From: Alphaproteobacteria bacterium
Lineage (GTDB): Bacteria; Pseudomonadota; Alphaproteobacteria; Caulobacterales; Parvularculaceae
Reading direction: 5' to 3'
Assembly: GCA_016125455.1 (NCBI GenBank)
Contig: WGLS01000004.1
Location: 310,001 to 374,000, forward strand
Length of the DNA stretch: 64,000 bases
Within the stretch, counting starts at the first letter, position 1. Each line of letters opens with the position of its first letter. This document shows positions 1 through 64,000 of the stretch, piece after piece. The translations under genes and the position numbers were made by a program. The notes under the pieces were generated by a model. That model was not told where the DNA came from, did not search any database, and saw only the letters and a program-made list of their open reading frames with translations.

Positions 1-876
1 TTGCGGATTGTGCGCGCCGCCAAGACCGTAGGCATCCTGCCTGAAAGCCTCAAGTTCGTGGAGCCGCGCGACGCCGGCTTCCTGCCGAAGGAACATGTGC
101 TCTACCTTTGCACGGGCAGCCAGGGCGAGCCCCGCGCGGCCCTCTCGCGAATCGCCCGTGACGATCACCCTGAAATTGCGATCAGCGAAGGCGATACGGT
201 GATCTTCTCGTCGAAGATTATTCCCGGCAATGAGCGCGAGATCTACGATCTGCAGAACCTGCTGGTCGATCTCGGGGCGGGGATCATCACCGAGCGGGAC
301 GCCTTCATTCACGTTTCCGGCCATCCGAACCAGGGCGAGCTTGCCAGAATGTATGGCTGGGCGAAGCCGCGGCTCGCCATCCCGGTTCACGGCGAGGCGC
401 GGCATCTTGAGTTCCACGCCGACTTCGCCCGCCGGCTCGGCGTCGAAGACAGCCTCGCGCCGCGCAATGGCGATCTCATTCGCATCGCGCCGGGCGGATT
501 GGCGCTACTTGATGAGGCGCCCTCTGGCCGGCTTTATCTCGATGGAAAGATCCTGGTGCCCGAGGGCGGCGGTTCGATCCGGGAGCGGAAGAAGCTTGGT
601 TGGGCAGGCGTTGCCCATGTCGCGGTGGCGATCGACAAGGCCGGCCGCATTTCCGGCGAGGTCGTCGCGCGCTGCATTGGCGCGCCGCCGATCGATGGCG
701 AGCCGCTCGAAGACCTTATCGCCGAAGCAGTTGAAGACGCGCTCGATGATCTTCCCGCGTCGAAGCGAAGGGATGTCGTCGCGGTAGAGACAACGGCAAT
801 GCGCGCGGCGCGCCAGGCGGCCGTCTCGACCTGGGGCAAGCGGCCGGCCGTCCTCGTTTCGGTGATCCTGGTCTGA
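1..876 (+). CDS. rnj: Ribonuclease J, C-terminal part (5' end outside window)
   Basis: This is the beta-CASP and C-terminal half of the metallo-beta-lactamase-fold ribonuclease J, an endo/5'-3' exoribonuclease of mRNA turnover and rRNA processing. The family motifs visible are CTGSQGEPRAAL near residue 37, SSKIIPGNE near residue 70, HVSGHPNQGEL, and the late metal/phosphate-binding PVHGEARHL. The frame is open at base 1, so the annotated start lies upstream and the first Met here is not meaningful. The metallo-beta-lactamase HxHxDH region is outside the window. DUF1467 follows after 4 bases on the same strand, an association often seen in alphaproteobacteria. RNase J identity is firm; rnj is used as a generic symbol. 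Confidence 0.93.
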   Translation: MRIVRAAKTVGILPESLKFVEPRDAGFLPKEHVLYLCTGSQGEPRAALSRIARDDHPEIAISEGDTVIFSSKIIPGNEREIYDLQNLLVDLGAGIITERDAFIHVSGHPNQGELARMYGWAKPRLAIPVHGEARHLEFHADFARRLGVEDSLAPRNGDLIRIAPGGLALLDEAPSGRLYLDGKILVPEGGGSIRERKKLGWAGVAHVAVAIDKAGRISGEVVARCIGAPPIDGEPLEDLIAEAVEDALDDLPASKRRDVVAVETTAMRAARQAAVSTWGKRPAVLVSVILV

Positions 877-880
877 GCCA

Positions 881-1114
881 ATGAACCCCGCAGGCGCAAT
901 CGTCATCTACATCCTGATATGGTGGTGCGTCTTCTTCGCCGTCCTGCCGATCGGCGTGCGTCCGGATGAAAACGATATCCCCGGGGCCGATCGCGGCGCG
1001 CCGTCCGATCCACGCCTGAAACAGAAGGCGATCTGGACCACCGGCATTGCATTTATTCTGTGGCTGGCCGCCGTCGCCGTCATTCTGAGCGGCGTTATCG
1101 ATTATCGCGACTGA
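881..1114 (+). CDS. DUF1467 family small membrane protein
   Basis: A 77-residue inner-membrane protein with two predicted helices (about residues 5-25 and 52-72) separated by a polar cytoplasmic or periplasmic loop. The loop holds the recognisable DUF1467 pattern, LPIGVRPDEND followed by a short stretch ending DPRLKQKAIWTT. The gene begins 4 bases after the RNase J stop and is very likely co-transcribed with it. No biochemical role is established for the family. In many alphaproteobacteria it sits between rnj and proS; here proS is absent and mgtE follows after a 338-base gap. Confidence 0.85.
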   Translation: MNPAGAIVIYILIWWCVFFAVLPIGVRPDENDIPGADRGAPSDPRLKQKAIWTTGIAFILWLAAVAVILSGVIDYRD

Positions 1115-1149
1115 TCGCGCCGGATTTCACCTCCTTCCATATCTTCCGC

Positions 1150-1178
1150 TTGCGGAATGAAGATCCATGCGCTATAGT
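1150..1178 (+). promoter_or_regulatory. Predicted sigma70-type promoter for mgtE
   Basis: TTGCGG at 1150-1155 and TATAGT at 1173-1178 are separated by exactly 17 bases. It is the only AT-rich -10-like element in this GC-rich gap. Transcription starting near 1185 would give mgtE a leader of about 270 bases. This is a consensus match only. Confidence 0.4.
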
Positions 1179-1266
1179 ACAACTTCCTCCTCTTTAGTGC
1201 GTGCACGAACCGGAACCAGTGCGTAAGGGCGCCGGCGAAGCGTAGCTGGCCAGCGCATTCGCGTGG

Positions 1267-1303
1267 GGCGTCCCGCGGACGCCGTTGGCGCGGGCGTCGC
1301 GCC
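1267..1303 (+). promoter_or_regulatory. Tandem GC-rich hairpins in the mgtE leader
   Basis: GGCGTCC-cgc-GGACGCC (1267-1283) and GGCGCG-ggcgt-CGCGCC (1287-1303) are two perfect inverted repeats 3 bases apart. They sit about 150 bases upstream of the mgtE start and downstream of the predicted promoter. Neither has a following T-run, so a simple terminator is not indicated. A structured leader is an inference. Confidence 0.4.
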
Positions 1304-1452
1304 ACGAAAGATGCGGGGCGGCGCGTTCGCGTCTGGATAGCCGTTTGCGCCTGAGAAGCCCCGGAGCCCGCTCGCGCCAGGCTGGCGAATTGTATATGTA
1401 GGCAAACGCCGTCCCGCCCGACCCCGGGGGCGGACCAGTGAAGAGGGCGCCG

Positions 1453-3042
1453 ATGACGGATCAATCAACGGACAACGCACCCGGAAAAGTGCCTGATGGC
1501 GAGGCGTCGGCAGCGCATGAGATCGACGTTGCGCGCGCCAGCCTCGATCATGGCCGTTCGAACGCCTCCGGCCACGCGACGGACGCGCCCGAGTCGAATG
1601 ACGATCACGCTGGCGAGATGGCCGACAACGCGCTCATCGAGGCCGATGCCGCGCAAGACGATGGGGACGACGACGGCCGCACCATCGCCGAAGCGTTTCT
1701 CGAGACCACCCAGACGGCCATCGAAGATAGCGACGTCGACGGCCTGAACGAGATTGTCGAGGAACTTCACCCGGCGGATCTTGCGGACCTGATCGGGCAC
1801 CTCGACGAAGAGGAACGCGCCGCTTTCATGGGCCTTCTTGGCGGTCGCCTGCCGTCCGAGGTGCTGCCCGAGCTCGATGCGTCACTCACCGAGGAAGTCG
1901 TTTCGGCGATGACGCCGGCGGCGGTCGCCGAAGCGGTTGTCGAGCTGGATACTGATGACGCGGCGTTCATCCTTGAGGAGCTCGACGAGGCGAAGCGGGC
2001 GGAGATTCTTGCGGAAGTTCCGATCGCCAGCCGGATCGCCCTGCATCAGGCGTTCGACTACGAAGAAGAATCCGCCGGCCGGATCATGCAGCGTGAGGTC
2101 TTCGCGGCGCCAGGCTACTGGACTGTCGGCCAGATCATCGACCGCATGCGCGGCTCATCTGATCTGCCGGACGTCTTCTACGAAGTGTTCGTCATTGATC
2201 CCGGCTTTCGCCCGGTCGGCGCCGTGCCCTTGTCGACGCTGCTGAAGACCCCGCGCGACGTCACGATCGACGAGATTATGGACGAGGACATTCGGTCCGT
2301 CCCGGTCGATATGGACCAGGAGGAAGTCGGCTATCTGTTCGAGCGCTACAACCTGATTTCAACGCCCGTTGTCGATGGCGGCGGCCGCCTTGTCGGCATG
2401 ATCACTGTCGATGACGTGGTCGAGATCGTGCAGGAGGAGACGGGCGAGGACATGCTGGCGCTCGCTGGCGTCGAAGCCGATTCGGGTCTGTCGGATTCGG
2501 TCGGCGAAACCGTCCGCTCACGGTTTTCCTGGCTTGCGGTAAATCTCGGTACGGCGATCCTTGCGTCATTCGTGATTTCGCTTTTTGACGCTGCGATCGC
2601 GAAGGTCGTGGCTCTCGCGGTGTTGATGCCGATTGTGGCTTCGATGGGCGGGAATGCCGGTACGCAAACCCTTACCGTGGCGGTCCGCGCTCTCGCCACG
2701 CGTTCCCTGACGCCGTCGAATGCGGCGCGCATCGTTTGGCGGGAAGCTCAGGTCGGCTTTCTGAACGGCGCGATGTTTGCCGTCATCATGGGCGGCCTCG
2801 CCGGCGCCTGGTACGCTGCGACGAGCGGCGATACGGCCGGGGCTGCACGGCTTGGCGTCGTGGTCGGCGCCGCCATGGTGATTAATCTGCTAGCCGCCGG
2901 CCTTGCCGGGATCCTGGTGCCCATCGCGTTGCAGCGAGCGGGGCAGGACCCGGCGGTATCCTCGGCCGTCTTTGTCACGACCGTCACCGATATCGTTGGA
3001 TTCGCCGTTTTCCTTGGACTTGCCGCCGCGGTTCTGATGTAG
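1453..3042 (+). CDS. mgtE: Magnesium transporter MgtE
   Basis: MgtE is a homodimeric inner-membrane Mg2+ channel gated by its own cytoplasmic Mg2+-sensing domains. Domains in order: an acidic, low-complexity N-terminal extension of about 70 residues, the MgtE_N superhelical domain, a CBS pair, and a C-terminal five-helix membrane domain that contains the pore signature MGGNAGTQTL. The ATG at 1453 is preferred over a GTG 15 bases upstream, because AAGAGGG at 1441-1447 provides a ribosome-binding site 5 bases away. The protein is then 529 residues; the family is usually about 450, and the excess is the acidic extension. The leader carries a promoter and hairpins, so control at RNA level is possible. 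Confidence 0.95.
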   Translation: MTDQSTDNAPGKVPDGEASAAHEIDVARASLDHGRSNASGHATDAPESNDDHAGEMADNALIEADAAQDDGDDDGRTIAEAFLETTQTAIEDSDVDGLNEIVEELHPADLADLIGHLDEEERAAFMGLLGGRLPSEVLPELDASLTEEVVSAMTPAAVAEAVVELDTDDAAFILEELDEAKRAEILAEVPIASRIALHQAFDYEEESAGRIMQREVFAAPGYWTVGQIIDRMRGSSDLPDVFYEVFVIDPGFRPVGAVPLSTLLKTPRDVTIDEIMDEDIRSVPVDMDQEEVGYLFERYNLISTPVVDGGGRLVGMITVDDVVEIVQEETGEDMLALAGVEADSGLSDSVGETVRSRFSWLAVNLGTAILASFVISLFDAAIAKVVALAVLMPIVASMGGNAGTQTLTVAVRALATRSLTPSNAARIVWREAQVGFLNGAMFAVIMGGLAGAWYAATSGDTAGAARLGVVVGAAMVINLLAAGLAGILVPIALQRAGQDPAVSSAVFVTTVTDIVGFAVFLGLAAAVLM

Positions 3043-3127
3043 GGCCGCGCGCGGGTCCATGCGCAGGGTTGTCCTGAAAACCGCCCCCACGGACGTTGTC
3101 CATGAGGGAGGCTGGATTAGCGTTTCG

Positions 3128-3463
3128 TCATGCGCTTCGGCGCGCCCGCCGCTGTCGCGCGTCGCCTGCAAACGCGGCCCACAGGCCGAGTCCGCCCAAA
3201 GCGAAGATCAGTAGCCAGAGGACATCCGGTTCAGCCAGATCGACCGGCGGTTCTTCTTCGTCGCACTCTTCGTCCGTTTCCGGATCGCAAGGCGGCGGCA
3301 TGACGATGGGCGGCGGCGGCGGGTTCGGAATGATCGGGACGCCAATGCCCGGCGGACCGATAATCGGACTTGCAGGTGGAAAAATCGGCACGCCAGTCAG
3401 CACGACAGGTTCGCTGATTGGCGGGACTGAGGCGATGCCAGCCGGCTCCGGAGCCCGCCACAC
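3128..3463 (-). CDS. Putative proline-rich protein with C-terminal membrane anchor (uncertain)
   Basis: This 111-codon frame starts with GTG. It encodes a Pro/Ile/Gly-rich stretch, a very acidic patch (DPETDEECDEEE), then an EPD motif, one hydrophobic helix (VLWLLIFALGGLGLWAAFAG) and an Arg-rich tail. The order Glu-Pro, helix, Arg cluster resembles PEP-CTERM-type sorting tails. No signal peptide is encoded after the GTG and no upstream in-frame start exists before a stop at 3545-3547. Either the start is unusual, or the gene is a decayed or frameshifted form joined to the signal-bearing frame at 3520-3750. The opposite strand is also open here, so coding status is moderate at best. Function unknown. 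Confidence 0.4.
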   Translation of the reverse strand: MWRAPEPAGIASVPPISEPVVLTGVPIFPPASPIIGPPGIGVPIIPNPPPPPIVMPPPCDPETDEECDEEEPPVDLAEPDVLWLLIFALGGLGLWAAFAGDARQRRARRSA

Positions 3464-3519
3464 TCCCCGCGGCGCCGCCGGACTATAGCCAGCGAGGCGA
3501 AGGGGAACGGGGCGGGATC

Positions 3520-3750
3520 CTAGAAAGGGGCGGCAGCCTGCCTTTCATTCGCCTCATCGCCGCAGCACCCGCAATTCACGACGATGTCATTGCGGATATC
3601 GCCCACGGCGCGCGCATACCATTCGGCGAACTCGCGATCGGATGACTGGGCCTGACCGCGGCTTGCGCCGCCGGTCCAGATGATCGCAAGCGCGATAATC
3701 ACGGCCGCTGCAACGTTCGCCATTCCGTTCCCAAACATAGGGTTCCCCAA
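3520..3750 (-). CDS. Small secreted or membrane protein, unknown function
   Basis: A 76-residue frame, or 67 if the internal ATG at 3723 is used; that ATG has GGGAACGG just upstream. From that Met the protein has a hydrophobic segment (NVAAAVIIALAIIWTGG) with an AQA-like cleavage site, then a charged, mixed-composition domain (SSDREFAEWYARAVGDI) and a Cys motif CGCC near the C-terminus. The composition is credible for a short exported polypeptide and unlike the shadow frames nearby. I recognise no family. It lies directly upstream of the proline-rich frame in another phase, and the two could be remnants of one gene. Confidence 0.4.
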   Translation of the reverse strand: MGNPMFGNGMANVAAAVIIALAIIWTGGASRGQAQSSDREFAEWYARAVGDIRNDIVVNCGCCGDEANERQAAAPF

Positions 3751-4235
3751 GTTTCGCCCGGCTGGTGGGTCGTTGCCGGACGGCAGGGCCGTTCGGTAGC
3801 GCGGCGGTCCGGGCGGCCGCCACGTCGACGGAGACTCAATTCCCGTGCCAGATGCGATGCCCGCGCCGTTCGCCCCATAAGATAATGATGGCCTTGGCGG
3901 CAGCGATGCGCTCGCCCTCGACGAGGCGAGGCGACGATGGCAGTCGGCTTAGTGTTTGAAAACCTAGCGTAAATTGCATTTCGATCGGCCGGACGTAGCA
4001 GCGCTCGGGCGGTCCTGTTGGCGTCACGCCGCCGGGTCGGACCCACGCGCGCGCCCGCCTCGGAAGCTGCGACGCCTGCGCCACAGGGGCCGCGCCAACT
4101 TTCCAGGCAATCCTAACGCGTCTATCAACGGGACGGGGAGCATGATAACCCTAATGATTGGAAAGATTGCGGCCGGGCGCGATCCAGTGGGTCCGTTCCC
4201 GCCGTGGGGAAGGGTCCGAGTACGAAAGCGGGGTC
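3751..4235. other. Intergenic region with no supported gene
   Basis: About 485 bases lie between the small minus-strand frame and the lysozyme-domain gene. Several overlapping frames are open, but all are Arg/Pro-rich shadows without domain character. No tRNA, terminator or clear promoter was recognised. It should contain the divergent promoters for both flanking genes. Confidence 0.4.
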
Positions 4236-5207
4236 ATGATGCGGACGGGCGAAACCGGTCTCAATCTGATCAAGGGGTATGAAGGTCTTCGCATGTCGGC
4301 GTATTACACGCCGGCTGAGGAATGGACGGTTGGCTATGGCCACACGTCGACCGCCCGGCACGGGATGAGCGTCTCTGAGTCCGACGCCGACCGGCTGTTG
4401 CGCGAGGACGTGACGCCGATCGAGCAGGTGATCGCCGAAACCGTGCGCGCGCCTCTCAACCAGAACGAGCACGATGCGCTCGTCTCCCTGATTTTCAACA
4501 TCGGGTCCGAGAACTGGAAGCGGTCGACTGCGCTGCGAAAACTTAACGAAGGCGACAAACTTTCGGCGGCCAGCGCGTTCGAAATGTGGAACAAGGCCCG
4601 CGTCAATGGCGAGCTTGTCACCCTCGACGGACTTATCCGTCGGCGCGCCGCTGAGAAATCTTTGTTCCTGATGCCGACCGACGCGTCGCTTGTGGTTCCG
4701 TCCGCCGACGTGACGCCTTCGCCGGAATGCGAACTGGGTTTCGTCAGCGACCGCGAGCTGAAGGCGAGCCCGGTCGTCGAGTTCAACCCGAGGGAACATA
4801 CAGGGCTAATTCCCCTGTCAAATGAGGAACGCGCCTCACGGGCGCGTGCGCTTTTCGCCGCGACCCAGGCGATCGGCGGCGACCCGACGAAAATGATCAT
4901 TTCCAAGGCCGAGGAACATGCAGATATCGGCGTGACGGTGGGTGCGGCATTTGCGGGTCTGCTGGCGCTTGGCCTTACTGGCCTTGGAGGCGCCTTGTTC
5001 ATCGGGCAGCAGTTCCCTGGCGTTGTTGCCGCCCTGAACCTCAACCAGCAATACTACACGGCGTTCGAAAACGCGCCTATCTGGCTGGCGGCGTTCGGCG
5101 CGGCGATCAGCTATTTCCTGCTTTATGTCCTTGCGAAGCGCGCCGCCCGGCACGAGTTGAAACGCCAGCGAGTCCGCGAAATCGCCCGGTTGAAGGCAGC
5201 CGAATAG
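4236..5207 (+). CDS. GH24 lysozyme-domain protein with C-terminal two-helix membrane hairpin
   Basis: This 323-residue protein has an N-terminal phage-type lysozyme (glycoside hydrolase 24) domain, about residues 5-150. It shows the hallmarks GYEGLR, WTVGYGHT and LVSLIFNIGS. A linker follows, then two hydrophobic segments (about 231-257 and 281-300) and a basic tail. The catalytic pattern of the family is Glu, 8 residues, Asp or Cys, 5 residues, Thr. Here it reads Glu16, 8 residues, Thr25, 5 residues, Thr31, so the acidic position is Thr. There is no signal peptide, and the positive-inside rule places both ends in the cytoplasm. The start at 4236 (MMRTGE) is preferred to one 78 bases upstream because the domain begins right after it. 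No phage genes surround it. Confidence 0.8.
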   Translation: MMRTGETGLNLIKGYEGLRMSAYYTPAEEWTVGYGHTSTARHGMSVSESDADRLLREDVTPIEQVIAETVRAPLNQNEHDALVSLIFNIGSENWKRSTALRKLNEGDKLSAASAFEMWNKARVNGELVTLDGLIRRRAAEKSLFLMPTDASLVVPSADVTPSPECELGFVSDRELKASPVVEFNPREHTGLIPLSNEERASRARALFAATQAIGGDPTKMIISKAEEHADIGVTVGAAFAGLLALGLTGLGGALFIGQQFPGVVAALNLNQQYYTAFENAPIWLAAFGAAISYFLLYVLAKRAARHELKRQRVREIARLKAAE

Positions 5208-5316
5208 GCGTCTGGCGCGGCCCCGTCGCACGAGGCTGCGCCCCGACTTTTCCACACGGCGTCGTCCGAATCCCGCTGCGTGGCGTAGCGTCGTCCGTGT
5301 GAGGGCGAATGTGGAA

Positions 5317-5745
5317 ATGACGGTCCATCTCGTAAAGCTTTGCGTCGGCGCGGCAAACGTTGCCGATCTAGAAAGCTGGGTGAAGCGCCGGACGGCGGCG
5401 AACGCGGCCGCTGGGCTCGGCCGCCTGCATGATCATGTGACGCGCATGTTTCCCAAGCGCCGCGAAGAATTGCTGTCCGGCGGATCGATCTACTGGGTGA
5501 TCAGGGGCGACATTCGCGTTCGTCAGAAAATAGCCGGCCTGGAGCCGGTCACCGGCGCGGACGGCATCGAGAGATGCGCGATCATGCTTGAGCCGCCATT
5601 GGTGCGGGTCGCGCCGCAGCCTCGGAAGGCCTTTCAGGGGTGGCGGTACCTTCGCCACGACGACGCGCCGCCGGACATCAGCGGCGCGAGCGAGCATACC
5701 GAAGCGGCCTTGCGATCCGAACTCGCGTCTCTCGGCCTGTTATAG
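5317..5745 (+). CDS. DUF1489 family protein
   Basis: A 142-residue soluble protein matching the alphaproteobacterial DUF1489 family. It opens with HLVKLCVGA, followed by the conserved FPKRREELLSGGSIYWVIRG segment that joins the halves of the domain. The ATG at 5317 is preferred to the GTG at 5299, because family members begin with a Met two or three residues before HLxKLCVG. No signal peptide or membrane helix is present. The family has no experimentally assigned role. It stands alone, 109 bases after the lysozyme-domain gene and converging with the panC-side genes. Confidence 0.85.
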   Translation: MTVHLVKLCVGAANVADLESWVKRRTAANAAAGLGRLHDHVTRMFPKRREELLSGGSIYWVIRGDIRVRQKIAGLEPVTGADGIERCAIMLEPPLVRVAPQPRKAFQGWRYLRHDDAPPDISGASEHTEAALRSELASLGLL

Positions 5746-5754
5746 CCGCTAAAG

Positions 5755-6174
5755 CTAGTGAATGCGTCTGTACACAGACGTATTTACCAGCTCGGAACGG
5801 TCCGGCAGGATCACGGTCTGCACAACGGTCATCGACGACAGATCGACCGAAAGGGATCGCTGGACAATCATTCGTTCAATGCCTCTATAGGACGCCGCTG
5901 TTTCCAGGACGTCGCGCACTGGCGCGCGCGTCGTCAGCGCATCGGCAAGGTCTCCGCCGTCGAAGACTTCCGCGCGACCGTCAGGACGCGTGAGGAAACT
6001 GCGCCGGTCGGCATCGCCGGTTGCATCGACAAGCTCGATGTCGAAGCGCAGATCGTCGCCTTGTCGCTCGATCCGCATGCGACCGGACAGGGGCGGGTCG
6101 CCTTGCTGAAAATCGCAGGTCGCCGGATCAAGCGCCCAGTCGCCGATAAAGCCGTCAACCCAGGTTTCGCTCAT
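5755..6174 (-). CDS. Conserved hypothetical protein coupled to panC
   Basis: A 139-residue soluble protein with alternating short strands: WVDGFIGDWALD near the N-terminus, RMRIERQGDDLRFDIELV, and a C-terminal SMTVVQTVILPDRSELV. This spacing is reminiscent of a lipocalin-like beta-barrel, but I do not recognise a named family. Its ATG at 6174 overlaps the panC stop in an ATGA, so it is translationally coupled to panC. An ATG 27 bases upstream inside panC is less likely. It may be an alphaproteobacterial accessory of unknown role, with no visible catalytic motif. Confidence 0.7.
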   Translation of the reverse strand: MSETWVDGFIGDWALDPATCDFQQGDPPLSGRMRIERQGDDLRFDIELVDATGDADRRSFLTRPDGRAEVFDGGDLADALTTRAPVRDVLETAASYRGIERMIVQRSLSVDLSSMTVVQTVILPDRSELVNTSVYRRIH

Positions 6175-7055
6175 GGGTTGCCGTTTCTGGGAACCGCCCA
6201 ATTGTCGATCAGCCGCGTGCCGCCGATGACGACCGCCGCGAAAACGCGCGCCGGCGCGTCGTCCCCGTCGACAAGCGGCGCAAGGTCGTCTGCGCGGCGC
6301 GCCTCGATATAGTCGATGCGGTCAACGCCGGCCGCCTCGATCCGTGCGCGCGCCGCTGCGATCGCCGCGGATGGTCGACTTCCCGCGCCAATGACCTCCG
6401 CCGTTTCCGCTAACGTCGCAGGAATAATGACCGCCCGGGCGCGATTCTCCGGCGTCAGATAGGCGTTGCGTGAGGACATGGCGAGACCATCCGTGTGCCG
6501 CACGATCGGGGCACCGACGATTTCTACGTCGATATCAAGATCCGCAACCATTCGGCGGATGACGAGAAGCTGCTGGTAGTCCTTTTCCCCGAACACGGCG
6601 ACGTCGGGCCGAACCTGCAACAGCAGCTTGCACACGACGGTCGCCACGCCGCCGAAAAAGTGCGGCCGTGATTCGCCGCACAGGGGCGCGGCAAGCGCAT
6701 TGACGGCGACGCTGGTCTGGAAGCCGTCGGGGTACATTTGCGCGGCATCCGGCGCGTAGACGCCATCGCATGCCGCTGCGGCGAGCAGGCGAAGATCATC
6801 TTCGAACGTGCGGGGGTAGGTGGCGAGGTCCTCGTGCGGCGCAAATTGCTTCGGATTGACGAAGATGCTCGCAACGACCCGGTCGCAAACCCGACGTCCC
6901 TTTTCCACAAGGCTTAAGTGGCCGTCGTGAAGCGCGCCCATGGTCGGCGCCAACGCAATCGTTCGGCCGCTCTCCCGCCAGTTGGCCACAATCGAGCGAA
7001 TCGCCTCTTTGGAGTGGAATACCGGCAAATGCGCGTTGTCTTTGAGGGTCGCCAT
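6171..7055 (-). CDS. panC: Pantothenate synthetase
   Basis: PanC condenses pantoate with beta-alanine using ATP, the last step of pantothenate (vitamin B5) synthesis for coenzyme A, in the cytoplasm. The nucleotidyltransferase signatures are intact: PTMGALHDGHLSL (the HIGH-like motif, about residues 38-50), FVNPKQFAPHEDLATYPR, GEKDYQQLLVIRRM and the KMSKS-like MSSRNAYL. Length (294 residues) is normal for the family. The downstream small gene overlaps it by 4 bases. panB and panD are not in the window. A SPOR lipoprotein gene diverges from it across a gap of about 200 bases. Confidence 0.97.
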   Translation of the reverse strand: MATLKDNAHLPVFHSKEAIRSIVANWRESGRTIALAPTMGALHDGHLSLVEKGRRVCDRVVASIFVNPKQFAPHEDLATYPRTFEDDLRLLAAAACDGVYAPDAAQMYPDGFQTSVAVNALAAPLCGESRPHFFGGVATVVCKLLLQVRPDVAVFGEKDYQQLLVIRRMVADLDIDVEIVGAPIVRHTDGLAMSSRNAYLTPENRARAVIIPATLAETAEVIGAGSRPSAAIAAARARIEAAGVDRIDYIEARRADDLAPLVDGDDAPARVFAAVVIGGTRLIDNWAVPRNGNP

Positions 7056-7253
7056 AGATTACAATTATGTATAGTTTCTGTGGATGGTCGAGATTCCGGG
7101 CCAAATTGTGGCCGGCCATTCGTGCGCACGTCTAGGGTAGGCGCGGTGACGGATGCAAGGTGCACGGTGGCGCGTCGGGTCGCGGCAGGGTAAAGCGGTT
7201 GCCAGCCAGTTGGCGGCGCGCGCGTCGGGATGATTTGTCGGAGCGTCGATTTG

Positions 7254-8042
7254 ATGGGTCGGAAACTGGGCGTGGCGGCGCACACGGCGGCAAATCGCAG
7301 GGCGCGTGGCGCCTGCGTGGCAGCGATGTCTGCCGCGCTTGCGGCGTGTTCATCGAACGACTTTGGCTCGGGCGCGGACGTGGCCCGGGTAGAGGACGTC
7401 AACTGGTCGTTCCCGGACGCCGCGGAGCTGGAAACCAAACTCGGCTCCCTTGAAGCAGAAAACAGGACGTTGCGGCGTCGTCTGGCGGATCTTCAGACTC
7501 AACTCGACATGGAGCGCGCTGAACGCGCGGCGGCAAAACAGATCGCCAGCCAGCAACAAACGGCCGCAGCGACCCGATCCGCGACCGCAACCCCGCAAGC
7601 CTTGTCCAAGCCAGTCATCACCGCGCCGAACCCGCAAATCGACCTGCCCGACGGCCAGGCGTCCGTTGAAGATGCGCCCCGACTGGTTCAACCAAGCTTT
7701 GCCTCGGTCGAAACGGTGTTTGAGAACGAGGCCCGGCCTGATGACCTCCAGCTTCAGAGCATCCTTTGGGGCGTTCACCTCGACTCATACAGTCGCGAAA
7801 GTTTTGCCCGCGAAGGCTGGCGCCGGCTTCAGCGGACGTTCCCCGATGAGCTTGGCCTTCTGGAGCCGCGGACCGAAACGGTTGAGATCGAAGGACGGGG
7901 AGAGGTCTTCCGGCTGATCGGCGGCGGCTTTGCGAACGAAACGACCGCACAGGCCCTGTGCAAGGCATTGTCCCGCAAGAGCCAGTATTGCCGCGTCGTC
8001 ACTTTTTCGGGCGATCGGCTGTCGCTGGCGGAGGCGCAATAG
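7254..8042 (+). CDS. SPOR-domain lipoprotein
   Basis: A 262-residue predicted lipoprotein. An Arg-containing N-terminus leads into a hydrophobic stretch and lipobox LAAC (Cys32). Next come a coiled-coil segment (about residues 56-102, rich in Leu, Glu and Arg), a Pro/Ala/Thr-rich linker, and a C-terminal SPOR-like domain from about 171 onward that begins with ILWGVHLDSYS. SPOR domains bind denuded septal peptidoglycan, so a cell-division or envelope role is likely. Its neighbour mipZ positions the division plane. I chose ATG 7254 over 7230 because GGAG lies 10 bases upstream and the signal peptide is then of more normal length. The exact partner is unknown. Confidence 0.75.
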   Translation: MGRKLGVAAHTAANRRARGACVAAMSAALAACSSNDFGSGADVARVEDVNWSFPDAAELETKLGSLEAENRTLRRRLADLQTQLDMERAERAAAKQIASQQQTAAATRSATATPQALSKPVITAPNPQIDLPDGQASVEDAPRLVQPSFASVETVFENEARPDDLQLQSILWGVHLDSYSRESFAREGWRRLQRTFPDELGLLEPRTETVEIEGRGEVFRLIGGGFANETTAQALCKALSRKSQYCRVVTFSGDRLSLAEAQ

Positions 8043-8051
8043 CCGAAAGCC

Positions 8052-8915
8052 CTAGTCGTCGACGGCAGGACTGGCGATGTCGTAGGACTTTTCAGCAAAA
8101 ACGCGTCCTTCGTACTCAGCCTCGCCAATATACCGGACACGGAGGATACCTTCGGGCAGCGAGGCGCGTCCGAGGGACAGCGTCACGTCCTGCGAATTCG
8201 CGTCGATGGGCACGGACACATTGCCAACCTGGGCCAACTTTTCCGCCGGGCGGCGGGCTGTCGTTTCGAACTCCGCGACGAGTGCGCCAAAGGGCGAAAA
8301 GGGTCCGCTGGCGCTAAGTCGGGCGACGAGGACAAGATCGCCGATGTCGTCGCGGTCGAGCCGCGCCGAATCGAACGCCACGGCTATGTCGCGTGTATCG
8401 CCTTTGCCCCTGAGCAGCACCGGCGTTGAAACCGCAAGGCCGATATCCGCCATCAGGCCGCCGCCGGTGCGCCGGAGCGGGCTTCTTGAGGCTGCCGCGG
8501 CAAACATGAGGTGCGACCTGCGTTCGCCATCGATTGACAGGTTCGCGCCGCGCACGCCGACCCGCACTTCGCCGCGTTCCCCCGGCTCAAGGCGAAGCCT
8601 CGCAGGCTCGACGTTCAGGTACGGCGCGGCGCTTAGTCGCCGACGAAGCGACGCCCCGGCGGGCGCGTACCCGTCCGGCGTCGCGGCAAGGTCGAGCCAC
8701 TCCGCCTTGATGTCGAGAATGCGATCCGATGGGTTCGACACGACGAACGACATTGCCGGGGCGTCTTCATCGAGGACGACGCGCAGCGGCGAGACGATAA
8801 ACTGCGCCACGGCGTCGTGGCTTTTGCCAAGCGCCATAAGGCCGAAGACGGCGGCGACCGTGGTCTTTCGGACACGAAATCGGTGGCGTGAGGGCGCGCG
8901 GGGGACGAGAATCAC
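8052..8915 (-). CDS. Periplasmic PapD-like (fimbrial-type) chaperone
   Basis: A secreted protein of about 287 residues with the fold and N-terminal signature of PapD-like pilus chaperones: VSPLRVVLDEDAPAMSFVV and SNPSDRILDIKAEWLDL (strands of the first Ig-like domain). A second domain ends in RVRYIGEAEYEGRVF. Such chaperones donate a strand to pilin subunits in the periplasm, but no usher or pilin gene is in view. The N-terminus is uncertain. A GTG at 8915 gives a signal peptide ending near DAVAQ. The frame stays open upstream into mipZ, which would be an implausible overlap. The gene diverges from mipZ and shares the intervening CtrA-type site. Confidence 0.75.
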   Translation of the reverse strand: MILVPRAPSRHRFRVRKTTVAAVFGLMALGKSHDAVAQFIVSPLRVVLDEDAPAMSFVVSNPSDRILDIKAEWLDLAATPDGYAPAGASLRRRLSAAPYLNVEPARLRLEPGERGEVRVGVRGANLSIDGERRSHLMFAAAASRSPLRRTGGGLMADIGLAVSTPVLLRGKGDTRDIAVAFDSARLDRDDIGDLVLVARLSASGPFSPFGALVAEFETTARRPAEKLAQVGNVSVPIDANSQDVTLSLGRASLPEGILRVRYIGEAEYEGRVFAEKSYDIASPAVDD

Positions 8916-8968
8916 GGCAATTTCCGAACCTGTTTCGATCGCGAAGCGCCAATCTGGCGCGCGTCGAC

Positions 8969-8983
8969 TTAACGGCCTTTTAA
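8969..8983. promoter_or_regulatory. Exact CtrA-type binding site (TTAA-N7-TTAA)
   Basis: TTAACGGCCTTTTAA matches the full alphaproteobacterial CtrA consensus TTAA-N7-TTAA with no mismatch. It lies in the 118-base gap between two divergent genes, 50 bases before the mipZ start and 53 before the chaperone start. In DNA this GC-rich a chance match in a promoter gap is unlikely. CtrA control is inferred from the motif only. Confidence 0.6.
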
Positions 8984-9033
8984 GACGTCGGGTCCCTTTT
9001 CGGGACAGTCGCAGCGAATAGGGCACGTACGCC

Positions 9034-9900
9034 ATGACGCACGTCATCGTCCTCGGCAATGAAAAGGGCGGATCCGGAAAGTCGACTGCGGCTATGCATG
9101 TCGTCGTTGCGCTGCTGAAGGGCGGCGCAAAGGTCGCCGCCATCGATCTCGACATGCGCCAGCGAAGCCTCTCCCGTTATCTTGAGAACCGCCGCGCATT
9201 CATTGATCTGACCAACTCCGACCTTGTATTGCCTGAAGCGCCGCGGGTCGAACCGTCATCCCTCGACAGCCGCGAAAATGCCTGGCGCGAAGAAAGCGAA
9301 CGGCTTGGCGAGACGTTTTCCCGGCTCGCCGATTGCGATTTCGTGGTGATTGATTGTCCGGGCGCGGACACGCACCTTTCGCGTCTCGCCCACGCTCACG
9401 CAGACACAATCGTCACGCCCCTGAACGACAGCTTCGTCGATTTCGATTTACTGGCGCGCATAGACCCGGAAACTGGCCAGGTCCTTGGGCCAAGCCTCTA
9501 TAGCGAAATGGTCTGGCAGGCCCGAAAGCGGCGGGCGATGTCCGGCGTAAAGGGGGGGATCGACTGGGTCGTCATGCGTAACCGGCTTTCTTCGACGCGC
9601 GCGAACAACAAGAAGCACATGGGCGAAAAGCTTGAGGATCTGGCTGGTCGGATCGGTTTTCGCCTTGCCCGGGGCTTCGGCGACCGTGTGATCTACCGTG
9701 AACTGTTCCCGAAGGGGCTGACGCTCCTTGATCTTGGCGGCAAGGATGCGCCGATCCGACTCTCCACCATGAGCCACGTCACCGCGCGCCTAGAGATCAG
9801 GTCGCTGATCGCCACGCTGAACCTGCCAAAACCGATGGCGCAGTCGCACGGCGAACGAGGCGGGGAGGGCAAGAGCGATCGGGACGTCGCGGCAGCCTGA
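9034..9900 (+). CDS. mipZ: Division plane positioning ATPase MipZ
   Basis: MipZ is a ParA/MinD-type ATPase that forms a gradient from the ParB-parS poles and blocks FtsZ assembly, so that the septum forms at mid-cell. The deviant Walker A NEKGGSGKST (about residues 9-18), the Walker A' AAIDLDMRQRSLSRYLENR and the Walker B FVVIDCPGA are clear. The switch region with DSFVDFDLLARID and the conserved WVVMRNRL follow. Length (288 residues) is normal, with a poorly conserved polar tail. ATG at 9034 begins MTHVIVLG. A consensus CtrA site 50 bases upstream suggests cell-cycle control. The neighbours panC, SPOR lipoprotein and J-domain protein suggest a growth and division locus. Confidence 0.95.
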   Translation: MTHVIVLGNEKGGSGKSTAAMHVVVALLKGGAKVAAIDLDMRQRSLSRYLENRRAFIDLTNSDLVLPEAPRVEPSSLDSRENAWREESERLGETFSRLADCDFVVIDCPGADTHLSRLAHAHADTIVTPLNDSFVDFDLLARIDPETGQVLGPSLYSEMVWQARKRRAMSGVKGGIDWVVMRNRLSSTRANNKKHMGEKLEDLAGRIGFRLARGFGDRVIYRELFPKGLTLLDLGGKDAPIRLSTMSHVTARLEIRSLIATLNLPKPMAQSHGERGGEGKSDRDVAAA

Positions 9901-9985
9901 TGGGCGCGGCGCGGCGCCATTGCTTCGAGACGTTGCAGTCTGGCAATCTGACTTTTCTTGAAACCTGTCGGACCGAAAGCAGGCA

Positions 9986-10522
9986 ATGGGCCTATTTGGC
10001 GTCATCGCTCTTGTTGCCGCGATAGCCGTCGCAACACTGACCCTGTGGCAGGCGTCGCGCACGCGCATTGATGGTGCGGAAAAGAGCATCGGCGGCGTGC
10101 CGACAATGACCCTCCTTAAGCTTTCGGCCTGGCTTGCGCTTGCGGCGGTCCTGTTTGCAGCAAAGCTTTTTCCGGTGGCGTTGATGATCCTCGTCGCGGC
10201 TGCCGGCGTCACGGGCATTGAAATCTGGCGTGAACGGACGATGAACGCCGACGAAGCGGCCGCAGCGCGCGAGCAACCGGCGGCGTCGGCAGTGCTGGTG
10301 GCGAACGATGCGGCTGCGGCGTCCATCCTGGGGGTCGGGCCGAGCGCATCGGCGTCAGAGATAAAGTCCGCTCACCGCAAGCTCATCACTCGGCTGCACC
10401 CCGACCAGGGCGGCAACGACTATCTCGCTGCGCAGATCAATGCAGCGCGTGATCGATTGCTTGCCTCGCGCGAGCCCATGCCGCCAACCGCGTCCGCCGA
10501 CAGCCCGACCGATCAGTCATAA
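9986..10522 (+). CDS. Membrane-anchored J-domain protein
   Basis: A 178-residue protein with a membrane helix at the N-terminus (about residues 3-22), two further hydrophobic stretches between about 45 and 82, and a C-terminal J domain on the cytoplasmic side carrying the essential LHPDQGG motif. The layout resembles mitochondrial Tim14/Pam18 and bacterial DjlA/DjlC-type proteins that recruit DnaK to the membrane. The J domain is short but includes helices II and III (SEIKSAHRKLITRLHP). The gene's last 10 bases overlap the convergent TRAP permease gene. It lies 85 bases after mipZ, possibly in the same transcript. Confidence 0.85.
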   Translation: MGLFGVIALVAAIAVATLTLWQASRTRIDGAEKSIGGVPTMTLLKLSAWLALAAVLFAAKLFPVALMILVAAAGVTGIEIWRERTMNADEAAAAREQPAASAVLVANDAAAASILGVGPSASASEIKSAHRKLITRLHPDQGGNDYLAAQINAARDRLLASREPMPPTASADSPTDQS

Positions 10523-12126
10523 AGCAAGTTCGGCAGCCAGGTCGCGAGCGACGGAAATGCAGTCAAGGCGATGAGGCCAAGAACCTGCAGACCGATGAAC
10601 GGCACGGCGCCGCGATAGATATCAGCCGTGCGCACCGCCGCGGGAGCGACGCCGCGCAGGTAGAATAACGCAAATCCAAAGGGCGGCGTCAGAAACGACG
10701 TCTGCAGATTGACCGCCATCATGATGCCGAGCCACACCGGGTCCACGCCCATTTTCAGCAGGGCAGGCGCGACCAACGGCACAACGACGAACGTAATCTC
10801 GATGAAGTCGAGGAAGAAGCCGAGCAGGAACATTACCAACATCACGACGACCACGGCCCCGACGACGCCCCCAGGCGCCATGGCCAAGGCGTTGCGCACG
10901 GTTTCCTCGCCGCCAAGGCCACGGAAAACGAGCGAGAACGCCGCCGCGCCAATCAGGATCGTAAAGACCATTGTCGTGACGCGGATCGTCTGGTCGCCGG
11001 CGGCCGTCAGCACGCGATGGCGCGCGAGCCGCCTCAGGCTCGCGATAATTCCGACCGGGATCGCCGCGCAAAGGGCCATCGCAATGCTGATCGCCGCTTG
11101 TTCAAGGCTGCTGGCGCCGTCGCGGCCGGTGCGAAGATCGACGAATGAGGTGAGAACGATGAGCCCGACGATTGCCCCGCCGGCCAGAAGAATTGCGGCC
11201 CGCTCCCACCGCCCGCCATCGCCGTCATTGAACCGGGATCCGGCAATAAGCAGCGCGCCCACGGCGCCAACGCTCGCCGCCTCGGTCGGCGTCGCCGCCC
11301 CGGCCAGTATCGAGCCGAGGACCGCGACGATCAGCAGGAGCGGTGGCGGCAGCGTCCTGAGGGCGGCGGCCCAGACTTCGGCGCGCGGGCCAAGCTCCGA
11401 CTGCGGAATTGCCGGCGCTTTGCGGCCATCGAACGTCGCGACGCCGATCTGGTAGGCAAGGTAAAGCCCAACCAGCATCAGGCCGGGAAGAAGCGCGCCG
11501 GCGAACAGGTCGCCCACGGAAATCGTTTCCGGCGCAAAGACGCCCTGTTCAAGCTGGGCTTTCTGATAGGCGTTCGAGATGACGTCGCCGAGCAGGATGA
11601 GCACGATTGACGGGGGAATGATCTGGCCGAGCGTGCCGGCCGCCGCGATCGAGCCCGCGGAAAATGCCGGGTCATAACCCCGCTTCAACATTGTTGGCAG
11701 GCTGAGGAGCCCCATGGTCACGACCGTCGCGCCAACAATGCCTGTAGACGCGGCGAGCAGGGCGCCGACAACGGTAACCGAAATGCCAAGTCCGCCGCGC
11801 ATTGAGCCAAAGAGGCGGGACAGTTCGTCGAGCAGTTCCTCCGCAATCTTCGCTTTTTCCAGAATAACGCCCATCAGGATGAACATCGGCACGGCGATCA
11901 GCGTTGAGTTCATCACCGCGCCGTGGACGCGCTGGGGGATCGGTTGCAGGAATGACGGATCGAAAACGCCTGCCGCGAGGCCAATAACGGCGAAAATGAT
12001 AGCGACGCCGGCAAGGGTGAAGGCCACCGGAAATCCCATCAGGATGCCGACGCACAAGGCGGCGACCATCAAGACGTCAAGCCAGCCCGCAACGCCGCAA
12101 AAACAAAATCCGTGCGCCTCGGCCAT
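10513..12126 (-). CDS. TRAP transporter large permease (DctM/TakM type)
   Basis: A 537-residue multi-helix inner-membrane protein of the DctM family, the transport subunit of Na+-coupled tripartite (TRAP) transporters. Conserved segments include GIVGATVVTMGLLSLPTML, GTLGQIIPPSIVLILLGDV, and near the C-terminus FIEITFVVVPLVAPALLK. It is about 100 residues longer than typical DctM, because of an extra two-helix insertion around residues 300-370. Its start overlaps the dctQ stop (TGATG), indicating translational coupling. With the TakP-like binding protein upstream, a 2-oxo acid or related carboxylate substrate is likely (inference). Confidence 0.92.
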   Translation of the reverse strand: MAEAHGFCFCGVAGWLDVLMVAALCVGILMGFPVAFTLAGVAIIFAVIGLAAGVFDPSFLQPIPQRVHGAVMNSTLIAVPMFILMGVILEKAKIAEELLDELSRLFGSMRGGLGISVTVVGALLAASTGIVGATVVTMGLLSLPTMLKRGYDPAFSAGSIAAAGTLGQIIPPSIVLILLGDVISNAYQKAQLEQGVFAPETISVGDLFAGALLPGLMLVGLYLAYQIGVATFDGRKAPAIPQSELGPRAEVWAAALRTLPPPLLLIVAVLGSILAGAATPTEAASVGAVGALLIAGSRFNDGDGGRWERAAILLAGGAIVGLIVLTSFVDLRTGRDGASSLEQAAISIAMALCAAIPVGIIASLRRLARHRVLTAAGDQTIRVTTMVFTILIGAAAFSLVFRGLGGEETVRNALAMAPGGVVGAVVVVMLVMFLLGFFLDFIEITFVVVPLVAPALLKMGVDPVWLGIMMAVNLQTSFLTPPFGFALFYLRGVAPAAVRTADIYRGAVPFIGLQVLGLIALTAFPSLATWLPNLLYD

Positions 12127-12938
12127 CAGGCGGTCGCTCGCTGGCTGCTGGCGCCCGTCGTCTCTTTACGGATAACGCCGGCTGCGTCCGTCGCGGCGAC
12201 AAAGCCCGCCCCGGCCAATAGCAGCGCAAAAATCGGGATCAGCGACTTGAGCAGGAATATTGCCTGGATGCCGGACTGCTCCGCGGAGCCTTCCCGCGCT
12301 GACCAGCTGTTCGCCACATAGGGCGCCGCCATCGCCACAAGAAGCAGTGCGAACGGAAACAGAAACAGGTAAATGCCAATCAGGTCTATCGCCGCCCTGC
12401 GCCGCAGTGACGCCTTTGAATACAGGATGTCGACGCGAACATGGTCGTTCGTGAGAAAGGCGTATCCCACGGCAAGCAGAAACGTGGCGCCGTGAAAATA
12501 GGTGACGCTCTCCTGCAGAAAAATAGAATTCCATCCGAACACGTACCGCAGGACGACGACCAGGAACTGAACGAGCGCCATTGCAAAAACGAAGGTTCCG
12601 GTCAGCTTGCCGGCGATGCGCACCGAGGGCGCCAATGCGTTTGCAAGTTCGCACGCAGCGCGATCGGCGCCCTTGCGATGGATCAGCGCCGCGCCGCCGA
12701 TCAATGACATTGCAAGGAGCGAAACGACAATGCTGTCAATGGTCGGCCCCGTCAGGTCGACGGCAAGGATCGCGAACGCATGGGAGATCGCAAAGGTCGA
12801 TAGCGTCAGCACGACGAAGATGACCGCCTGGCTCCGTCGCGACCGCTCCGCGAACAATGCCGTAAGCGGCAAGAACAGCGCCGGGACGCAAACGCCCCAG
12901 AAAATCGCCATTAACGCTGCGCCAAATATTGTCAGCAT
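12126..12938 (-). CDS. TRAP transporter small permease (DctQ), with extra N-terminal helices
   Basis: The C-terminal part is a normal four-helix DctQ subunit, with VLRYVFGWNSIFLQE and VRVDILYSKASLRRRAAID. It is preceded by about 100 residues holding three more hydrophobic segments (for example GVCVPALFLPLTALFAE), giving 270 residues against the usual 160-200. ATG at 12938 is preferred. The same frame remains open to 13214, but that upstream part overlaps the binding-protein gene and is compositionally unlike it. TGAGG lies about 11 bases upstream of the chosen ATG. The gene sits between dctP and dctM and belongs to their operon. Confidence 0.85.
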   Translation of the reverse strand: MLTIFGAALMAIFWGVCVPALFLPLTALFAERSRRSQAVIFVVLTLSTFAISHAFAILAVDLTGPTIDSIVVSLLAMSLIGGAALIHRKGADRAACELANALAPSVRIAGKLTGTFVFAMALVQFLVVVLRYVFGWNSIFLQESVTYFHGATFLLAVGYAFLTNDHVRVDILYSKASLRRRAAIDLIGIYLFLFPFALLLVAMAAPYVANSWSAREGSAEQSGIQAIFLLKSLIPIFALLLAGAGFVAATDAAGVIRKETTGASSQRATA

Positions 12939-12951
12939 GCCGCGCAGGTCC

Positions 12952-14079
12952 TCAAAGGTCAAAGACCCGTCGACGGGTCGCCATATAGGCTTCGTCGGAG
13001 ATTCGGCTCCATTCGCCCGATCGGCGGATTGCCTCCTTGTAGCTTTCAAAAATGCGGCGGGAAATGTCGTCGCTCGCGCCGATTTCCTCAAGGACGATCT
13101 TTGTTTCCCGGGCCAGCGCCGCCATGACGTCCTCCGGCATTTGCCGCAACTGAACGTCGTGATCATTGACCAGTTGCTCGAGGGCGATGCCGTTAAAGTG
13201 GCCGTATTCAGCAATCGAGAGATGGTTCGCTCGCTGACATGCGCCGTCGATGATCGATTTTTCCTGCAATGTCAGGCCGTTCCAGAGATCAAGATTGACC
13301 CCGACGCCAAGCTGCGCGCCAGGCTCGTGAAAACCCGGCCAGTAATAGTACTTCGCCTCTCGGTAGAACCCGAATGCAAGGTCGTTCCAGGGCCCGACCC
13401 ATTCCGTTCCGTCAATCGCGCCTGACTGCAGCGCCTGATAGATTTCGCCGCCGGATAGAGCGACGGCCGACGCGCCGATGCGGCGGAGCACTTCGCCGCC
13501 GATGCCCGGCATTCGGATCTTCCGTCCGCGCAGGTCTTCGACGCTGTCAAACGGCCGTTTGAACCAACCGCCCATTTGATGGCCTGTGTTGCCAGCGATA
13601 AACGGCTTGATGTTGAAACCGGCGGCGAGTTCGTCCCAAAGTTCCTGGCCGCCGCCAAAGGCTGTCCAGGCCATTATCTCTGTGGCGGTCATGCCAAAAG
13701 GAACGGCCGTAAAGAAAGGATAGGCCTTCGACTTTCCGACCCAGTAATACTCCGCACCGTGATAAATGTCCGCAGCCCCGGTCGCTACGGCGTCAAAGCT
13801 TTCGAATGCGCTGACGAGCTCTCCCGCAGCGAATACCTTCACGCGCATCGCTCCGCCGCTCATCTCGGTAATGAATTGGGCGGTCCGCTCGGCCATGGTG
13901 CCAAGCCCCGGAAAATCCTTCGGCCAGGTGGTCACCATCTTGAGTTCGCGTTCCGCGAGACCGCCCGCCGCGCCGGCGCTGAGGTCCGTCGCCGGTCCGC
14001 AATCGCAGCCCGCCGCGAGCCCGGCTGTTCCTGCAATCGCTCCGCCGGCGAGCAGCCGACGCCGGTTCATCTCCACCAT
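12952..14079 (-). CDS. TRAP substrate-binding protein, TakP-like
   Basis: A 375-residue periplasmic binding protein. The N-terminus has a Tat motif (NRRRLLAGG) followed by GLAAGC, which may allow lipid attachment. The core matches the TakP subgroup, which binds 2-oxo acids such as pyruvate with Na+: GAEYYWVGKSKAYPFFTAVP, FGGGQELWDELAAGF, IKPFIAGNTGHQMGGWF and the Arg of GRKIRMPGIGGEV. AGGAA lies 8 bases upstream of ATG 14079. It is the first gene of a three-gene TRAP operon. The substrate class is inferred from the subgroup. No regulator is adjacent. Confidence 0.92.
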   Translation of the reverse strand: MVEMNRRRLLAGGAIAGTAGLAAGCDCGPATDLSAGAAGGLAERELKMVTTWPKDFPGLGTMAERTAQFITEMSGGAMRVKVFAAGELVSAFESFDAVATGAADIYHGAEYYWVGKSKAYPFFTAVPFGMTATEIMAWTAFGGGQELWDELAAGFNIKPFIAGNTGHQMGGWFKRPFDSVEDLRGRKIRMPGIGGEVLRRIGASAVALSGGEIYQALQSGAIDGTEWVGPWNDLAFGFYREAKYYYWPGFHEPGAQLGVGVNLDLWNGLTLQEKSIIDGACQRANHLSIAEYGHFNGIALEQLVNDHDVQLRQMPEDVMAALARETKIVLEEIGASDDISRRIFESYKEAIRRSGEWSRISDEAYMATRRRVFDL

Positions 14080-14223
14080 TGAGCGGTTCCTGCCAGTCGT
14101 CGTTACAGATCGTCCGCACCTTGCCGGCGCTTTCAGAATCTAGCGATACGGGGGCTTGGCCGTGAAGGAAAGGGCCGGCTTCACTCGCGATTTGCGGCGA
14201 AGGATTGCGCGTCAGCCGGTTCG

Positions 14224-14997
14224 CTAACGCGCGCTGGCGTCCTGATCGGCTGCCGGCATTCGTTTCCAGCCAGTCGACGTAAGCCTTTCAAGCGGGCCGA
14301 ACCTGCGCTTGTAGTCCATTTTCGGCGAACCCGGGACCCAGTAGCCAAGATACACGTGTCGCCCGCCAAGCTCGAGCGCCATCGCGACGTGGTCCATAAT
14401 CATGAAGGCGCCAAGGCTGCGGTCTGCGTCGTCCGGATCGAAAAACGAATAGACCATCGACAGTCCGTCGGCGACGCGATCGGTCAGGGCGCAGGCCACC
14501 AGTCGTTCCTCGCCGTCAGGCTCCTCGACGCTGTACTCGATCACCATCGTGTCGACGGCGGTTTCCTCGACCATCGAGGCGTAGTCGAGCGCCGTCATAT
14601 CGGCCATGCCGCCTTCTGCATGGCGTCCATCGAGATACGCCCGCAGCACGGAAAACTGGCGGGTGGTCGCCTTTGCGGGGCGGATGCGCCTTAGCAGGTC
14701 TTCGTTGCGCTTCAGAATGCGTCGGCGCGAGCGGGAAAGCGTGAATTCCGGCGCGACGGTCCTGACGGGCGCGCACGCGGCGCAGCGGTCGCAGGCCGGA
14801 AGATAGATGATGTTCTGTGAACGGCGGAAACCGCGCTGGGAAAGAAGACTGTTGACGTGCGTCGCCCTCGGGCCGGAAAGGTAGGAAAACACCTTGCGTT
14901 CAAGACGACCTTCCAGATACGGGCAGGGTGCCGGCGCGGTGATATAGAAATCACCGCCGTCGACGCCGAGTTCCCTAGATACATCTTCGTTCCGCAT
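14224..14997 (-). CDS. bpt: Aspartate/glutamate leucyltransferase
   Basis: Bpt transfers leucine from leucyl-tRNA to N-terminal Asp or Glu of proteins, marking them for the ClpS/ClpAP N-degron pathway. The N-terminal Cys motif and fold (PCPYLEGRLERKVFSYL, then LPACDRCAACAPVRT) and the C-terminal GYWVPGSPKMDYKRRFGPL are characteristic. Length, 257 residues, is standard. It has no signal peptide and acts in the cytoplasm. It stands between the TRAP operon and the SLC13 gene with gaps of about 145 bases on each side, so it is probably transcribed alone. Confidence 0.95.
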   Translation of the reverse strand: MRNEDVSRELGVDGGDFYITAPAPCPYLEGRLERKVFSYLSGPRATHVNSLLSQRGFRRSQNIIYLPACDRCAACAPVRTVAPEFTLSRSRRRILKRNEDLLRRIRPAKATTRQFSVLRAYLDGRHAEGGMADMTALDYASMVEETAVDTMVIEYSVEEPDGEERLVACALTDRVADGLSMVYSFFDPDDADRSLGAFMIMDHVAMALELGGRHVYLGYWVPGSPKMDYKRRFGPLERLTSTGWKRMPAADQDASAR

Positions 14998-15146
14998 CCG
15001 TCCGTCCTGTGAGCGTCAAGCTTAGCTGCGCCGTCGCGCCGGAGCAACGATAGCCGCGAAAAGCGATTTCTTCGCCAGGGCGTCGCCTGGCCGTGGTCTG
15101 CGTCAGTTGAGGGGAGTGCAATCCGCGTGCCTGGCGGCAAGAGGCG

Positions 15147-17021
15147 TCACATCAACCCGCGGCTCCGGAAGTATATTGGCGCAAAGGCCGTAAAGGCGAT
15201 CCAAAGAACGATGATTAACGGACCGCCGACCCGTATGAAGTCACGAAAAGCGTATTGCCCCGGCGTCAGGACCAGGAGGTTTGTCTGGTAGGCGACGGGC
15301 GTCGCGAACGAGCAGTTGGCCCCGAAAATGACCGTCAGGATCAGGATATGTGGATCGATGCCGGCCGCCTCAGCTGCGCTAACGGCGATCGGGGCGAACA
15401 GCACCGCGGTCGCGTTGTTTGACAGTACATTGGTGATTGCCGCGCAAACGATGAAAAACGCGGAAATCATGAACACCGGCCCTAAATCCTTTGCGCCGAG
15501 GGCGACGGCTTCCCCGATCAGGCCCGCGCCGCCGGTGGTCTCGAGCGCGGAACCCATCGCCAGCGAGGCGCCGATCAGGAGGTAAATCCGACGGTCTACC
15601 GCCCGGGCGGCCTGCCGGACATTCAGGCATCCTGTTGCGACGATTATGCATGCGCCGGCAATGGCCGAGACGTCGATTGGCGCGACGCCCGTCGCCGCAG
15701 CGGCCACCACCGCAAGGAAAGTCGCCGTGCAGATCCTAGCATTGCGCGGATCGGGCAGCCCTTCGATGGAGCCCTCCAGCATCAGGATGTCCCGTTCCGA
15801 GCGAAGGGCGCGAACATCGTTGATGTCGCCGAGGATCAGTAGAACATCGCCGGCCTCAAGGCGCAGGGTGTTCATCTGCGCTCGCATCATGCGGCTGCGC
15901 CGTTCAACGCCAAGGATCACGCAGCGCGTCTGGTAGTGGAATCCGATCTGGCCGATGGTGCGGCCAATCATGCGGCTGCCCGGCGCGACGATTGCCTCGG
16001 CGAGCGTTAACTGGGCGCGGGGCTTGGGACCGTCTTCATCTTCATTGAGCGGGATTTCGGTCGCCGCGCCGTCCAGCAGCTCCGGCCTGCTCTTGAGGAC
16101 GTTGGTAAGGGCAGCCCGGGTTGCCGCCACGATCAGGATATCGCCTGGCGCCAGCTTGACGTCGTCATAGGGCGGCAGGATTGCCTCGGTTCGACGCTGG
16201 ATCATGCGCACTGTCACGTCCGGCAGGTCCGGGAAGAAGCCGGCTACGGGCGTCGCGCCGATAAGCGGGTTGCCGCGGCGGATCTCCAGCTGGGCTACGA
16301 ACTGCTTGCCCTCGCGCACGGCCCTTTTCGATCCGCCAGGATCGGAGTGGTCCGGCATCAGGCGACGACCGACCGTCGCCATGTAGATAACGCCGACAAT
16401 CGCGAGAAAGCCGCCGGGTACGGTAAGTTCGAAGAACGCAATGTCGCCGCCTGGCACTGTCGAACGATAGGACTGGACCGCGAGCATGTTCGTCGACGAG
16501 CCGATCACCGTCGTCATCCCGCCAAAGATCGACAGGAACGACAGGGGCATCATCAATTGCGAAGGCGAAATTTTGCTCTGGGTCGCCATGGCGGCGATGA
16601 TCGGGATGAACATCACGACTACAGGCGTGTTGTTCAGGAAGGCGCTCATCAAGACCACGAGCAGGAACACCGCCGCGATCGTGGTCCGGGGACGCTTGTC
16701 ATACTGCCGGAGCAGCCGCTCGGTCGGGTACTCCAGCGCGCCGGACTGGAACATGCCCTGGCCGATAATGAGCAGACCCATGATGGCGAACAGGGCCGGA
16801 CTGGCGAAGCCGCTTAGCAATTGCTGATGCCCGAACGAGCCATCCGGGGTCGCCATCGGAAACAGGGCAAACAGCAAAAGCAATGCCGACAGCGACGCGG
16901 CCGACACAATGTCGATCGAGTACCGGTCGAGGGCGAAAGCGACGATCGTTGCGCTGATGATCGCGAACGTAGCCCAAAGATGCAGAGGCGACGTAGCGGT
17001 GATCGAAAGGAATTGGTCCAT
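15147..17021 (-). CDS. SLC13-family anion transporter with two RCK_C domains
   Basis: A 624-residue inner-membrane transporter of the divalent anion:Na+ symporter (SLC13/CitT) class. Helices occupy about residues 10-215 and 420-620. Between them lie two TrkA-C (RCK_C) regulatory domains, the first spanning MIQRRTEAILPPYDDVKLAP and the second ending in DVLLILGDINDVRALRSE. Transport signatures NNTPVVVMFIPII (first half) and SNNATAVLFAPIAVSAA (second half) are visible. This architecture occurs in sulfate, citrate or other dicarboxylate uptake proteins of marine bacteria, and the substrate cannot be assigned from sequence. The gene is unlinked to metabolic partners here. Confidence 0.9.
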   Translation of the reverse strand: MDQFLSITATSPLHLWATFAIISATIVAFALDRYSIDIVSAASLSALLLLFALFPMATPDGSFGHQQLLSGFASPALFAIMGLLIIGQGMFQSGALEYPTERLLRQYDKRPRTTIAAVFLLVVLMSAFLNNTPVVVMFIPIIAAMATQSKISPSQLMMPLSFLSIFGGMTTVIGSSTNMLAVQSYRSTVPGGDIAFFELTVPGGFLAIVGVIYMATVGRRLMPDHSDPGGSKRAVREGKQFVAQLEIRRGNPLIGATPVAGFFPDLPDVTVRMIQRRTEAILPPYDDVKLAPGDILIVAATRAALTNVLKSRPELLDGAATEIPLNEDEDGPKPRAQLTLAEAIVAPGSRMIGRTIGQIGFHYQTRCVILGVERRSRMMRAQMNTLRLEAGDVLLILGDINDVRALRSERDILMLEGSIEGLPDPRNARICTATFLAVVAAAATGVAPIDVSAIAGACIIVATGCLNVRQAARAVDRRIYLLIGASLAMGSALETTGGAGLIGEAVALGAKDLGPVFMISAFFIVCAAITNVLSNNATAVLFAPIAVSAAEAAGIDPHILILTVIFGANCSFATPVAYQTNLLVLTPGQYAFRDFIRVGGPLIIVLWIAFTAFAPIYFRSRGLM

Positions 17022-17217
17022 GCAGTCGGATTAGGTCCTCAAGATCGGCCGCCGCCGCGAGTACGTCGACGCAACATTCCCCGCGCTGCCGGCCGATTCA
17101 AGGCGGCGGCGCTGAGCTTTGTATTTCTCTCATTTGATGGTAGGCGCACAAGGCTTATGAATTTCCAAGCATTTTACGGCGGAAGGGCGCCTCCAGCCGG
17201 GCGGGGGCTAAGTCGCA

Positions 17218-17724
17218 ATGGTGCATGAAGTCGATCCGTACCGTCGTCTGAAGGATGCTTTCGCCCGCTACGCAACCGGCGTTGCCATCGCTACATGCGC
17301 GCCGCCGGGCCGCGCCCCGGCCGCCCTGACTGTCAATTCCTTTACCTCCGTGTCGCTCAACCCGTCGCTTGTTCTCTGGAGCCTCCAGCGGTCGGCGGGA
17401 GCGTACGATGCGTTCATGGCCGCGGACAATTACGCGATCAGCGTACTTCGCGCCGGACAGGAGGCGACGTCGACGCGCTTCGCGACGCGCGGCGCAGAGT
17501 CGCCGACGCGCGAAGAGTTCGAGACCTGGGCGACAGGCGCGCCTGTCCTGCGCGAGCGCCTTGCCGGGTTCGATTGCCGAATAAGCGCCCGCCACGACGC
17601 GGGCGATCATGTGATCCTCGTCGGCGAAGTCCTGCAATTTGACTCGTTTGGTGGCAAGCCGCTCCTCTACTATGCCAGCGGCTACGCAACCGGGCCGGAC
17701 GTCGCCAAAGCCGCCGCCGATTGA
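17218..17724 (+). CDS. Flavin reductase family protein
   Basis: A 168-residue cytoplasmic FMN-binding protein of the flavin reductase-like split-barrel family, which reduces free FMN/FAD with NAD(P)H, usually for a partner monooxygenase. Diagnostic parts are FARYATGVAIATC, the loop TVNSFTSVSLNPSLVLWSL that contacts flavin, and FDCRISARHDAGDHVILVGE. ATG 17218 gives a standard N-terminus. No monooxygenase gene is nearby, so the client is unknown. The next gene, a hydroxyacid dehydrogenase, starts 76 bases later on the same strand and may be co-transcribed. Confidence 0.88.
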   Translation: MVHEVDPYRRLKDAFARYATGVAIATCAPPGRAPAALTVNSFTSVSLNPSLVLWSLQRSAGAYDAFMAADNYAISVLRAGQEATSTRFATRGAESPTREEFETWATGAPVLRERLAGFDCRISARHDAGDHVILVGEVLQFDSFGGKPLLYYASGYATGPDVAKAAAD

Positions 17725-17800
17725 GGCTGGCCGGGCAGGCGCCCGGCCAAGTCCTGATGCTCGTCGCCTCGCTCTTGTTGCTGCGATTGGGGAGTAACCG

Positions 17801-18694
17801 ATGAAAGTCGCCTTTCTTGGCCTCGGCGTCATGGGATTTCCGATGGCCGGCCATCTCGCCGCTGCCGGCTTCGATGTAACGGTCTTCAACCGCTCTTCGG
17901 CAAAGGCCGACGCCTGGCGCAGCGCTCATGGGGGCGCCGCCCATTCAGATCCTGCGGTCGCAGCGGCGGACTGCGATGTCGTGCTCATGTGCCTCGGCGA
18001 TGACCCAGACGTTGCGGCGGTCATGGATCGAATTCTCCCCAGCCTCAAAGAGGGCGCAGTTGTTGTCGACCACACGACCGCCTCCCCGGCACTCGCAAGG
18101 CGGCTACACGCCGACCTTGGCAGGGTTGGCGTGGGGTTTGTTGATGCGCCGGTTTCCGGCGGCGAAGCCGGCGCCAGGAACGGCAAACTGGCCATCATGT
18201 GCGGCGGCGAGATCTCGGCGATTGCGACCGCCAGAGCCGCCACGGCGCCATACACGGGGCGTTTTGTTCATGTCGGGCCGCCGGGCCATGGCCAGCTTTG
18301 CAAGTCGGTGAACCAGATTTGCATTGCCGGGGTCCTGCAGGGTCTCGCCGAGGGTGTTCACTTCGCTCTCGCCGCCGGGCTTGATGTGGAAAAAACGCTC
18401 GAGGCTATCTCGGGCGGCGCGGCCCAGTCCTGGCAGATGGAGAATCGCGCCCGCACGATGGCTGCCGGCGAATTCGATTTTGGCTTTGCGGTCGACTGGA
18501 TGCGAAAGGATCTTCGCATCGCTCTTGAGGAGGCGCGCCAGATTGGCGCGCGCCTGCCGGTCGCGTCGCTTGTCGATCAGTTCTACGCCGACGTCCAGGC
18601 GATGGGCGGCGGGCGCAATGATACGTCGAGCCTCATTCAAAGATTGGCCGTTCCGGCGAACAACGGGGCCGCGAACGCCAAAAAACTTTCATAA
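17801..18694 (+). CDS. NAD(P)-dependent beta-hydroxyacid dehydrogenase
   Basis: A 297-residue member of the 3-hydroxyisobutyrate dehydrogenase superfamily. The Rossmann fingerprint GLGVMGFPMAGHLAAAGF is at residues 5-22. The substrate-binding DAPVSGGEAGARNGKLAIM motif and the catalytic Lys in GHGQLCKSVNQI are present. Such enzymes oxidise 3-hydroxyisobutyrate, tartronate semialdehyde, glyoxylate or similar. The exact substrate is not evident, although a valine-catabolic role would fit the branched-chain dehydrogenase operon elsewhere in the window. An inverted repeat lies 25 bases downstream. Confidence 0.9.
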   Translation: MKVAFLGLGVMGFPMAGHLAAAGFDVTVFNRSSAKADAWRSAHGGAAHSDPAVAAADCDVVLMCLGDDPDVAAVMDRILPSLKEGAVVVDHTTASPALARRLHADLGRVGVGFVDAPVSGGEAGARNGKLAIMCGGEISAIATARAATAPYTGRFVHVGPPGHGQLCKSVNQICIAGVLQGLAEGVHFALAAGLDVEKTLEAISGGAAQSWQMENRARTMAAGEFDFGFAVDWMRKDLRIALEEARQIGARLPVASLVDQFYADVQAMGGGRNDTSSLIQRLAVPANNGAANAKKLS

Positions 18695-18718
18695 AAGTGT
18701 GCGACCGCCCTCGCGTCT

Positions 18719-18740
18719 GATCGACAGACTCTCGTCGATC
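18719..18740 (+). terminator. Possible terminator hairpin after the hydroxyacid dehydrogenase
   Basis: GATCGAC at 18719-18725 and GTCGATC at 18734-18740 form a 7-bp stem with an 8-base loop just after the stop codon. There is no T-run, so Rho-independent termination is doubtful. Confidence 0.3.
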
Positions 18741-18759
18741 GTGTAACAAGATAACATTC

Positions 18760-18775
18760 ACGCGAGAAATCGCGT
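18760..18775 (+). repeat. Perfect inverted repeat with GAAA tetraloop
   Basis: ACGCGA-gaaa-TCGCGT is a perfect 6-bp stem capped by a GNRA-type loop, about 120 bases upstream of the 57-residue membrane protein gene. It could be part of that gene's leader. No T-run follows, so it is not a clear terminator. Confidence 0.35.
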
Positions 18776-18893
18776 TCCTGGTGTGGCGGGTGCGGACCAA
18801 TAACGCTTCTGGGGAGAGGCGGGTCGGTTTCTTGTTCCGACAGGAGGGGTAACGAGCAGCCGGCAACGGCGTCCTTTCTGGAGTCTTCTCGTT

Positions 18894-19067
18894 ATGAGTC
18901 TGGTGGTGGGTCTGTTGAGTTTTGGGGCGTTTCTGGCTGCAGTCATGACCATCTTGCGTCAGCTTGGCGCTGGAGACGCGGCAAGGGCCTTGATGGTGGT
19001 CACTTTCATTGTGTTTGGCGGCATGGTCGCGGCGACCTACCTACCGGTCATTGTCGCGGGAATGTAG
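18894..19067 (+). CDS. 57-residue membrane protein, unknown function
   Basis: The frame from ATG 18894 to TAG 19065-19067 encodes 57 residues with two hydrophobic segments, roughly residues 3-20 (LVVGLLSFGAFLAAVMTI) and 33-55 (MVVTFIVFGGMVAATYLPVI). They are joined by a short loop, RQLGAGDAARAL, which is compatible with a helical hairpin. GGAG at 18880-18883, 10 bases upstream, is an acceptable ribosome-binding site. Codon choice is less GC3-biased than in neighbouring genes, which argues for caution. I recognise no family. It sits alone in an otherwise empty gap. Confidence 0.5.
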   Translation: MSLVVGLLSFGAFLAAVMTILRQLGAGDAARALMVVTFIVFGGMVAATYLPVIVAGM

Positions 19068-19517
19068 TTGCGAAGGCTGGCGCTGCCGGGACCTTTCGAA
19101 TTGCAGATCCGTCGCCTGGGGACCGTCGCTATACCGGGCTTCCGGCTTTTCGCGTCGCCGTGCGCGTCCCTTAACAGGTTGATCCGGCGGCCACCCTGGT
19201 TGTCCACAGCTGACGCGTTGTCGAAAAATTGTCTTGGAATTGTCGTGCTTCTGACGTCGAACGCGCCTAGATGCTGCATCGCGGCGTCGACGCGATCAGT
19301 TTAGCGTTTGTTGCGTTTGTTTGCGTAGCGCGTCGACGTCGCCTCGTGACTTCTCCCTCCCACGTGCAGCGCATATGACCGCGCCAGGTCTATGGCCCTT
19401 GGCGGCGGCGTAGTCGTGCGTGTGTTGCCGGACGGCGAACAGGATTGATCCCAGCCAGTCTTTTAGGTCAATCTTCCGAAAACCGTATGTCCATATCGAA
19501 ACCGCTGGAGCAGTCCC
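19068..19517. other. Intergenic region with no supported gene
   Basis: About 450 bases lie between the 57-residue frame and the acyl-CoA dehydrogenase gene. The only open frames are low-complexity shadows. A single DnaA-box-like word (TTGTCCACA near 19199) occurs without others. No tRNA or terminator was recognised. The promoter of the acyl-CoA dehydrogenase should lie in the last 150 bases. Confidence 0.4.
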
Positions 19518-20675
19518 ATGAGCGCCCTGCAACTCGAACGGCCTGTCTGGAAAACGGACGACCACGTCCTTTTTGAGGAAGAAGCCGCGAAATTCTTCAA
19601 ACGCGAACTGGCGCCGCATGTGGAAAGCTGGCGGGAAAAAGGTTGCGTTGACCGCTGGGCCTGGGAAAAGGCAGGCGAGGCCGGGCTGCTGTGCATGTCG
19701 ATGCCTGAGGCATATGGCGGGGCAGGCGGAACATTTGCTCACGAACAGATTTTTATCGAGCAGCAGGTCGCCGCTGGCATCGAAGGGTTCGGCGCCGCAC
19801 TGCACAACTGCATCGTTGCGCCATATATCGAAGCCTACGGCACTGAAGAACAGAAGAAGCGCTGGCTGCCGAAAATGGCGACGGGCGAACTGATCGGCGC
19901 CATCGCAATGACGGAACCGGGGACGGGCTCCGACCTGCAGGCGGTGCGCACGACCGCCCTGAAAGTTGGCAACCAGTATGTCGTGAACGGGCAAAAGACA
20001 TTCATCACAAACGGCCAGACCGCAAACCTTATCATCGTCGTGTGCAAGACCGACCCGAAAGAAGGCGCGCGGGGCGTCTCGCTGATGGTCGTCGAAACCG
20101 ACGGCGCTGAAGGCTTCGAACGTGGACGCAATCTCAAGAAGATGGGCAACAAGGCCCAGGATACGTCGGAGCTTTTCTTCAACGAGGTCAAGGTGCCGAC
20201 CGAAAACCTGCTCGGTCCGGAAGAAGGGCAGGGGTTCTTCCAGCTTATGGAGCAGCTTCCCCAGGAACGGCATCAGATTGGCGTTCAGGCGATGGCGGCA
20301 ATCGAGCGCGCGATCGCGCTCACAATCGATTACGTTAAGGAACGTCAGGCGTTTGGCCGACCTATCCTTCACTTCCAGAATACTCAGTTCGTGCTCGCGG
20401 AATGCAAGGCCAAGGCGACGATGGCCCGGACCTTCGTTGATTACTGCACGGAGCAACTGATTCATGGCCGGCTCGACGCGCCGACGGCCTCGATGTCGAA
20501 GATGCTGTTGTCGGACCTCGAAAATGAGATCATCGACAAGTGCCTGCAACTCTTTGGCGGCTATGGGTACATGGATGAGTATCCAATCAGCCGGATGTAC
20601 GCTGATGCTCGCGTGCAGCGAATTTATGGCGGCACGAACGAGATCATGAAGCTCCTGATCGCGCGGTCCCTTTGA
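19518..20675 (+). CDS. Acyl-CoA dehydrogenase
   Basis: A 385-residue FAD-dependent acyl-CoA dehydrogenase, which oxidises acyl-CoA to trans-2-enoyl-CoA with electron transfer flavoprotein as acceptor. The first family signature is seen as GAIAMTEPGTGSDLQAVRT, and the second as CLQLFGGYGYMDEYPISRMY. The catalytic glutamate is in RIYGGTNEIMK near the C-terminus. The length and the N-terminal EEAAKFFKRELAPHVESW helix resemble long-chain-type enzymes. The chain-length preference cannot be read. The following DUF4174 gene overlaps its stop codon (TTGA). Confidence 0.95.
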   Translation: MSALQLERPVWKTDDHVLFEEEAAKFFKRELAPHVESWREKGCVDRWAWEKAGEAGLLCMSMPEAYGGAGGTFAHEQIFIEQQVAAGIEGFGAALHNCIVAPYIEAYGTEEQKKRWLPKMATGELIGAIAMTEPGTGSDLQAVRTTALKVGNQYVVNGQKTFITNGQTANLIIVVCKTDPKEGARGVSLMVVETDGAEGFERGRNLKKMGNKAQDTSELFFNEVKVPTENLLGPEEGQGFFQLMEQLPQERHQIGVQAMAAIERAIALTIDYVKERQAFGRPILHFQNTQFVLAECKAKATMARTFVDYCTEQLIHGRLDAPTASMSKMLLSDLENEIIDKCLQLFGGYGYMDEYPISRMYADARVQRIYGGTNEIMKLLIARSL

Positions 20676-21184
20676 CCCATCCGGGGCGGGTGTTGGCGCT
20701 CGTTTGCGGGGCCCTGGTTTGCAGCGAGGCTCTCGCAACAGAACGTGTCGTGCCGGGACCCAATGGCGAGCGGCCACGACTTCTCGACACGCGTGACGGC
20801 GCGCCGCTTTCGGATTTTCAATGGAAGTACCGGTTGCTGATCCTCTTTGCGGAGGACGAAAAGGCGATTGCGAAGCAGATTGCGCGTCTGCCGACTGAAG
20901 GCCTGATCGACCGAGATGTGCTTGTCATACGGATGTTCGGACGTGAGCACGGGCTGACCGTCGCGCCGGACGGCAGGCGTCCGCCCTGGACCGCGATCGT
21001 TGACCTCAACGATACCCCATTCGAGAACGCGCGCGGCGAGGGACTTTTTGCGCCTGACTTTCTTGCAATCCTCGTCGGCAAGGACGGCGGCGAAAAGAAG
21101 CGGTGGACGGAAGATGTCGATCCTCAGGAGCTCTTCCTGCTCATTGACGCCATGCCGATGCGTCGCCGCGAGGCGGCCGATTAA
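20672..21184 (+). CDS. Exported DUF4174 domain protein
   Basis: A 170-residue secreted protein. A signal peptide (VLALVCGALVCSEALA) precedes a DUF4174 domain recognised by DFQWKYRLLILFAEDE, RDVLVIRMFG, FLAILVGKDGGEKKRW and the terminal LIDAMPMRRRE. The family is thioredoxin-fold-like but lacks a CxxC motif here, so a redox role is not supported. The best start is the TTG at 20672, overlapping the upstream stop by 3 bases; an internal GTG 18 bases later is possible. It is widespread in marine bacteria, with no assigned function. Confidence 0.85.
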   Translation: MTHPGRVLALVCGALVCSEALATERVVPGPNGERPRLLDTRDGAPLSDFQWKYRLLILFAEDEKAIAKQIARLPTEGLIDRDVLVIRMFGREHGLTVAPDGRRPPWTAIVDLNDTPFENARGEGLFAPDFLAILVGKDGGEKKRWTEDVDPQELFLLIDAMPMRRREAAD

Positions 21185-21196
21185 CGTACTTCGCGC

Positions 21197-22204
21197 CTAT
21201 TCCAGAACCGCTTTCACCAATGGGCCATAGGGGCTTCCGCCAAGGAATTTCATCTGCGCCTCGGCCATTGCTGCGTTCACGGCTTCCTGGGGGCGGAAAG
21301 TCGGGTGGACCGCGCGTCGCAGCGGTCGCTCGCCGGGCGGCATTGCGATGATTTCCGCGATGGCCCTTGGCACATCCATCGGGTCGGTCGACCGGCCGGA
21401 TCCGTCCTCTTCGCCCATCGCGGCGGCCATTTGCGGATAGGCGCCCAGGCGTTCATCTTCCGCACGGGCCTTCAGGTTTGACGTATACAGATTGCGATTG
21501 ACCCAGACCTTTGTCGGGTAGCCGCCGGGCTGGATAATCGTGACGTCAATCCCATGGGGCACAAGCTCGTAGGCCATCTGTTCGCCCATGGCTTCAAGGG
21601 CGAATTTCGTCGCCGAGTAGTGACCTGCTCCGGGCACGATAAGACGGCCGAGTTGCGAGGAAATCTGGAAAATCTGTCCTGACTTTTTCGCGCGCATGCC
21701 TGGCAGCACGGCGCGCGCCATGCGCTGGCATCCGAACACGTTGGTGTCGAAGGCGAGCATGGTTGCTTCCATGTCCTGCAACTCGACGGGTCCCGTGACG
21801 CCAAGCCCGGCATTGTTGACGAGGACATCAATTCCGCCACCGGCGGACTTTTCCGCCCGCGCGACGCCCTTTGCGACCTGTTGATCGTCGCGGACATCAA
21901 TCTCGATCAGCTCGATGTCGAGGTTCTCGTCCCTTGCGAGTTTTCGCAGCTCGTCCGCCTCGGGGCGCGGCATGTTGCGCATTGTCGCAAAGACTTTCGC
22001 CCCAAGCCGCGCGTAGTGCTCAGCGCCGAGCCGGCCGAAGCCTGAAGAGCAACCGGTTATCAAGATCGATTTGCCGGAAAGGTTAGCCGAGGCCGCCGAA
22101 GGCGTTGAGAAGGTAGTCTGGGCCGCGCGGGCTGCCGGCGCTGCGGCGATCGCGGCGGCGGACAGCAAAAGGCGTCGGCGGTCGATGGATGGGATCTCAG
22201 GCAT
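21197..22204 (-). CDS. Tat-exported short-chain dehydrogenase/reductase
   Basis: A 335-residue SDR preceded by a twin-arginine signal (DRRRLLLSAAAIAAAPAARA, residues 8-27). The Rossmann motif TGCSSGFG (50-57), NNAG (130-133) and the catalytic Ser182-Ser183, Tyr196 and Lys200 (GHYSATK) are all intact, so it should be an active NAD(P)H oxidoreductase. Periplasmic location is unusual for an SDR, but Tat export of a folded, cofactor-loaded enzyme is precedented (for example glucose-fructose oxidoreductase). AGGAG lies 6 bases upstream of ATG 22204. No partner gene indicates the substrate. Confidence 0.88.
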   Translation of the reverse strand: MPEIPSIDRRRLLLSAAAIAAAPAARAAQTTFSTPSAASANLSGKSILITGCSSGFGRLGAEHYARLGAKVFATMRNMPRPEADELRKLARDENLDIELIEIDVRDDQQVAKGVARAEKSAGGGIDVLVNNAGLGVTGPVELQDMEATMLAFDTNVFGCQRMARAVLPGMRAKKSGQIFQISSQLGRLIVPGAGHYSATKFALEAMGEQMAYELVPHGIDVTIIQPGGYPTKVWVNRNLYTSNLKARAEDERLGAYPQMAAAMGEEDGSGRSTDPMDVPRAIAEIIAMPPGERPLRRAVHPTFRPQEAVNAAMAEAQMKFLGGSPYGPLVKAVLE

Positions 22205-22279
22205 TGGCGTCTCCTCGATGGCCGATTTTTTCCTAACAGACCCACGCTATCACCGCGCGCGGAATCGCGGCCAGCCTTC

Positions 22280-22927
22280 ATGATGTTCAGCGCGCTCGAC
22301 GTCCTCAATGCTCTCGGCGTTATCGGCCTCTTCGTGTTCGCGGTTTCAGGCACCCTTACCGCCTTGCGAAACGACATGGACCTGTTTGGCGTCGCCATGA
22401 TCGCCTTTGTTACCGGTGTCGGTGGCGGGACGATTCGTGATGTTCTGCTCGGCCAGTTCCCGGTCTGGTGGATCAACGACGCCCTTGCAATCCCGGTCTG
22501 TCTTGCTGGCGCCGCGGCGGCGACGGTTGCCCAGCCGCTGTTCGCTTCGCGCCTGAAGGCGCTTATTTGGGCGGACGCCGTCGGGCTGTCGATCTTCGCC
22601 GTGCTCGGCGCTGAGGCGGCGCGCAATGCCGGCGCGCCGGTCGGCGTTGCGATTTTCATGGGCGGGGTCACGGCCACATTCGGCGGCATTGTTCGCGACG
22701 TGCTGCTCAATGAGCCGCCGTTGATCTTGAAGCAGGACATCTACGCAACGGCTGCGTTGATCGGCGCTGCGGCTTATATCGGCTTGCTCGCGATCGGGGC
22801 GCCGACCGACCCGGCCGCGCTTCTTGCCGCGGGCACGACGTTTGCGATCCGCGCCGCGGCAATCGTCTTGAATCTTCCCTCGCCAAGGTACGCCCTGCCT
22901 CGCCGGGACGAACTCGACGATGTCTGA
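22280..22927 (+). CDS. UPF0126/TRIC-family membrane protein
   Basis: A 215-residue protein with about seven helices. It has two internal repeats of the UPF0126 (Gly-transporting/TRIC cation channel-like) family, each carrying the signature GGGTIRDVLLG (first half) or GGIVRDVLLN (second half). Bacterial relatives act as homotrimeric cation channels or as glycine uptake proteins, and which applies here is unclear. It diverges from the Tat-SDR gene across 75 bases and is followed 71 bases later by tRNA-Gly, a positional coincidence worth noting but not evidence of function. Confidence 0.9.
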   Translation: MMFSALDVLNALGVIGLFVFAVSGTLTALRNDMDLFGVAMIAFVTGVGGGTIRDVLLGQFPVWWINDALAIPVCLAGAAAATVAQPLFASRLKALIWADAVGLSIFAVLGAEAARNAGAPVGVAIFMGGVTATFGGIVRDVLLNEPPLILKQDIYATAALIGAAAYIGLLAIGAPTDPAALLAAGTTFAIRAAAIVLNLPSPRYALPRRDELDDV

Positions 22928-22998
22928 AACAAATTCTGCGCGGTTTGCGCGCCGGGAGGTTTCCGGTATGACCATTTGCCGTCGACCACAGTCGGCGC

Positions 22999-23072
22999 GC
23001 GGGTATAGCACAATGGTAGTGCAGCAGCCTTCCAAGCTGAGGATGCCGGTTCGATCCCGGCTACCCGCTCCA
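22999..23072 (+). tRNA. tRNA-Gly (anticodon TCC)
   Basis: A full cloverleaf of 74 bases including an encoded CCA end: acceptor stem GCGGGTA/TACCCGC, D stem GCAC/GTGC, anticodon loop CTTCCAA with anticodon TCC at 23031-23033, T stem GCCGG/CCGGC with loop TTCGATC. The outermost anticodon-stem pair (27-43) is G-A, a mismatch. It reads GGA and GGG codons. Confidence 0.96.
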
Positions 23073-23074
23073 GC

Positions 23075-23088
23075 AACCTGTCGAGGTT
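23075..23088 (+). terminator. Short hairpin after tRNA-Gly
   Basis: AACCT-gtcg-AGGTT forms a 5-bp stem two bases after the tRNA CCA end and is followed by TAATGTTGT. It may terminate the tRNA transcript. The stem is short and the T-run is interrupted. Confidence 0.35.
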
Positions 23089-23095
23089 AATGTTG

Positions 23096-23653
23096 TCACT
23101 CGTTGGGGTCGTAGGCTTCCTGCCCTGACCGGAGAAATTCTCGCCAGTCCTCGGCTTCCCAGAAGTCATCGTTCAAAACAGCGTCGGCCAGGCTTTCCGG
23201 CAGGTCGTCCTTGGTCAGCCGCGATTGTTCGTCGGCGCTTGCTGCGAATGCTGCGAGATCGCGAATCTCGTCGGCGCTGACCTCGACCACATAGCCAAGT
23301 TCGAGACTCTGAAGTTCAATCATTGCCGGCGCGCCGCGCCACATGCGGGCGGCGAAAGCGACGGCGTCAACCTGCCCGTCAACCTTCTCGTCAACCTGCT
23401 CGTCTGGCAGCGCATCGAGGGCAGTTGCCGCGCGCCCGCCTACGCCGTTCACGGAGTGACAGAGAACGCAGCCTTTCTCAACGAAGAGAGTGCGGCCGCT
23501 CGCCGCATTTCCGTCCGCCAAACTTGCGCCCGCCGAATTGCGAATTGCGGCTGCGGCCGGTTCGTTGCCGCCGCCGCACCCGGCAAGCATTGCACATGCC
23601 GATAATGACAGGGCCGTCCCGGTAAACCGCAGATTTCGTCGGCGGTACGTCAT
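23096..23653 (-). CDS. c-type cytochrome lipoprotein
   Basis: A 185-residue predicted outer- or inner-membrane lipoprotein with lipobox LAGC in AMLAGCGGGN, and one haem c attachment motif CVLCH followed by SVNGVGG, as in small class I cytochromes. A Met ligand is plausible in RMWRGAPAMIELQ. The C-terminus is a long acidic segment (ASADEQSRLTKDDLPESLA) unlike typical class I cytochromes. The start at 23653 (MTYRRRNLRF) is chosen, since the frame upstream has no coding character. A 12-bp triplicated repeat lies inside. It diverges from the HemN-like gene across 157 bases, so the two may be related functionally. Confidence 0.85.
   Translation of the reverse strand: MTYRRRNLRFTGTALSLSACAMLAGCGGGNEPAAAAIRNSAGASLADGNAASGRTLFVEKGCVLCHSVNGVGGRAATALDALPDEQVDEKVDGQVDAVAFAARMWRGAPAMIELQSLELGYVVEVSADEIRDLAAFAASADEQSRLTKDDLPESLADAVLNDDFWEAEDWREFLRSGQEAYDPNE
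23366..23401 (-). repeat. Three tandem 12-bp repeats inside the cytochrome gene
   Basis: Three consecutive units begin GTCAACCT (at 23366, 23378 and 23390) and differ only in the last four bases. They encode, on the minus strand, successive QVD/KVD tetrapeptides between the haem site and the putative Met ligand. Such in-frame repeats can change copy number by slippage. Confidence 0.6.
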
Positions 23654-23810
23654 GGTTGCCTCCACTGAATGCTCGACTATGGCACGCTTCGCCGCGCGCG
23701 ACGATGGCGTTGGCGCTGTCGGAACTCTTTCGGAATTTGCCGCCGTTCCGCTAGAGTTTGCGGAAAAAAGTTTGGCCTGCGCCGTCAGGCGCGATGGCGG
23801 GAGGTCGGCA

Positions 23811-25184
23811 ATGCCCATGAAGCCCATGGAACCCGATCGGCGAGAGTGGCTCGCCGCCGGCGTTCCCGCTGGCCCACCACGATACACAAGTTTCCCAGCG
23901 CCGTTGCCACTTTCGAACGCCGTTGGGGCGGCCGACTACGCAAGGGGGCTCTCGCGCATCGACCCGAACGCGCCCTTGTCGCTTGGCGTGAACGTCCCGT
24001 TCTGCCGTCAGGTCTGTTGCCAGTGCGGCTCGGATCTAAGGGTCGAAAACGACTATGACGGCGTCCTCGACTACGTCGCTTGCGTGGCCGCCGAGATCGA
24101 GATCGTCGGACGGCATCTCGACGGTCGCGGCCGGCCATCATCGGTGCATTTCGGCGGCGATGCGCCAAATTATCTCTTGACGGACGAATTGTCGGCGATC
24201 TTGACTGCGATAGAGACCCATATCGGGTTGCCGGATGCGGCGCGACTGTCGATCGACCTCGACCCGAGATTGTTGCGCGACAGCGACCCCGACGATCTGG
24301 TCGCGCTGGGATTTCGCCGGATGAGCTTTCGCATCCAGGACTTCGATTTCGACGTTCAGGCCGCGATAGGTTGCATACAGAGTTTCGACCTGATTGAGGC
24401 GGGCGTCGGTGCGGTCCGCGCGGCCGGCGTCAGCGATCTTTCGTTCGCGCTCGTCTGCGGGCTGCCGAGACAGACGCGTCGTTCCTTTGAAGAAACATTG
24501 GTCAAGACCGCAACGCTGTCGCCCGACAGGGTTTCGCTTTCAAGCTATTTCAAGGGCGACGATGCAGACGGCGAGCAGTCCAGTTTCATCGGCTGCGTGC
24601 CTGATACGCGTCTGCGGGCTGAGTTTGTGGACCTTGCAGATGAACTGCTGATCAGCGAAGGCTATTTCCGGATCGGATTCGATCAGTACGCCAAGTCCGA
24701 TAGCCCTATTGTGGCGGCGCAGCGCGCCGGACGATTTCGGCGGAGCCTGCAGGGTTGGTCCGAGGATGTGGCCGACACGACAATCGCGTTCGGCGCGTCG
24801 GCGACGGGCTTCATTGACGGCGTCTACGTTCAGAACATCGAGGGACTGCGCGGCTATGCGCGTAGGGTACGATCCGGAAGCCTGGCGACTGGGCAGGGCA
24901 TCAGGCTGACGCCGGTCCAGATGGCGGCTGGATCGACAATCATGAGCCTCCTGTGCGGCGATGAAGTCGACCCTTCCGACATCCGAGCAGCACTTGCCCC
25001 GATCGCCTTCGCGGCTGCCCTCTCGCGGCTCGATGATCTCGAAGGCGATGGCATTGTCGCGCGAACCGGCGACGCACTGGCTCACAGCCCAGGGGGCCAC
25101 GTCCTTGCCGGCGTCGTTGCGATGGCGCTTGGTCTGGACCGCGCCAACGGTCGTCGCGGCGATTTTCCGTCGGCAAACCCCTGA
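23811..25184 (+). CDS. HemN-like radical SAM protein with altered active site
   Basis: This 457-residue protein aligns along its full length with oxygen-independent coproporphyrinogen III oxidase: PRYTSFP near the N-terminus, CGLPRQTRRSFEETL, DRVSLSSY, GYFRIGFDQYAKSDSP, and the C-terminal HemN domain. The three Cys of the radical-SAM CxxxCxxC cluster (65, 69, 72) remain. However, the positions equivalent to E. coli HemN Tyr56, His58 and Cys71 are Gly59, Asn61 and Ser74, and the SAM-binding GGGTP is GGDAP (115-119). It may be a paralogue with a different substrate, or inactive. GGGAGG, 6 bases upstream, supports ATG 23811 rather than the longer open frame. Its neighbour is a haem c lipoprotein. 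Confidence 0.85.
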   Translation: MPMKPMEPDRREWLAAGVPAGPPRYTSFPAPLPLSNAVGAADYARGLSRIDPNAPLSLGVNVPFCRQVCCQCGSDLRVENDYDGVLDYVACVAAEIEIVGRHLDGRGRPSSVHFGGDAPNYLLTDELSAILTAIETHIGLPDAARLSIDLDPRLLRDSDPDDLVALGFRRMSFRIQDFDFDVQAAIGCIQSFDLIEAGVGAVRAAGVSDLSFALVCGLPRQTRRSFEETLVKTATLSPDRVSLSSYFKGDDADGEQSSFIGCVPDTRLRAEFVDLADELLISEGYFRIGFDQYAKSDSPIVAAQRAGRFRRSLQGWSEDVADTTIAFGASATGFIDGVYVQNIEGLRGYARRVRSGSLATGQGIRLTPVQMAAGSTIMSLLCGDEVDPSDIRAALAPIAFAAALSRLDDLEGDGIVARTGDALAHSPGGHVLAGVVAMALGLDRANGRRGDFPSANP

Positions 25185-27013
<1,829 letters not shown>

Positions 27014-27015
27014 CG

Positions 27016-28032
27016 ATGGCTCGAATGACCATGATCGAGGCGGTAAGAAGCGCCATGGACGTCTCGATGGGCAGGGACGACAGCGTCGTCGTTTATGGCG
27101 AAGACGTCGGTTATTTTGGCGGCGTGTTCCGCTGCACCCAGGGCCTCCAGCAAAAATATGGCAAGGCGCGGTGTTTTGATTCGCCGATCAACGAAAGCGG
27201 CATCATCGGCACGGCGATCGGCATGGCCGTCCACGGGATGCGCCCGTGCGTCGAGATCCAGTTCGCCGACTACATGTTCCCTGGCTATGACCAGCTAACC
27301 CAGGAAGCGGCGCGGATCAGATACCGTTCGAACGGCGACTTCACTGTGCCGATGACCGTCCGGATGCCGACCGGCGGCGGCATATTTGGCGGCCAGACCC
27401 ATTCGCAAAGTCCCGAGGCGCTTTTTGCCCACGTGTGCGGGCTGAAAACGGTGATTCCGTCAAACCCCTATGATGCAAAGGGCTTGCTCATCGCCTCCAT
27501 CGAAGACGATGACCCCGTGATCTTTCTTGAACCGAAGCGGCTCTATAACGGGCCTTTCGACGGACACCATGATCGTCCGATCACGCCATGGAAGAACCAT
27601 GAACTCGGCGAGGTGCCTGAGGAATACTATCGCATTCCGCTCGGCAAGGCCGCCGTCCGGCGCGAGGGTAACGACGTTACAATCCTCACCTATGGCACAA
27701 TGGTTCATGTCGCGCTTGCCGCGGCGGAAGAGACCGGCATCGACGCCGAGATAATTGACTTGCGCACGATCCTGCCGCTCGATTTTGATGCGATCGAGGA
27801 ATCCGTGCGCAAGACGGGCCGCTGCGTCATCGTCAACGAGGCCACGAAAACGTGCGGTTTTGCCGCCGAACTCATGTCAATTGTGGCGGAGACCTGCTTT
27901 TATCATCTCGAAGCGCCGATCCGCCGCGTTACGGGCTGGGATACGCCGTATCCGCACAGTCAGGAATGGGAGTATTTTCCAGGGCCAAAGCGCGTCGGTG
28001 CGGCGCTGCTCGACGTGATGGAGGCGGCGTAA
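27016..28032 (+). CDS. bkdA2: Branched-chain 2-oxoacid dehydrogenase E1 subunit beta
   Basis: The 338-residue beta subunit that pairs with E1alpha to form the heterotetrameric decarboxylase. Conserved elements are VVVYGEDVGYFGGVFR, the glutamate that activates TPP, FDSPINESGIIGTAIGMAVH, and HSQSPEALFAHVCGLK. ATG 27016 is 2 bases after the E1alpha stop; longer frames overlap the preceding gene and are not credible. Its stop codon shares one base with the E2 start (TAATG), so all components are coupled and made in similar amounts. Confidence 0.96.
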   Translation: MARMTMIEAVRSAMDVSMGRDDSVVVYGEDVGYFGGVFRCTQGLQQKYGKARCFDSPINESGIIGTAIGMAVHGMRPCVEIQFADYMFPGYDQLTQEAARIRYRSNGDFTVPMTVRMPTGGGIFGGQTHSQSPEALFAHVCGLKTVIPSNPYDAKGLLIASIEDDDPVIFLEPKRLYNGPFDGHHDRPITPWKNHELGEVPEEYYRIPLGKAAVRREGNDVTILTYGTMVHVALAAAEETGIDAEIIDLRTILPLDFDAIEESVRKTGRCVIVNEATKTCGFAAELMSIVAETCFYHLEAPIRRVTGWDTPYPHSQEWEYFPGPKRVGAALLDVMEAA

Positions 28033-29360
28033 TGGGCGTTCATGTCATCAAACTGCCGGACGTAGGCGAGGGCGTCGCTGAGGCGGAACTCGTCGAATGG
28101 CTGGTCAACGATGGGGAAAACGTCAGGGAAGACCAGTTGCTGGCGTCAGTCATGACCGACAAGGCGACCGTGGAAATTCCGTCGCCGGTAGAGGGGAAGA
28201 TCATCTGGCGCGGCGCGAACATTGGCGATGTCATCAGCGTTGGCTCGCCGATCATTCGAATAGAGATTGATGGCGAAGGCAATGATTCGGGCGAGCCGGC
28301 CGCGACGGCGCCCGCCTCAAAGCCTGACGCGCCAGCCAAACAAGGCGACCGGTTGAACGGCGACGGGCCAAAGGATGACGTCGAGGCGCGGGCTGATCGG
28401 GCCGCCCCGGCGCGACAAGCCCCCCCGGCGCGACAGGCCCATGCGGCGCGCGCGCCGATGGTGACCGCGGCGTCGAACCGACGCCCGGGCGAAGCGCCGC
28501 TTGCGCCGCCTGCCGTCCGCAAACGCGCCATCGACGCGGGCGTCGACCTACGGCGAGTGCCGGGATCGGGGCCGGCCGGTCGCATCACCCATGACGACCT
28601 TGACGCCTATATCGACAGCGGCGGCGCGCTCGCGCGTTCGTCCGCCCGCGTCGCCCGTTCAGACGTGACGGAAACTCCAATGGTCGGCCTGCGGCGCAAA
28701 ATCGCCGAGAAGATGTCGGTCTCGAAGTCGCGCATCCCGCACATTACCTACGTCGAGGAAATTGACGTCACCGCCCTCGAAGACCTCCGGTTGCGAATGA
28801 ACGCCGACCGGGCGCCCGACCGCCAGAAACTTACGCTGTTGCCTTTCCTGATGCGCGCGATGGCGCGAGCGATCGAGAAGCAACCCCAGGTCAATGCGCT
28901 TTTCGACGACGATGAAGGAGTGATCAGGCAATTCGGCGCAATGAACATGGGCGTCGCCACGCAAACCGAAAGCGGCCTTGTCGTGCCGGTCGTGCGAAAC
29001 GTCGAAGCGCTGAACGTCTGGGATTGCGCGGCCGAGCTGACGCGACTGGCCGATGCTGCGCGCGCAGGGCGTTGCAAGCGGGAGGAGCTCACCGGCTCAA
29101 CGATCACGATCACGTCGCTCGGCGCGATGGGCGGCGTCGTTACGACTCCGGTCATCAACCACCCTGAAGTTGCGATCGTCGGCGTCAACAAGATGCGCAT
29201 CCTGCCTCACTGGGATGGCGCGCAGTTCGTGCCCCGGAAAATGATGAACCTGTCATCCAGCTTTGACCATCGGGTGATCGATGGCTGGGACGCGGCCGTC
29301 TTTATACAGAAGATAAAGAGCCTTCTCGAAGCGCCCGCGATGATCTTTGTTGAGGAATGA
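28032..29360 (+). CDS. bkdB: Branched-chain 2-oxoacid dehydrogenase E2, lipoamide acyltransferase
   Basis: A 442-residue dihydrolipoyl acyltransferase core protein. One lipoyl domain ([13 protein letters not shown] to about residue 80, lipoyl Lys in [11 protein letters not shown]) leads into an Ala/Pro-rich flexible linker with a duplicated PPARQA unit. A peripheral subunit-binding domain follows ([18 protein letters not shown]), then the catalytic domain ending in [17 protein letters not shown], whose His and Asp are catalytic. The start overlaps the E1beta stop by one base, and its stop overlaps the E3 start (ATGA). Confidence 0.96.
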
Positions 29361-30754
29361 CGATGGCCGACATCAGTTGCAAGCTTCTCGTGATAGGGGC
29401 CGGGCCGGGCGGGTACGTGTGCGCGATCCGTGCGGGACAGCTCGGCCTTGATACCGTGATCGTCGAGGGCGAAGCGGACGGGGGAACCTGCCTCAATGTC
29501 GGATGCATACCGTCGAAGGCGCTTATCCATGCGGCCGAAGAGTTCGAAAAGGCGCGGCATTTTGCCAGCGAGAACCAGCTTGGCATTCGCGCCGGCGAGC
29601 CTTCGATTGATCTTGGCGCAACGGTTCGCTGGAAAGACAGGATTGTTTCAAGGCTGACCGGCGGCGTCGGCGCGCTGCTCAAGAAAGCAAAGGTTCGATC
29701 GGTTCGCGGGTGGGCGACATTTGTTGACGGCAAGACTGTTTCGGTTGCAACGTCCGATGGCGCGGTAAAAATCCGTGCCGAGAATGTGGTGATTGCGACC
29801 GGCTCCGCGCCAGTCGAGCTCCCATTCTTGCCATATGGCGACAAGGTGATGTCATCGACTCATGCGCTCGACCTGCGGGAAGCGCCGGGCCGGCTTGCGG
29901 TCATCGGGGCGGGCTACATTGGTCTGGAAATGGGCATGGCTTTCGCGAAGCTGGGCAGCAAGGTAACCGTGATCGAAGCGGCAGATCGCGTGTTGCCGGG
30001 CTATGATGAAGAGCTGACAAGGCCTGTCGCAAAGCGGCTGAAGTCGCTCGGGGTGGACGTTCTGACGTCTGTCAAGGCGCGCGGCCTCTCAAGCGCAGGC
30101 GACGCGCTCGAAACAGACGGCCCCGACGGGGCAAAGAGCATACCAGCCGACAAGGTGCTCGTTGCTGTTGGTCGGCGGCCATTGACCGAGGGGTGGGGAC
30201 GCGAGGAACTCGTGCTCGACATGAACGGGCCCTTTATCCGAATCGACGCCTCCTGCGCCACATCGATGCGAGGCGTCTACGCCATCGGCGACGTAACCGG
30301 CGAGCCAATGCTTGCCCATCGGGCGATGGCGCAAGGGGAAATGGTCGCGGAGATCGTCGCCGGAGAGCGTCGATCCTGGGACAAGCGCGCAATTCCCGCT
30401 GTGTGCTTTACCGATCCTGAGATCGTCGCTGTCGGCTTGTCTCCGGAAGCCGCGAGCGGCGCCGGTTTTGAAATTCGTACGGAGATATTTCCGTTTGCGG
30501 CCAATGGGCGAGCAATGACGATGGAAGGCGAAGCCGGTTTTGTTCGCGCGGTCGCGCGTGCGGACAATGGCCTCCTCCTGGGGCTTCACGCGGTCGGCAA
30601 GGGCGTCTCAGAGTTATCGGCGGCGTTTGGCATCGCAATTGAAATGGGCGCAACGCTGGACGACGTCGCCGGAACAATCCATGCTCATCCCACATTAGGG
30701 GAAGCGCTGCAGGAAGCCGCGCTCAGAACGCTTGGACACGCGCTACATATCTGA
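29357..30754 (+). CDS. lpdA: Dihydrolipoyl dehydrogenase (E3) of the bkd complex
   Basis: A 465-residue FAD flavoprotein that reoxidises the E2 lipoyl group with NAD+. The FAD motif [17 protein letters not shown], the redox disulfide [20 protein letters not shown], the NAD-binding [10 protein letters not shown] and the C-terminal catalytic [15 protein letters not shown] (His and Glu) are all present. The start overlaps the bkdB stop as ATGA; an ATG 6 bases later is also usable. As the fourth gene of the operon it is probably dedicated to this complex; another E3 would serve pyruvate and 2-oxoglutarate dehydrogenase. Confidence 0.95.
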
Positions 30755-30812
30755 CGTCGCAACAAATACGAACAAGCGCAAGAAATCGCCAAAGGGCGCA
30801 GCTTCTGGTCGC

Positions 30813-31229
30813 ATGGAGATCGGGTGGCGCGAATGGGCGCGTCTGCCGGACCTGTCAGCAAGTCCGATCAAGGCCAAGATCGATACAGGCGCAAAGACGT
30901 CGGCCATACACGCATTCAAGATCGAAGAGGTGGACCGCGCAGGCGTTCCGTTCGTGAGGTTTTTTCTCCATCCGGTTCAGCGCCGCAAGATTCCGGAAAT
31001 CTATTGCGAGGCGCCAATCGCTGACCGTCGTGTCGTACGCAGTTCCAACGGCGCGGAGCAGGAGCGGATCGTCATTCGCACGACGTTGCAACTGGGCGAA
31101 CGGGCATGGGCGATCGATTTATCATTGACGAACAGGGATGAGATGGGCTTCCGAATGCTTGTAGGGCGAGACGCGCTTCGAAAGCGCATCATTATTTCGC
31201 CTTCGAGATCGTTCGTTCTCGGACGATAA
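30813..31229 (+). CDS. Retropepsin-like aspartic protease paired with RimK
   Basis: A protein of about 138 residues of the family annotated as ATP-dependent zinc protease/RimK-associated (Pfam Zn_protease). It carries the aspartic protease-like motif [12 protein letters not shown] and a C-terminal [19 protein letters not shown], typical of single-domain retropepsin folds. Zinc dependence is a legacy label; the visible motif is DTGA. I place the start at ATG 30813 (MEIGWREW), as in relatives. A TTG at 30732, inside lpdA, would add a Lys-rich leader. rimK follows after 11 bases, an arrangement repeated in many proteobacteria and suggesting a joint role in processing glutamate-modified proteins. 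Confidence 0.82.
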
Positions 31230-31240
31230 GGGAGATACGG

Positions 31241-32146
31241 ATGCATATCGCGTTGTTGTGCCGGAATCCGAACCTTTACTCGCACCGACGGCTTGTCGAG
31301 GCCGCAGAGGCGCGTGGGCACGAGATCAACGTGGTCGATCACCTTCGATGCTATATCAATATCACGTCGAACCGCCCATCGGTGCATTATCGTGGCGAAA
31401 ACCTCCCGAAGTTTGACGCCGTCATTCCTCGCATCGGCGCGTCGGTGACGTTCTATGGGTCGGCCGTCCTTCGTCAGTTCGAGGTGATTGGCTGTTTTCC
31501 GGTGAACGAGTCCGTAGCGATCGCCCGATCGCGCGACAAATTGCGATCGCTTCAGTTGCTTGCGCGTCGTGGCATCGGCCTGCCAGTGACCGTGTTCGCT
31601 CACCGCACGAACAACGCCGATGACATTATTGATCTGGTTGGCGGCGCGCCGGTCGTCATCAAATTGCTGGAGGGGACGCAGGGCATCGGCGTGGTCCTCG
31701 GCGAAACGCGGAAGGGGGCCGAGTCGATCATTCAGGCCTTCGGCGGGGCCAAGACGAACATCCTGGTCCAGGAGTTCATCAAGGAAGCAGGCGGCGAGGA
31801 CATCCGTTGCCTTGTCGTTGGCGATAAAGTCGTGGCCGCGATGAAGCGCAAGGGCAAGGAAGGGGAGTTCCGGTCGAACATCCATCGCGGCGGTTCCGCG
31901 GAAATGGTGAAGATCACGCCGGCGGAACGGTCGACGGCCGTTTCTGCGGCGAAGGCGATGGGACTGAATGTCTGCGGCGTCGATCTGCTTCGTTCAAACC
32001 ATGGGCCGGTCGTGATGGAGGTGAATTCGTCGCCAGGTCTTGAGGGCGTCGAGACCGCTACCGGCATCGACGTTGCAGGCAAGATCATTGAGTGGATCGA
32101 GAAGAACGCAGCTCCTAACAAGACGAAGACCAAGGGAAAGGGTTGA
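31241..32146 (+). CDS. rimK: RimK-type ATP-grasp L-glutamate ligase
   Basis: A 301-residue ATP-grasp ligase that in E. coli adds glutamates to the C-terminus of ribosomal protein S6. Visible signatures: [19 protein letters not shown] in the N-terminal domain, [17 protein letters not shown] (ATP-binding loop), [34 protein letters not shown] and the metal-binding [14 protein letters not shown]. The start has GGGAG about 6 bases upstream. It follows the retropepsin-like gene by 11 bases, so the two form an operon. S6 modification is the expected role, but other targets are possible. Confidence 0.95.
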
Positions 32147-32160
32147 AGGCCTGCCGCGCA

Positions 32161-32646
32161 TTAGAGGCCGCCGCCGTCCCGTTTGCGTTCGAAATGACCC
32201 CTAAGCACCGTCAGCGCTGCGAGACAGGATTTCCAATCGACATCCCCCGCTTCTTCTTCGAATACGGCATAAAAAGGTTCGAGCTTTGCGACCGTCTGGT
32301 TGCGGAGCTTTCTTCCGCTCGACGTCGCCCGCACGCGCTTGATTCGCCGATCCGACGCGTCCGGGAGAAATTCCGCGTAGCCTTTTTCGACGAGGCGGCC
32401 GACGGTTGAAGACATTGTCGGCTGGGTGACCTGAAATGCCGCCGCCAATTCGCCGACGGTTTCCTCAGTGTCGAGCCGCATGAGGCGGTTGAGAACGCCG
32501 AACTGGGCGTCGGTCAGGCCATCGGGCAGGAACTTCTGAAACGCCACGCCCGCCATATGGGCGATCATGTCGATTTCGGTCAGGACCTTCAGATAGATAT
32601 TGTCCGACGGAAGGCCGGCCTCTGACTGGAATTTTTCCTTTGCCAT
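32161..32646 (-). CDS. MarR-family transcriptional regulator
   Basis: A 161-residue winged-helix regulator. The domain covers LTDAQFGVLNRLMRLDTEE, the recognition region VTQPTMSSTVGRLVEKG and the wing FLPDASDRRIKRVRATSSG. The N-terminal helix contributes to dimerisation. It starts at ATG 32646, which overlaps the stop of the nitroreductase gene (TGATG), so both are in one operon. A 14-bp perfect palindrome across the promoter of that operon is the likely binding site, implying autorepression relieved by a phenolic or nitro compound (inference). Confidence 0.9.
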   Translation of the reverse strand: MAKEKFQSEAGLPSDNIYLKVLTEIDMIAHMAGVAFQKFLPDGLTDAQFGVLNRLMRLDTEETVGELAAAFQVTQPTMSSTVGRLVEKGYAEFLPDASDRRIKRVRATSSGRKLRNQTVAKLEPFYAVFEEEAGDVDWKSCLAALTVLRGHFERKRDGGGL

Positions 32647-33842
32647 CAAGCCTCTGTCATCCGCGTCTGGAGCGGCCAGCGGGGCGCCGCCGGCGGCGGC
32701 GCATCGACATAGCCAAACCTGTAAAGCCCCTGAACGCACGCGCCAGGTCCGCGCCCGACAAACTCATGTATGTCCGCATACGGCTCACTCATCTCAGGAA
32801 ACTCCTGCAGCGCCTGGCTGAGCGGGTGCATGGAAATACCGGCGGCGGTGGCGGCGAGATGCAGACGCACCCACCCCGCGCCGGCATTCAATTGGTCCTT
32901 GCGCGTATTCGACTCTGTCGAAATCCAGCCGAAAGCGACGGCCGACTGAATTGCCCGCTCGTAAAAGGCGACCATCTCCTGATGGGCCCGGGAACCGATC
33001 TTCGCCATTTCCTCGCGCGTCAGGAAGCCGACAAGCCGAAAGGCTTCGATGTCCCTTCCATAGAGTGCGATGCCATCCGGCGTCGCCTCAACCTCCCTCC
33101 GCCCGATCCTCGTCAGGTTAACGCTTTCCATGTGCTGTTTGTGCGCGAATGATTCGATCCGCCAGCCGCGCAGGCAGATATCTTTCACCGTCGCCACGTT
33201 CGCAGGGTCGTTTGCCCATTCGAAGTCGCCGTCGCCGGGGCGCAGCGCGCTGTCGAGACGATTTAGAACATCGGCGTCAACGGGCCGGTCGAGGAAGGGG
33301 GCGCGGTTGGTCCGGCGATTCAGAACGAGACCAAACAAGGGGTCTCTTTCGACGTCCGGCGCCTTTGCAAACCGAACGTGCGCTATCGGCCGATCATCGA
33401 GGAGCGGCTGGGGCTCGCCGTCCGGAAACGGAACGATTTCCGCGATGAAGCCTTTCTCCGCCGCCGCCTGTCGCAGAAGCTCAAGGAAGCACCCAAACCC
33501 GACAACGATTTGCCGATTGAGCGGATCGGTCGCCGGCAACAGCCTGTCGGGATCAGCACGAATGACGATGTCGCTTTCGCCTCTTAGCTCGATCCGCCAG
33601 GGCTGGCGATTGTGCGGGTTCGGCGCGAGGATGGCATAGGCGAGGGCGTCGAGGCGTGGATCTCCAAGACTTTCGCCGGCCTGGTCCCATGGCGCGCGCG
33701 CCGCGTCGACGCCGGGTCGGAAAATGTCGCAGCCGGCGCCGAAAGAAATCAGGGCGGCGGCGCCGCCAGTCTTGAGGATGGCGCGCCGGGAGCAGGCCCG
33801 CGGTTGAGCTGGCGCAACGCCGTTCTGCTGTGTCGATGGCAT
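32646..33842 (-). CDS. Tat-exported nitroreductase-fold (Acg-type) oxidoreductase
   Basis: A 398-residue protein with a classic twin-arginine signal (SRRAILKTGG, residues 18-27) and a nitroreductase-like FMN-binding fold: APNPHNRQPWRIEL near residue 75, NRRTNRAPF in the middle, and a C-terminal half-repeat with LHLAATAAGISMHPLSQAL. Such Acg-family enzymes have reduced or unusual FMN sites and are often linked to stress. ATG 33842 is preferred because AAGGAG lies 8 bases upstream; the ATG at 33863 falls within the operator and has no ribosome-binding site. Co-expression with MarR suggests detoxification of electrophiles or nitro compounds in the periplasm. Confidence 0.85.
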   Translation of the reverse strand: MPSTQQNGVAPAQPRACSRRAILKTGGAAALISFGAGCDIFRPGVDAARAPWDQAGESLGDPRLDALAYAILAPNPHNRQPWRIELRGESDIVIRADPDRLLPATDPLNRQIVVGFGCFLELLRQAAAEKGFIAEIVPFPDGEPQPLLDDRPIAHVRFAKAPDVERDPLFGLVLNRRTNRAPFLDRPVDADVLNRLDSALRPGDGDFEWANDPANVATVKDICLRGWRIESFAHKQHMESVNLTRIGRREVEATPDGIALYGRDIEAFRLVGFLTREEMAKIGSRAHQEMVAFYERAIQSAVAFGWISTESNTRKDQLNAGAGWVRLHLAATAAGISMHPLSQALQEFPEMSEPYADIHEFVGRGPGACVQGLYRFGYVDAPPPAAPRWPLQTRMTEA

Positions 33843-33864
33843 GGCGAATTCTCCTTCCGCCATA

Positions 33865-33893
33865 TAGATAGATATCTATCAAATAGATGTCAA
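33865..33893 (-). promoter_or_regulatory. Promoter of the nitroreductase-marR operon
   Basis: Reading the minus strand, TTGACA (33893-33888) is a perfect -35 element. TATCTA (33870-33865) is a fair -10, with exactly 17 bases between. It lies 23 bases upstream of the chosen start and right after the Rieske fusion gene. The MarR-type palindrome covers the spacer and -10 element. Confidence 0.65.
33867..33880. promoter_or_regulatory. MarR-type operator palindrome
   Basis: GATAGATATCTATC is a perfect 14-bp palindrome in an otherwise AT-poor region, followed on the plus strand by AAATAGATG, a partial second copy of the ATAGAT word. It overlaps the -10 element and spacer, as a repressor site would. 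Assignment to the operon's own MarR protein is inferred. Confidence 0.6.
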
Positions 33894-33897
33894 TGCA

Positions 33898-35514
33898 TTA
33901 TCTGACGCCGCCGTATGGAACGCCGGCGAGCTGCGCAATGTCGATCTTGAAAGTCGTCAGATCTTCGAGCTTGAAGTCTGCGAGCCGCCCGTGTCCGCAC
34001 GCTCGCGCCATGACCTGCATGAGTTCCGTGGAAGCTTCGAGAAAGTTCGCGAGACGCCGTGCTGACACGTCGATCTTCAGCCGAGACCGAAGATGATCCT
34101 TTTGCGTCGCGACGCCGACGGGACAATTGTTCGTGTGGCAGGCGCGCATGGCAATGCAGCCGATCGCCTGCATTGCCGAATTGCCCAGACCAATGGCATC
34201 TGCGCCCAGCGCCATCGCCTTGATGAAATCCTCCGGCAGTCGAAGGCCGCCGGTCGCAACGAGCGTAACGTCGCCGGCCCCGGATGCATCAAGGTGCCGT
34301 CGCGCGCGTGCAAGCGCCGGGATCGTCGGCACGCTGATGTTATCGCGAAAAATCAGGGGCGCCGCGCCTGTGCCGCCGCCGCGACCATCGATGACGATAT
34401 AGTCCACGCCGACTTCAAGCGCAGCGTCGATGTCCCACTCGATGTTCTGCGCGGAAAGCTTGAAACCAACCGGGATGCCGCCTGTCCGTTCCCGGACCTC
34501 TTCGGCGAATTCCCGGAACTGGCGCGGCTCGGTCCAGTCGGGAAAGCGCGCGGGGGATATTGCGTCTTCGCCCGCCTTCAGGCCGCGAACGTCCGCAATT
34601 TCCTGGGAGACCTTCGCGCCAAGCAGGTGACCGCCTGTGCCGGTCTTCGCGCCCTGGCCGCCCTTGAAGTGGAAGGCGGCGGACTGTTCGATCTTCTCCC
34701 AGGAAAAGCCGAACCGGGCCGAAGCCAGTTCGTAGAAGTATCGGGAATTCGCCTGTCGTTCGGCGTCGAGCGAGCCGCCTTCGCCGGAAGCGATGCCGGT
34801 GCCGGCAAGCTCCGCGCCGCGGGCGAGCGCGATTTTCGCCTCCCTCGACAAGGCCCCGAAACTCATGTCGGAAACATAGATCGGGATCGCGAGCCTTAGA
34901 GGCTTCTTCGCGCGCGGTCCGATAACCGTTTCGGTCAAGACGGGTTCGTCGTCGAGGCGCGGGGGGCGGTGCAGTTGCGCCGTGACGATCTGGATGTCTT
35001 CCCATTTCGGCAACTGATCCCGCGGCACGCCCATTGCGTCGACTTGGCCGTGGTGGCCGGACCGCTTCAGTCCGTGCGCGGCATACTCCTGGATGCGCCT
35101 GTTGTAGGGTTCGGCTGGTTCCGGATGGGTGTCCTGATAGGCGCCAAGGTAGGCGTCCCGATCAAACGGTTGCGGATTTTCCGCCGCCCACAATTCGATT
35201 TCCGCGACGTCGACCATGACGTCGCCGCCCTTGCGCCAGGCGGTGAACTTGTGAAGCCGTTCGGCATTGTCATATTCGCTGACGCCGGTGTCGAAACGGA
35301 AATCCCAGTTGTGCACGCCGCAGATGAGATTCGGTCCGTCAATGCGACCGTCCGCGAGCAATGCGCCGCGGTGCAGGCAGCGGCCATAGAGCACCGAAAC
35401 CTCCTCGTCGTACCGGACGACGACGAGATCGACTCCCGCGACAAGCGCGTGCGCCGGCTCCCGATCCTTCAGGTCCCGCCATTTCGCAATCGTCGCAGGC
35501 TTTTGTTTTGACAT
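33898..35514 (-). CDS. Rieske-domain/glutamate synthase large-domain fusion
   Basis: A 538-residue fusion. Residues 1-110 form a Rieske [2Fe-2S] ferredoxin domain with ligands Cys46-His48 (CLHRGAL) and Cys65-His68 (CGVHNWDF). Residues 150-530 form the FMN-dependent glutamate synthase central barrel: SDMSFGALSREAKIALARG, GGQGAKTGTGGHLLGAKVS, and the iron-sulfur Cys motif RACHTNNCPVGVATQ. The glutamine amidotransferase domain of GltB is missing, so ammonia must come from elsewhere or the substrate differs. The Rieske domain could feed electrons to FMN. Related proteins occur in proteobacteria without an assigned reaction. It precedes the nitroreductase operon in the same direction. Confidence 0.9.
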   Translation of the reverse strand: MSKQKPATIAKWRDLKDREPAHALVAGVDLVVVRYDEEVSVLYGRCLHRGALLADGRIDGPNLICGVHNWDFRFDTGVSEYDNAERLHKFTAWRKGGDVMVDVAEIELWAAENPQPFDRDAYLGAYQDTHPEPAEPYNRRIQEYAAHGLKRSGHHGQVDAMGVPRDQLPKWEDIQIVTAQLHRPPRLDDEPVLTETVIGPRAKKPLRLAIPIYVSDMSFGALSREAKIALARGAELAGTGIASGEGGSLDAERQANSRYFYELASARFGFSWEKIEQSAAFHFKGGQGAKTGTGGHLLGAKVSQEIADVRGLKAGEDAISPARFPDWTEPRQFREFAEEVRERTGGIPVGFKLSAQNIEWDIDAALEVGVDYIVIDGRGGGTGAAPLIFRDNISVPTIPALARARRHLDASGAGDVTLVATGGLRLPEDFIKAMALGADAIGLGNSAMQAIGCIAMRACHTNNCPVGVATQKDHLRSRLKIDVSARRLANFLEASTELMQVMARACGHGRLADFKLEDLTTFKIDIAQLAGVPYGGVR

Positions 35515-35628
35515 TGGTCAGGTCCCATATCGAAACGAAGCGTCAAGGTGCCGACACGGCCCTGCTTTGGCAACGCGGCCATGGGCAATTGTGATTGATG
35601 AGTAGCGGCAGGGACGAACGAGCTTCGG

Positions 35629-36573
35629 TCAGTCAAACAGGCTCGACACAGACTCTTCATTCGATATGCGCCGAATGGCTTCCGCAAGAAGCTTGGCGAT
35701 CGAGACATACTCAATCTTCGGACAAACGGCGACTTCGGGCGGGGCAAGGATTGAATCCGTTACCACGAGGCGCGTGAGCGACTCCTCGTTCATAATGCGC
35801 CGCTCGGCATGGTCCGAGAGAACGCCGTGCGTGACGTATGCGGAAACGCTCTTCGCGCCCTGTTCCTTTATCGCGCGCGCCGCGTTGCAGAGCGTGCCGC
35901 CGCTGTCGACGATGTCATCGAATATCAGGCAGTGGCGATCCTTCACCTCGCCGATGATGTTCATCACCTCTGAAACGCCGGCCTGCTCGCGGCGCTTGTC
36001 GACAATCGCCAGCGGGCGATCGTCGAGACGCTTTGACAGCGCCCGTGCGCGCACGACGCCGCCCACGTCCGGCGAGACGACCGTCAACTCGTTGAGGTCG
36101 CCATTGTGAATTTCACGGATGCGCCGCTCAAATTCCTTTACGGCGTAGAGATTGTCGGTGGGGATGTCGAAAAAGCCCTGGATCTGGCCTGCGTGAAGGT
36201 CAACGGTCAGCACCCGGTCCGCGCCGGCTGTCGTGATGAGGTTCGCCACGAGCTTTGCCGAGATCGGCGTCCTTGGACCGGCTTTGCGGTCCTGACGGGC
36301 GTATCCGAAATACGGAATGACCGCGGTGACGCGGCTTGCCGACGCCCTGGTGAGCGCGTCGATCACGATCAACAGTTCCATCAGGTGATCGTTGGCCGGA
36401 TTGGAGGTCGACTGGATCACGAAAACGTCTTCGCCGCGGACGTTTTCCCGTATCTCGACGAATACTTCGCCGTCCTTGAACCGTTTGATGTCGGCGCGAG
36501 CGAGAGACGTTGAAAGGCGGCGCGAGATTTCCTCGCTCAATGGTTCATTCGCGTTGCCTGCAATGAGCTTCAT
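35629..36573 (-). CDS. prs: Ribose-phosphate pyrophosphokinase
   Basis: Prs makes PRPP from ribose 5-phosphate and ATP for purine, pyrimidine, His, Trp and NAD synthesis. The 314-residue sequence shows GYARQDRK (ATP region), the metal-binding [14 protein letters not shown], the flexible-loop KRR and the PRPP-binding [19 protein letters not shown] 36573 ([11 protein letters not shown]) matches family starts; an ATG 15 bases upstream is less likely. Transcription is minus, downstream of lgt-midA-pgeF with a 108-base gap. Confidence 0.96.
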
Positions 36574-36681
36574 CGTCAGCCGCCCCATCCTGCGCTTCGG
36601 CTTTGTGACGGTTCAACGACGCTTTCGCAAGTCGCGATGCGGGCGAATCCGAAAGCGGAAGGGCTAACCTTGGAACCTGTG

Positions 36682-37455
36682 TCAGGGCAGGGCGATCGCC
36701 GAAAGATTTCGGCCATAGTCAGGCAATCCCCGCCGCTGGCCGTCGCGATGGCTGAAGTACCGATGCGGTTCGGCAAGGGTGCAGCCGCCAACGATATCCA
36801 TTGCTTGGACCCCGGTTGTCGCAAGCCGCCATAGGCCAAACCCGACGAGGTCAAGCTGGCGTTTGTCGGGCCGGTCTGAGATCGAGAAAAAAGAATCCGC
36901 TTCCGGATGCTTTGAAACGAACATGTCGACCAGATCCTCGCCGACTTCGAAAAAGGGCGGCCGCAAGCACGGCCCGATGGCGCCGACAATCCGCGACGGG
37001 TCGGCGCCAAGGCGCGCCATCGCGGCGATTGTGCTCTCCAGGATGCCCCCGAGCGCCCCGCGCCAGCCGGCATGTGCGGCCCCGATGACGCCTGCCGCGC
37101 TGTCGACGAAGAGCGCTGGCATGCAATCGGCCGCTAGGGCGCCAATTGCCAGGCCGTGCGTCGTCGTCGCCATGCCGTCCGCCTCCGGCGGGCCGTCGTC
37201 CCCCCATGGACCGTCGACGATGGCGACCCGTGAAGTATGGCGCTGGTAGACGGTCAGTAGACAGTCTGGAGATACCCCAAGCGAAGCTGCGCATCGCCGT
37301 CGGTTTTCCGACACGCTCGCCGGATCATCGGCTGACCCCGGACCCGCATTCAGCGTTTCGTAGGGCGGCCTGGAAACGCCGCCGGCTCGACCGAAGAAGC
37401 CGTGCCGCACGCCCGCCGCCGCAAGGCGCGGCGAGATCTCGGCGATTGCCGTCAT
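36682..37455 (-). CDS. pgeF: Peptidoglycan editing factor PgeF (YfiH/laccase-domain)
   Basis: A 257-residue protein of the DUF152/YfiH family. PgeF removes L-Ser misincorporated in place of L-Ala in muropeptides, and copper-laccase or purine nucleoside phosphorylase activity has been reported for relatives. Metal-ligand regions ALAADCMPAL, AAHAGWRGALGG and the Cys/Phe motif AIGPCLRPPFFEVG are intact. ATG 37455 overlaps the stop of the upstream methyltransferase gene (ATGA), so translation is coupled. It belongs to the lgt-midA-pgeF cluster, an order common in alphaproteobacteria. Confidence 0.93.
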   Translation of the reverse strand: MTAIAEISPRLAAAGVRHGFFGRAGGVSRPPYETLNAGPGSADDPASVSENRRRCAASLGVSPDCLLTVYQRHTSRVAIVDGPWGDDGPPEADGMATTTHGLAIGALAADCMPALFVDSAAGVIGAAHAGWRGALGGILESTIAAMARLGADPSRIVGAIGPCLRPPFFEVGEDLVDMFVSKHPEADSFFSISDRPDKRQLDLVGFGLWRLATTGVQAMDIVGGCTLAEPHRYFSHRDGQRRGLPDYGRNLSAIALP

Positions 37456-38603
37456 GGGACGTCGAAGCCGACGGGCGCGGCCAGTTCCGGCGACGACACG
37501 GCGATCGCCCGGAATAGTTCGCCCATCTCGGACGCGGCCGCGATTCTGAAGGCGCCGGCGTGGATTTCGTCGATTTCCGGCTGGCTCTTGCCGGCGCAAA
37601 GGCGCTCAACGCGGAGCGCGAGTCCAAGGCGATCGAGCAGGGCGCTCTGGGACACCGGACCGTAGGCGGCGGCGCCAGCGTCGAAGGCGCGCCGGACGAG
37701 CCGGCGGAAGTTGACATGGGCCGTTATGTCCGCGTGTCCGGGCGCGTCGAGGGGACGCCATCGCCCATGCCCCCTGATGGCCTGCAGCGTGTCGCCCAGA
37801 CCTTCGCCGACATGGCCATAGTCGATAATCAGCGCACGGCCCTTGTTGCGGGCGAGGCGCGCCGAGATATCTTCGATCAGCGCGTCGCCCGCTTCGCTGA
37901 TTTCGTATACCTCGCCCGGCGCGGCGGCGGCCGGCGCATCATCCAGATCAAGCGGCGGGGCAAAAGCTGTGGTGAAGATCAACTGCTCGCTGTCGTCGGC
38001 TACGTTGACCATCCGTTCGCGCCAGCCGCGTTCGGTCATGACGAATTGGCGGATCGGCAGGCAATCGAACAGTTCGTTCGCGACGATCAGGATCGGTCCA
38101 TCGGCCGTCTCGTTGAAACTGTCTTTCCACTCGATGGATGCCGGCGCGCCCTTAAGGCGTTTTTGCTGCTCATGGCGCAGCCTGCCGGAGGTCTCGACAA
38201 GCTGAACCCTGGCCGCTTTGAGAAACTTCGGCCGCACCGCGGCGGCGCGCAGGATATCCTGCATCATCACGCCGCGGCCGGGCCCCAGCTCGACAAGCGT
38301 GAAATAATCCGGCTCGCCGATCTCCATCCATGACTGGACCAGCCAAAGGCCGATGAGCTCGCCGAATATCTGGCTGACCTCGGGCGCTGTCGTGAAGTCG
38401 CCCCGCGCGCCGATAGGCGACTGCGACGTGTAATAGCCGTCGTTTGGGTGGAACAGCGCGTCGGACATGTAGTCTGCGACAGTGATTGGTCCATATGCGC
38501 GGATCAGCGCGACAAGTCGATCGGCCAGCGGGGACGCAATCGGTCTTGCGGCCTGCCCGCCGGCGTCGTCCGGCGGCCTGGTGTCAGCTGGCGGTTTCGG
38601 CAT
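37452..38603 (-). CDS. Class I SAM-dependent methyltransferase, MidA/NDUFAF7 family
   Basis: A 383-residue member of COG1565. The mitochondrial homologue NDUFAF7 dimethylates an Arg of complex I subunit NDUFS2, so a role in NADH dehydrogenase assembly is plausible here. The domain opens with ITVADYMSDALFHPNDGYY, continues with YFTLVELGPGRGVMMQDIL (SAM-binding motif I) and has the acidic motif VANELFDCLPIRQFV. It starts 7 bases after the lgt stop and overlaps pgeF by 4 bases. The substrate is inferred from the family. Confidence 0.92.
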   Translation of the reverse strand: MPKPPADTRPPDDAGGQAARPIASPLADRLVALIRAYGPITVADYMSDALFHPNDGYYTSQSPIGARGDFTTAPEVSQIFGELIGLWLVQSWMEIGEPDYFTLVELGPGRGVMMQDILRAAAVRPKFLKAARVQLVETSGRLRHEQQKRLKGAPASIEWKDSFNETADGPILIVANELFDCLPIRQFVMTERGWRERMVNVADDSEQLIFTTAFAPPLDLDDAPAAAAPGEVYEISEAGDALIEDISARLARNKGRALIIDYGHVGEGLGDTLQAIRGHGRWRPLDAPGHADITAHVNFRRLVRRAFDAGAAAYGPVSQSALLDRLGLALRVERLCAGKSQPEIDEIHAGAFRIAAASEMGELFRAIAVSSPELAAPVGFDVP

Positions 38604-38610
38604 TACGCCC

Positions 38611-39501
38611 TCAAGCCGCGGCTGAGCGACGGCGCGCGCGCCGTATCAGCCAGACGCCAAACGCGATCATCGGCGTAGAGAGCAACATGCCCATCGTCAG
38701 TCCGAGCGGGAATTCAGGCATGTGAGCGTCTGGCTCGCGGAAGTTTTCGACCAGGATCCGGGAGAATGCATAGCCGATCAGGAAAACGCCAATCGTGGCG
38801 CCCGGCGTCTGGAATGTCTTGAAGCGATGGGTGGCAAGCCGAACTACGGCAAAAAGGATCAGGCCTTCGAGCGCTGCTTCGTAAAGCTGGCTCGGATGAC
38901 GCGGCGTCTGCAAAGGGTCCGTCGGGAACACCATGGCCCATGGTCCGTTCCAGGGACGTCCATAAAGCTCGGCATTGATGAAATTCGCGATTCGGACAAG
39001 GCCGATTCCGATTGGCGCGGCGGCTGCAAACAGGTCGCCGACCCGCAGTGGGTCGATCTTGTTCCGTCGGCAGAATAAAAGGCCGGCGATAGTGACCCCA
39101 ATCAGGCCGCCGTGGAATGACATTCCGCCCCGCCACAGCATCAGCGCAGGCGGCACCGGCACCCATCCGATGATTGATTTCACGACTCCGGGCTCCATCC
39201 CGGCGCCGAGGGTTCGCCAGGGTTCGACGAGGAGGTTCGGCTCGTAAAAGAGGACGTAGCCGATGCGGCCGCCCGCCATGACGCCAAGCGCCACCCAGAA
39301 AACGATATCGTCGAGTTGGTCTCGGCTAAGCGGCGGCGTCGACTGCGCGACCCAGAGCCTGACGTTGCCCAGAAGCCTGGTCAGGTACCACCAGCCGAGG
39401 CCGAGGCCGGCAATATAGCCCAGGGCATACCAGCGGATTGGCAGGCCAAGGACCGGAATTGTCACCGCGACTGGGTCGATATCTGGAAAAGGGAGAGACA
39501 T
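38611..39501 (-). CDS. lgt: Phosphatidylglycerol-prolipoprotein diacylglyceryl transferase
   Basis: Lgt, a seven-helix inner-membrane enzyme, attaches diacylglycerol to the lipobox Cys of prelipoproteins, the first step of lipoprotein maturation. The signature is seen in IGLVRIANFINAELYG, with further conserved MSFHGGLIGV (its His is essential in E. coli) and HPSQLYEAALEGL. The 296-residue form from ATG 39501 (MSLPFPDID) fits relatives better than an ATG 15 bases upstream. Its clients in this window include the SPOR and cytochrome lipoproteins. First gene of lgt-midA-pgeF. Confidence 0.96.
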   Translation of the reverse strand: MSLPFPDIDPVAVTIPVLGLPIRWYALGYIAGLGLGWWYLTRLLGNVRLWVAQSTPPLSRDQLDDIVFWVALGVMAGGRIGYVLFYEPNLLVEPWRTLGAGMEPGVVKSIIGWVPVPPALMLWRGGMSFHGGLIGVTIAGLLFCRRNKIDPLRVGDLFAAAAPIGIGLVRIANFINAELYGRPWNGPWAMVFPTDPLQTPRHPSQLYEAALEGLILFAVVRLATHRFKTFQTPGATIGVFLIGYAFSRILVENFREPDAHMPEFPLGLTMGMLLSTPMIAFGVWLIRRARRRSAAA

Positions 39502-39697
39502 GGGCGTTGACAGCAACCTGCGGCGAACCGGGAACCAGCCCTAGTTAGCGCGGTTCGTTCTCAATGTCGCCCACTCCACTGACCGAGCGCTTTGACGGCT
39601 CGATGGCGCGGGCGCGTCCTTCCGCCGCGGCCTTGCCAAGCCCTGGAAGACAGTTCACGACGGCATTGTGTTCCAGCGACAAAAGGGGGCGGCGACC

Positions 39698-39949
39698 ATG
39701 CAAACCCAGAACCCGTTTCTCGATCATATCGCCAAGGCGATGACCGATGCGGCCGGCGCCGCGGACGGGGTCAGGCGTGAAGCCGAAACGGTTATGCGCA
39801 GCCAGCTCCAGCGGCTTCTCGCGGACATGGAGCTCGTGACCCGCGAGGAGTTCGAGATCGTGCGGGACCTCGCCGTGGCGGCGCGCCAGGAAGTGGACGA
39901 ACTCAAGACCCGGATTGCCGATCTCGAAGCGCGGCAGAACGTTCGCTAG
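39698..39949 (+). CDS. ubiK: Ubiquinone biosynthesis accessory factor UbiK
   Basis: An 83-residue helical protein of the YqiC/BMFP family. UbiK interacts with UbiJ and lipids and supports ubiquinone synthesis in proteobacteria. Here QTQNPFLDHIAKAMTDAAG is followed by a coiled-coil-forming C-terminus (REEFEIVRDLAVAARQEVDE) ending in a Leu/Glu-rich stretch. ATG 39698, with GGGGGCGG upstream, matches family starts; the ATG 30 bases earlier is unlikely. It diverges from lgt across about 196 bases. Confidence 0.9.
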   Translation: MQTQNPFLDHIAKAMTDAAGAADGVRREAETVMRSQLQRLLADMELVTREEFEIVRDLAVAARQEVDELKTRIADLEARQNVR

Positions 39950-40089
39950 GGCGCCTGATGCGTCAGCGACTCATCGCGCCCCGTGCGACGTTAGGAGCCA
40001 TCATGGGAAAAATCGCCGAAGCGAATCATTGATTGTGCAATGCGACTCGCGGCGCCCTCGCGAATATAAGCAAGCGGAAGGGCGCGCGC

Positions 40090-40593
40090 ATGACAATCCA
40101 GCTGGTGGAACGATCGCCGACGACGAGTGATCCTCTTGATTCTCTTGAGGCGATTGCCGGGCTTCTCGAGCTGGAATCAGAGCGCGTCGACGACGTTGAA
40201 CTGCATGTCGCCGTCCCCGGGTCATGGCGTGACACCGGCGTCTGGTTCACCTGGCGGTGCGAACTTTCCACCCTGCAACTTGGCGCGCCGCTTGAGATCA
40301 AGGCCCCAGTGACACGCCGCGACGAAGCCGCGCGCCTCGTCGCGCTGATCAACGAACGCCTGTGGATTGGCCATTTCGATTTGTGGTCGGAAGATAACTC
40401 TTTCGTCTACCGGAATGCCGCGGTTCTGCCTGATGACGGCGCGCTCGACGCCGGACAGGCGCGGGCTCTGATCCAGGGCGCGGCGGAAGCGGTGGATCGG
40501 TTTTTCCCTGCGTTCAATTACTTCGTATGGGGCGGCAAGAGCGCCGAGGAATCGCTCGAGTCATCACTCTTCGATACGGTCGGCAACGCCTGA
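40090..40593 (+). CDS. YbjN domain protein
   Basis: A 167-residue soluble protein with the YbjN/TY-chaperone-like fold, seen in ELHVAVPGSWRDTGVWFTW, EAARLVALINERLWIGHFDL and the C-terminal NYFVWGGKSAEESLES. E. coli YbjN affects motility and stress responses, but no molecular activity is settled. ATG 40090 is preferred (MTIQLVERSP), because upstream codons fit poorly. Its last 30 bases overlap the convergent DUF1295 gene, so mRNA 3' ends overlap. Confidence 0.88.
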   Translation: MTIQLVERSPTTSDPLDSLEAIAGLLELESERVDDVELHVAVPGSWRDTGVWFTWRCELSTLQLGAPLEIKAPVTRRDEAARLVALINERLWIGHFDLWSEDNSFVYRNAAVLPDDGALDAGQARALIQGAAEAVDRFFPAFNYFVWGGKSAEESLESSLFDTVGNA

Positions 40594-41400
40594 ACCCTCT
40601 GCGTCATTCGCGATCCTGGGCGGCAAGGGGAAGAACCCGCTCGTGCGGCGTCTATACTCTTCGTACGCCGGATACTTCTTGGTCATCGCGCGTTCCAGCA
40701 GCGCCTTTCCTGACACGTTCACCAGGAAATGCGCCATCACGAAGGGGCTCGCCGCGCCGATCCAGCCCGCTGGTCCTTCGAGGGCGATCAGGCCGAGGCC
40801 AAACCAGACGCATGCATCGCCAAAATAGTTTGGATGCCGCGTCCATGACCACAGCCCAGAGGTCATCAGCTTTCCCTTGTTTCCAGGGTCCCGCTTGAAT
40901 GCGCGCAATTGTGCGTCGCCGACCGCCTCAAACGCGAGGCCAAGCAAGAAAACCGCGATGCCGATGAACGCTACGAGACCTAGCGGCCGATCCGGGCCGA
41001 ACTGGCCGACCTGAACAGGCAGGGAAACAAACCAGGCGATTGTCGCCTGCAACAGGAAGACGCGGCTCAACGACCACCTGGCGAAGTCGCCCCTCGCTTC
41101 GCGTGAACGCCGCATGGCGACATATCGGTAATCCTCCCCGTGACCGATGTTGCGGCGCGCGAGGTAGCTGGAAAGACGCAACGCCCAGAGCCCCGCAAGC
41201 CCGGTCAGGACAATGTCTCTCGGGTGCGCCCCGTCGACGGCTGCAAGCGTCACAAACGCAGGGGCGGCGCAGAAAATCGCCCAGAAGATGTCAACGATGC
41301 TCGCATTTCGGAGGCGCACGCTGACTGCCCACAAGGCGATCGCCGCCGCCCAGAGACAGGCGAAGTTCAGAATGAGGATCTGGACGATGTGCATCGGCAT
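40564..41400 (-). CDS. DUF1295 membrane protein, steroid 5-alpha-reductase-like
   Basis: A 278-residue inner-membrane protein with about seven helices. The C-terminal half has the signature of the steroid reductase/isoprenylcysteine methyltransferase-like superfamily: AFKRDPGNKGKLMTSGLWSW, TRHPNYFGDACVWFG, and the tail YPAYEEYRRRTSGFFPLPP. NADPH-dependent reduction of a lipid enone is possible, but unproven for DUF1295. The gene converges with, and slightly overlaps, ybjN. An ATG six bases into the frame is an alternative start. Confidence 0.88.
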   Translation of the reverse strand: MPMHIVQILILNFACLWAAAIALWAVSVRLRNASIVDIFWAIFCAAPAFVTLAAVDGAHPRDIVLTGLAGLWALRLSSYLARRNIGHGEDYRYVAMRRSREARGDFARWSLSRVFLLQATIAWFVSLPVQVGQFGPDRPLGLVAFIGIAVFLLGLAFEAVGDAQLRAFKRDPGNKGKLMTSGLWSWTRHPNYFGDACVWFGLGLIALEGPAGWIGAASPFVMAHFLVNVSGKALLERAMTKKYPAYEEYRRRTSGFFPLPPRIANDAEGSGVADRIEE

Positions 41401-41441
41401 GCCGCTCCGGATGAATAGCGCCAGTCGCTTAATTGACCGTC

Positions 41442-43619
41442 ATGACCGCCAAAGGCTACCCCGTTCGCACTCCGGTTCGTCGGAGAGCGTTTCTGTCGAG
41501 GGCTTTAGTGCACCGCAATTCGTGGCCTGGCGATTTTCGTCTTCCCGAGGTGAGCTTCGGCGACCGGTCTTTGGCATGCGCCGCCCTCTGGGGCATTTCG
41601 GCTTTGATATCGAGCGCCGCATCGGCCGCCGAGCCTGGCAAGCTTTCGGACGCGCTCATTGTTGTCGCTGAACGGCGCGCGACGTCCTTGATCGAAGCAC
41701 CCCTCAGCGTCACGCGCATTGATGAAGCCGAGCTGCAACTGCTCGGGGCGGACCATGCGAGCGAGATCGTCAATCGCGCCCCTGGCGTACTCGTCCACAG
41801 AGGCTCGGGCCAGGAAAGCCTGACGTCAATAAGATCGCCGGTGCTGACCGGCGGCGCCGGGGCTGGATCGTTCCTCTATCTCCAGGACGGCGTGCCCCTG
41901 CGCGCGGCGGGCTTCGCGAACGTAAACGGGCTGCTTGAGGCGCATACCGAGATTGCGACCGCCGTCGAGGTCATTCGCGGCCCGTCCGGGGCGGTTTACG
42001 GCGCCAACGCGATCCACGGCGTGATCGATGTGCGGACGGGCGGCGAGGGACCGCGAGCCAGCGCGGTGACCCTCAGCGGCGATACGATCGGCAGGCTGAA
42101 GGCTGTCGGGGTTGTGGATCTGTCGGACGTAAGCGAGGGCGCATTCGTTGGTTTATGGCTCCTCGACGATCCCGGATTTCGCGCGGACAGCGGCGTTGAC
42201 GAACAAAAGCTTACGGTACGGCATGTGGCGCGAGGCGATCGCTGGAATGCGACGACAACCTTTTCCGGCGTCAATGTGAACCAGGAAACCGCCGGGTTTA
42301 TCGAAGGGGCGGACGCCTATCGCGACGCAGACCTGCGGCGAACCAACCCCAATCCGGAAGCGTTCAGGGACGTGCAATCGGCGCGACTGTCGACGCGGCT
42401 CGACATAGAACTTGATGATGACGCCACCCTGTCGATCACGCCGTTTGTTCGCTGGACGGACATGGACTTCCTGCTTCACTTCCTGCCGTCAAAAGCGCTT
42501 GAGGAAAACGAGCACTGGAGCCTTGGCGTCCAGACCGCGGTCTACGTTGATCGTGGCGACTGGTCGGTCATTGCGGGCGTCGACGTCGACCGTTCAGATG
42601 GGTCGCTTACGGAATTTCAGTCTATCCCGACGGTTTTCTCCTTTACGCAAGGGCTGCACTACGACTACGGCGTCGTCGCTCTTGAAGTTGCGCCGTTCGG
42701 TCAACTTGAATGGCGGCCTTCGCCGCAACTTACGCTTCGCGCCGCGGCGAGAGTCGACCGAACCGGCTATCGCTACGACAATCGAACCGATGTCGGCGTG
42801 GTTGGCCGCTTCCTGAGGCCGGCCGACCGGCGCGACGTCTATACGACCGTCAGCCCCAAGTTCAGCGCCGCCTACGCCCTTTCGGACGGCCTCAATCTGT
42901 ACGCATCATATGCGCGCGGCGCGCGCCCGCCGCAGACGACCGACCTTTATCGGCTTCAGGTCAACCAGACCTCGGACCCGCCGCTCGCCGAGACGATCGA
43001 CGCTGGCGAAGTCGGCGCCCGCGGGGCCTTGTCGGCGGACATTGATTTCGAAGTGGCGGCCTATCTGATGGATAAGCGGAACGTTTTTTTCCGCGATGCC
43101 GATGGCTTCAATGTGTCTGACGGGCGAACGCGTCATGCGGGCGTTGAAGCGCGAGTGATCGCCCGGCCATTCGACGGGATCCGGATCGACGCCAATGTCG
43201 CCTACGGACGTCACACCTACCGGTTTGACCGGGCAATCGGCGGCGGCGGCGGCCCTCTTGCGCCATCCGAGGCGATCGCTTTCGGCGACGACATCGATAC
43301 TGCTCCGCGGATCTTGGCTGGCGCGCGAGGCGTCTGGTCGCCGGATTTTGCGCCAGTGGTGGTGGAGGCCTCCTGGAATCGCGTCGGCGGCTATTTCACC
43401 GACGCCGGCGAGACGCGCCGGTATCCGGGCCACGATGTCGTCGACCTAAGGGCGGACTACAGGATTGCCGGAGGCCTCAGCGCCTTTGTAGCGATCCGCA
43501 ATCTCGGCAACGTCTTTTACGCCGAACGCGCCGACTTCGCTTTCGGCGCAGATCGCTATTTCCCCGGTGAAGGACGCGTCGCAACGTTCGGCATTCGTGT
43601 TGCGGCTCCGCCAATCTGA
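41442..43619 (+). CDS. TonB-dependent outer-membrane receptor
   Basis: A receptor of about 725 residues that transports its ligand across the outer membrane with TonB energy. A long signal region ends near ISSAASA. A plug domain follows (IDEAELQLLGADHASEIVNR, PSGAVYGANAIHGVIDVRTG), then a 22-strand barrel closing with an aromatic-rich RYFPGEGRVATFGIRV. A TonB-box-like DALIVVAERR follows the signal. ATG 41442 is chosen over a TTG 9 bases upstream. The ligand is unknown; no siderophore, B12 or sugar gene adjoins. Confidence 0.92.
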   Translation: MTAKGYPVRTPVRRRAFLSRALVHRNSWPGDFRLPEVSFGDRSLACAALWGISALISSAASAAEPGKLSDALIVVAERRATSLIEAPLSVTRIDEAELQLLGADHASEIVNRAPGVLVHRGSGQESLTSIRSPVLTGGAGAGSFLYLQDGVPLRAAGFANVNGLLEAHTEIATAVEVIRGPSGAVYGANAIHGVIDVRTGGEGPRASAVTLSGDTIGRLKAVGVVDLSDVSEGAFVGLWLLDDPGFRADSGVDEQKLTVRHVARGDRWNATTTFSGVNVNQETAGFIEGADAYRDADLRRTNPNPEAFRDVQSARLSTRLDIELDDDATLSITPFVRWTDMDFLLHFLPSKALEENEHWSLGVQTAVYVDRGDWSVIAGVDVDRSDGSLTEFQSIPTVFSFTQGLHYDYGVVALEVAPFGQLEWRPSPQLTLRAAARVDRTGYRYDNRTDVGVVGRFLRPADRRDVYTTVSPKFSAAYALSDGLNLYASYARGARPPQTTDLYRLQVNQTSDPPLAETIDAGEVGARGALSADIDFEVAAYLMDKRNVFFRDADGFNVSDGRTRHAGVEARVIARPFDGIRIDANVAYGRHTYRFDRAIGGGGGPLAPSEAIAFGDDIDTAPRILAGARGVWSPDFAPVVVEASWNRVGGYFTDAGETRRYPGHDVVDLRADYRIAGGLSAFVAIRNLGNVFYAERADFAFGADRYFPGEGRVATFGIRVAAPPI

Positions 43620-43675
43620 CCCCCCCATATTGAACATTGCCCGTCTTGACGCCGCGACGACACGAGGAGACGCCT

Positions 43676-44329
43676 ATGCCCGGACCGATCATCGACCCGC
43701 CCGAACTGGGCGAGGAAGCCGCTCCATGCCGGCAATCCGACGAAGCGATCGAGTTGCTGTCGCGGCGGCGTTCGACGTCCGTTGAATGGCTGACGTCGCC
43801 TGGGCCATCGTCGCAGGAGCTGTCGGCGATCCTCCGCATCGGCGCGCGCGCGCCTGACCACCGCCGCGTCACTCCATATCGCTTTATCGTTCTTGAAGGC
43901 GAAGATAGGGCAACCGCGGGCGCAGCCGTCGCGCGCGCGTTTGCGGCGGCCAATCCCGATGCGGACCAGGCAAGGACTGATGTTGAGGCCAATCGCTTCA
44001 TGCGAGCGCCGGTGGTGGTGGCGCTCGTCTCCCGTGTCGACGCCGCCCACAAGACGCCGGTCTGGGAGCAGCAGCTGACCGCAGGCGCCGTCGGACAGAA
44101 CCTGCTGGTCGCCGCCAGCGCCTATGGCTACGCGGCCCAGTGGCTGACCGAATGGTACGCCTTTGACGCAGAGGTGGCGCGCGCGTTTGGGCTTTCCCAC
44201 AGCGACGCCGTGACTGAAAGGTTTGCCGGGTTCTTTTACTTCGGGAGCGCGGCCGCGCCGCCCAGGGAACGCGCGCGCCCGGACATGGCGACGATCATTA
44301 CGCGATTTGCGGATATCACGACGAATTGA
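43676..44329 (+). CDS. Nitroreductase family protein (YdjA-like)
   Basis: A 217-residue FMN-dependent oxidoreductase of the nitroreductase superfamily. ELLSRRRSTS binds FMN phosphate, GARAPDHRRVTPYRFIVLEG follows, and TAGAVGQNLLVAASAYG plus FYFGSAAAPPRERARPD near the end are typical of the YdjA/TdsD subgroup. AGGAG, 6 bases upstream, supports ATG 43676 over an in-frame start at 43637. It follows the TonB receptor by 56 bases and may share its transcript. The physiological substrate is not known. Confidence 0.92.
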   Translation: MPGPIIDPPELGEEAAPCRQSDEAIELLSRRRSTSVEWLTSPGPSSQELSAILRIGARAPDHRRVTPYRFIVLEGEDRATAGAAVARAFAAANPDADQARTDVEANRFMRAPVVVALVSRVDAAHKTPVWEQQLTAGAVGQNLLVAASAYGYAAQWLTEWYAFDAEVARAFGLSHSDAVTERFAGFFYFGSAAAPPRERARPDMATIITRFADITTN

Positions 44330-44506
44330 ACCTCAGGGTCATTCGCGCCCGCAGGGGCCGGCCCTATTTTCCACTGCGACAAAGAGGCGTCCATCAGGCG
44401 CATCCTTGCGTAGAATAGGGCGCGCGCAAATCGCGCGCAAAAGATCATTTCCGTCCGGTCCAGGCATTGTCGCCAATGGGGGCCGACGCAACCTGGAGCG
44501 AAACGA

Positions 44507-45115
44507 ATGAGATTCTCACGCGCCATCTTCACCGCCGCCGCACTGTCGCTCGCGGCCGTGCCCGCCTTTGCGCAGGACGAGCCCGATCCGACGATCGCCC
44601 CGTCCGGCGAGTACGTGACTGACAGCGGCCACGCCTACATCACTTTCAGCTACCTGCATCAGGGCTATTCGCGGCCGTTCCTGCGCTGGGGCGAGTGGAC
44701 CGGCACGCTCGACTGGAACGCGGATGCGCCGAGCGAATCGTCCGTTGACGTGAACATCGTCGCCGCGTCGATTGATTCCGGCGTCGAGAAGTTCGACGAC
44801 CACCTCAAGAGCGCCGATTTCTTCGAAGTCGAAACCTATCCGTCGATCACGTTCAAAAGTTCGCAGATCAAGACGACAGGCCCGACGACGGGGGAGATGA
44901 CCGGCGTCCTCAAAATCAAGGATCAGGAAAAGCCTGTGACGCTTGACGTCACGTTCAACCGCGCTGGCGAAACCCAGAACGGCGGCCACAAGATCGGATT
45001 CTCGGCCCGCGGTCAGGTCAAGCGGTCGGACTTTGGCGTGGACAAGTACGTCCCGTTTGTCGGCGATGACGTCGATCTGATCATCGAAGTGGAATTCGAG
45101 AAGCCGCAGGCTTAA
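44507..45115 (+). CDS. YceI-family periplasmic lipid-binding protein
   Basis: A 202-residue secreted protein. The signal peptide (FSRAIFTAAALSLAAVPAFA) is followed by a YceI lipocalin-like beta-barrel that binds polyisoprenoid lipids: GHAYITFSYLHQGYSRPFLR, ASIDSGVEKFDDHLKSADFF and GQVKRSDFGVDKYVPFVGDD. The cytochrome b561 gene follows after 34 bases, the usual yceI-cybB pair. A quinone or isoprenoid-linked role is inferred from that pairing. Confidence 0.95.
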   Translation: MRFSRAIFTAAALSLAAVPAFAQDEPDPTIAPSGEYVTDSGHAYITFSYLHQGYSRPFLRWGEWTGTLDWNADAPSESSVDVNIVAASIDSGVEKFDDHLKSADFFEVETYPSITFKSSQIKTTGPTTGEMTGVLKIKDQEKPVTLDVTFNRAGETQNGGHKIGFSARGQVKRSDFGVDKYVPFVGDDVDLIIEVEFEKPQA

Positions 45116-45149
45116 AGTCGTCGGCGAAACTTCGTCCGGAGGAATCGTC

Positions 45150-45761
45150 ATGACGACCGCTGACAATAAGGCGAATGCAGCCGCGGAACGGCCAGGTTAC
45201 GCGGGCGTTGCAATTGCGCTGCATTGGATCATCGCCGCGATGATCCTCGGCCAGATTGCCGGCGGTTTCTACATGCACAATCTTCCGGACGGGAACCAGA
45301 AGTTCGAACTCTACCAGCTGCACAAGTCGACGGGCATAACGATCCTGCTGTTGTCGCTCGTTCGGCTGGGCTGGCGGCTCACCCATCCCGCGCCGCCCTT
45401 GCCGGGCGGCATGCCTGACTGGCAAAGGCTTCTTGCGCGAGGGACCCATATCGGCTTCTACGCGTTGATGATCGGCGTGCCGCTGGGCGGATGGGCCATT
45501 GTCTCGGCGTCGCCCTTGGCGCCGAGCGTGCCAACTTATCTGTTCGGGGCGATACCCTGGCCGCACTTGCCATTTTTCGACGGCGTCGAAGATCGCAAGG
45601 CGACAGCGGAGGCGATCGCGGAGATGCACGAACTGGGCGCTTTCTCTATCCTCGGCCTTTTTGCGCTGCATGTGGCCGCTGCGCTGAAGCACCATTTCAA
45701 GGACAAGGACGGCGTCCTCGCACGGATGCTGCCATTCCTGAAGAGAGCCGGATCTGCCTAG
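45150..45761 (+). CDS. Cytochrome b561-family membrane protein
   Basis: A 203-residue, four-helix inner-membrane dihaem cytochrome that oxidises ubiquinol or passes electrons to superoxide or YceI-linked partners. Likely haem ligands are His in IALHWIIAAMILGQIAGGF, YQLHKSTGITILLLSL, GTHIGFYALMIGVPLGGW and LGLFALHVAAALKHH. It shares an operon with the yceI gene 34 bases upstream. A strong bidirectional hairpin terminator lies 22 bases after its stop. Confidence 0.93.
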   Translation: MTTADNKANAAAERPGYAGVAIALHWIIAAMILGQIAGGFYMHNLPDGNQKFELYQLHKSTGITILLLSLVRLGWRLTHPAPPLPGGMPDWQRLLARGTHIGFYALMIGVPLGGWAIVSASPLAPSVPTYLFGAIPWPHLPFFDGVEDRKATAEAIAEMHELGAFSILGLFALHVAAALKHHFKDKDGVLARMLPFLKRAGSA

Positions 45762-45783
45762 CGATGGTGACGGTCAGACATGA

Positions 45784-45818
45784 CGAAACGGCGGCCCCAG
45801 AGGCCGCCGTTTCGCTTT
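45784..45818 (+). terminator. Strong terminator hairpin between convergent genes
   Basis: CGAAACGGCGGCC (45784-45796), loop CCAGA, GGCCGCCGTTTCG (45802-45814), then CTTT. This is a perfect 13-bp stem. It lies between the cytochrome b561 stop and the convergent TadG-like stop and can act in both directions. Confidence 0.75.
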
Positions 45819-45839
45819 CAGTCGCGCAAGCAGTCTTCT

Positions 45840-47252
45840 CTATTGTGACAGTGCGATATCCTTGAGGCTTCTGGCGACCCCGTCAAAGGCGGCGATCAAC
45901 TTGGACGGATCATCCGCATCAAAATAGTTTTCCGTCGTCGACGCGCACTTTTCCAGCATGTTCTTTGTGCTGGCGTCGGAAACTTCAAAAGCGATCGTGT
46001 AGATGACGATCCCGTCGTCCTTGATCTTCTTGCACAGCGCTTCGGTCTTGGCGTCCGCGCTGGCGCGGGCATTTGAATTGTGCAGCGGATAGTTGGCGGA
46101 CTTCGTGTTCTCGCCATCGGTCATCAGAATCAGCGCCTTCATGGAGCGCTGAGCCCGCGCGTCGGCGTAGGTCAACCCTTCGTCAAAGGGCGCAAACGAG
46201 GATAGCACGCGCCGGCCCCATGCAAGACCCGCTGGAATATAGGTGTACCCGTCGGCGCTCATCGCGCTGATCTTTCCCTCGATCGCCGCAAGGTTGTCTG
46301 TCAGCGGCAGGATTTCCTCGCCGCACCGGATGTCCAGAAGACCCGGCACCTGACTGACGTCATAATCCCCGTCGGTCTCGTCGCGGACGCTGTCGCGAGA
46401 GCCGACGCAGCCGCGCCATTGCCGGGTCGTCGTCCGCCATTCGCAACGCTCGACTGGCTCGCCCCGGTTGACGTCGCAGGTGCGCCGCTCGCATGGGTAA
46501 GAAGTCGTCACGCCGTCGCGGGTGCGCGTGCAGGTATCGGTTTCGGTCCGGCAATTCGTCTCGGTCCGGTCCGGATAGGTGTTGCGACACTGGTATTCCG
46601 TCGTCGTCTCGTCAGCGGGCGCATTGAGCCAGGTCGCGCCGCGACGGGACAGGCCCACATTTACGTAGTTTGCAAACGGAACAAGTCCGACCTTGACATT
46701 CTCCGCGTCGGTGAGGAGGTCGCGCGCAAGATTGCCCGAAGCGGTCTTGAGCGTTGAAAGCTTGGCGCCCTCCATGGAGCCCGTGTTGTCGAGAGCCATG
46801 ACGACTTCGAGCGCGCGGGGCGGGGAGACGGTCGCCTGAGTGACGACGCTAATGGGCATTGCCTTTGCGCCGACGATCTTGATGAAATAGGTCGGCACGC
46901 CCGTCGACACGTTGACGGTGTAGGTATCGCTCGCCACGTCGAAGTTCAGCGTGAAATCGGCGAGGGGCACCGGCGCGACGCTCGCCATGTTCGAGTCGAA
47001 CGACTTGCGGGCGATCGCCGTGGCTTCGGCGACGGTCAGGCCGATGTCGTTGAGCCGCGCTCTGGCGGCCGCCAGTACTGCGGCGTCCGCCGCTTCGGTC
47101 AGCTGGGCGCGGATGTATGCGCCGTTTGACAGGTCGACGCCAAATCCGACGGCGGCCACGAGCGGCGCCAGCATCAGGCCGAACATCATGGCGACATTGC
47201 CGCGGGTTGACGCGCCAAACTGGTTCAGGCGGCTCGTAAGGAAAAAGAACAT
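45840..47252 (-). CDS. TadG-like pilus/VWA protein with Cys-rich insertion
   Basis: A 470-residue protein. The N-terminal hydrophobic helix and TadE/TadG-like segment (GNVAMMFGLMLAPLVAAVGF) is followed by a von Willebrand A domain with an intact MIDAS DNTGSM (155-160) and late metal-site TDGENT. Within the VWA domain is an insertion (about residues 220-310) holding eight Cys (222, 234, 241, 254, 259, 270, 282, 310), suggesting disulfides outside the cytoplasm. TadG-type proteins assist Flp/tight-adherence pili, but no other tad gene is present. An imperfect CtrA-like half-site pair lies 65-80 bases upstream. Confidence 0.85.
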   Translation of the reverse strand: MFFFLTSRLNQFGASTRGNVAMMFGLMLAPLVAAVGFGVDLSNGAYIRAQLTEAADAAVLAAARARLNDIGLTVAEATAIARKSFDSNMASVAPVPLADFTLNFDVASDTYTVNVSTGVPTYFIKIVGAKAMPISVVTQATVSPPRALEVVMALDNTGSMEGAKLSTLKTASGNLARDLLTDAENVKVGLVPFANYVNVGLSRRGATWLNAPADETTTEYQCRNTYPDRTETNCRTETDTCTRTRDGVTTSYPCERRTCDVNRGEPVERCEWRTTTRQWRGCVGSRDSVRDETDGDYDVSQVPGLLDIRCGEEILPLTDNLAAIEGKISAMSADGYTYIPAGLAWGRRVLSSFAPFDEGLTYADARAQRSMKALILMTDGENTKSANYPLHNSNARASADAKTEALCKKIKDDGIVIYTIAFEVSDASTKNMLEKCASTTENYFDADDPSKLIAAFDGVARSLKDIALSQ

Positions 47253-47430
47253 CTGTGCGCCTTTCGAACTTGAGGAACCGTCCTCAGAGGCGGAAGGTGC
47301 AAACCCGATGCCAGTTTAAGGCGTATTTTAACCTTACCTGGAAAATCCGTTATCGGCTGGCCGGCGTTGGGGCAGTTTGTGGTTAACTGAAATGCGCAAG
47401 GCGAATGGGTCGGCAGACCCGCGATCCGCA

Positions 47431-49296
47431 TCAGCGGCGCAGGCCTGCGCGTCGCGCCGGCGCCATGGCTGGCGCATCTTCGTCGAAAAGCTCGGCAAGT
47501 TTGTCGACCATCGCGCCGCCAAGCTGTTCGGCGTCGAAAATCGTGACGGCACGGCGATAGTAGCGCGTCACGTCGTGGCCAATCCCGATGGCGAGAAGCT
47601 CCACCTGCGAACGCGTTTCAATCTGGGCAATGACATCCCGCAGATGCCGCTCAAGGTAAGCGCCGCCGTTCGCCGATGACGTGGTGTCGTCGACGGGCGC
47701 GCCGTCAGAGATCACCATCAGAATGCGCCGAGCCTCGGGCCGCCCAAGCAGTCGCCTGTGCGCCCAAAGCAGCGCTTCGCCATCGATGTTCTCCTTGAGC
47801 AGTCCCTCCTTCATCATCAGTCCAAGGGAATTCCGTGACCGGCGCCAGGGGGCGTCCGCCGCCTTGTAGACGACATGGCGAAGATCATTCAGACGCCCCG
47901 GCGTCGGAGGGCGACCGTCAGCGACCCATTTTTCCCTTGCCCGGCCGCCCTTCCAGGCGCGGGTCGTAAAACCGAGGATTTCGACCTTTACGCTGCACCG
48001 CTCGAGGGTTCGCGCGAGAATGTCGGCGCAGATCGCCGCGATTGAGATCGGCCGGCCGCGCATTGACCCCGAATTGTCGATGAGCAGCGTGACCACCGTG
48101 TCCCGGAAATTCTGCTCGCGTTCCTGCTTGAATGACAGCGGCTGCATCGGGTCGACGACGATCCGGGCAAGCCGCGCTGCGTCAAGGACGCCTTCGTCAA
48201 GGTCAAATTCCCAGCTCCGGTTCTGTTGCGCCAGAAGCTTGCGCTGCAGCTTGTTCGCGAGCCTGGCCACGACCGCGTGCATATTCTCAAGCTGTCGGTC
48301 GAGCGAACGACGCAGACGCACGAGCTCCTCCTCGTCGCAAAGGTCGATGGCGTCGGCGATCTCATCGAACTCTGTCGTGTAGGGCTTGTAGTTTTCGCCG
48401 GAATCAAATGGCCGCTCGCTCCGCGTCGCCGAAATTTTGGCGTTGTCGATCGCCCCGTCCTCGTCCTCGCCGTCAGATTCAATTTCCTGTTCAGACGTAT
48501 CCTGATCATCATTCGGGGCTTCGCCGGCCTGGGCCGGGTCGTCTTCTGGCATGTCCGCAACGCCGCTTTCATCGTTCTCGGCGTCGTCGTCATTCTCGTC
48601 GTCATTCTCGTTTTCGTTCTCCGCGGAATCTTCGCCCGGTTCAGAGCCCTCTTCATCCTCCAGGTTCAGGTCGCGGATGACGTTCCGGGCGAGCGCCGCA
48701 AAGGCGGGCTGGTCGCCTAGATTTGCGGCCCTTGCTAGCGCGTCGAGGGAGGCGCCGGCCATCTCTTCCACGGCTGCGCCATGGGCGTCGACGAGCGCCT
48801 TTGCGGCGGGCGGCGGCTCGCGACCCGTCAGTCTTTTCCGCAACAGCAGCGCCGCCACGTCAGGCAACAGCGCGGTCGCGGCGGCGGCGTCCAGCCGGCC
48901 GACGCCCTTCGCCGTAATCCGCTCATTCAGGGATGCTGCAAGGTTGTCGCCAACGCCCTTCATCGCGCGCGCGCCGATTGACTCCACGCGGGTCTTCTCC
49001 AGCGCGTTGAACACCGCCTGGGCCTCTGACCCCTTGGGACTAAGCGATGCGTGGGCGGCGGCGTCATGATGCGCAAGCCACAGCGCGGCGCCGTCGGATT
49101 CGCCGCGGGCAATCATTGCCGCGCCGCGATCGAGGACGCGGGCGGGCAGGGGGATCTTCGCGGCGCGCCCGACCACGGACGCCTGGTCGCCGCCGAAGCT
49201 GACCTCGACGTCATCCTTCGCCGAAAGCGCGCGTGTGGTCTGAAGAAGGGCGCGCTTGAAGTGCTCTCGCGCCTGTTCCTTGGGCGTCGTCGTCAT
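47431..49296 (-). CDS. cobT: Cobaltochelatase subunit CobT-like protein
   Basis: A 621-residue protein. In aerobic cobalamin synthesis CobT pairs with the AAA+ ATPase CobS and the large subunit CobN to insert cobalt. The N-terminal helical domain, a very acidic Asp/Glu/Asn-rich stretch (around residues 210-290) and the C-terminal VWA domain ([16 protein letters not shown]) are as expected. Later signatures [16 protein letters not shown] and [19 protein letters not shown] are near-identical to the family. cobS, usually adjacent, is not in the window. purF is upstream in the same direction with a gap of 123 bases. Confidence 0.92.
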
Positions 49297-49419
49297 GGCC
49301 TTCGATCAATCAGCAAGCGCCCATAAGACGCGCTGGCGCGGCGTCGCGCAAGGGCGGCGAGGCCACGTGACGGCGGCGTGGCGCCGCAGTCGGCTGGGCG
49401 GGGACTTCATCCGGCCCGA

Positions 49420-51003
49420 TCAACTCGGTTCGGCGAGGAACGACAACTGCTCGATGATGGCGTTGCGCTGGGCCGTGTCGCGGTCGGTCAGAGGCGTTGG
49501 ATAGTCGCCAGTGAAGCAATGGTCCGTAAACGCCGGCTTGTCCTTGTCCCGGCGTCCCTTGCCAAGGGCGGCGTACAGCCCGTCAAGCGAAAGAAACGCA
49601 AGGCTGTCCGCCCCGAATTCCTCGCGCATCTCCTCTATCGACCGGTTTGCGCCAATCAGTTCTTCGTACGACGGCGTGTTGATGCCGTAAAAATCCGGAT
49701 GCTGGATCGGCGGACAGGCGATGCGCAGATGCACTTCCGCCGCGCCGGCATTCTTCATCATACGAACTATCTTGACGGACGTTGTGCCGCGAACGACCGA
49801 GTCATCTATCAGAACGACCCGCTTGCCCTCGATGAGGGCGCTGTTCGGCGAATGCTTTCGCAAGACGCCCGCCTCGCGAATCCTTTGTTGCGGTTCGATG
49901 AACGTGCGGCCGACGAAGTGACTGCGGATCAACGCCATTTCATAGGGAAGGCCCGACGCCTGGGCGTACCCGATCGCCGCTGGAACCCCCGATTCCGGAA
50001 TTGGCGAAACGATGTCCGCTTCGCATGGCGCTTCGAGCGCAAGCTGGTGTCCAAGGCCCTTCCTCAGCTGGTAGACGCTCTTACCGTCTACGATGGAGTT
50101 CGGGCGCGCGAAATAGATCAGCTCGAAAATGCATGGCCTCGCTTCTTGCGACGGCGGCGCCGCGCGAAGGCTTTCAACGTCCCGGCCGCGACGGCAAATC
50201 ACCACCTCGCCGGGGCGTACGTCGCGAACGAACTCAGCGCCGATCGTCTCAAGGGCGCATGTCTCGGACGCCAAAACGTGCCCGTCGCCCAGCTTGCCGA
50301 GGATCAGCGGCCGGATTCCGACGGGGTCGCGCGCGCCGATCAGCGCATCCTTGGTCAGCACCACGGTCGCGTAGGCCCCCTCGACGGCGTCAAGGCTGGC
50401 GACAAACCGGTCTTCAATTGACGCTCCCCGCGAGCGAGCCGTAAGCTGCAGGAATAATTCAGAATCCGACGTAGACTGAAAGATGCATCCTTCGCGGACG
50501 AGCCGCGATTTCAGCGTGCGGGCGTTCGACAGGTTGCCATTGTGTGCGATCGCGATGCCGCCGGCGTCGAGGTCCGCATAGAGAGGTTGCACGTTGCGAA
50601 GCAGGGTATCTCCCTGGGTCGCGTAGCGCGTGTGGCCGACTGCGCCGTCGCCGGTCAGCCGGTCGAGCGTGTCGGCCTCCGAAAAGTTGTCGGAGACAAG
50701 CCCGAGATGCCGTTCGCTGCGGAAGGTTTCCCCGTCCACGGCCGCGATGCCGGCGGCCTCCTGCCCGCGATGCTGAAGAGCGTGAAGCCCGAGCGCCGCG
50801 ATCGGTCCTGCCTCAGGCACGCCGATCACGCCAAAGACGCCGCATTCCTCGTTGAGCTCGCGCGGAAACGCCGGCGCCGGCGGTCTGGCGCGCGATGCGG
50901 CGCGAAGCCGTGATGAAACCGTCTCGATCGTCGACCGGCGACGCAATCGAGACTGACCGAGGGCCCGGACGCTGTTGGAGAGCGTTGATTCAAGATCGAC
51001 CAT
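49420..51003 (-). CDS. purF: Amidophosphoribosyltransferase
   Basis: PurF makes 5-phosphoribosylamine from PRPP and glutamine, the first step of purine synthesis. The N-terminal nucleophile is Cys54 in EECGVFGVIGV, exposed after propeptide removal. The glutaminase domain (LHALQHRGQEAAG, HNGNLSNARTL) is followed by a PRPP-binding domain (VVLIDDSVVRGTTSVKIV). The 53-residue leader before Cys is longer and more basic than usual, so the true start may be further in. cvpA lies upstream on the same strand, as in many genomes. Confidence 0.96.
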   Translation of the reverse strand: MVDLESTLSNSVRALGQSRLRRRSTIETVSSRLRAASRARPPAPAFPRELNEECGVFGVIGVPEAGPIAALGLHALQHRGQEAAGIAAVDGETFRSERHLGLVSDNFSEADTLDRLTGDGAVGHTRYATQGDTLLRNVQPLYADLDAGGIAIAHNGNLSNARTLKSRLVREGCIFQSTSDSELFLQLTARSRGASIEDRFVASLDAVEGAYATVVLTKDALIGARDPVGIRPLILGKLGDGHVLASETCALETIGAEFVRDVRPGEVVICRRGRDVESLRAAPPSQEARPCIFELIYFARPNSIVDGKSVYQLRKGLGHQLALEAPCEADIVSPIPESGVPAAIGYAQASGLPYEMALIRSHFVGRTFIEPQQRIREAGVLRKHSPNSALIEGKRVVLIDDSVVRGTTSVKIVRMMKNAGAAEVHLRIACPPIQHPDFYGINTPSYEELIGANRSIEEMREEFGADSLAFLSLDGLYAALGKGRRDKDKPAFTDHCFTGDYPTPLTDRDTAQRNAIIEQLSFLAEPS

Positions 51004-51384
51004 GTTCCCTCAACCCTCCGGCATGCCGCCCCGTCCCGGCCACCCATTCAACATATGCCCCTGAAGGGGGATGGGGCGCTCGCGCCGGCGCGCCGATTGC
51101 GTATCCGGGCGCGCCTCGTGCGCGCGAGCGACCGCTGTCTAGCGAGGCGCAGCGCGCGCGTCGACACAAAATGGTCGACGCCAAAAAGGCATTCGAGCCG
51201 GCGTGACCGTCGCGCAAACGGTCCAGCACGCGCGGTGTCCAAGACGCCGCGTCGCTCACGTTGGCCATTTCCACCCACACTAACTGGTCAACGACAAGGC
51301 GACCTTGAGGACGATCGCCGCAGTCTCGCGTATTTGTGATCGAACGGATGCGGCGCGCTTGCCGGCAAGGCATGCGCCGACAGA
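51004..51384. other. Intergenic region between cvpA and purF
   Basis: Here 381 bases hold no credible gene; open frames are Arg-rich shadows. I see no terminator, tRNA or consensus purine operator. A purF promoter should lie here, but none is clear by eye. Confidence 0.4.
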
Positions 51385-51993
51385 TCACGAATCGACGTCC
51401 TGGAGAATTGCAGCTACCGCGTCCTGATCCTCAGCGCCCGCGGCGGCTTCTGCGTCCGGCTCCCGTGGCTCCTTGCCGTCATCGATCCGGCCCGTCCGCG
51501 CGCCATCATCTATGTTCAAGGGATCGCGCGCCGGGGCGAAGCTCTCAATTACGCCTGCTGCGCCCTTTGCAAGCGGCAGGAGGAGAGCGTTCGTAACGGC
51601 CGGCGGCCGATTGTCAGTATCGAGATAGTAGGCGTAGCCGAGAAAGCCCAGCCCGATCAGCGCGAACGCGCGAATGAACCCGAAGGCCCCGCCGCCAATC
51701 CTGTCCGCCATCCGCTGGCGCTCATCGAGCCGGATGCGCGAGACCAACATGGTCAGGCCAACGAGCGCGCCGAGGAAGAAGAGGCCGGCGATGACGCCGC
51801 CGGCGACCAGCGCGGTAATCGTCGAATCGCCTCGCCCGATCGCGCCTGCAATCGGCTGAGCAAGCGTGAGCCCTGCGCCGCCGCCAATGCCCAGGGCGCC
51901 AAGAGTGGCGAGCTCGGCCAGGCCGCCTCGATACGCAGCGAGCGCGACGGAAAGGCCGATCAGCACAATAATGAGCGCATCGAAACTGGTCAT
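51385..51993 (-). CDS. cvpA: CvpA family membrane protein
   Basis: A 202-residue inner-membrane protein of the colicin V production family. It has four helices (for example FDALIIVLIGLSVALAAYRG and LVAGGVIAGLFFLGALVGLT), a conserved DRIGGGAFGFIRAFALIGL, and an acidic hydrophilic tail. CvpA is linked to envelope stability and to purF in gammaproteobacteria. ATG 51993 (MTSFDAL) is preferred; an ATG 12 bases upstream is possible. It follows radA by 45 bases in the same direction. Confidence 0.92.
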   Translation of the reverse strand: MTSFDALIIVLIGLSVALAAYRGGLAELATLGALGIGGGAGLTLAQPIAGAIGRGDSTITALVAGGVIAGLFFLGALVGLTMLVSRIRLDERQRMADRIGGGAFGFIRAFALIGLGFLGYAYYLDTDNRPPAVTNALLLPLAKGAAGVIESFAPARDPLNIDDGARTGRIDDGKEPREPDAEAAAGAEDQDAVAAILQDVDS

Positions 51994-52038
51994 CGTGTCG
52001 ACCACCCATCTTTCGCGGTTAGGCGAACTCTGCGCCGC

Positions 52039-53505
52039 TCATGCGGCGCTCTCACGACGTGCATATCGGCGATCGTCGCGGGGCTCAACCTCGTTGCGCG
52101 GGATCCGCCGCACCCAGTTGACGAGATCAGCGAGGCGACGCGCCTCGTCCAGCCTAATGCGCGGCGCCGGCCGGCGCTGGGGTTCGTCATCGGCCGGACC
52201 CGCCGGCGCAAGGGCCCGCTTGAATCCCAGCTTTTCGCCTTCCTGCAGGCGCGCATCTGCCTGCGCTGCCGGACGCACCGCGCCCGAAAGCGCGACCTCG
52301 CCAAAGAAAAGGGCGTTCGACGGCAGTGGCGCGTCGAACAGGGATGAGCACAGCGCCGCTGCCGCCGCAAGGTCGGCCGCTGGATCGACGATCCGGAGAC
52401 CGCCCGCGACATTCAGGAAGACGTCATGCTTGCCAAGACCGAGGCCGCACCGCGCGTCCAGCACCGCGAGCAGCATTGACAGTCGTGCGCTATCCCAACC
52501 GACCACGGCGCGGCGTGGCGTCGCGAGAGAGGAAGGTGAAACAAGTGCTTGAAATTCCACAAGTATAGGTCTGGTCCCCTCGATTCCGGCGAAGACGGCT
52601 GCGCCGGGCGCTGGCGTCTCGCCAGCGCTGAGGAACAGCGAGGAGGGGTTCGCGACTTCCCGCAGGCCCCCGCCGCCCATTTCGAATACGCCGAGTTCGT
52701 GGGCCGGGCCGAAACGGTTTTTCACGGCGCGCAACAAGCGAAAGGACCGCGTCGCCTCGCTTTCGAAATAGAGGACCGCATCAACCATGTGCTCGACGAC
52801 ACGCGGGCCGGCAATCTGGCCGTCCTTGGTCACATGACCGACCAGTATCACCGTGGTCGACGTATTCTTTGCAAACCGGATTAGCTCCTGCGCGCAGGCG
52901 CGCACCTGGGTGACGGTGCCCGGCGCGGCTGTCGCCGTGTCAGACCAGAGCGTCTGGATCGAATCGATCACGACAATGTCGGGCCGCGATTTTTTCAGGG
53001 TCGCCAGGATATCGCGCAGCGAGGTGGCCGCGGCGAGGCCGACATTCGCCTTCGACAACCCAAGACGGCTCGCGCGCATGCTGATCTGAGCAATCGCCTC
53101 TTCACCGGAAACATATACGACCCTGGCGCCGGCGTTGGCCGCCCCCGCGGCGACCTGCAACAGCAGCGTCGACTTGCCGACGCCCGGATCGCCGCCGATA
53201 AGGAGGGCCGATCCTGGAACGAGCCCACCGCCGCACGCGCGGTCGAACTCTTTGTTCCCGGTCAGGCGCCGCGGCGCCTCGTCAGTCGCTGCGTCAAGGC
53301 CCGAGAGCTCAAGCGCCCGCCCATTGGCGCCGCCATCAACGCCGTGCGCGCCCGCCGGCGCTGCTGTCGCGGTTTCTTCCTCCAGCGAATTCCACTCGCC
53401 GCATGCGTCGCAGCGGCCCGTCCACTTCGGGTAAGTCGCCCCGCAGGACTGACAGACAAAGCTGTTCGATTGACGGGCCAATTGACCTCCGCGGGCGTCC
53501 GGCAT
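52039..53505 (-). CDS. radA: DNA repair protein RadA
   Basis: RadA is a RecA-like, hexameric branch-migration helicase that assists homologous recombination. Seen here: the N-terminal zinc finger FVCQSCGATYPKWTGRCDAC, Walker A GGDPGVGKSTLLLQVA, Walker B IVVIDSIQTLWSD, the RadA-specific KNRFG motif and the C-terminal Lon-like domain (NALFFGEVALSGAVRPAAQA). ATG 53505 gives a 488-residue protein with the finger starting near residue 17. A 14-codon-longer frame exists. cvpA and purF follow on the same strand. Confidence 0.96.
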   Translation of the reverse strand: MPDARGGQLARQSNSFVCQSCGATYPKWTGRCDACGEWNSLEEETATAAPAGAHGVDGGANGRALELSGLDAATDEAPRRLTGNKEFDRACGGGLVPGSALLIGGDPGVGKSTLLLQVAAGAANAGARVVYVSGEEAIAQISMRASRLGLSKANVGLAAATSLRDILATLKKSRPDIVVIDSIQTLWSDTATAAPGTVTQVRACAQELIRFAKNTSTTVILVGHVTKDGQIAGPRVVEHMVDAVLYFESEATRSFRLLRAVKNRFGPAHELGVFEMGGGGLREVANPSSLFLSAGETPAPGAAVFAGIEGTRPILVEFQALVSPSSLATPRRAVVGWDSARLSMLLAVLDARCGLGLGKHDVFLNVAGGLRIVDPAADLAAAAALCSSLFDAPLPSNALFFGEVALSGAVRPAAQADARLQEGEKLGFKRALAPAGPADDEPQRRPAPRIRLDEARRLADLVNWVRRIPRNEVEPRDDRRYARRESAA

Positions 53506-53573
53506 GTTCTCTAATTGTTCTATGTCGCGCTTCGCCCGGAAACGCAAGGGGCGGCCGCCGCATTGGCGGCGGG

Positions 53574-55043
53574 TCAGTTGATGTCAGGCAGCCGGATGGC
53601 CTTGCCGGGGTTTGCGCCTTCGATGAACCCATCGGGCGTCATGATCGCGACGCCGCCGACAATTACCCATTCAATGCCTTCGGGGGCGAGGCGGGGTTGT
53701 GCATAGGTGGCGAGGTCGAGGACGGTTGCAGGATCAAAGACGACGATGTCCGCGTCCATGCCTTCCTGAAGCCGGCCTTTTCTGGCCATCTGCGGCGCGG
53801 CGTCCTCAAGAGATTTTGCAGGCAGGTAAGACATTTTTCTTATTGCTGCGGGAAGCGACAGGCGCCCCGTCTCGCGCACATAGCGCCCGAGGACGCGCGA
53901 AAACGTCCCGGCGTCGCGCGGGTGGCCGCCGCCCTCGTCCCAGCCGCCGTCGGACGCGATTTGCGTCTCCGGATGAGCGACGCAGGCATCGACCCATTCG
54001 TCCTTCATCCAGTGAATAATGATAAGCCCGCCTTTTTCGCGGTACTTTTCGAAGCTCTCCCTCGAAAGGCGCTCGCCTGTCGCCGACCACTGATAATTCC
54101 GGAACCTCTCCTCAGGCCAGTCGCGCCAGTCGGCCCACATCTCCGAGCGGATATCGTTCATCCCCGCCGTATACGGATAACACTCGGCGGTAACCGCGAC
54201 GCCAGCCGCCCGCGCAGCGTCCAACTGTTTGAGATTGCGCTCGACATAGTCGGCCGCGGAGGAGTTCAGATGACTTACATGGACCGCCGCGCCGGCAAGC
54301 AGCGCGCCAGCGATCGGTTCGTAGATGTATGCGTAGTCGCTTGTGGCATCCCACTTCCGGGGGTGCACCTGCGCCGCCCGACCGTATCTCGCCGCCAGTT
54401 CGAAGACCGCCATCACTTCGGTCATCGTTGCGCCCGGCATGTACTCAATGCCGAGGCCGACGGCGGGCGCGCCGTCTTTCAGGCCCTGCTCCACGATGGC
54501 CAGGACCGCGGCCAGCTGGTCCTTGTCGAGCGGCGCGTTTGCGATTTTCTCCAACTCGTCAGGGCCGATATTGCCGAGCTCCGCCACGCCTTTGTTAATC
54601 TTTGGCGGCGTTTCACCAAGCACAGCGAGCCGCGCGCCGCCCCAGCTCGACGAGAAGCCGTAATTGATCAGCGCTTCGCCCTTGAGGGCGGCGTAGGCCG
54701 CGGGAACGTCGTTCGCGCCTTCTTCGAAATTGAAAACTGTCGTGACCCCGTCCGCCGCCCGCAAGCGGAAAAGCTCAGGGCCCAGGACGTAAGTGTTGCG
54801 GTCAATGAACCCCGGCGCGACGACGAGGCCTTCGGCATCGATCGCCATTGCGCCATTCAGGGGACGTTTCGAGATTTTCGCAATTGCGCCTTTCGAAATC
54901 CCCACATGACGAACGGCATCGAGACCGGTTTCGGGATCAATGACGCGGCCGTTGTTGACGACCAATTCGTAGGTCGCCGCGGATGCGTTTGCGGCGAAAC
55001 AGAATTGCGCAGCCGCCGCCGCGGCAAGCGCCATCTTCCACAT
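53574..55043 (-). CDS. Exported amidohydrolase, D-aminoacylase/D-glutamate deacylase-like
   Basis: A 489-residue secreted TIM-barrel amidohydrolase. A signal peptide (MALAAAAAAQFCFAANASA) precedes the barrel. The first metal-binding motif, normally GFID-x-H-x-H, reads GFIDRNTY, so both His are lost (Asn83, Tyr85). Other ligands remain: an acidic FNFEEGA (107-108), His in QVHPRKWD and VSHLNSS, and the catalytic Asp of QIASDGGWDEGG. The C-terminal GRYVRETGRLSLPAAIRKMS is family-typical. Loss of HxH leaves at most one metal site. The substrate is unknown. It diverges from the carotenoid oxygenase gene across about 105 bases. Confidence 0.88.
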   Translation of the reverse strand: MWKMALAAAAAAQFCFAANASAATYELVVNNGRVIDPETGLDAVRHVGISKGAIAKISKRPLNGAMAIDAEGLVVAPGFIDRNTYVLGPELFRLRAADGVTTVFNFEEGANDVPAAYAALKGEALINYGFSSSWGGARLAVLGETPPKINKGVAELGNIGPDELEKIANAPLDKDQLAAVLAIVEQGLKDGAPAVGLGIEYMPGATMTEVMAVFELAARYGRAAQVHPRKWDATSDYAYIYEPIAGALLAGAAVHVSHLNSSAADYVERNLKQLDAARAAGVAVTAECYPYTAGMNDIRSEMWADWRDWPEERFRNYQWSATGERLSRESFEKYREKGGLIIIHWMKDEWVDACVAHPETQIASDGGWDEGGGHPRDAGTFSRVLGRYVRETGRLSLPAAIRKMSYLPAKSLEDAAPQMARKGRLQEGMDADIVVFDPATVLDLATYAQPRLAPEGIEWVIVGGVAIMTPDGFIEGANPGKAIRLPDIN

Positions 55044-55147
55044 TTGGTTGCCTCCCCGGCAAGCAAAGCGCGTCAGTGCCAGCAGTGGATCATTTCACGA
55101 CGCGCGCGGGTTTGGTAGCCTGACGCCCACAAGAGAGGAATCGCGAG

Positions 55148-56572
55148 ATGACCACCGCCGAGAAGCTCAACGATCTGAACCCCTACCTTCAGGGCCTCTA
55201 TGCGCCGGTGAGCGAGGAGGTGACGGCGGAGCGGCTGGTCGTTCACGGCGAGATCCCGCGAGACCTTAACGGTCTTTACGTCCGAAACGGGCCGAACCCT
55301 GCGCGCCCGCCCGTCGGCATGCACCATTGGTTTGACGGCGACGGAATGCTGCACGGCATCCGATTTGAGGATGGCGAGGCCCGCTACATGAACCGATATG
55401 TCCGCGCCGCCGACTTCGGACCGTCGGGCGACGCCAGGCCAGGCATCTTCAGTCGCGCCGAAGAGGCCGCGGGCCGAACGACGGTCTATCGCGATACAGG
55501 CAATACGGACGTAATTGTTCACGGCGACAGGCTGCTGGCGTTGTGGTACGTTTCCGGTCGTCCCGTAGCGATCGATCCGGAAACCCTCGAAACCATCCGC
55601 GTGGAGGATTTTCGCGGCGAATTGCCGAACAATGTGTCCGCCCATTCCAAGACCTGTCCGGTGACGGGGGAGCTGATATTCTTCGATTACGATCTATATG
55701 AACCGTTCATGTCCGTCGGCGCAGTGTCGGCCGCGAACGAGCTGACCCATTTCAAGCGGATAGAGTTGCCTGGTCCGCGGTTGCCTCACGATATGGGGCT
55801 TACGGAGCATTTTGCGATCCTGCACGACCTGCCGGTTGTTTTTACCGAACAGGGCATCCGAAACCGGATGTGGCAGATCCATGTCGCTGACCAGCCGACG
55901 CGATTCGGCGTTGTGCCGAGGCCAAGGGACGGGAACGGCTTCGGCAAGTCGAAATGGTTCGAGTTCCCGACCTGCTATATCTACCATGTCATCAATTGCT
56001 GGGAGGAGGGCGACGAGGTCGTCATGGCCGCCTGCAAGATGGTTGACAACGGCCTCAATCCAAATCCCGCCTACGGACCCTACGCGCCGATGGTCGACGT
56101 TCTTGCGCTGCGGGCGCAACCATTCCTGTGGCGGATGAACATGAAGACCGGCGAGGGTCGCGAGGAGCGTCTCGATGATGCGCTGTCGGAATTTCCGGTT
56201 GTTAACCTCGACTGGACCGGCGCGAAGACGCGATCATCCTATCACGTCGTAATGGATGACTGCGATCTGCAGCGGTACTCGGCGCTCAGGAAATATGACC
56301 TGTCCACCGGCGGCTACGCGCAGCATGACTTTGCGCCGGGCGTTTATGGCTCGGAGCCGGCGTTCGCCCCGCGGGACGGAAATCAGGGCAGGGGCGCGGC
56401 GGCGGCGGAGGATGACGGATATGTCGTCACGTTCGCTACCAGCCTTGAGACGGGGGCGTCGGAGGCGCTGGTTATCGATGCACGGGACTTCGCAGCCCCG
56501 CCGGTCGCCCGGGTGGCGCTGCCGGTCCGCGTGCCCGCGGGCTTTCACGGAACATGGGCCGCCCTGAAATGA
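55148..56572 (+). CDS. Carotenoid oxygenase
   Basis: A 474-residue seven-bladed beta-propeller non-haem iron oxygenase that cleaves carotenoid, apocarotenoid or stilbene double bonds. The four Fe-ligand His are seen at 166 (NVSAHSKTC), 214 (LPHDMGLTE), 280 (IYHVINCWEE) and 467 (GFHGTW). The N-terminal RNGPNPARPP and GMHHWFDGDGMLHG are typical. It has no signal peptide. No carotenoid biosynthetic gene is adjacent, so an apocarotenoid- or lignin-like substrate from outside is also possible. Confidence 0.94.
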   Translation: MTTAEKLNDLNPYLQGLYAPVSEEVTAERLVVHGEIPRDLNGLYVRNGPNPARPPVGMHHWFDGDGMLHGIRFEDGEARYMNRYVRAADFGPSGDARPGIFSRAEEAAGRTTVYRDTGNTDVIVHGDRLLALWYVSGRPVAIDPETLETIRVEDFRGELPNNVSAHSKTCPVTGELIFFDYDLYEPFMSVGAVSAANELTHFKRIELPGPRLPHDMGLTEHFAILHDLPVVFTEQGIRNRMWQIHVADQPTRFGVVPRPRDGNGFGKSKWFEFPTCYIYHVINCWEEGDEVVMAACKMVDNGLNPNPAYGPYAPMVDVLALRAQPFLWRMNMKTGEGREERLDDALSEFPVVNLDWTGAKTRSSYHVVMDDCDLQRYSALRKYDLSTGGYAQHDFAPGVYGSEPAFAPRDGNQGRGAAAAEDDGYVVTFATSLETGASEALVIDARDFAAPPVARVALPVRVPAGFHGTWAALK

Positions 56573-56648
56573 CAAGCGGGGGTGCGGCGTCCGGTTGCCA
56601 TGAGAGTCGCACGCCGGTCCTTTAGGGCGCGCAAGTTCCCGAGGGCGG

Positions 56649-56687
56649 GCCCGGACGGCGCCGGGCGCGACGGGACGACGTCCGGGC
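56649..56687. terminator. Long inverted repeat between convergent genes
   Basis: GCCCGGACG (56649-56657) and CGTCCGGGC (56679-56687) form a 9-bp stem with a 21-base loop between the carotenoid oxygenase and the M28 peptidase. No T-run is present, so termination would be Rho-dependent or weak. Confidence 0.3.
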
Positions 56688-56730
56688 GCTCTGATCGCCT
56701 CGCCGATCGCCTCGGCGGCAACGCCCGACG

Positions 56731-58401
56731 TTATTCTTCCATTGGGCCTGAGAACATCGCGCCGAAGAAGTCGCCGGCTTTCCACCTTGGCCGCTCGTGC
56801 ATGTTTGCGACGCCGTCGACGACCTCGTAGTTGACCTGCGCGAAACGCCCGAGCGCCGCGAAGTCTATGAGGTCCACTTCGTCTGAGACCTTGTGATAAT
56901 GCTCTTTCAGGAATGAGCCCTGGGCCTTTTCGCCGCCATTGCCGAAGCCGAGGTCGATGTAGACGGCGGGGATGCCCTGCTTGACGAAACTGTACTGGTC
57001 GGAGCGGGTAAAGAAGCCTTCATCCGGGGACGGATCGGGGCTGAGCTTCAGGTTCGCGCGCGCCGCCGCCGCCTCCACGATAGGGAACATCGTCGAGCGC
57101 TCGGCGCCGAAAGCCACGATGTCGTTGAAGTCGTATGTAATGATCGGCATGTCGAGATTTATATTGGCGACGATGGCCCCGTCATCCATCGGCGGGTTCT
57201 GCGCGAGATAGTCGGATCCAACAAGTCCCTTTTCCTCCGCAGTCAGCGCAACGAACAGCACCGGCCGCTTCGGGGGCGTCATCGCGAGAAGACGCGCAAC
57301 CTCAAGGATCGATGCGATCCCCGTCGCATTGTCCATGGCGCCATTATAGATCTCGTCGTCGGCTTCCTCGGGCGTCGGCTTGACGCCTTCATGATCGAGA
57401 TGGCCGGTAACGACGACATATTCATCGGCGAGCGTCGGATCCGTTCCCGGCAACATCCCGATAACATTGTCCGTCGTGATCTCTTTCTGGTGCGACCGAT
57501 ACTCGATGCGCGCGACAAGGCCGGTATCGAACCCTGCTACGGCGCCCTGTTTCGCTTCCGCCGCCCTTGAGATCGCCGCCCATTTGACCGGCTGGTCGGC
57601 AAACAGCTTCTTCGCCGCGACAAGGCTAACGACCGCGCTCGCCTCGATATTCGGCGTGTTCGTAAAGGGCGTCCCGTCCGCAGTTCGCCAGCTCATGCCC
57701 GTGTCGCCGATGGCGTTCTTCTTCAGCCGTTCGTATGGGTAGCGATTTTCGAGCGTTTCGGTCCAGATCCGGATAACGCCGACGGCCCCGCGTTCCGACG
57801 CGCGCTGGATGGACGTGCGGCCATAATGGGCGCGCTCTTCCGAATTCAGCAACTTCGGCGCGCCCGCCAACAGCATGACAATCTTGCCGTCGACTTCGAG
57901 TCCCGAAAAGTCGTCGCGACCGTGCTCCGGCGCGACGAGGCCGAAGCCGGCGAAAACAACAGGCGCTTCGACGACGCCGCTTTCTTTTTTGGCGGACGCG
58001 TTGACGATGTATTCAGCGCCAAGGGAAAGCGACGGCGCGTCGTCGCCGGAAAACGTCAGCGTCCCGCCGAAATCTTCGACGCGGCCATACTGGATCATTG
58101 GCACTTTCTGGAAATAGGTCCCGTCGCCGCCAGCTGGTTCAAGACCAAGGGCGCGAAAGCGCTCCGCCACGAATTTGGCGGCGAGATCATAGCCCCTTGT
58201 TCCGGCTTCACGACCCTCCAACAGGTCGTCGGCGAGGAACCGGACGTCCGCTTCCAGCCGAACCGCTTCGGCTTCCTGGGCCGCCGCGACCTGCGCTGCG
58301 ACAGGCGAGACAGCCGCGATCGAAGCTGCGAACGCGCAAATGCCCGCGGTCCAAGCCGCTTTCGTGAATGAAGGATCGGCCGAAGAACTCTTTGTGGTCA
58401 T
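56731..58401 (-). CDS. Exported M28-family metallopeptidase
   Basis: A 556-residue secreted zinc aminopeptidase-like protein with a signal peptide (AAWTAGICAFAASIAAVSPVA). Zinc ligands and catalytic residues are visible in VTGHLDHEG, YNGAMDNATG, VALTAEEKGLVGSDY and NINLDMP. The position usually occupied by the last zinc-ligand His (RSDHxxF) reads RSDQYSFVKQG, a variant with a His-rich EHYHKVSDE downstream that may substitute. A PA-domain-like insertion precedes the catalytic domain (VEAPVVFAGFGLVAPEHGRD). Substrate unknown; exopeptidase activity in the periplasm is likely. Confidence 0.9.
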   Translation of the reverse strand: MTTKSSSADPSFTKAAWTAGICAFAASIAAVSPVAAQVAAAQEAEAVRLEADVRFLADDLLEGREAGTRGYDLAAKFVAERFRALGLEPAGGDGTYFQKVPMIQYGRVEDFGGTLTFSGDDAPSLSLGAEYIVNASAKKESGVVEAPVVFAGFGLVAPEHGRDDFSGLEVDGKIVMLLAGAPKLLNSEERAHYGRTSIQRASERGAVGVIRIWTETLENRYPYERLKKNAIGDTGMSWRTADGTPFTNTPNIEASAVVSLVAAKKLFADQPVKWAAISRAAEAKQGAVAGFDTGLVARIEYRSHQKEITTDNVIGMLPGTDPTLADEYVVVTGHLDHEGVKPTPEEADDEIYNGAMDNATGIASILEVARLLAMTPPKRPVLFVALTAEEKGLVGSDYLAQNPPMDDGAIVANINLDMPIITYDFNDIVAFGAERSTMFPIVEAAAARANLKLSPDPSPDEGFFTRSDQYSFVKQGIPAVYIDLGFGNGGEKAQGSFLKEHYHKVSDEVDLIDFAALGRFAQVNYEVVDGVANMHERPRWKAGDFFGAMFSGPMEE

Positions 58402-58557
58402 CTGGATCTTGTCTCTGGCGTTGATGGCGAAGCGCGTTTTTTTGAATTTATTGCAGGGAAATCAGCAATCTGACAACTGCGTCCTGCGCCGCGGCCAGAT
58501 CAAACAACGCTGCGGATGACCCAATTCCTCCAGGACGACATGTACGCCGCAACCAGC

Positions 58558-58986
58558 TTAGTTCAGGCCAACCTTGCGGGCCTGGAGCATCAGGGCGTCG
58601 ATCGACGAAAAGCGCGCGCCAAGATCCTCGGTGTCGGTCGCCGACAGGTTGGCATCCTGCGCCGCAACCGCCAGCGTGCCGAGCGTGGCGCGAATGCGAT
58701 TGATTTCCTGTTTGAGGCCGACCGCGCGACCAAGCAGGAAGCCGTAATACACGAGGCACAACGGGGTCACGAACAAGGCGACGTAAATCAGCGGCCGCGC
58801 GGCCGCGTGACCGCCGATCATGGCGCCAAGCCCGCCCGAGCCTGCAAGCACAAGCAGCGCGCCGGCGATCAGCAGGCGCAGATGCTGGCGACGGCGGAGC
58901 GTTATCGCGGCTTCCACCGCACGTTCCTGGGCGAATAGAATCTCCTTCAGCGCGCCTGCAATGCGCGACGCCTTGGGTTCCGTCAT
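58558..58986 (-). CDS. Two-helix membrane protein paired with a GTPase
   Basis: A 142-residue protein. A basic, amphipathic N-terminal region (KEILFAQERAVEAAITLRRR) is followed by two membrane helices (about residues 38-60 and 64-86) and a cytoplasmic C-terminal helical stretch (VGLKQEINRIRATLGTLAV). I recognise no family. Its ATG at 58986 overlaps the stop of the GTPase gene (ATGA), so the two are translationally coupled and probably form a complex in the membrane. The longer frame upstream to 59355 overlaps the GTPase gene and is not credible. Confidence 0.7.
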   Translation of the reverse strand: MTEPKASRIAGALKEILFAQERAVEAAITLRRRQHLRLLIAGALLVLAGSGGLGAMIGGHAAARPLIYVALFVTPLCLVYYGFLLGRAVGLKQEINRIRATLGTLAVAAQDANLSATDTEDLGARFSSIDALMLQARKVGLN

Positions 58987-60284
58987 GACCGACCTCCCTC
59001 GCGCGGCCAGTTCAACCGGAACAGGTCCGCGCGCATATCCATGATAGCCTTTTGCGTCGCCGCTTTCAGCGCGTCGCGCGCCTCGTTCTGCACCTTGTAG
59101 ACAAGCACCCGCGCGCCGTCGCCTTCGCGGCCCGTCTTCGCGGACATATCGTCGAACAGGAAACTGACCGGAATGTAGGGTTCGAAAATCACCCGGCCGC
59201 CGCGACTTTCGACGATGTATCGCAGTGCTTCTTCGAAATCGCGAAAAGGCTGGCTGCGGTAGTAGGCCTCGACGTCCTTGCGCCGATCCCACCAGAAGCC
59301 CGCCATGTTGATCATGTTCTTGAATGCCAGCCGCCCCCGATAGCCTTGCGGCCATGCATCGTCGACCGCGGCGATGATGTCATGCAGGCCTGCAATTTCT
59401 TCCTGGCGCTTTTCCTCCTGGAACGCGGCGAGCGTGCGCCCGGCGTCGCCCTTGATCAGTTCAGCGATGATATCAGACCGCTTCATGACTGACGCGCTGT
59501 AGCCGTAGGTCATGACGTTGACGATCATGGAGCGCTGATGGGACGGCCAGACCTCGCCAAGCGCCTGGGCCCAATGGGCGCTGCGTCCGACCTCCTGGCC
59601 GCGCACGTCGAACATATAGCGCCGATGCGCGATCTTTATCTGCTCTGCGTCGCCGGTAACGTTATACTCCCGCAACTCGCTGCCGATCTCGAACGCGTCG
59701 TCCGCCCGCCGCTCGGTCGGCTTGCGGTAGGTGCCTTCAAGCATTTCCTCGATATCGAGGTCCTTGAACGTCCGCCTGCCGATTAATGGCGCATTGTGCC
59801 GCGACGAGCGCAGATGGTCGTAGTGGAGATATTGCAGCAGGGTCGTCTTGCCGACGCCGCCAATGCCAAGGCACGCGCCGCCGTAGCGGCCGCCAAGGAT
59901 GCTGTCGAACACGGCCTGCGGATAGGACGGTCGGCCGTCGAGCCGGTCTTTCTGGTACTGCCATAGGCGCGCCGCGAAATAGGCGGCGACGCCAAGAGCG
60001 GCGAACCCGAGTTCGACCGGATTTAAGAGTCGGTCAGAGACAAACGTCTGCATCTCGGCGAGGATCTCGTCCGTAGCCTGCGGCGTTCGCCCCCAGAAGA
60101 ACAGGAACAACGAGGCAAGAAATACGACGACGCCGCTGGCAGCTGTTGCAACATACCGCAGTCGCGGACGCGTCACGATCCGAACGGCGAACTGGAGCAC
60201 CACAAGCAAAAGGGCAATCGCCAGCAACGGCGCGCCGTAAATGACCGCTATCGGGTCAAAATCCCGTTTTTGTCGTGCGGGCAC
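58983..60284 (-). CDS. Membrane-anchored Roc/Arf-like GTPase, unknown function
   Basis: A 433-residue protein with three N-terminal hydrophobic segments (about residues 13-38, 42-65 and 89-107), then a P-loop GTPase domain. G1 is LGIGGVGKTT (139-148) and G3 is FDVRGQEVG, with the DxxGQE of Arf, Rab and Roc proteins. The G4 NKxD is not evident; at the expected place stands NMINMAGFWWDRR (323-335). A long C-terminal region ends in IMDMRADLFRLNW. GTG 60284 is chosen over TTG 60329 because GGGGGAA lies 6 bases upstream. The next gene overlaps by 4 bases. I infer a membrane-associated switch; the pathway is unknown. Confidence 0.72.
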   Translation of the reverse strand: MPARQKRDFDPIAVIYGAPLLAIALLLVVLQFAVRIVTRPRLRYVATAASGVVVFLASLFLFFWGRTPQATDEILAEMQTFVSDRLLNPVELGFAALGVAAYFAARLWQYQKDRLDGRPSYPQAVFDSILGGRYGGACLGIGGVGKTTLLQYLHYDHLRSSRHNAPLIGRRTFKDLDIEEMLEGTYRKPTERRADDAFEIGSELREYNVTGDAEQIKIAHRRYMFDVRGQEVGRSAHWAQALGEVWPSHQRSMIVNVMTYGYSASVMKRSDIIAELIKGDAGRTLAAFQEEKRQEEIAGLHDIIAAVDDAWPQGYRGRLAFKNMINMAGFWWDRRKDVEAYYRSQPFRDFEEALRYIVESRGGRVIFEPYIPVSFLFDDMSAKTGREGDGARVLVYKVQNEARDALKAATQKAIMDMRADLFRLNWPREGGRS

Positions 60285-60491
60285 GCGACTTTCCCCCGTA
60301 CGGCCCCCCGGCCCTGTCCAACCCGTCAAAGAATAAACAGGAATTGGGGCAGGTGACCAGACTTCGGGCGGCCTGACGGCCTTTTGGACCGCCCGTGGTT
60401 CGTCATGCGCAATTTCGCGTCGGCATCGTCCCGGTTGCCGCCTGCGGCGCTATCCGCTACCTGCGAGCGATCGCCACGAGGACCAGGCCAC

Positions 60492-61025
60492 ATGCGCATT
60501 GACGCCATCAAGATCGGCCGCAACCCGCCCGAAGACGTGAACGTCATCGTCGAAGTGCCGGTCGGCGGCCAGCCGATCAAGTACGAGATGGACAAGGAGG
60601 CCGGCGCTCTTGTTGTCGACCGCTTCCTCTATACGCCGATGTCGTACCCCGGGAATTACGGCTTCGTGCCGCACACCCTTTCCGACGACGGCGATCCGAT
60701 CGACGTGCTGATCTGCAATTCGCGTCAACTCGTGCCTGGCTGCGTCATCAACGTGCGCCCGATCGGCGTGATGCTGATGGAGGACAATTCCGGGCTGGAC
60801 GAAAAGATTCTGGCGGTCCCGAGTCCGGCTCTGACCCAGCGCTATGACAAGGTGATCGAGTATGCCGATCTGCCCGACATCACGCTGAAGCAGATCGAGC
60901 ACTTCTTCGAGCACTACAAGGATCTGGAGCCCGGCAAATGGGTGAAGATCGGCGGTTGGCAGGACGCCGCCACCGCTCGCCGGCTCATCGTCGAAGCAAT
61001 CGAACGGGCAAAGACGCAGGCCTAG
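60492..61025 (+). CDS. ppa: Inorganic pyrophosphatase
   Basis: A 177-residue family I (Mg2+-dependent, soluble, hexameric) pyrophosphatase that removes PPi and drives biosynthesis forward. The fold runs from [20 protein letters not shown] through the active-site [18 protein letters not shown] to [16 protein letters not shown], with the metal-binding Asp residues in place. ATG 60492 (MRIDAIKIG) is chosen over an in-frame start 108 bases upstream. It diverges from the GTPase gene. Confidence 0.97.
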
Positions 61026-61085
61026 TTCCCGTGGCCGCTTCCTGGCTGCTTTCATCGTCCGCCGTGACAGCTTAGGCTCCCTGGA

Positions 61086-61796
61086 ATGGATTACGTCATT
61101 TCAGCGCCGCCCGTCGTGGCCGTTCCAGTCGCCGGCGGCGGCATGTTCCCCGTCCGGCGCATCTTCTGCGTCGGGAAGAACTATGCCGACCACGTGAAGG
61201 AAATGGGCGGCGACGCAAAGGCCGATCCGCCGGTCTTTTTCACCAAGCCCGCCGACGCGGTCGTCGCCTGCGGCGCCGAACCGGGGCGCATTCCCTATCC
61301 GCCGGGTACGTCCAATCTGCACTATGAAGGGGAGCTTGTGGTTGCGCTCGGCGCGGGCGGGCGGCAGCTCAAGGATCGCCATGCCGCCGGCGCGCTGATC
61401 TTTGGCCAGGCGGCGGGCTGCGACCTTACCCGCCGCGACCTCCAGGCCGCGGCGAAAAAAGCCGGCGGCCCCTGGGACGCTGCGAAGGCGTTCGATGCCT
61501 CAGCGCCGATCGGCCTGATCGGCCGCATCGCGGATTATCCGCCGGCGCGCTTTGACGGCGCGCGGCTCGTCACCTGCGTCAACGATGACGTGCGGCAGGA
61601 CGCGGGGCTGACCGAGATGATCTGGACAGTGCCGGAAATACTGATCGCGTTATCAATGCTGTTTGAGTTGAAGGCCGGAGACCTTGTTTTCACCGGCACG
61701 CCGGCCGGCGTCGGCCCTGTGGCGCCGGGCGACAGGGTTGAGGTCGGGATCGGCGAGCTCCCGGCGCTCAAGTTTGCAATCATGGAGCCCGCATGA
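61086..61796 (+). CDS. Fumarylacetoacetate hydrolase family protein
   Basis: A 236-residue FAH-fold hydrolase or decarboxylase (5-oxopent-3-ene-type acid or acylpyruvate cleavage). The conserved RRIFCVGKNYADHVKEMG, the metal-binding LHYEGELVVALG with acidic residues, and GDLVFTGTPAGVGPVAPGDR are present. The substrate is undetermined; many members hydrolyse acylpyruvates such as those from aromatic catabolism. It overlaps the next gene by 4 bases (ATGA). Confidence 0.93.
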   Translation: MDYVISAPPVVAVPVAGGGMFPVRRIFCVGKNYADHVKEMGGDAKADPPVFFTKPADAVVACGAEPGRIPYPPGTSNLHYEGELVVALGAGGRQLKDRHAAGALIFGQAAGCDLTRRDLQAAAKKAGGPWDAAKAFDASAPIGLIGRIADYPPARFDGARLVTCVNDDVRQDAGLTEMIWTVPEILIALSMLFELKAGDLVFTGTPAGVGPVAPGDRVEVGIGELPALKFAIMEPA

Positions 61797-62254
61797 ACAA
61801 GGCCGCCCGCTACGCCGAAGTTGGCCAGGAAATCGCGGCCGTGATCGACGGCGAATGCCATATGATCGCCCGCATGGCGACGGTTTCGAACATTCTGCAC
61901 CATGCCTTCGACTACTATTTCTGGACGGGCTTCTACCTCGTCGATCCGGGCAAGGCAGGCGAGCTGGTTATCGGTCCCTACCAGGGAACGCTGGGCTGCT
62001 TGCGCATTCCGTTTGGAAAGGGCGTGTGCGGAACGGCCGCCGCGGAGCGGCGGACGGTGATCGTCGAGGACGTGCACGCATTTCCCGGCCACATTGCCTG
62101 CGACGCGCGTTCCCAGTCGGAGATTGTCGCGCCGGTATTCGACCCGCAAGGCGGCCTTATAGCGGTGTTCGACGTCGACAGCGCGGAGAAGGGCATGTTC
62201 AATGCCGAGGACGCCGCCGGCCTTGAAGCGATTCTGAAGGCGTCATTCAGCTGA
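61793..62254 (+). CDS. GAF-domain free methionine-(R)-sulfoxide reductase
   Basis: A 153-residue GAF-fold protein with the fRMsr signature. Three Cys are in place: Cys69 (LGCLRIPFGKG), Cys79 (GVCGTAA) and Cys103 (IACDARSQSEIV); these reduce free Met-R-sulfoxide through disulfide exchange. Such proteins protect methionine from oxidation. The ATG overlaps the FAH gene stop, indicating translational coupling. Confidence 0.93.
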   Translation: MNKAARYAEVGQEIAAVIDGECHMIARMATVSNILHHAFDYYFWTGFYLVDPGKAGELVIGPYQGTLGCLRIPFGKGVCGTAAAERRTVIVEDVHAFPGHIACDARSQSEIVAPVFDPQGGLIAVFDVDSAEKGMFNAEDAAGLEAILKASFS

Positions 62255-62330
62255 CGTCGCCCGCGCTGCATTTGCCTTCGGGGCGAAGCATGAAATGCTC
62301 TTCGCAATGAGCAGGCATTCGTCGGTCGGC

Positions 62331-63458
62331 ATGAAACCAACCTACTATGAATTCTTTGCCGGCGGCGGCATGGCGTCGATCGGCCTCGGCGCGCAGTGGC
62401 GATGTCTGTTGGCGAACGACATCGATCCGGTCAAGGCGGCCGCTTATCGCGACAATCACCCCGGCCATCGCTTTGTCGAGGGCGACATCGCCCAGCTGAC
62501 GGCGGGCGATCTGCCGGGCGTCGCCGACCTTGCCTGGGCGTCGTTTCCCTGTCAGGACCTGTCGCTTGCCGGAAAGGGCGGCGGGTTGTCTGGCGCGCGG
62601 TCCGGGGTCTTCTGGTCCTTTGAACGGCTGATGCGCGGCCTTGTGGAAGATGGCCGCTCGCCGCGGCTGATAGCGATCGAGAATGTCATTGGCCTGATGA
62701 CCTCGAACGGCGGGCGCGATCTTGAAACAGCGGCCGCGGCAGTGGCGGCGCTTGGGTATCGCGTCGCCATGTTCACCCTTGATGCCGCCCATTTCTTGCC
62801 TCAGTCGCGGCCCCGACTGTTCATGATCGGTATGCGAAACGATGTCATGTCCCCAACGATAGCGTCGGACCAGCGCAGCGAACGCGAAGCGCGAGCGGTT
62901 GAACGGCTGATGCGTCGTTTGGGGCCTGCTTTCGTCGACATCCGCCCGCCTGCGCCGCCGCGGCGGAACACTGATCTCGTTGATATCATCGACTGGCGCG
63001 CGCCAACCCACCCGCGAGCGCAAACCGAAACGCTGCTCGGCCTCATGGCGCCATTGCACCGCGCCCGGGTGGAGGAGCGCCGGCTTGCCTGCAAGGGCAG
63101 GGGCGAGCGCGCGGTCGGCGCAGTCTATCGCCGGATGCGGACGAATGTGTCCGGGGGGCGCGTCCAGCGCGCAGAGGTTCGCTTCGACGGCCTCGCCGGC
63201 TGCCTGAGGACGCCCGCCGGCGGATCCAGCCGGCAGACGCTTTTGTTGATTGAGAAGGGCGAGGTTCGCAGTCGCCTCATTACGTCGCGCGAGGCGGCCG
63301 CGCTGATGGGCCTGCCCGACGGCTACTTGCTGCCAGACAGATATAATGACGCCTACAAACTATGCGGCGACGGGGTCGCGGCCCCTGTCGTGAGATGGAT
63401 TGCCGCGACATTCATTGAGCCAATCCTCGCCCATGGCCGCGGTCGCGTAGCCGCATGA
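62331..63458 (+). CDS. DNA (cytosine-5-)-methyltransferase
   Basis: A 375-residue C5-cytosine methylase. Motif I FAGGGMASIGLG binds SAM; motif IV FPCQDLSLAGKGGG holds the catalytic Cys; ENVIG (motif VI), QSRPRLFMIG (motif VIII) and KLCGDGVAAPVV (motif X) are also visible. The target-recognition domain lies between motifs VIII and IX. No restriction endonuclease gene adjoins, so it is probably a solitary (orphan) methylase or a phase of an eroded system. ATG 62331 (MKPTYYEFF) fits relatives; starts at 62295 or 62307 are possible. Confidence 0.92.
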   Translation: MKPTYYEFFAGGGMASIGLGAQWRCLLANDIDPVKAAAYRDNHPGHRFVEGDIAQLTAGDLPGVADLAWASFPCQDLSLAGKGGGLSGARSGVFWSFERLMRGLVEDGRSPRLIAIENVIGLMTSNGGRDLETAAAAVAALGYRVAMFTLDAAHFLPQSRPRLFMIGMRNDVMSPTIASDQRSEREARAVERLMRRLGPAFVDIRPPAPPRRNTDLVDIIDWRAPTHPRAQTETLLGLMAPLHRARVEERRLACKGRGERAVGAVYRRMRTNVSGGRVQRAEVRFDGLAGCLRTPAGGSSRQTLLLIEKGEVRSRLITSREAAALMGLPDGYLLPDRYNDAYKLCGDGVAAPVVRWIAATFIEPILAHGRGRVAA

Positions 63459-63606
63459 GCCTGGTCTCTGTCGGGCGAAGTGATTCAGGCAGGCCATGTC
63501 CGGCGGACGAGACCGAGACCTGCGACGAAGGTAAAGAAGACGCATCCACGGCGCGAAAAAGTCCCTGTCGGACGCGGCGGAATGCAAAAAGAATTTCGTC
63601 GCAGTC

Positions 63607-64000
63607 CTAGTCCGCTTCGCCCGAGCGTTCGTCATAGCTTGAGCGACGCAGGTCGGCCTTTGCGTTTTCAATCACCTTCCGCACCGTGATCGGATTATCA
63701 AGATTCGGCAGCTCGATGACGCCGACGCCGGTGCCCCGCAGCACCAGCTTTCCATACCCGAAGATGCGGCCCCATACGGTTTGCTGCAACGTCGTCTCTT
63801 CAATTTTGTTGAGGCTGACTTCCTTCGTGTCGCGGGAGATCAGCCCCTTCTTGTAGACGAAGCGGTATGTCGTCACGACGATTTCGGTCGTCCAGAGGTG
63901 AATGACGTGGAACAGCAGGATCAGGGCGCCGCAGGCAAAGCCGACGCCGGCGCTCGCCCACGCGACGAGGAGCTCCTCCAGCGGCACGCCCGACCCGAAC
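63607..64000 (-). CDS. PH-domain membrane protein (partial, 5' end beyond window)
   Basis: The C-terminal part of a small bacterial PH-domain (bPH2, YdbT-like) protein. A helix (FACGALILLFHVIHLW) is followed by a PH fold: TTYRFVYKKGLISRDTKEVS, TVWGRIFGYGKLVLRGTGVG and a basic-acidic tail. The frame remains open to base 64000, so the start lies upstream on the minus strand. The internal GTG at 63987 is not the true start. Function of such proteins is mostly unknown. Confidence 0.85.
   Translation of the reverse strand, partial: FGSGVPLEELLVAWASAGVGFACGALILLFHVIHLWTTEIVVTTYRFVYKKGLISRDTKEVSLNKIEETTLQQTVWGRIFGYGKLVLRGTGVGVIELPNLDNPITVRKVIENAKADLRRSSYDERSGEAD

Follow-up and report, generated by a model that had tools for sequence, protein, structure and literature searches.

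A two-gene unit on the minus strand of the window, the whole 64,000-nucleotide stretch of Parvularculaceae DNA analyzed here, is a real and hitherto unclassified entity: the membrane-anchored, G4-degenerate branch of a module that couples a GTPase to a small membrane protein. The best explanation overall, to which we give a probability of roughly 0.55, is an accessory NTP switch at the membrane in which gene 1 works through gene 2. The unit occupies positions 58558–60284, and both reading frames were verified together with their coordinates. Gene 1 (58983..60284, minus strand), with GGGGGAAA upstream of its GTG start and a TGA stop, encodes a membrane-anchored GTPase-fold NTPase of 433 aa. Gene 2 (58558..58986, minus strand) encodes a small membrane protein of 142 aa, and its ATG overlaps the gene 1 stop as ATGA. 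The two-gene layout, the overlap, and the motifs GIGGVGKTT and DVRGQE are thereby confirmed as the initial annotation had described them. Three N-terminal hydrophobic segments had also been proposed for gene 1. By hydropathy, two are clear, at residues 12–30 (60195..60251, minus strand) and 45–63 (60096..60152, minus strand), while the weaker third at residues ~89–107 (59964..60020, minus strand; model helix 89–116), just N-terminal to the P-loop domain, falls below threshold in the window copy; the corresponding segment lies above threshold in all three full-length relatives (L002, L003, and L009). The two helices attributed to the partner are borne out as hydrophobic segments, again by hydropathy, at residues 39–57 (58816..58872, minus strand) and 67–85 (58732..58788, minus strand).

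The pairing of these two genes is conserved well beyond the window. The full-length relatives of gene 1 share 22–31% identity with the window protein, yet a small membrane protein overlaps the end of gene 1 in all four members, which come from three genera, by 4, 8, 28, or 40 nt; these downstream partners are membrane proteins of 142–252 aa. The idea of a fixed pair therefore holds, and among the members found the two genes are not separable. The arrangement exceeds chance. The background consisted of 99 genes coding for 200 aa or more, taken from nine chosen stretches (the window, the loci of the members and of a canonical relative, L005, and the loci of four relatives). Five have a comparable downstream frame, defined, with limits chosen after the members were known, as a same-strand ORF of 100–260 aa with at least two hydrophobic segments and a possible start no more than 45 nt before the stop; they are exactly the five GTPase-like genes, namely the four members and L005. 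The small proteins themselves align at 27% identity between the window and L009 (E 1e-6) and 28% between L003 and L009 (E 5e-8). In hydropathy-keeping shuffles, with residues permuted within blocks of ten, the observed score was reached in 5 of 1000 cases for window–L009, 1 of 1000 for L003–L009, and 482 of 1000 for window–L003, a comparison that is not significant alone. Sequence similarity suggests that the partners of the window, L003, and L009 are probably one family; membership of the L002 partner, which has four segments and no similarity to the partners of the other members, is unproven.

The kinship of gene 1 to canonical GTPases emerges from two soluble proteins. The first, L005, belongs to another family of the same class and was initially met as a weak match; two small membrane proteins follow it, and it carries GNTGTGKT, DTPGNE, NVVSYGY, and VVNKYDLW. 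The second, found through a plasmid search with L005, is a "GTPase domain-containing protein" of the Rhodococcus plasmid pDK4, with GSTGVGKT, DTPGQ, NLTCWGY, and VVSKADLWW. Like the gene 1 family, both proteins have a P-loop, an N[VL]xx[YW]GY signature, and a Trp after the G4 box; their G3 reads DTPG[QN], and a small membrane protein lies directly downstream, as in the window pair. Unlike gene 1, they have no membrane anchor and retain an intact NKxD or SKxD. The Rhodococcus partner is a 182-aa ORF that starts 4 nt after the GTPase stop and has three hydrophobic segments, against two in the window partner. No homology was detectable between the window partner and the partners of the canonical relatives, nor among the latter. 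As side observations, the hypothetical protein annotated on pDK4 (L043:4662-5210) probably starts 54 codons before its annotated start, which adds the first hydrophobic segment, and a G[RT]Y stretch of similar appearance precedes the C-terminal part both in the two small proteins behind L005 (locus L102:3397-5216) and in the partner from Rhodococcus, although these proteins show no significant similarity.

Both distant relatives exceed the curated cut-off of the Pfam family MMR_HSR1 (28.9 and 28.4 vs 21.9), and the window protein has no MMR_HSR1 match at E up to 1. A profile built from the four members matches L005 with a probability of 96.3% (E 1.9e-9) and the Rhodococcus GTPase with one of 96.8%; once the P-loops of these targets are masked, the values are 94.0% and 94.7%. 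Masked decoys scored far lower: at most 1.4% for RadA and two ABC ATPases, at most 1.8% for frames of the 22 loci weakly matched by L005 (L016 and L028 gave no proper frame), and at most 8.0%, the highest decoy value, for five viral GTPases. Without masking, 100 shuffles of L005 reached at most 19.9%, the 22 loci at most 15.0%, and the viral GTPases 19.8%. The masked test matters because the P-loop by itself lifted the two unmasked ABC ATPases to 95.6 and 92.2%. Six of the 22 weak loci were named by Pfam, five as MnmE and one as Der, and such MnmE/Der-type GTPases stayed at or below 15.0% even unmasked. As these GTPases score low and ABC ATPases score high by way of the P-loop, the link to GTPases rests on the two relatives. 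Proteins like L005 are themselves rare. Twenty-three of 289 genomes matched, all of them weakly (22) except L005 itself, and none of 60 relatives of the L005 genome matched L005 at 1e-6. The plasmid search with L005 returned three near-identical Rhodococcus plasmids only, and its phage search was empty; the Rhodococcus GTPase led back to these three plasmids and to no phage, and its partner likewise to the three plasmids.

Set against these canonical sequences, the nucleotide-binding motifs of gene 1 are partly preserved and partly eroded. The P-loop (G1), GIGGVGKTT at residues 140–148 (59841..59867, minus strand), fits the Walker A pattern GxxxxGK[ST], and GxGGxGKTT is common to all four members. 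The G3 box, DVRGQE at residues 226–231 (59592..59609, minus strand), reads DxxGQ in the four; its DVRG (226–229) fits DxxG and comes after a strand at 224–228 of the structural model. The signature NVMTYGY at residues 256–262 (59499..59519, minus strand) has, by alignment, counterparts in NVVSYGY of L005 and, more loosely, NLTCWGY of the Rhodococcus protein. The erosion lies at G4. Here the initial annotation's claim that NKxD had been replaced is upheld: NMINMAGFWW (323–332) is the NKxD-box region, with INMAGFW aligned to VNKYDLW of L005, and NMAG at residues 326–329 (59298..59309, minus strand) takes the place of [NT]KxD. For this reason gene 1 is filed as a GTPase-fold NTPase, not a proven GTPase. 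The NKxD Asp is gone in three of the four members, L002 having NMGG and L009 TMAK, and L003 (AKAD, within VAKADYW) keeps both Lys and Asp. A candidate G2 or switch I residue, Thr210, is Thr, Thr, Thr, and Ser across the four, at a place where model pLDDT is below 50.

What might the loss at G4 mean for nucleotide choice? A precedent is offered by SpoIVA, for which the cited portion of PMC7952092 describes a TRAFAC fold with an altered NKxD that uses ATP, and in which a slight preference for GTP appeared once the Asp was put back and the G5 loop was altered as well. Like gene 1, SpoIVA has a GTPase-derived domain that has lost the Lys and Asp of NKxD; unlike gene 1, it is a cytoskeletal polymer of spore formers, is nearest to Era, and is not described in that portion as membrane-spanning (PMC7952092). 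By analogy, loss of the Asp has probably left base choice in gene 1 relaxed or moved it to ATP. An alternative, which we regard as unlikely yet deserving of consideration, is that gene 1 is still a strict GTP switch, some other residue near the degenerate G4 reading guanine while the motif merely drifted. The Lys and Asp retained by L003 and lost by the others indicate that the lineage tolerates variation at G4, and both distant relatives carry NKxD or SKxD. Against strict GTP dependence, the residue lost in NMAG, NMGG, and TMAK is the very Asp that, according to the portion of PMC7952092 cited, contacts guanine.

It is more doubtful that gene 1 has abandoned nucleotide turnover altogether, as a pseudo-NTPase in which a G-domain fold serves as a membrane scaffold and nucleotide is at most structural. 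In its favor, G4 is lost, and inspection by eye of the gene 1 family alignments revealed no conserved G5 and no clear switch I. However, all four members keep, without exception, the P-loop Lys and Thr and the DxxGQ residues Asp, Gly, and Gln, and these phosphate-site residues count against the idea, since a dead enzyme would not need them.

Structure prediction is consistent with a G domain, on models of low confidence. AlphaFold models built from 4 and 5 sequences reached a mean pLDDT of 54.3 for the full protein and 58.1 for the domain, with pTM of 0.51 and 0.64; within the domain, its later strands and helices score better. Neither model had a Foldseek match that reached E 0.001; the rows listed for the full model were G domains mixed with unrelated proteins, and those for the domain were mostly G domains. 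On the same low-pLDDT models a second structural aligner gave best Z scores of 10.2 (full) and 12.0 (domain), the latter for 9h4q_a, an EGOC chain (165 residues, rmsd 3.2). The 50 matches listed for each model are, as we read them, G-domain proteins or complexes holding one (several titles name the complex, not the chain), including Rag/Gtr, G-alpha, Arf-like, EF-Tu, EHD, and atlastin proteins, as well as LRRK2. Sequence profiles alone do not reveal the G domain: searched against the PDB, those of the gene 1 family found P-loops, Midasin first, whereas a profile made from both canonical relatives placed Der, Toc34, IF2, and Ras near the top, alongside Midasin. Together, the fold matches and the order of the motifs support a Ras-like domain of the TRAFAC class, as far as such models allow. 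The most probable identity of gene 1 is a GTPase-fold NTPase of the TRAFAC class with a degenerated guanine-reading motif, an assignment that draws on the profile match to both canonical relatives and on the likeness of the low-confidence folds to G domains of the Rag/Arf/G-alpha type. The earlier description of gene 1 as Roc/Arf-like survives at the level of fold, with Rag/Gtr, Arf-like, G-alpha, and LRRK2 proteins among the listed matches to weak models. It fails as family membership, because the window protein draws no Roc, COR, Ras, or Arf match from Pfam at E up to 1 and because the nearest sequence relatives found are soluble bacterial GTPases that match MMR_HSR1.

No family in the libraries searched claims either protein, as had been supposed. 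In Pfam, NCBIfam, PADLOC, and PHROGs neither window protein came close to a cut-off; PADLOC matched neither of them even at E up to 1, and the relatives have only weak matches to ATPase models (best 0.00078). Among the papers listed in searches of the open-licence literature, none, judged by title and the start of the abstract, describes the gene 1–gene 2 pair.

The distribution of the unit is narrow. Full-length gene 1 is present in 4 of 62 genomes of the Parvularculaceae, the window genome included. A scan of the order (398 genomes) gave full-length matches in the same four only, and scans of the class (385 genomes) and phylum (388) gave one in the window genome only, at most four candidates per genome being scored in each of these three scans. 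The weak matches in them other than L005 were short and mostly over the P-loop; for example, L004 and L006 are ABC transporter ATPases. Plasmid and phage records held no match to the window protein, plasmid records none to L009, and phage records none to L003. A scan of genome contigs showed one locus among the matches listed, L010, identical in sequence to L003. Viral contigs gave no relative by profile or protein scans among the 600 candidate stretches listed. The anchored variant turned up in a single bacterial family. A DNA pattern for NVxTYGY occurred in 6 contigs, none with the motif in an ORF of at least 80 aa (the frames were 2–25 codons long); the one that reads IVNVLTYGYS, L135, has it opposite a 295-aa ORF, and these were set aside as chance matches. 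A DNA pattern for NKxDLWW occurred in 29 contigs, five of them with virus-type GTPases unlinked to the gene 1 family by profile, and a slightly wider version found nothing in 299 genomes. Separately, we observed that these virus-type GTPases (IMG/VR contigs L048, L051, L052, L053, and L072) are ~240 aa long, carry GPSLAGKT or a similar motif, mostly DIGGQ, and NK[MA]DLWW, and have small membrane proteins before them: 73–78 aa with one hydrophobic segment in four, and also 143–158 aa with two segments in L048, L053, and L072. The layout resembles that of the window pair.

Bacterial G-domain proteins of known role are mostly ribosome or tRNA factors, with a few polarity regulators. A role in membrane trafficking or polarity, as first envisaged for the pair, would make gene 1 a switch of the Arf/MglA kind; Arf-like and Rag proteins do occur among its fold matches. 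We consider it very unlikely, with only 4 of 62 family genomes carrying the unit and with a neighbor that Pfam does not identify as a roadblock protein. The prokaryotic Ras superfamily proteins MglA and Rup share the G-domain fold, but in the cited part of PMC4316618 they are single domains of 160–180 aa, MglA pairing with MglB, whereas gene 1 is a 433-aa anchored protein with N-terminal membrane segments and a two-helix membrane neighbor. The rare and patchy distribution among relatives speaks instead for an accessory gene. Least credible of all is a membrane-anchored targeting receptor resembling the beta subunit of the eukaryotic SRP receptor, a helix-anchored G domain: SR-beta (5ck4) is among the 50 listed domain matches at Z 9.5, but many other G domains score equally (rows within 1 Z being tied), and the distribution is again that of a rare accessory gene.

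Genomic context strengthens the picture of an accessory unit gained whole. In one member genome (G457, locus L101), the pair lies at 2064–4245, alone between convergent genes for an Smr protein and a 625-aa protein. The latter two genes adjoin in all 13 chosen relatives of the genus (one stretch, L114, ends inside Smr), with no match there to either gene of the pair, and the ends of the Smr and 625-aa matches lie 12–115 nt apart in the ten relatives measured. The pair therefore entered this junction as a single unit or, with lower probability, was lost from it many times over. The 625-aa protein itself (L101:4246-6123) has no Pfam match at E 0.001, and a second, partial match to it is L117. 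At the malic-enzyme locus of L100, no other flank gene was matched in 7 relatives. In the window, an M28 peptidase gene lies behind the pair on the same strand and an inorganic pyrophosphatase gene ahead of it on the opposite strand. A genome of the same genus, G002, keeps the gene order pyrophosphatase, FAA-hydrolase, GAF, cytosine methylase, but the 12 kb examined there lacks both the pair and the M28 peptidase, and gene 1 has no match genome-wide.

Base composition adds a further hint, as the GC3 of the GTPase gene lies under that of most neighbors in five of six loci. At L101 it is 0.47 vs 0.61–0.69 (its small gene is at 0.69), at L100 0.74 vs 0.70–0.92, at L010 0.62 vs mostly 0.76–0.80, at L102 0.50 vs 0.56–0.72, and in Rhodococcus 0.56 vs 0.79 and 0.83. 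No such offset marks the window unit, gene 1 and gene 2 having 0.77 and 0.78 and other genes in the second half of the window 0.70–0.82. As to an insertion site, no tRNA was found at the window, L100, L101, or L010 loci, and no flanking repeats in the window; the ORF lists around the pair, read by eye, contained no integrase. Apart from a cytosine-5 DNA methylase (62295–63458), which matches the PADLOC DruM and type II methylase models, no mobile element or defense gene stands beside the window unit, and this methylase, next to which no nuclease gene was noticed, is part of the block kept in G002. A candidate RNA element behind the pair folded no better than shuffles and was rejected, as were candidate promoters and terminators, whose counts were near the shuffle mean.

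Returning to the membrane switch that we favor, genes 1 and 2 would form one accessory unit encoding an inner-membrane complex. Gene 1 would be tethered by its N-terminal helical anchor with the nucleotide domain in the cytoplasm, and gene 2 would be a membrane hairpin with cytoplasmic helical ends that, through coupled translation, is made alongside gene 1 and binds it. Binding and hydrolysis of nucleotide, of altered base choice, would then switch the shape of the cytoplasmic domain of gene 1, and gene 2 may carry that change into or across the membrane. The analysis itself establishes the reading frames, motifs, overlap, kinship to canonical GTPases, conserved pairing, and the clean unit at a site empty in relatives; the complex, its topology, hydrolysis, the altered base choice, and switching we infer.

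Judged by distribution, an accessory conflict (anti-phage) or envelope-stress function would be the likeliest role, though still less probable than not; rarity, patchiness, the GC offset, and the occurrence of a clean pair all recall accessory defense or stress genes, against which must be set the lack of a defense neighbor and of any PADLOC model in support. Pfam contains models for DO-GTPase and GAP1, and neither was among the Pfam matches at E up to 1. The DO-GTPase/GAP1 conflict systems, in the portion of PMC7159879 cited, likewise involve TRAFAC GTPases, ~13% of them with N-terminal membrane segments, and a fixed neighbor gene, but that neighbor is the three-domain GAP1, and here it is a membrane protein of 142–252 aa in all four members. 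A bolder and rather improbable proposal is that the pair belongs to a novel class of mobile two-gene modules, met here in two bacterial phyla. A small membrane protein and an NTPase of the G-protein type would together make up a membrane switch that acts against phages or plasmids by altering the membrane, and in one alphaproteobacterial lineage the NTPase would have become anchored and lost guanine recognition.

With one branch altered in its base-reading motif and soluble sisters that kept theirs, this rare, transferable pair offers a natural series. Such a series is well suited to asking how a GTP switch becomes another kind of NTPase, and what the small membrane partners do. The pair is also a candidate for an unrecognized defense or stress module.
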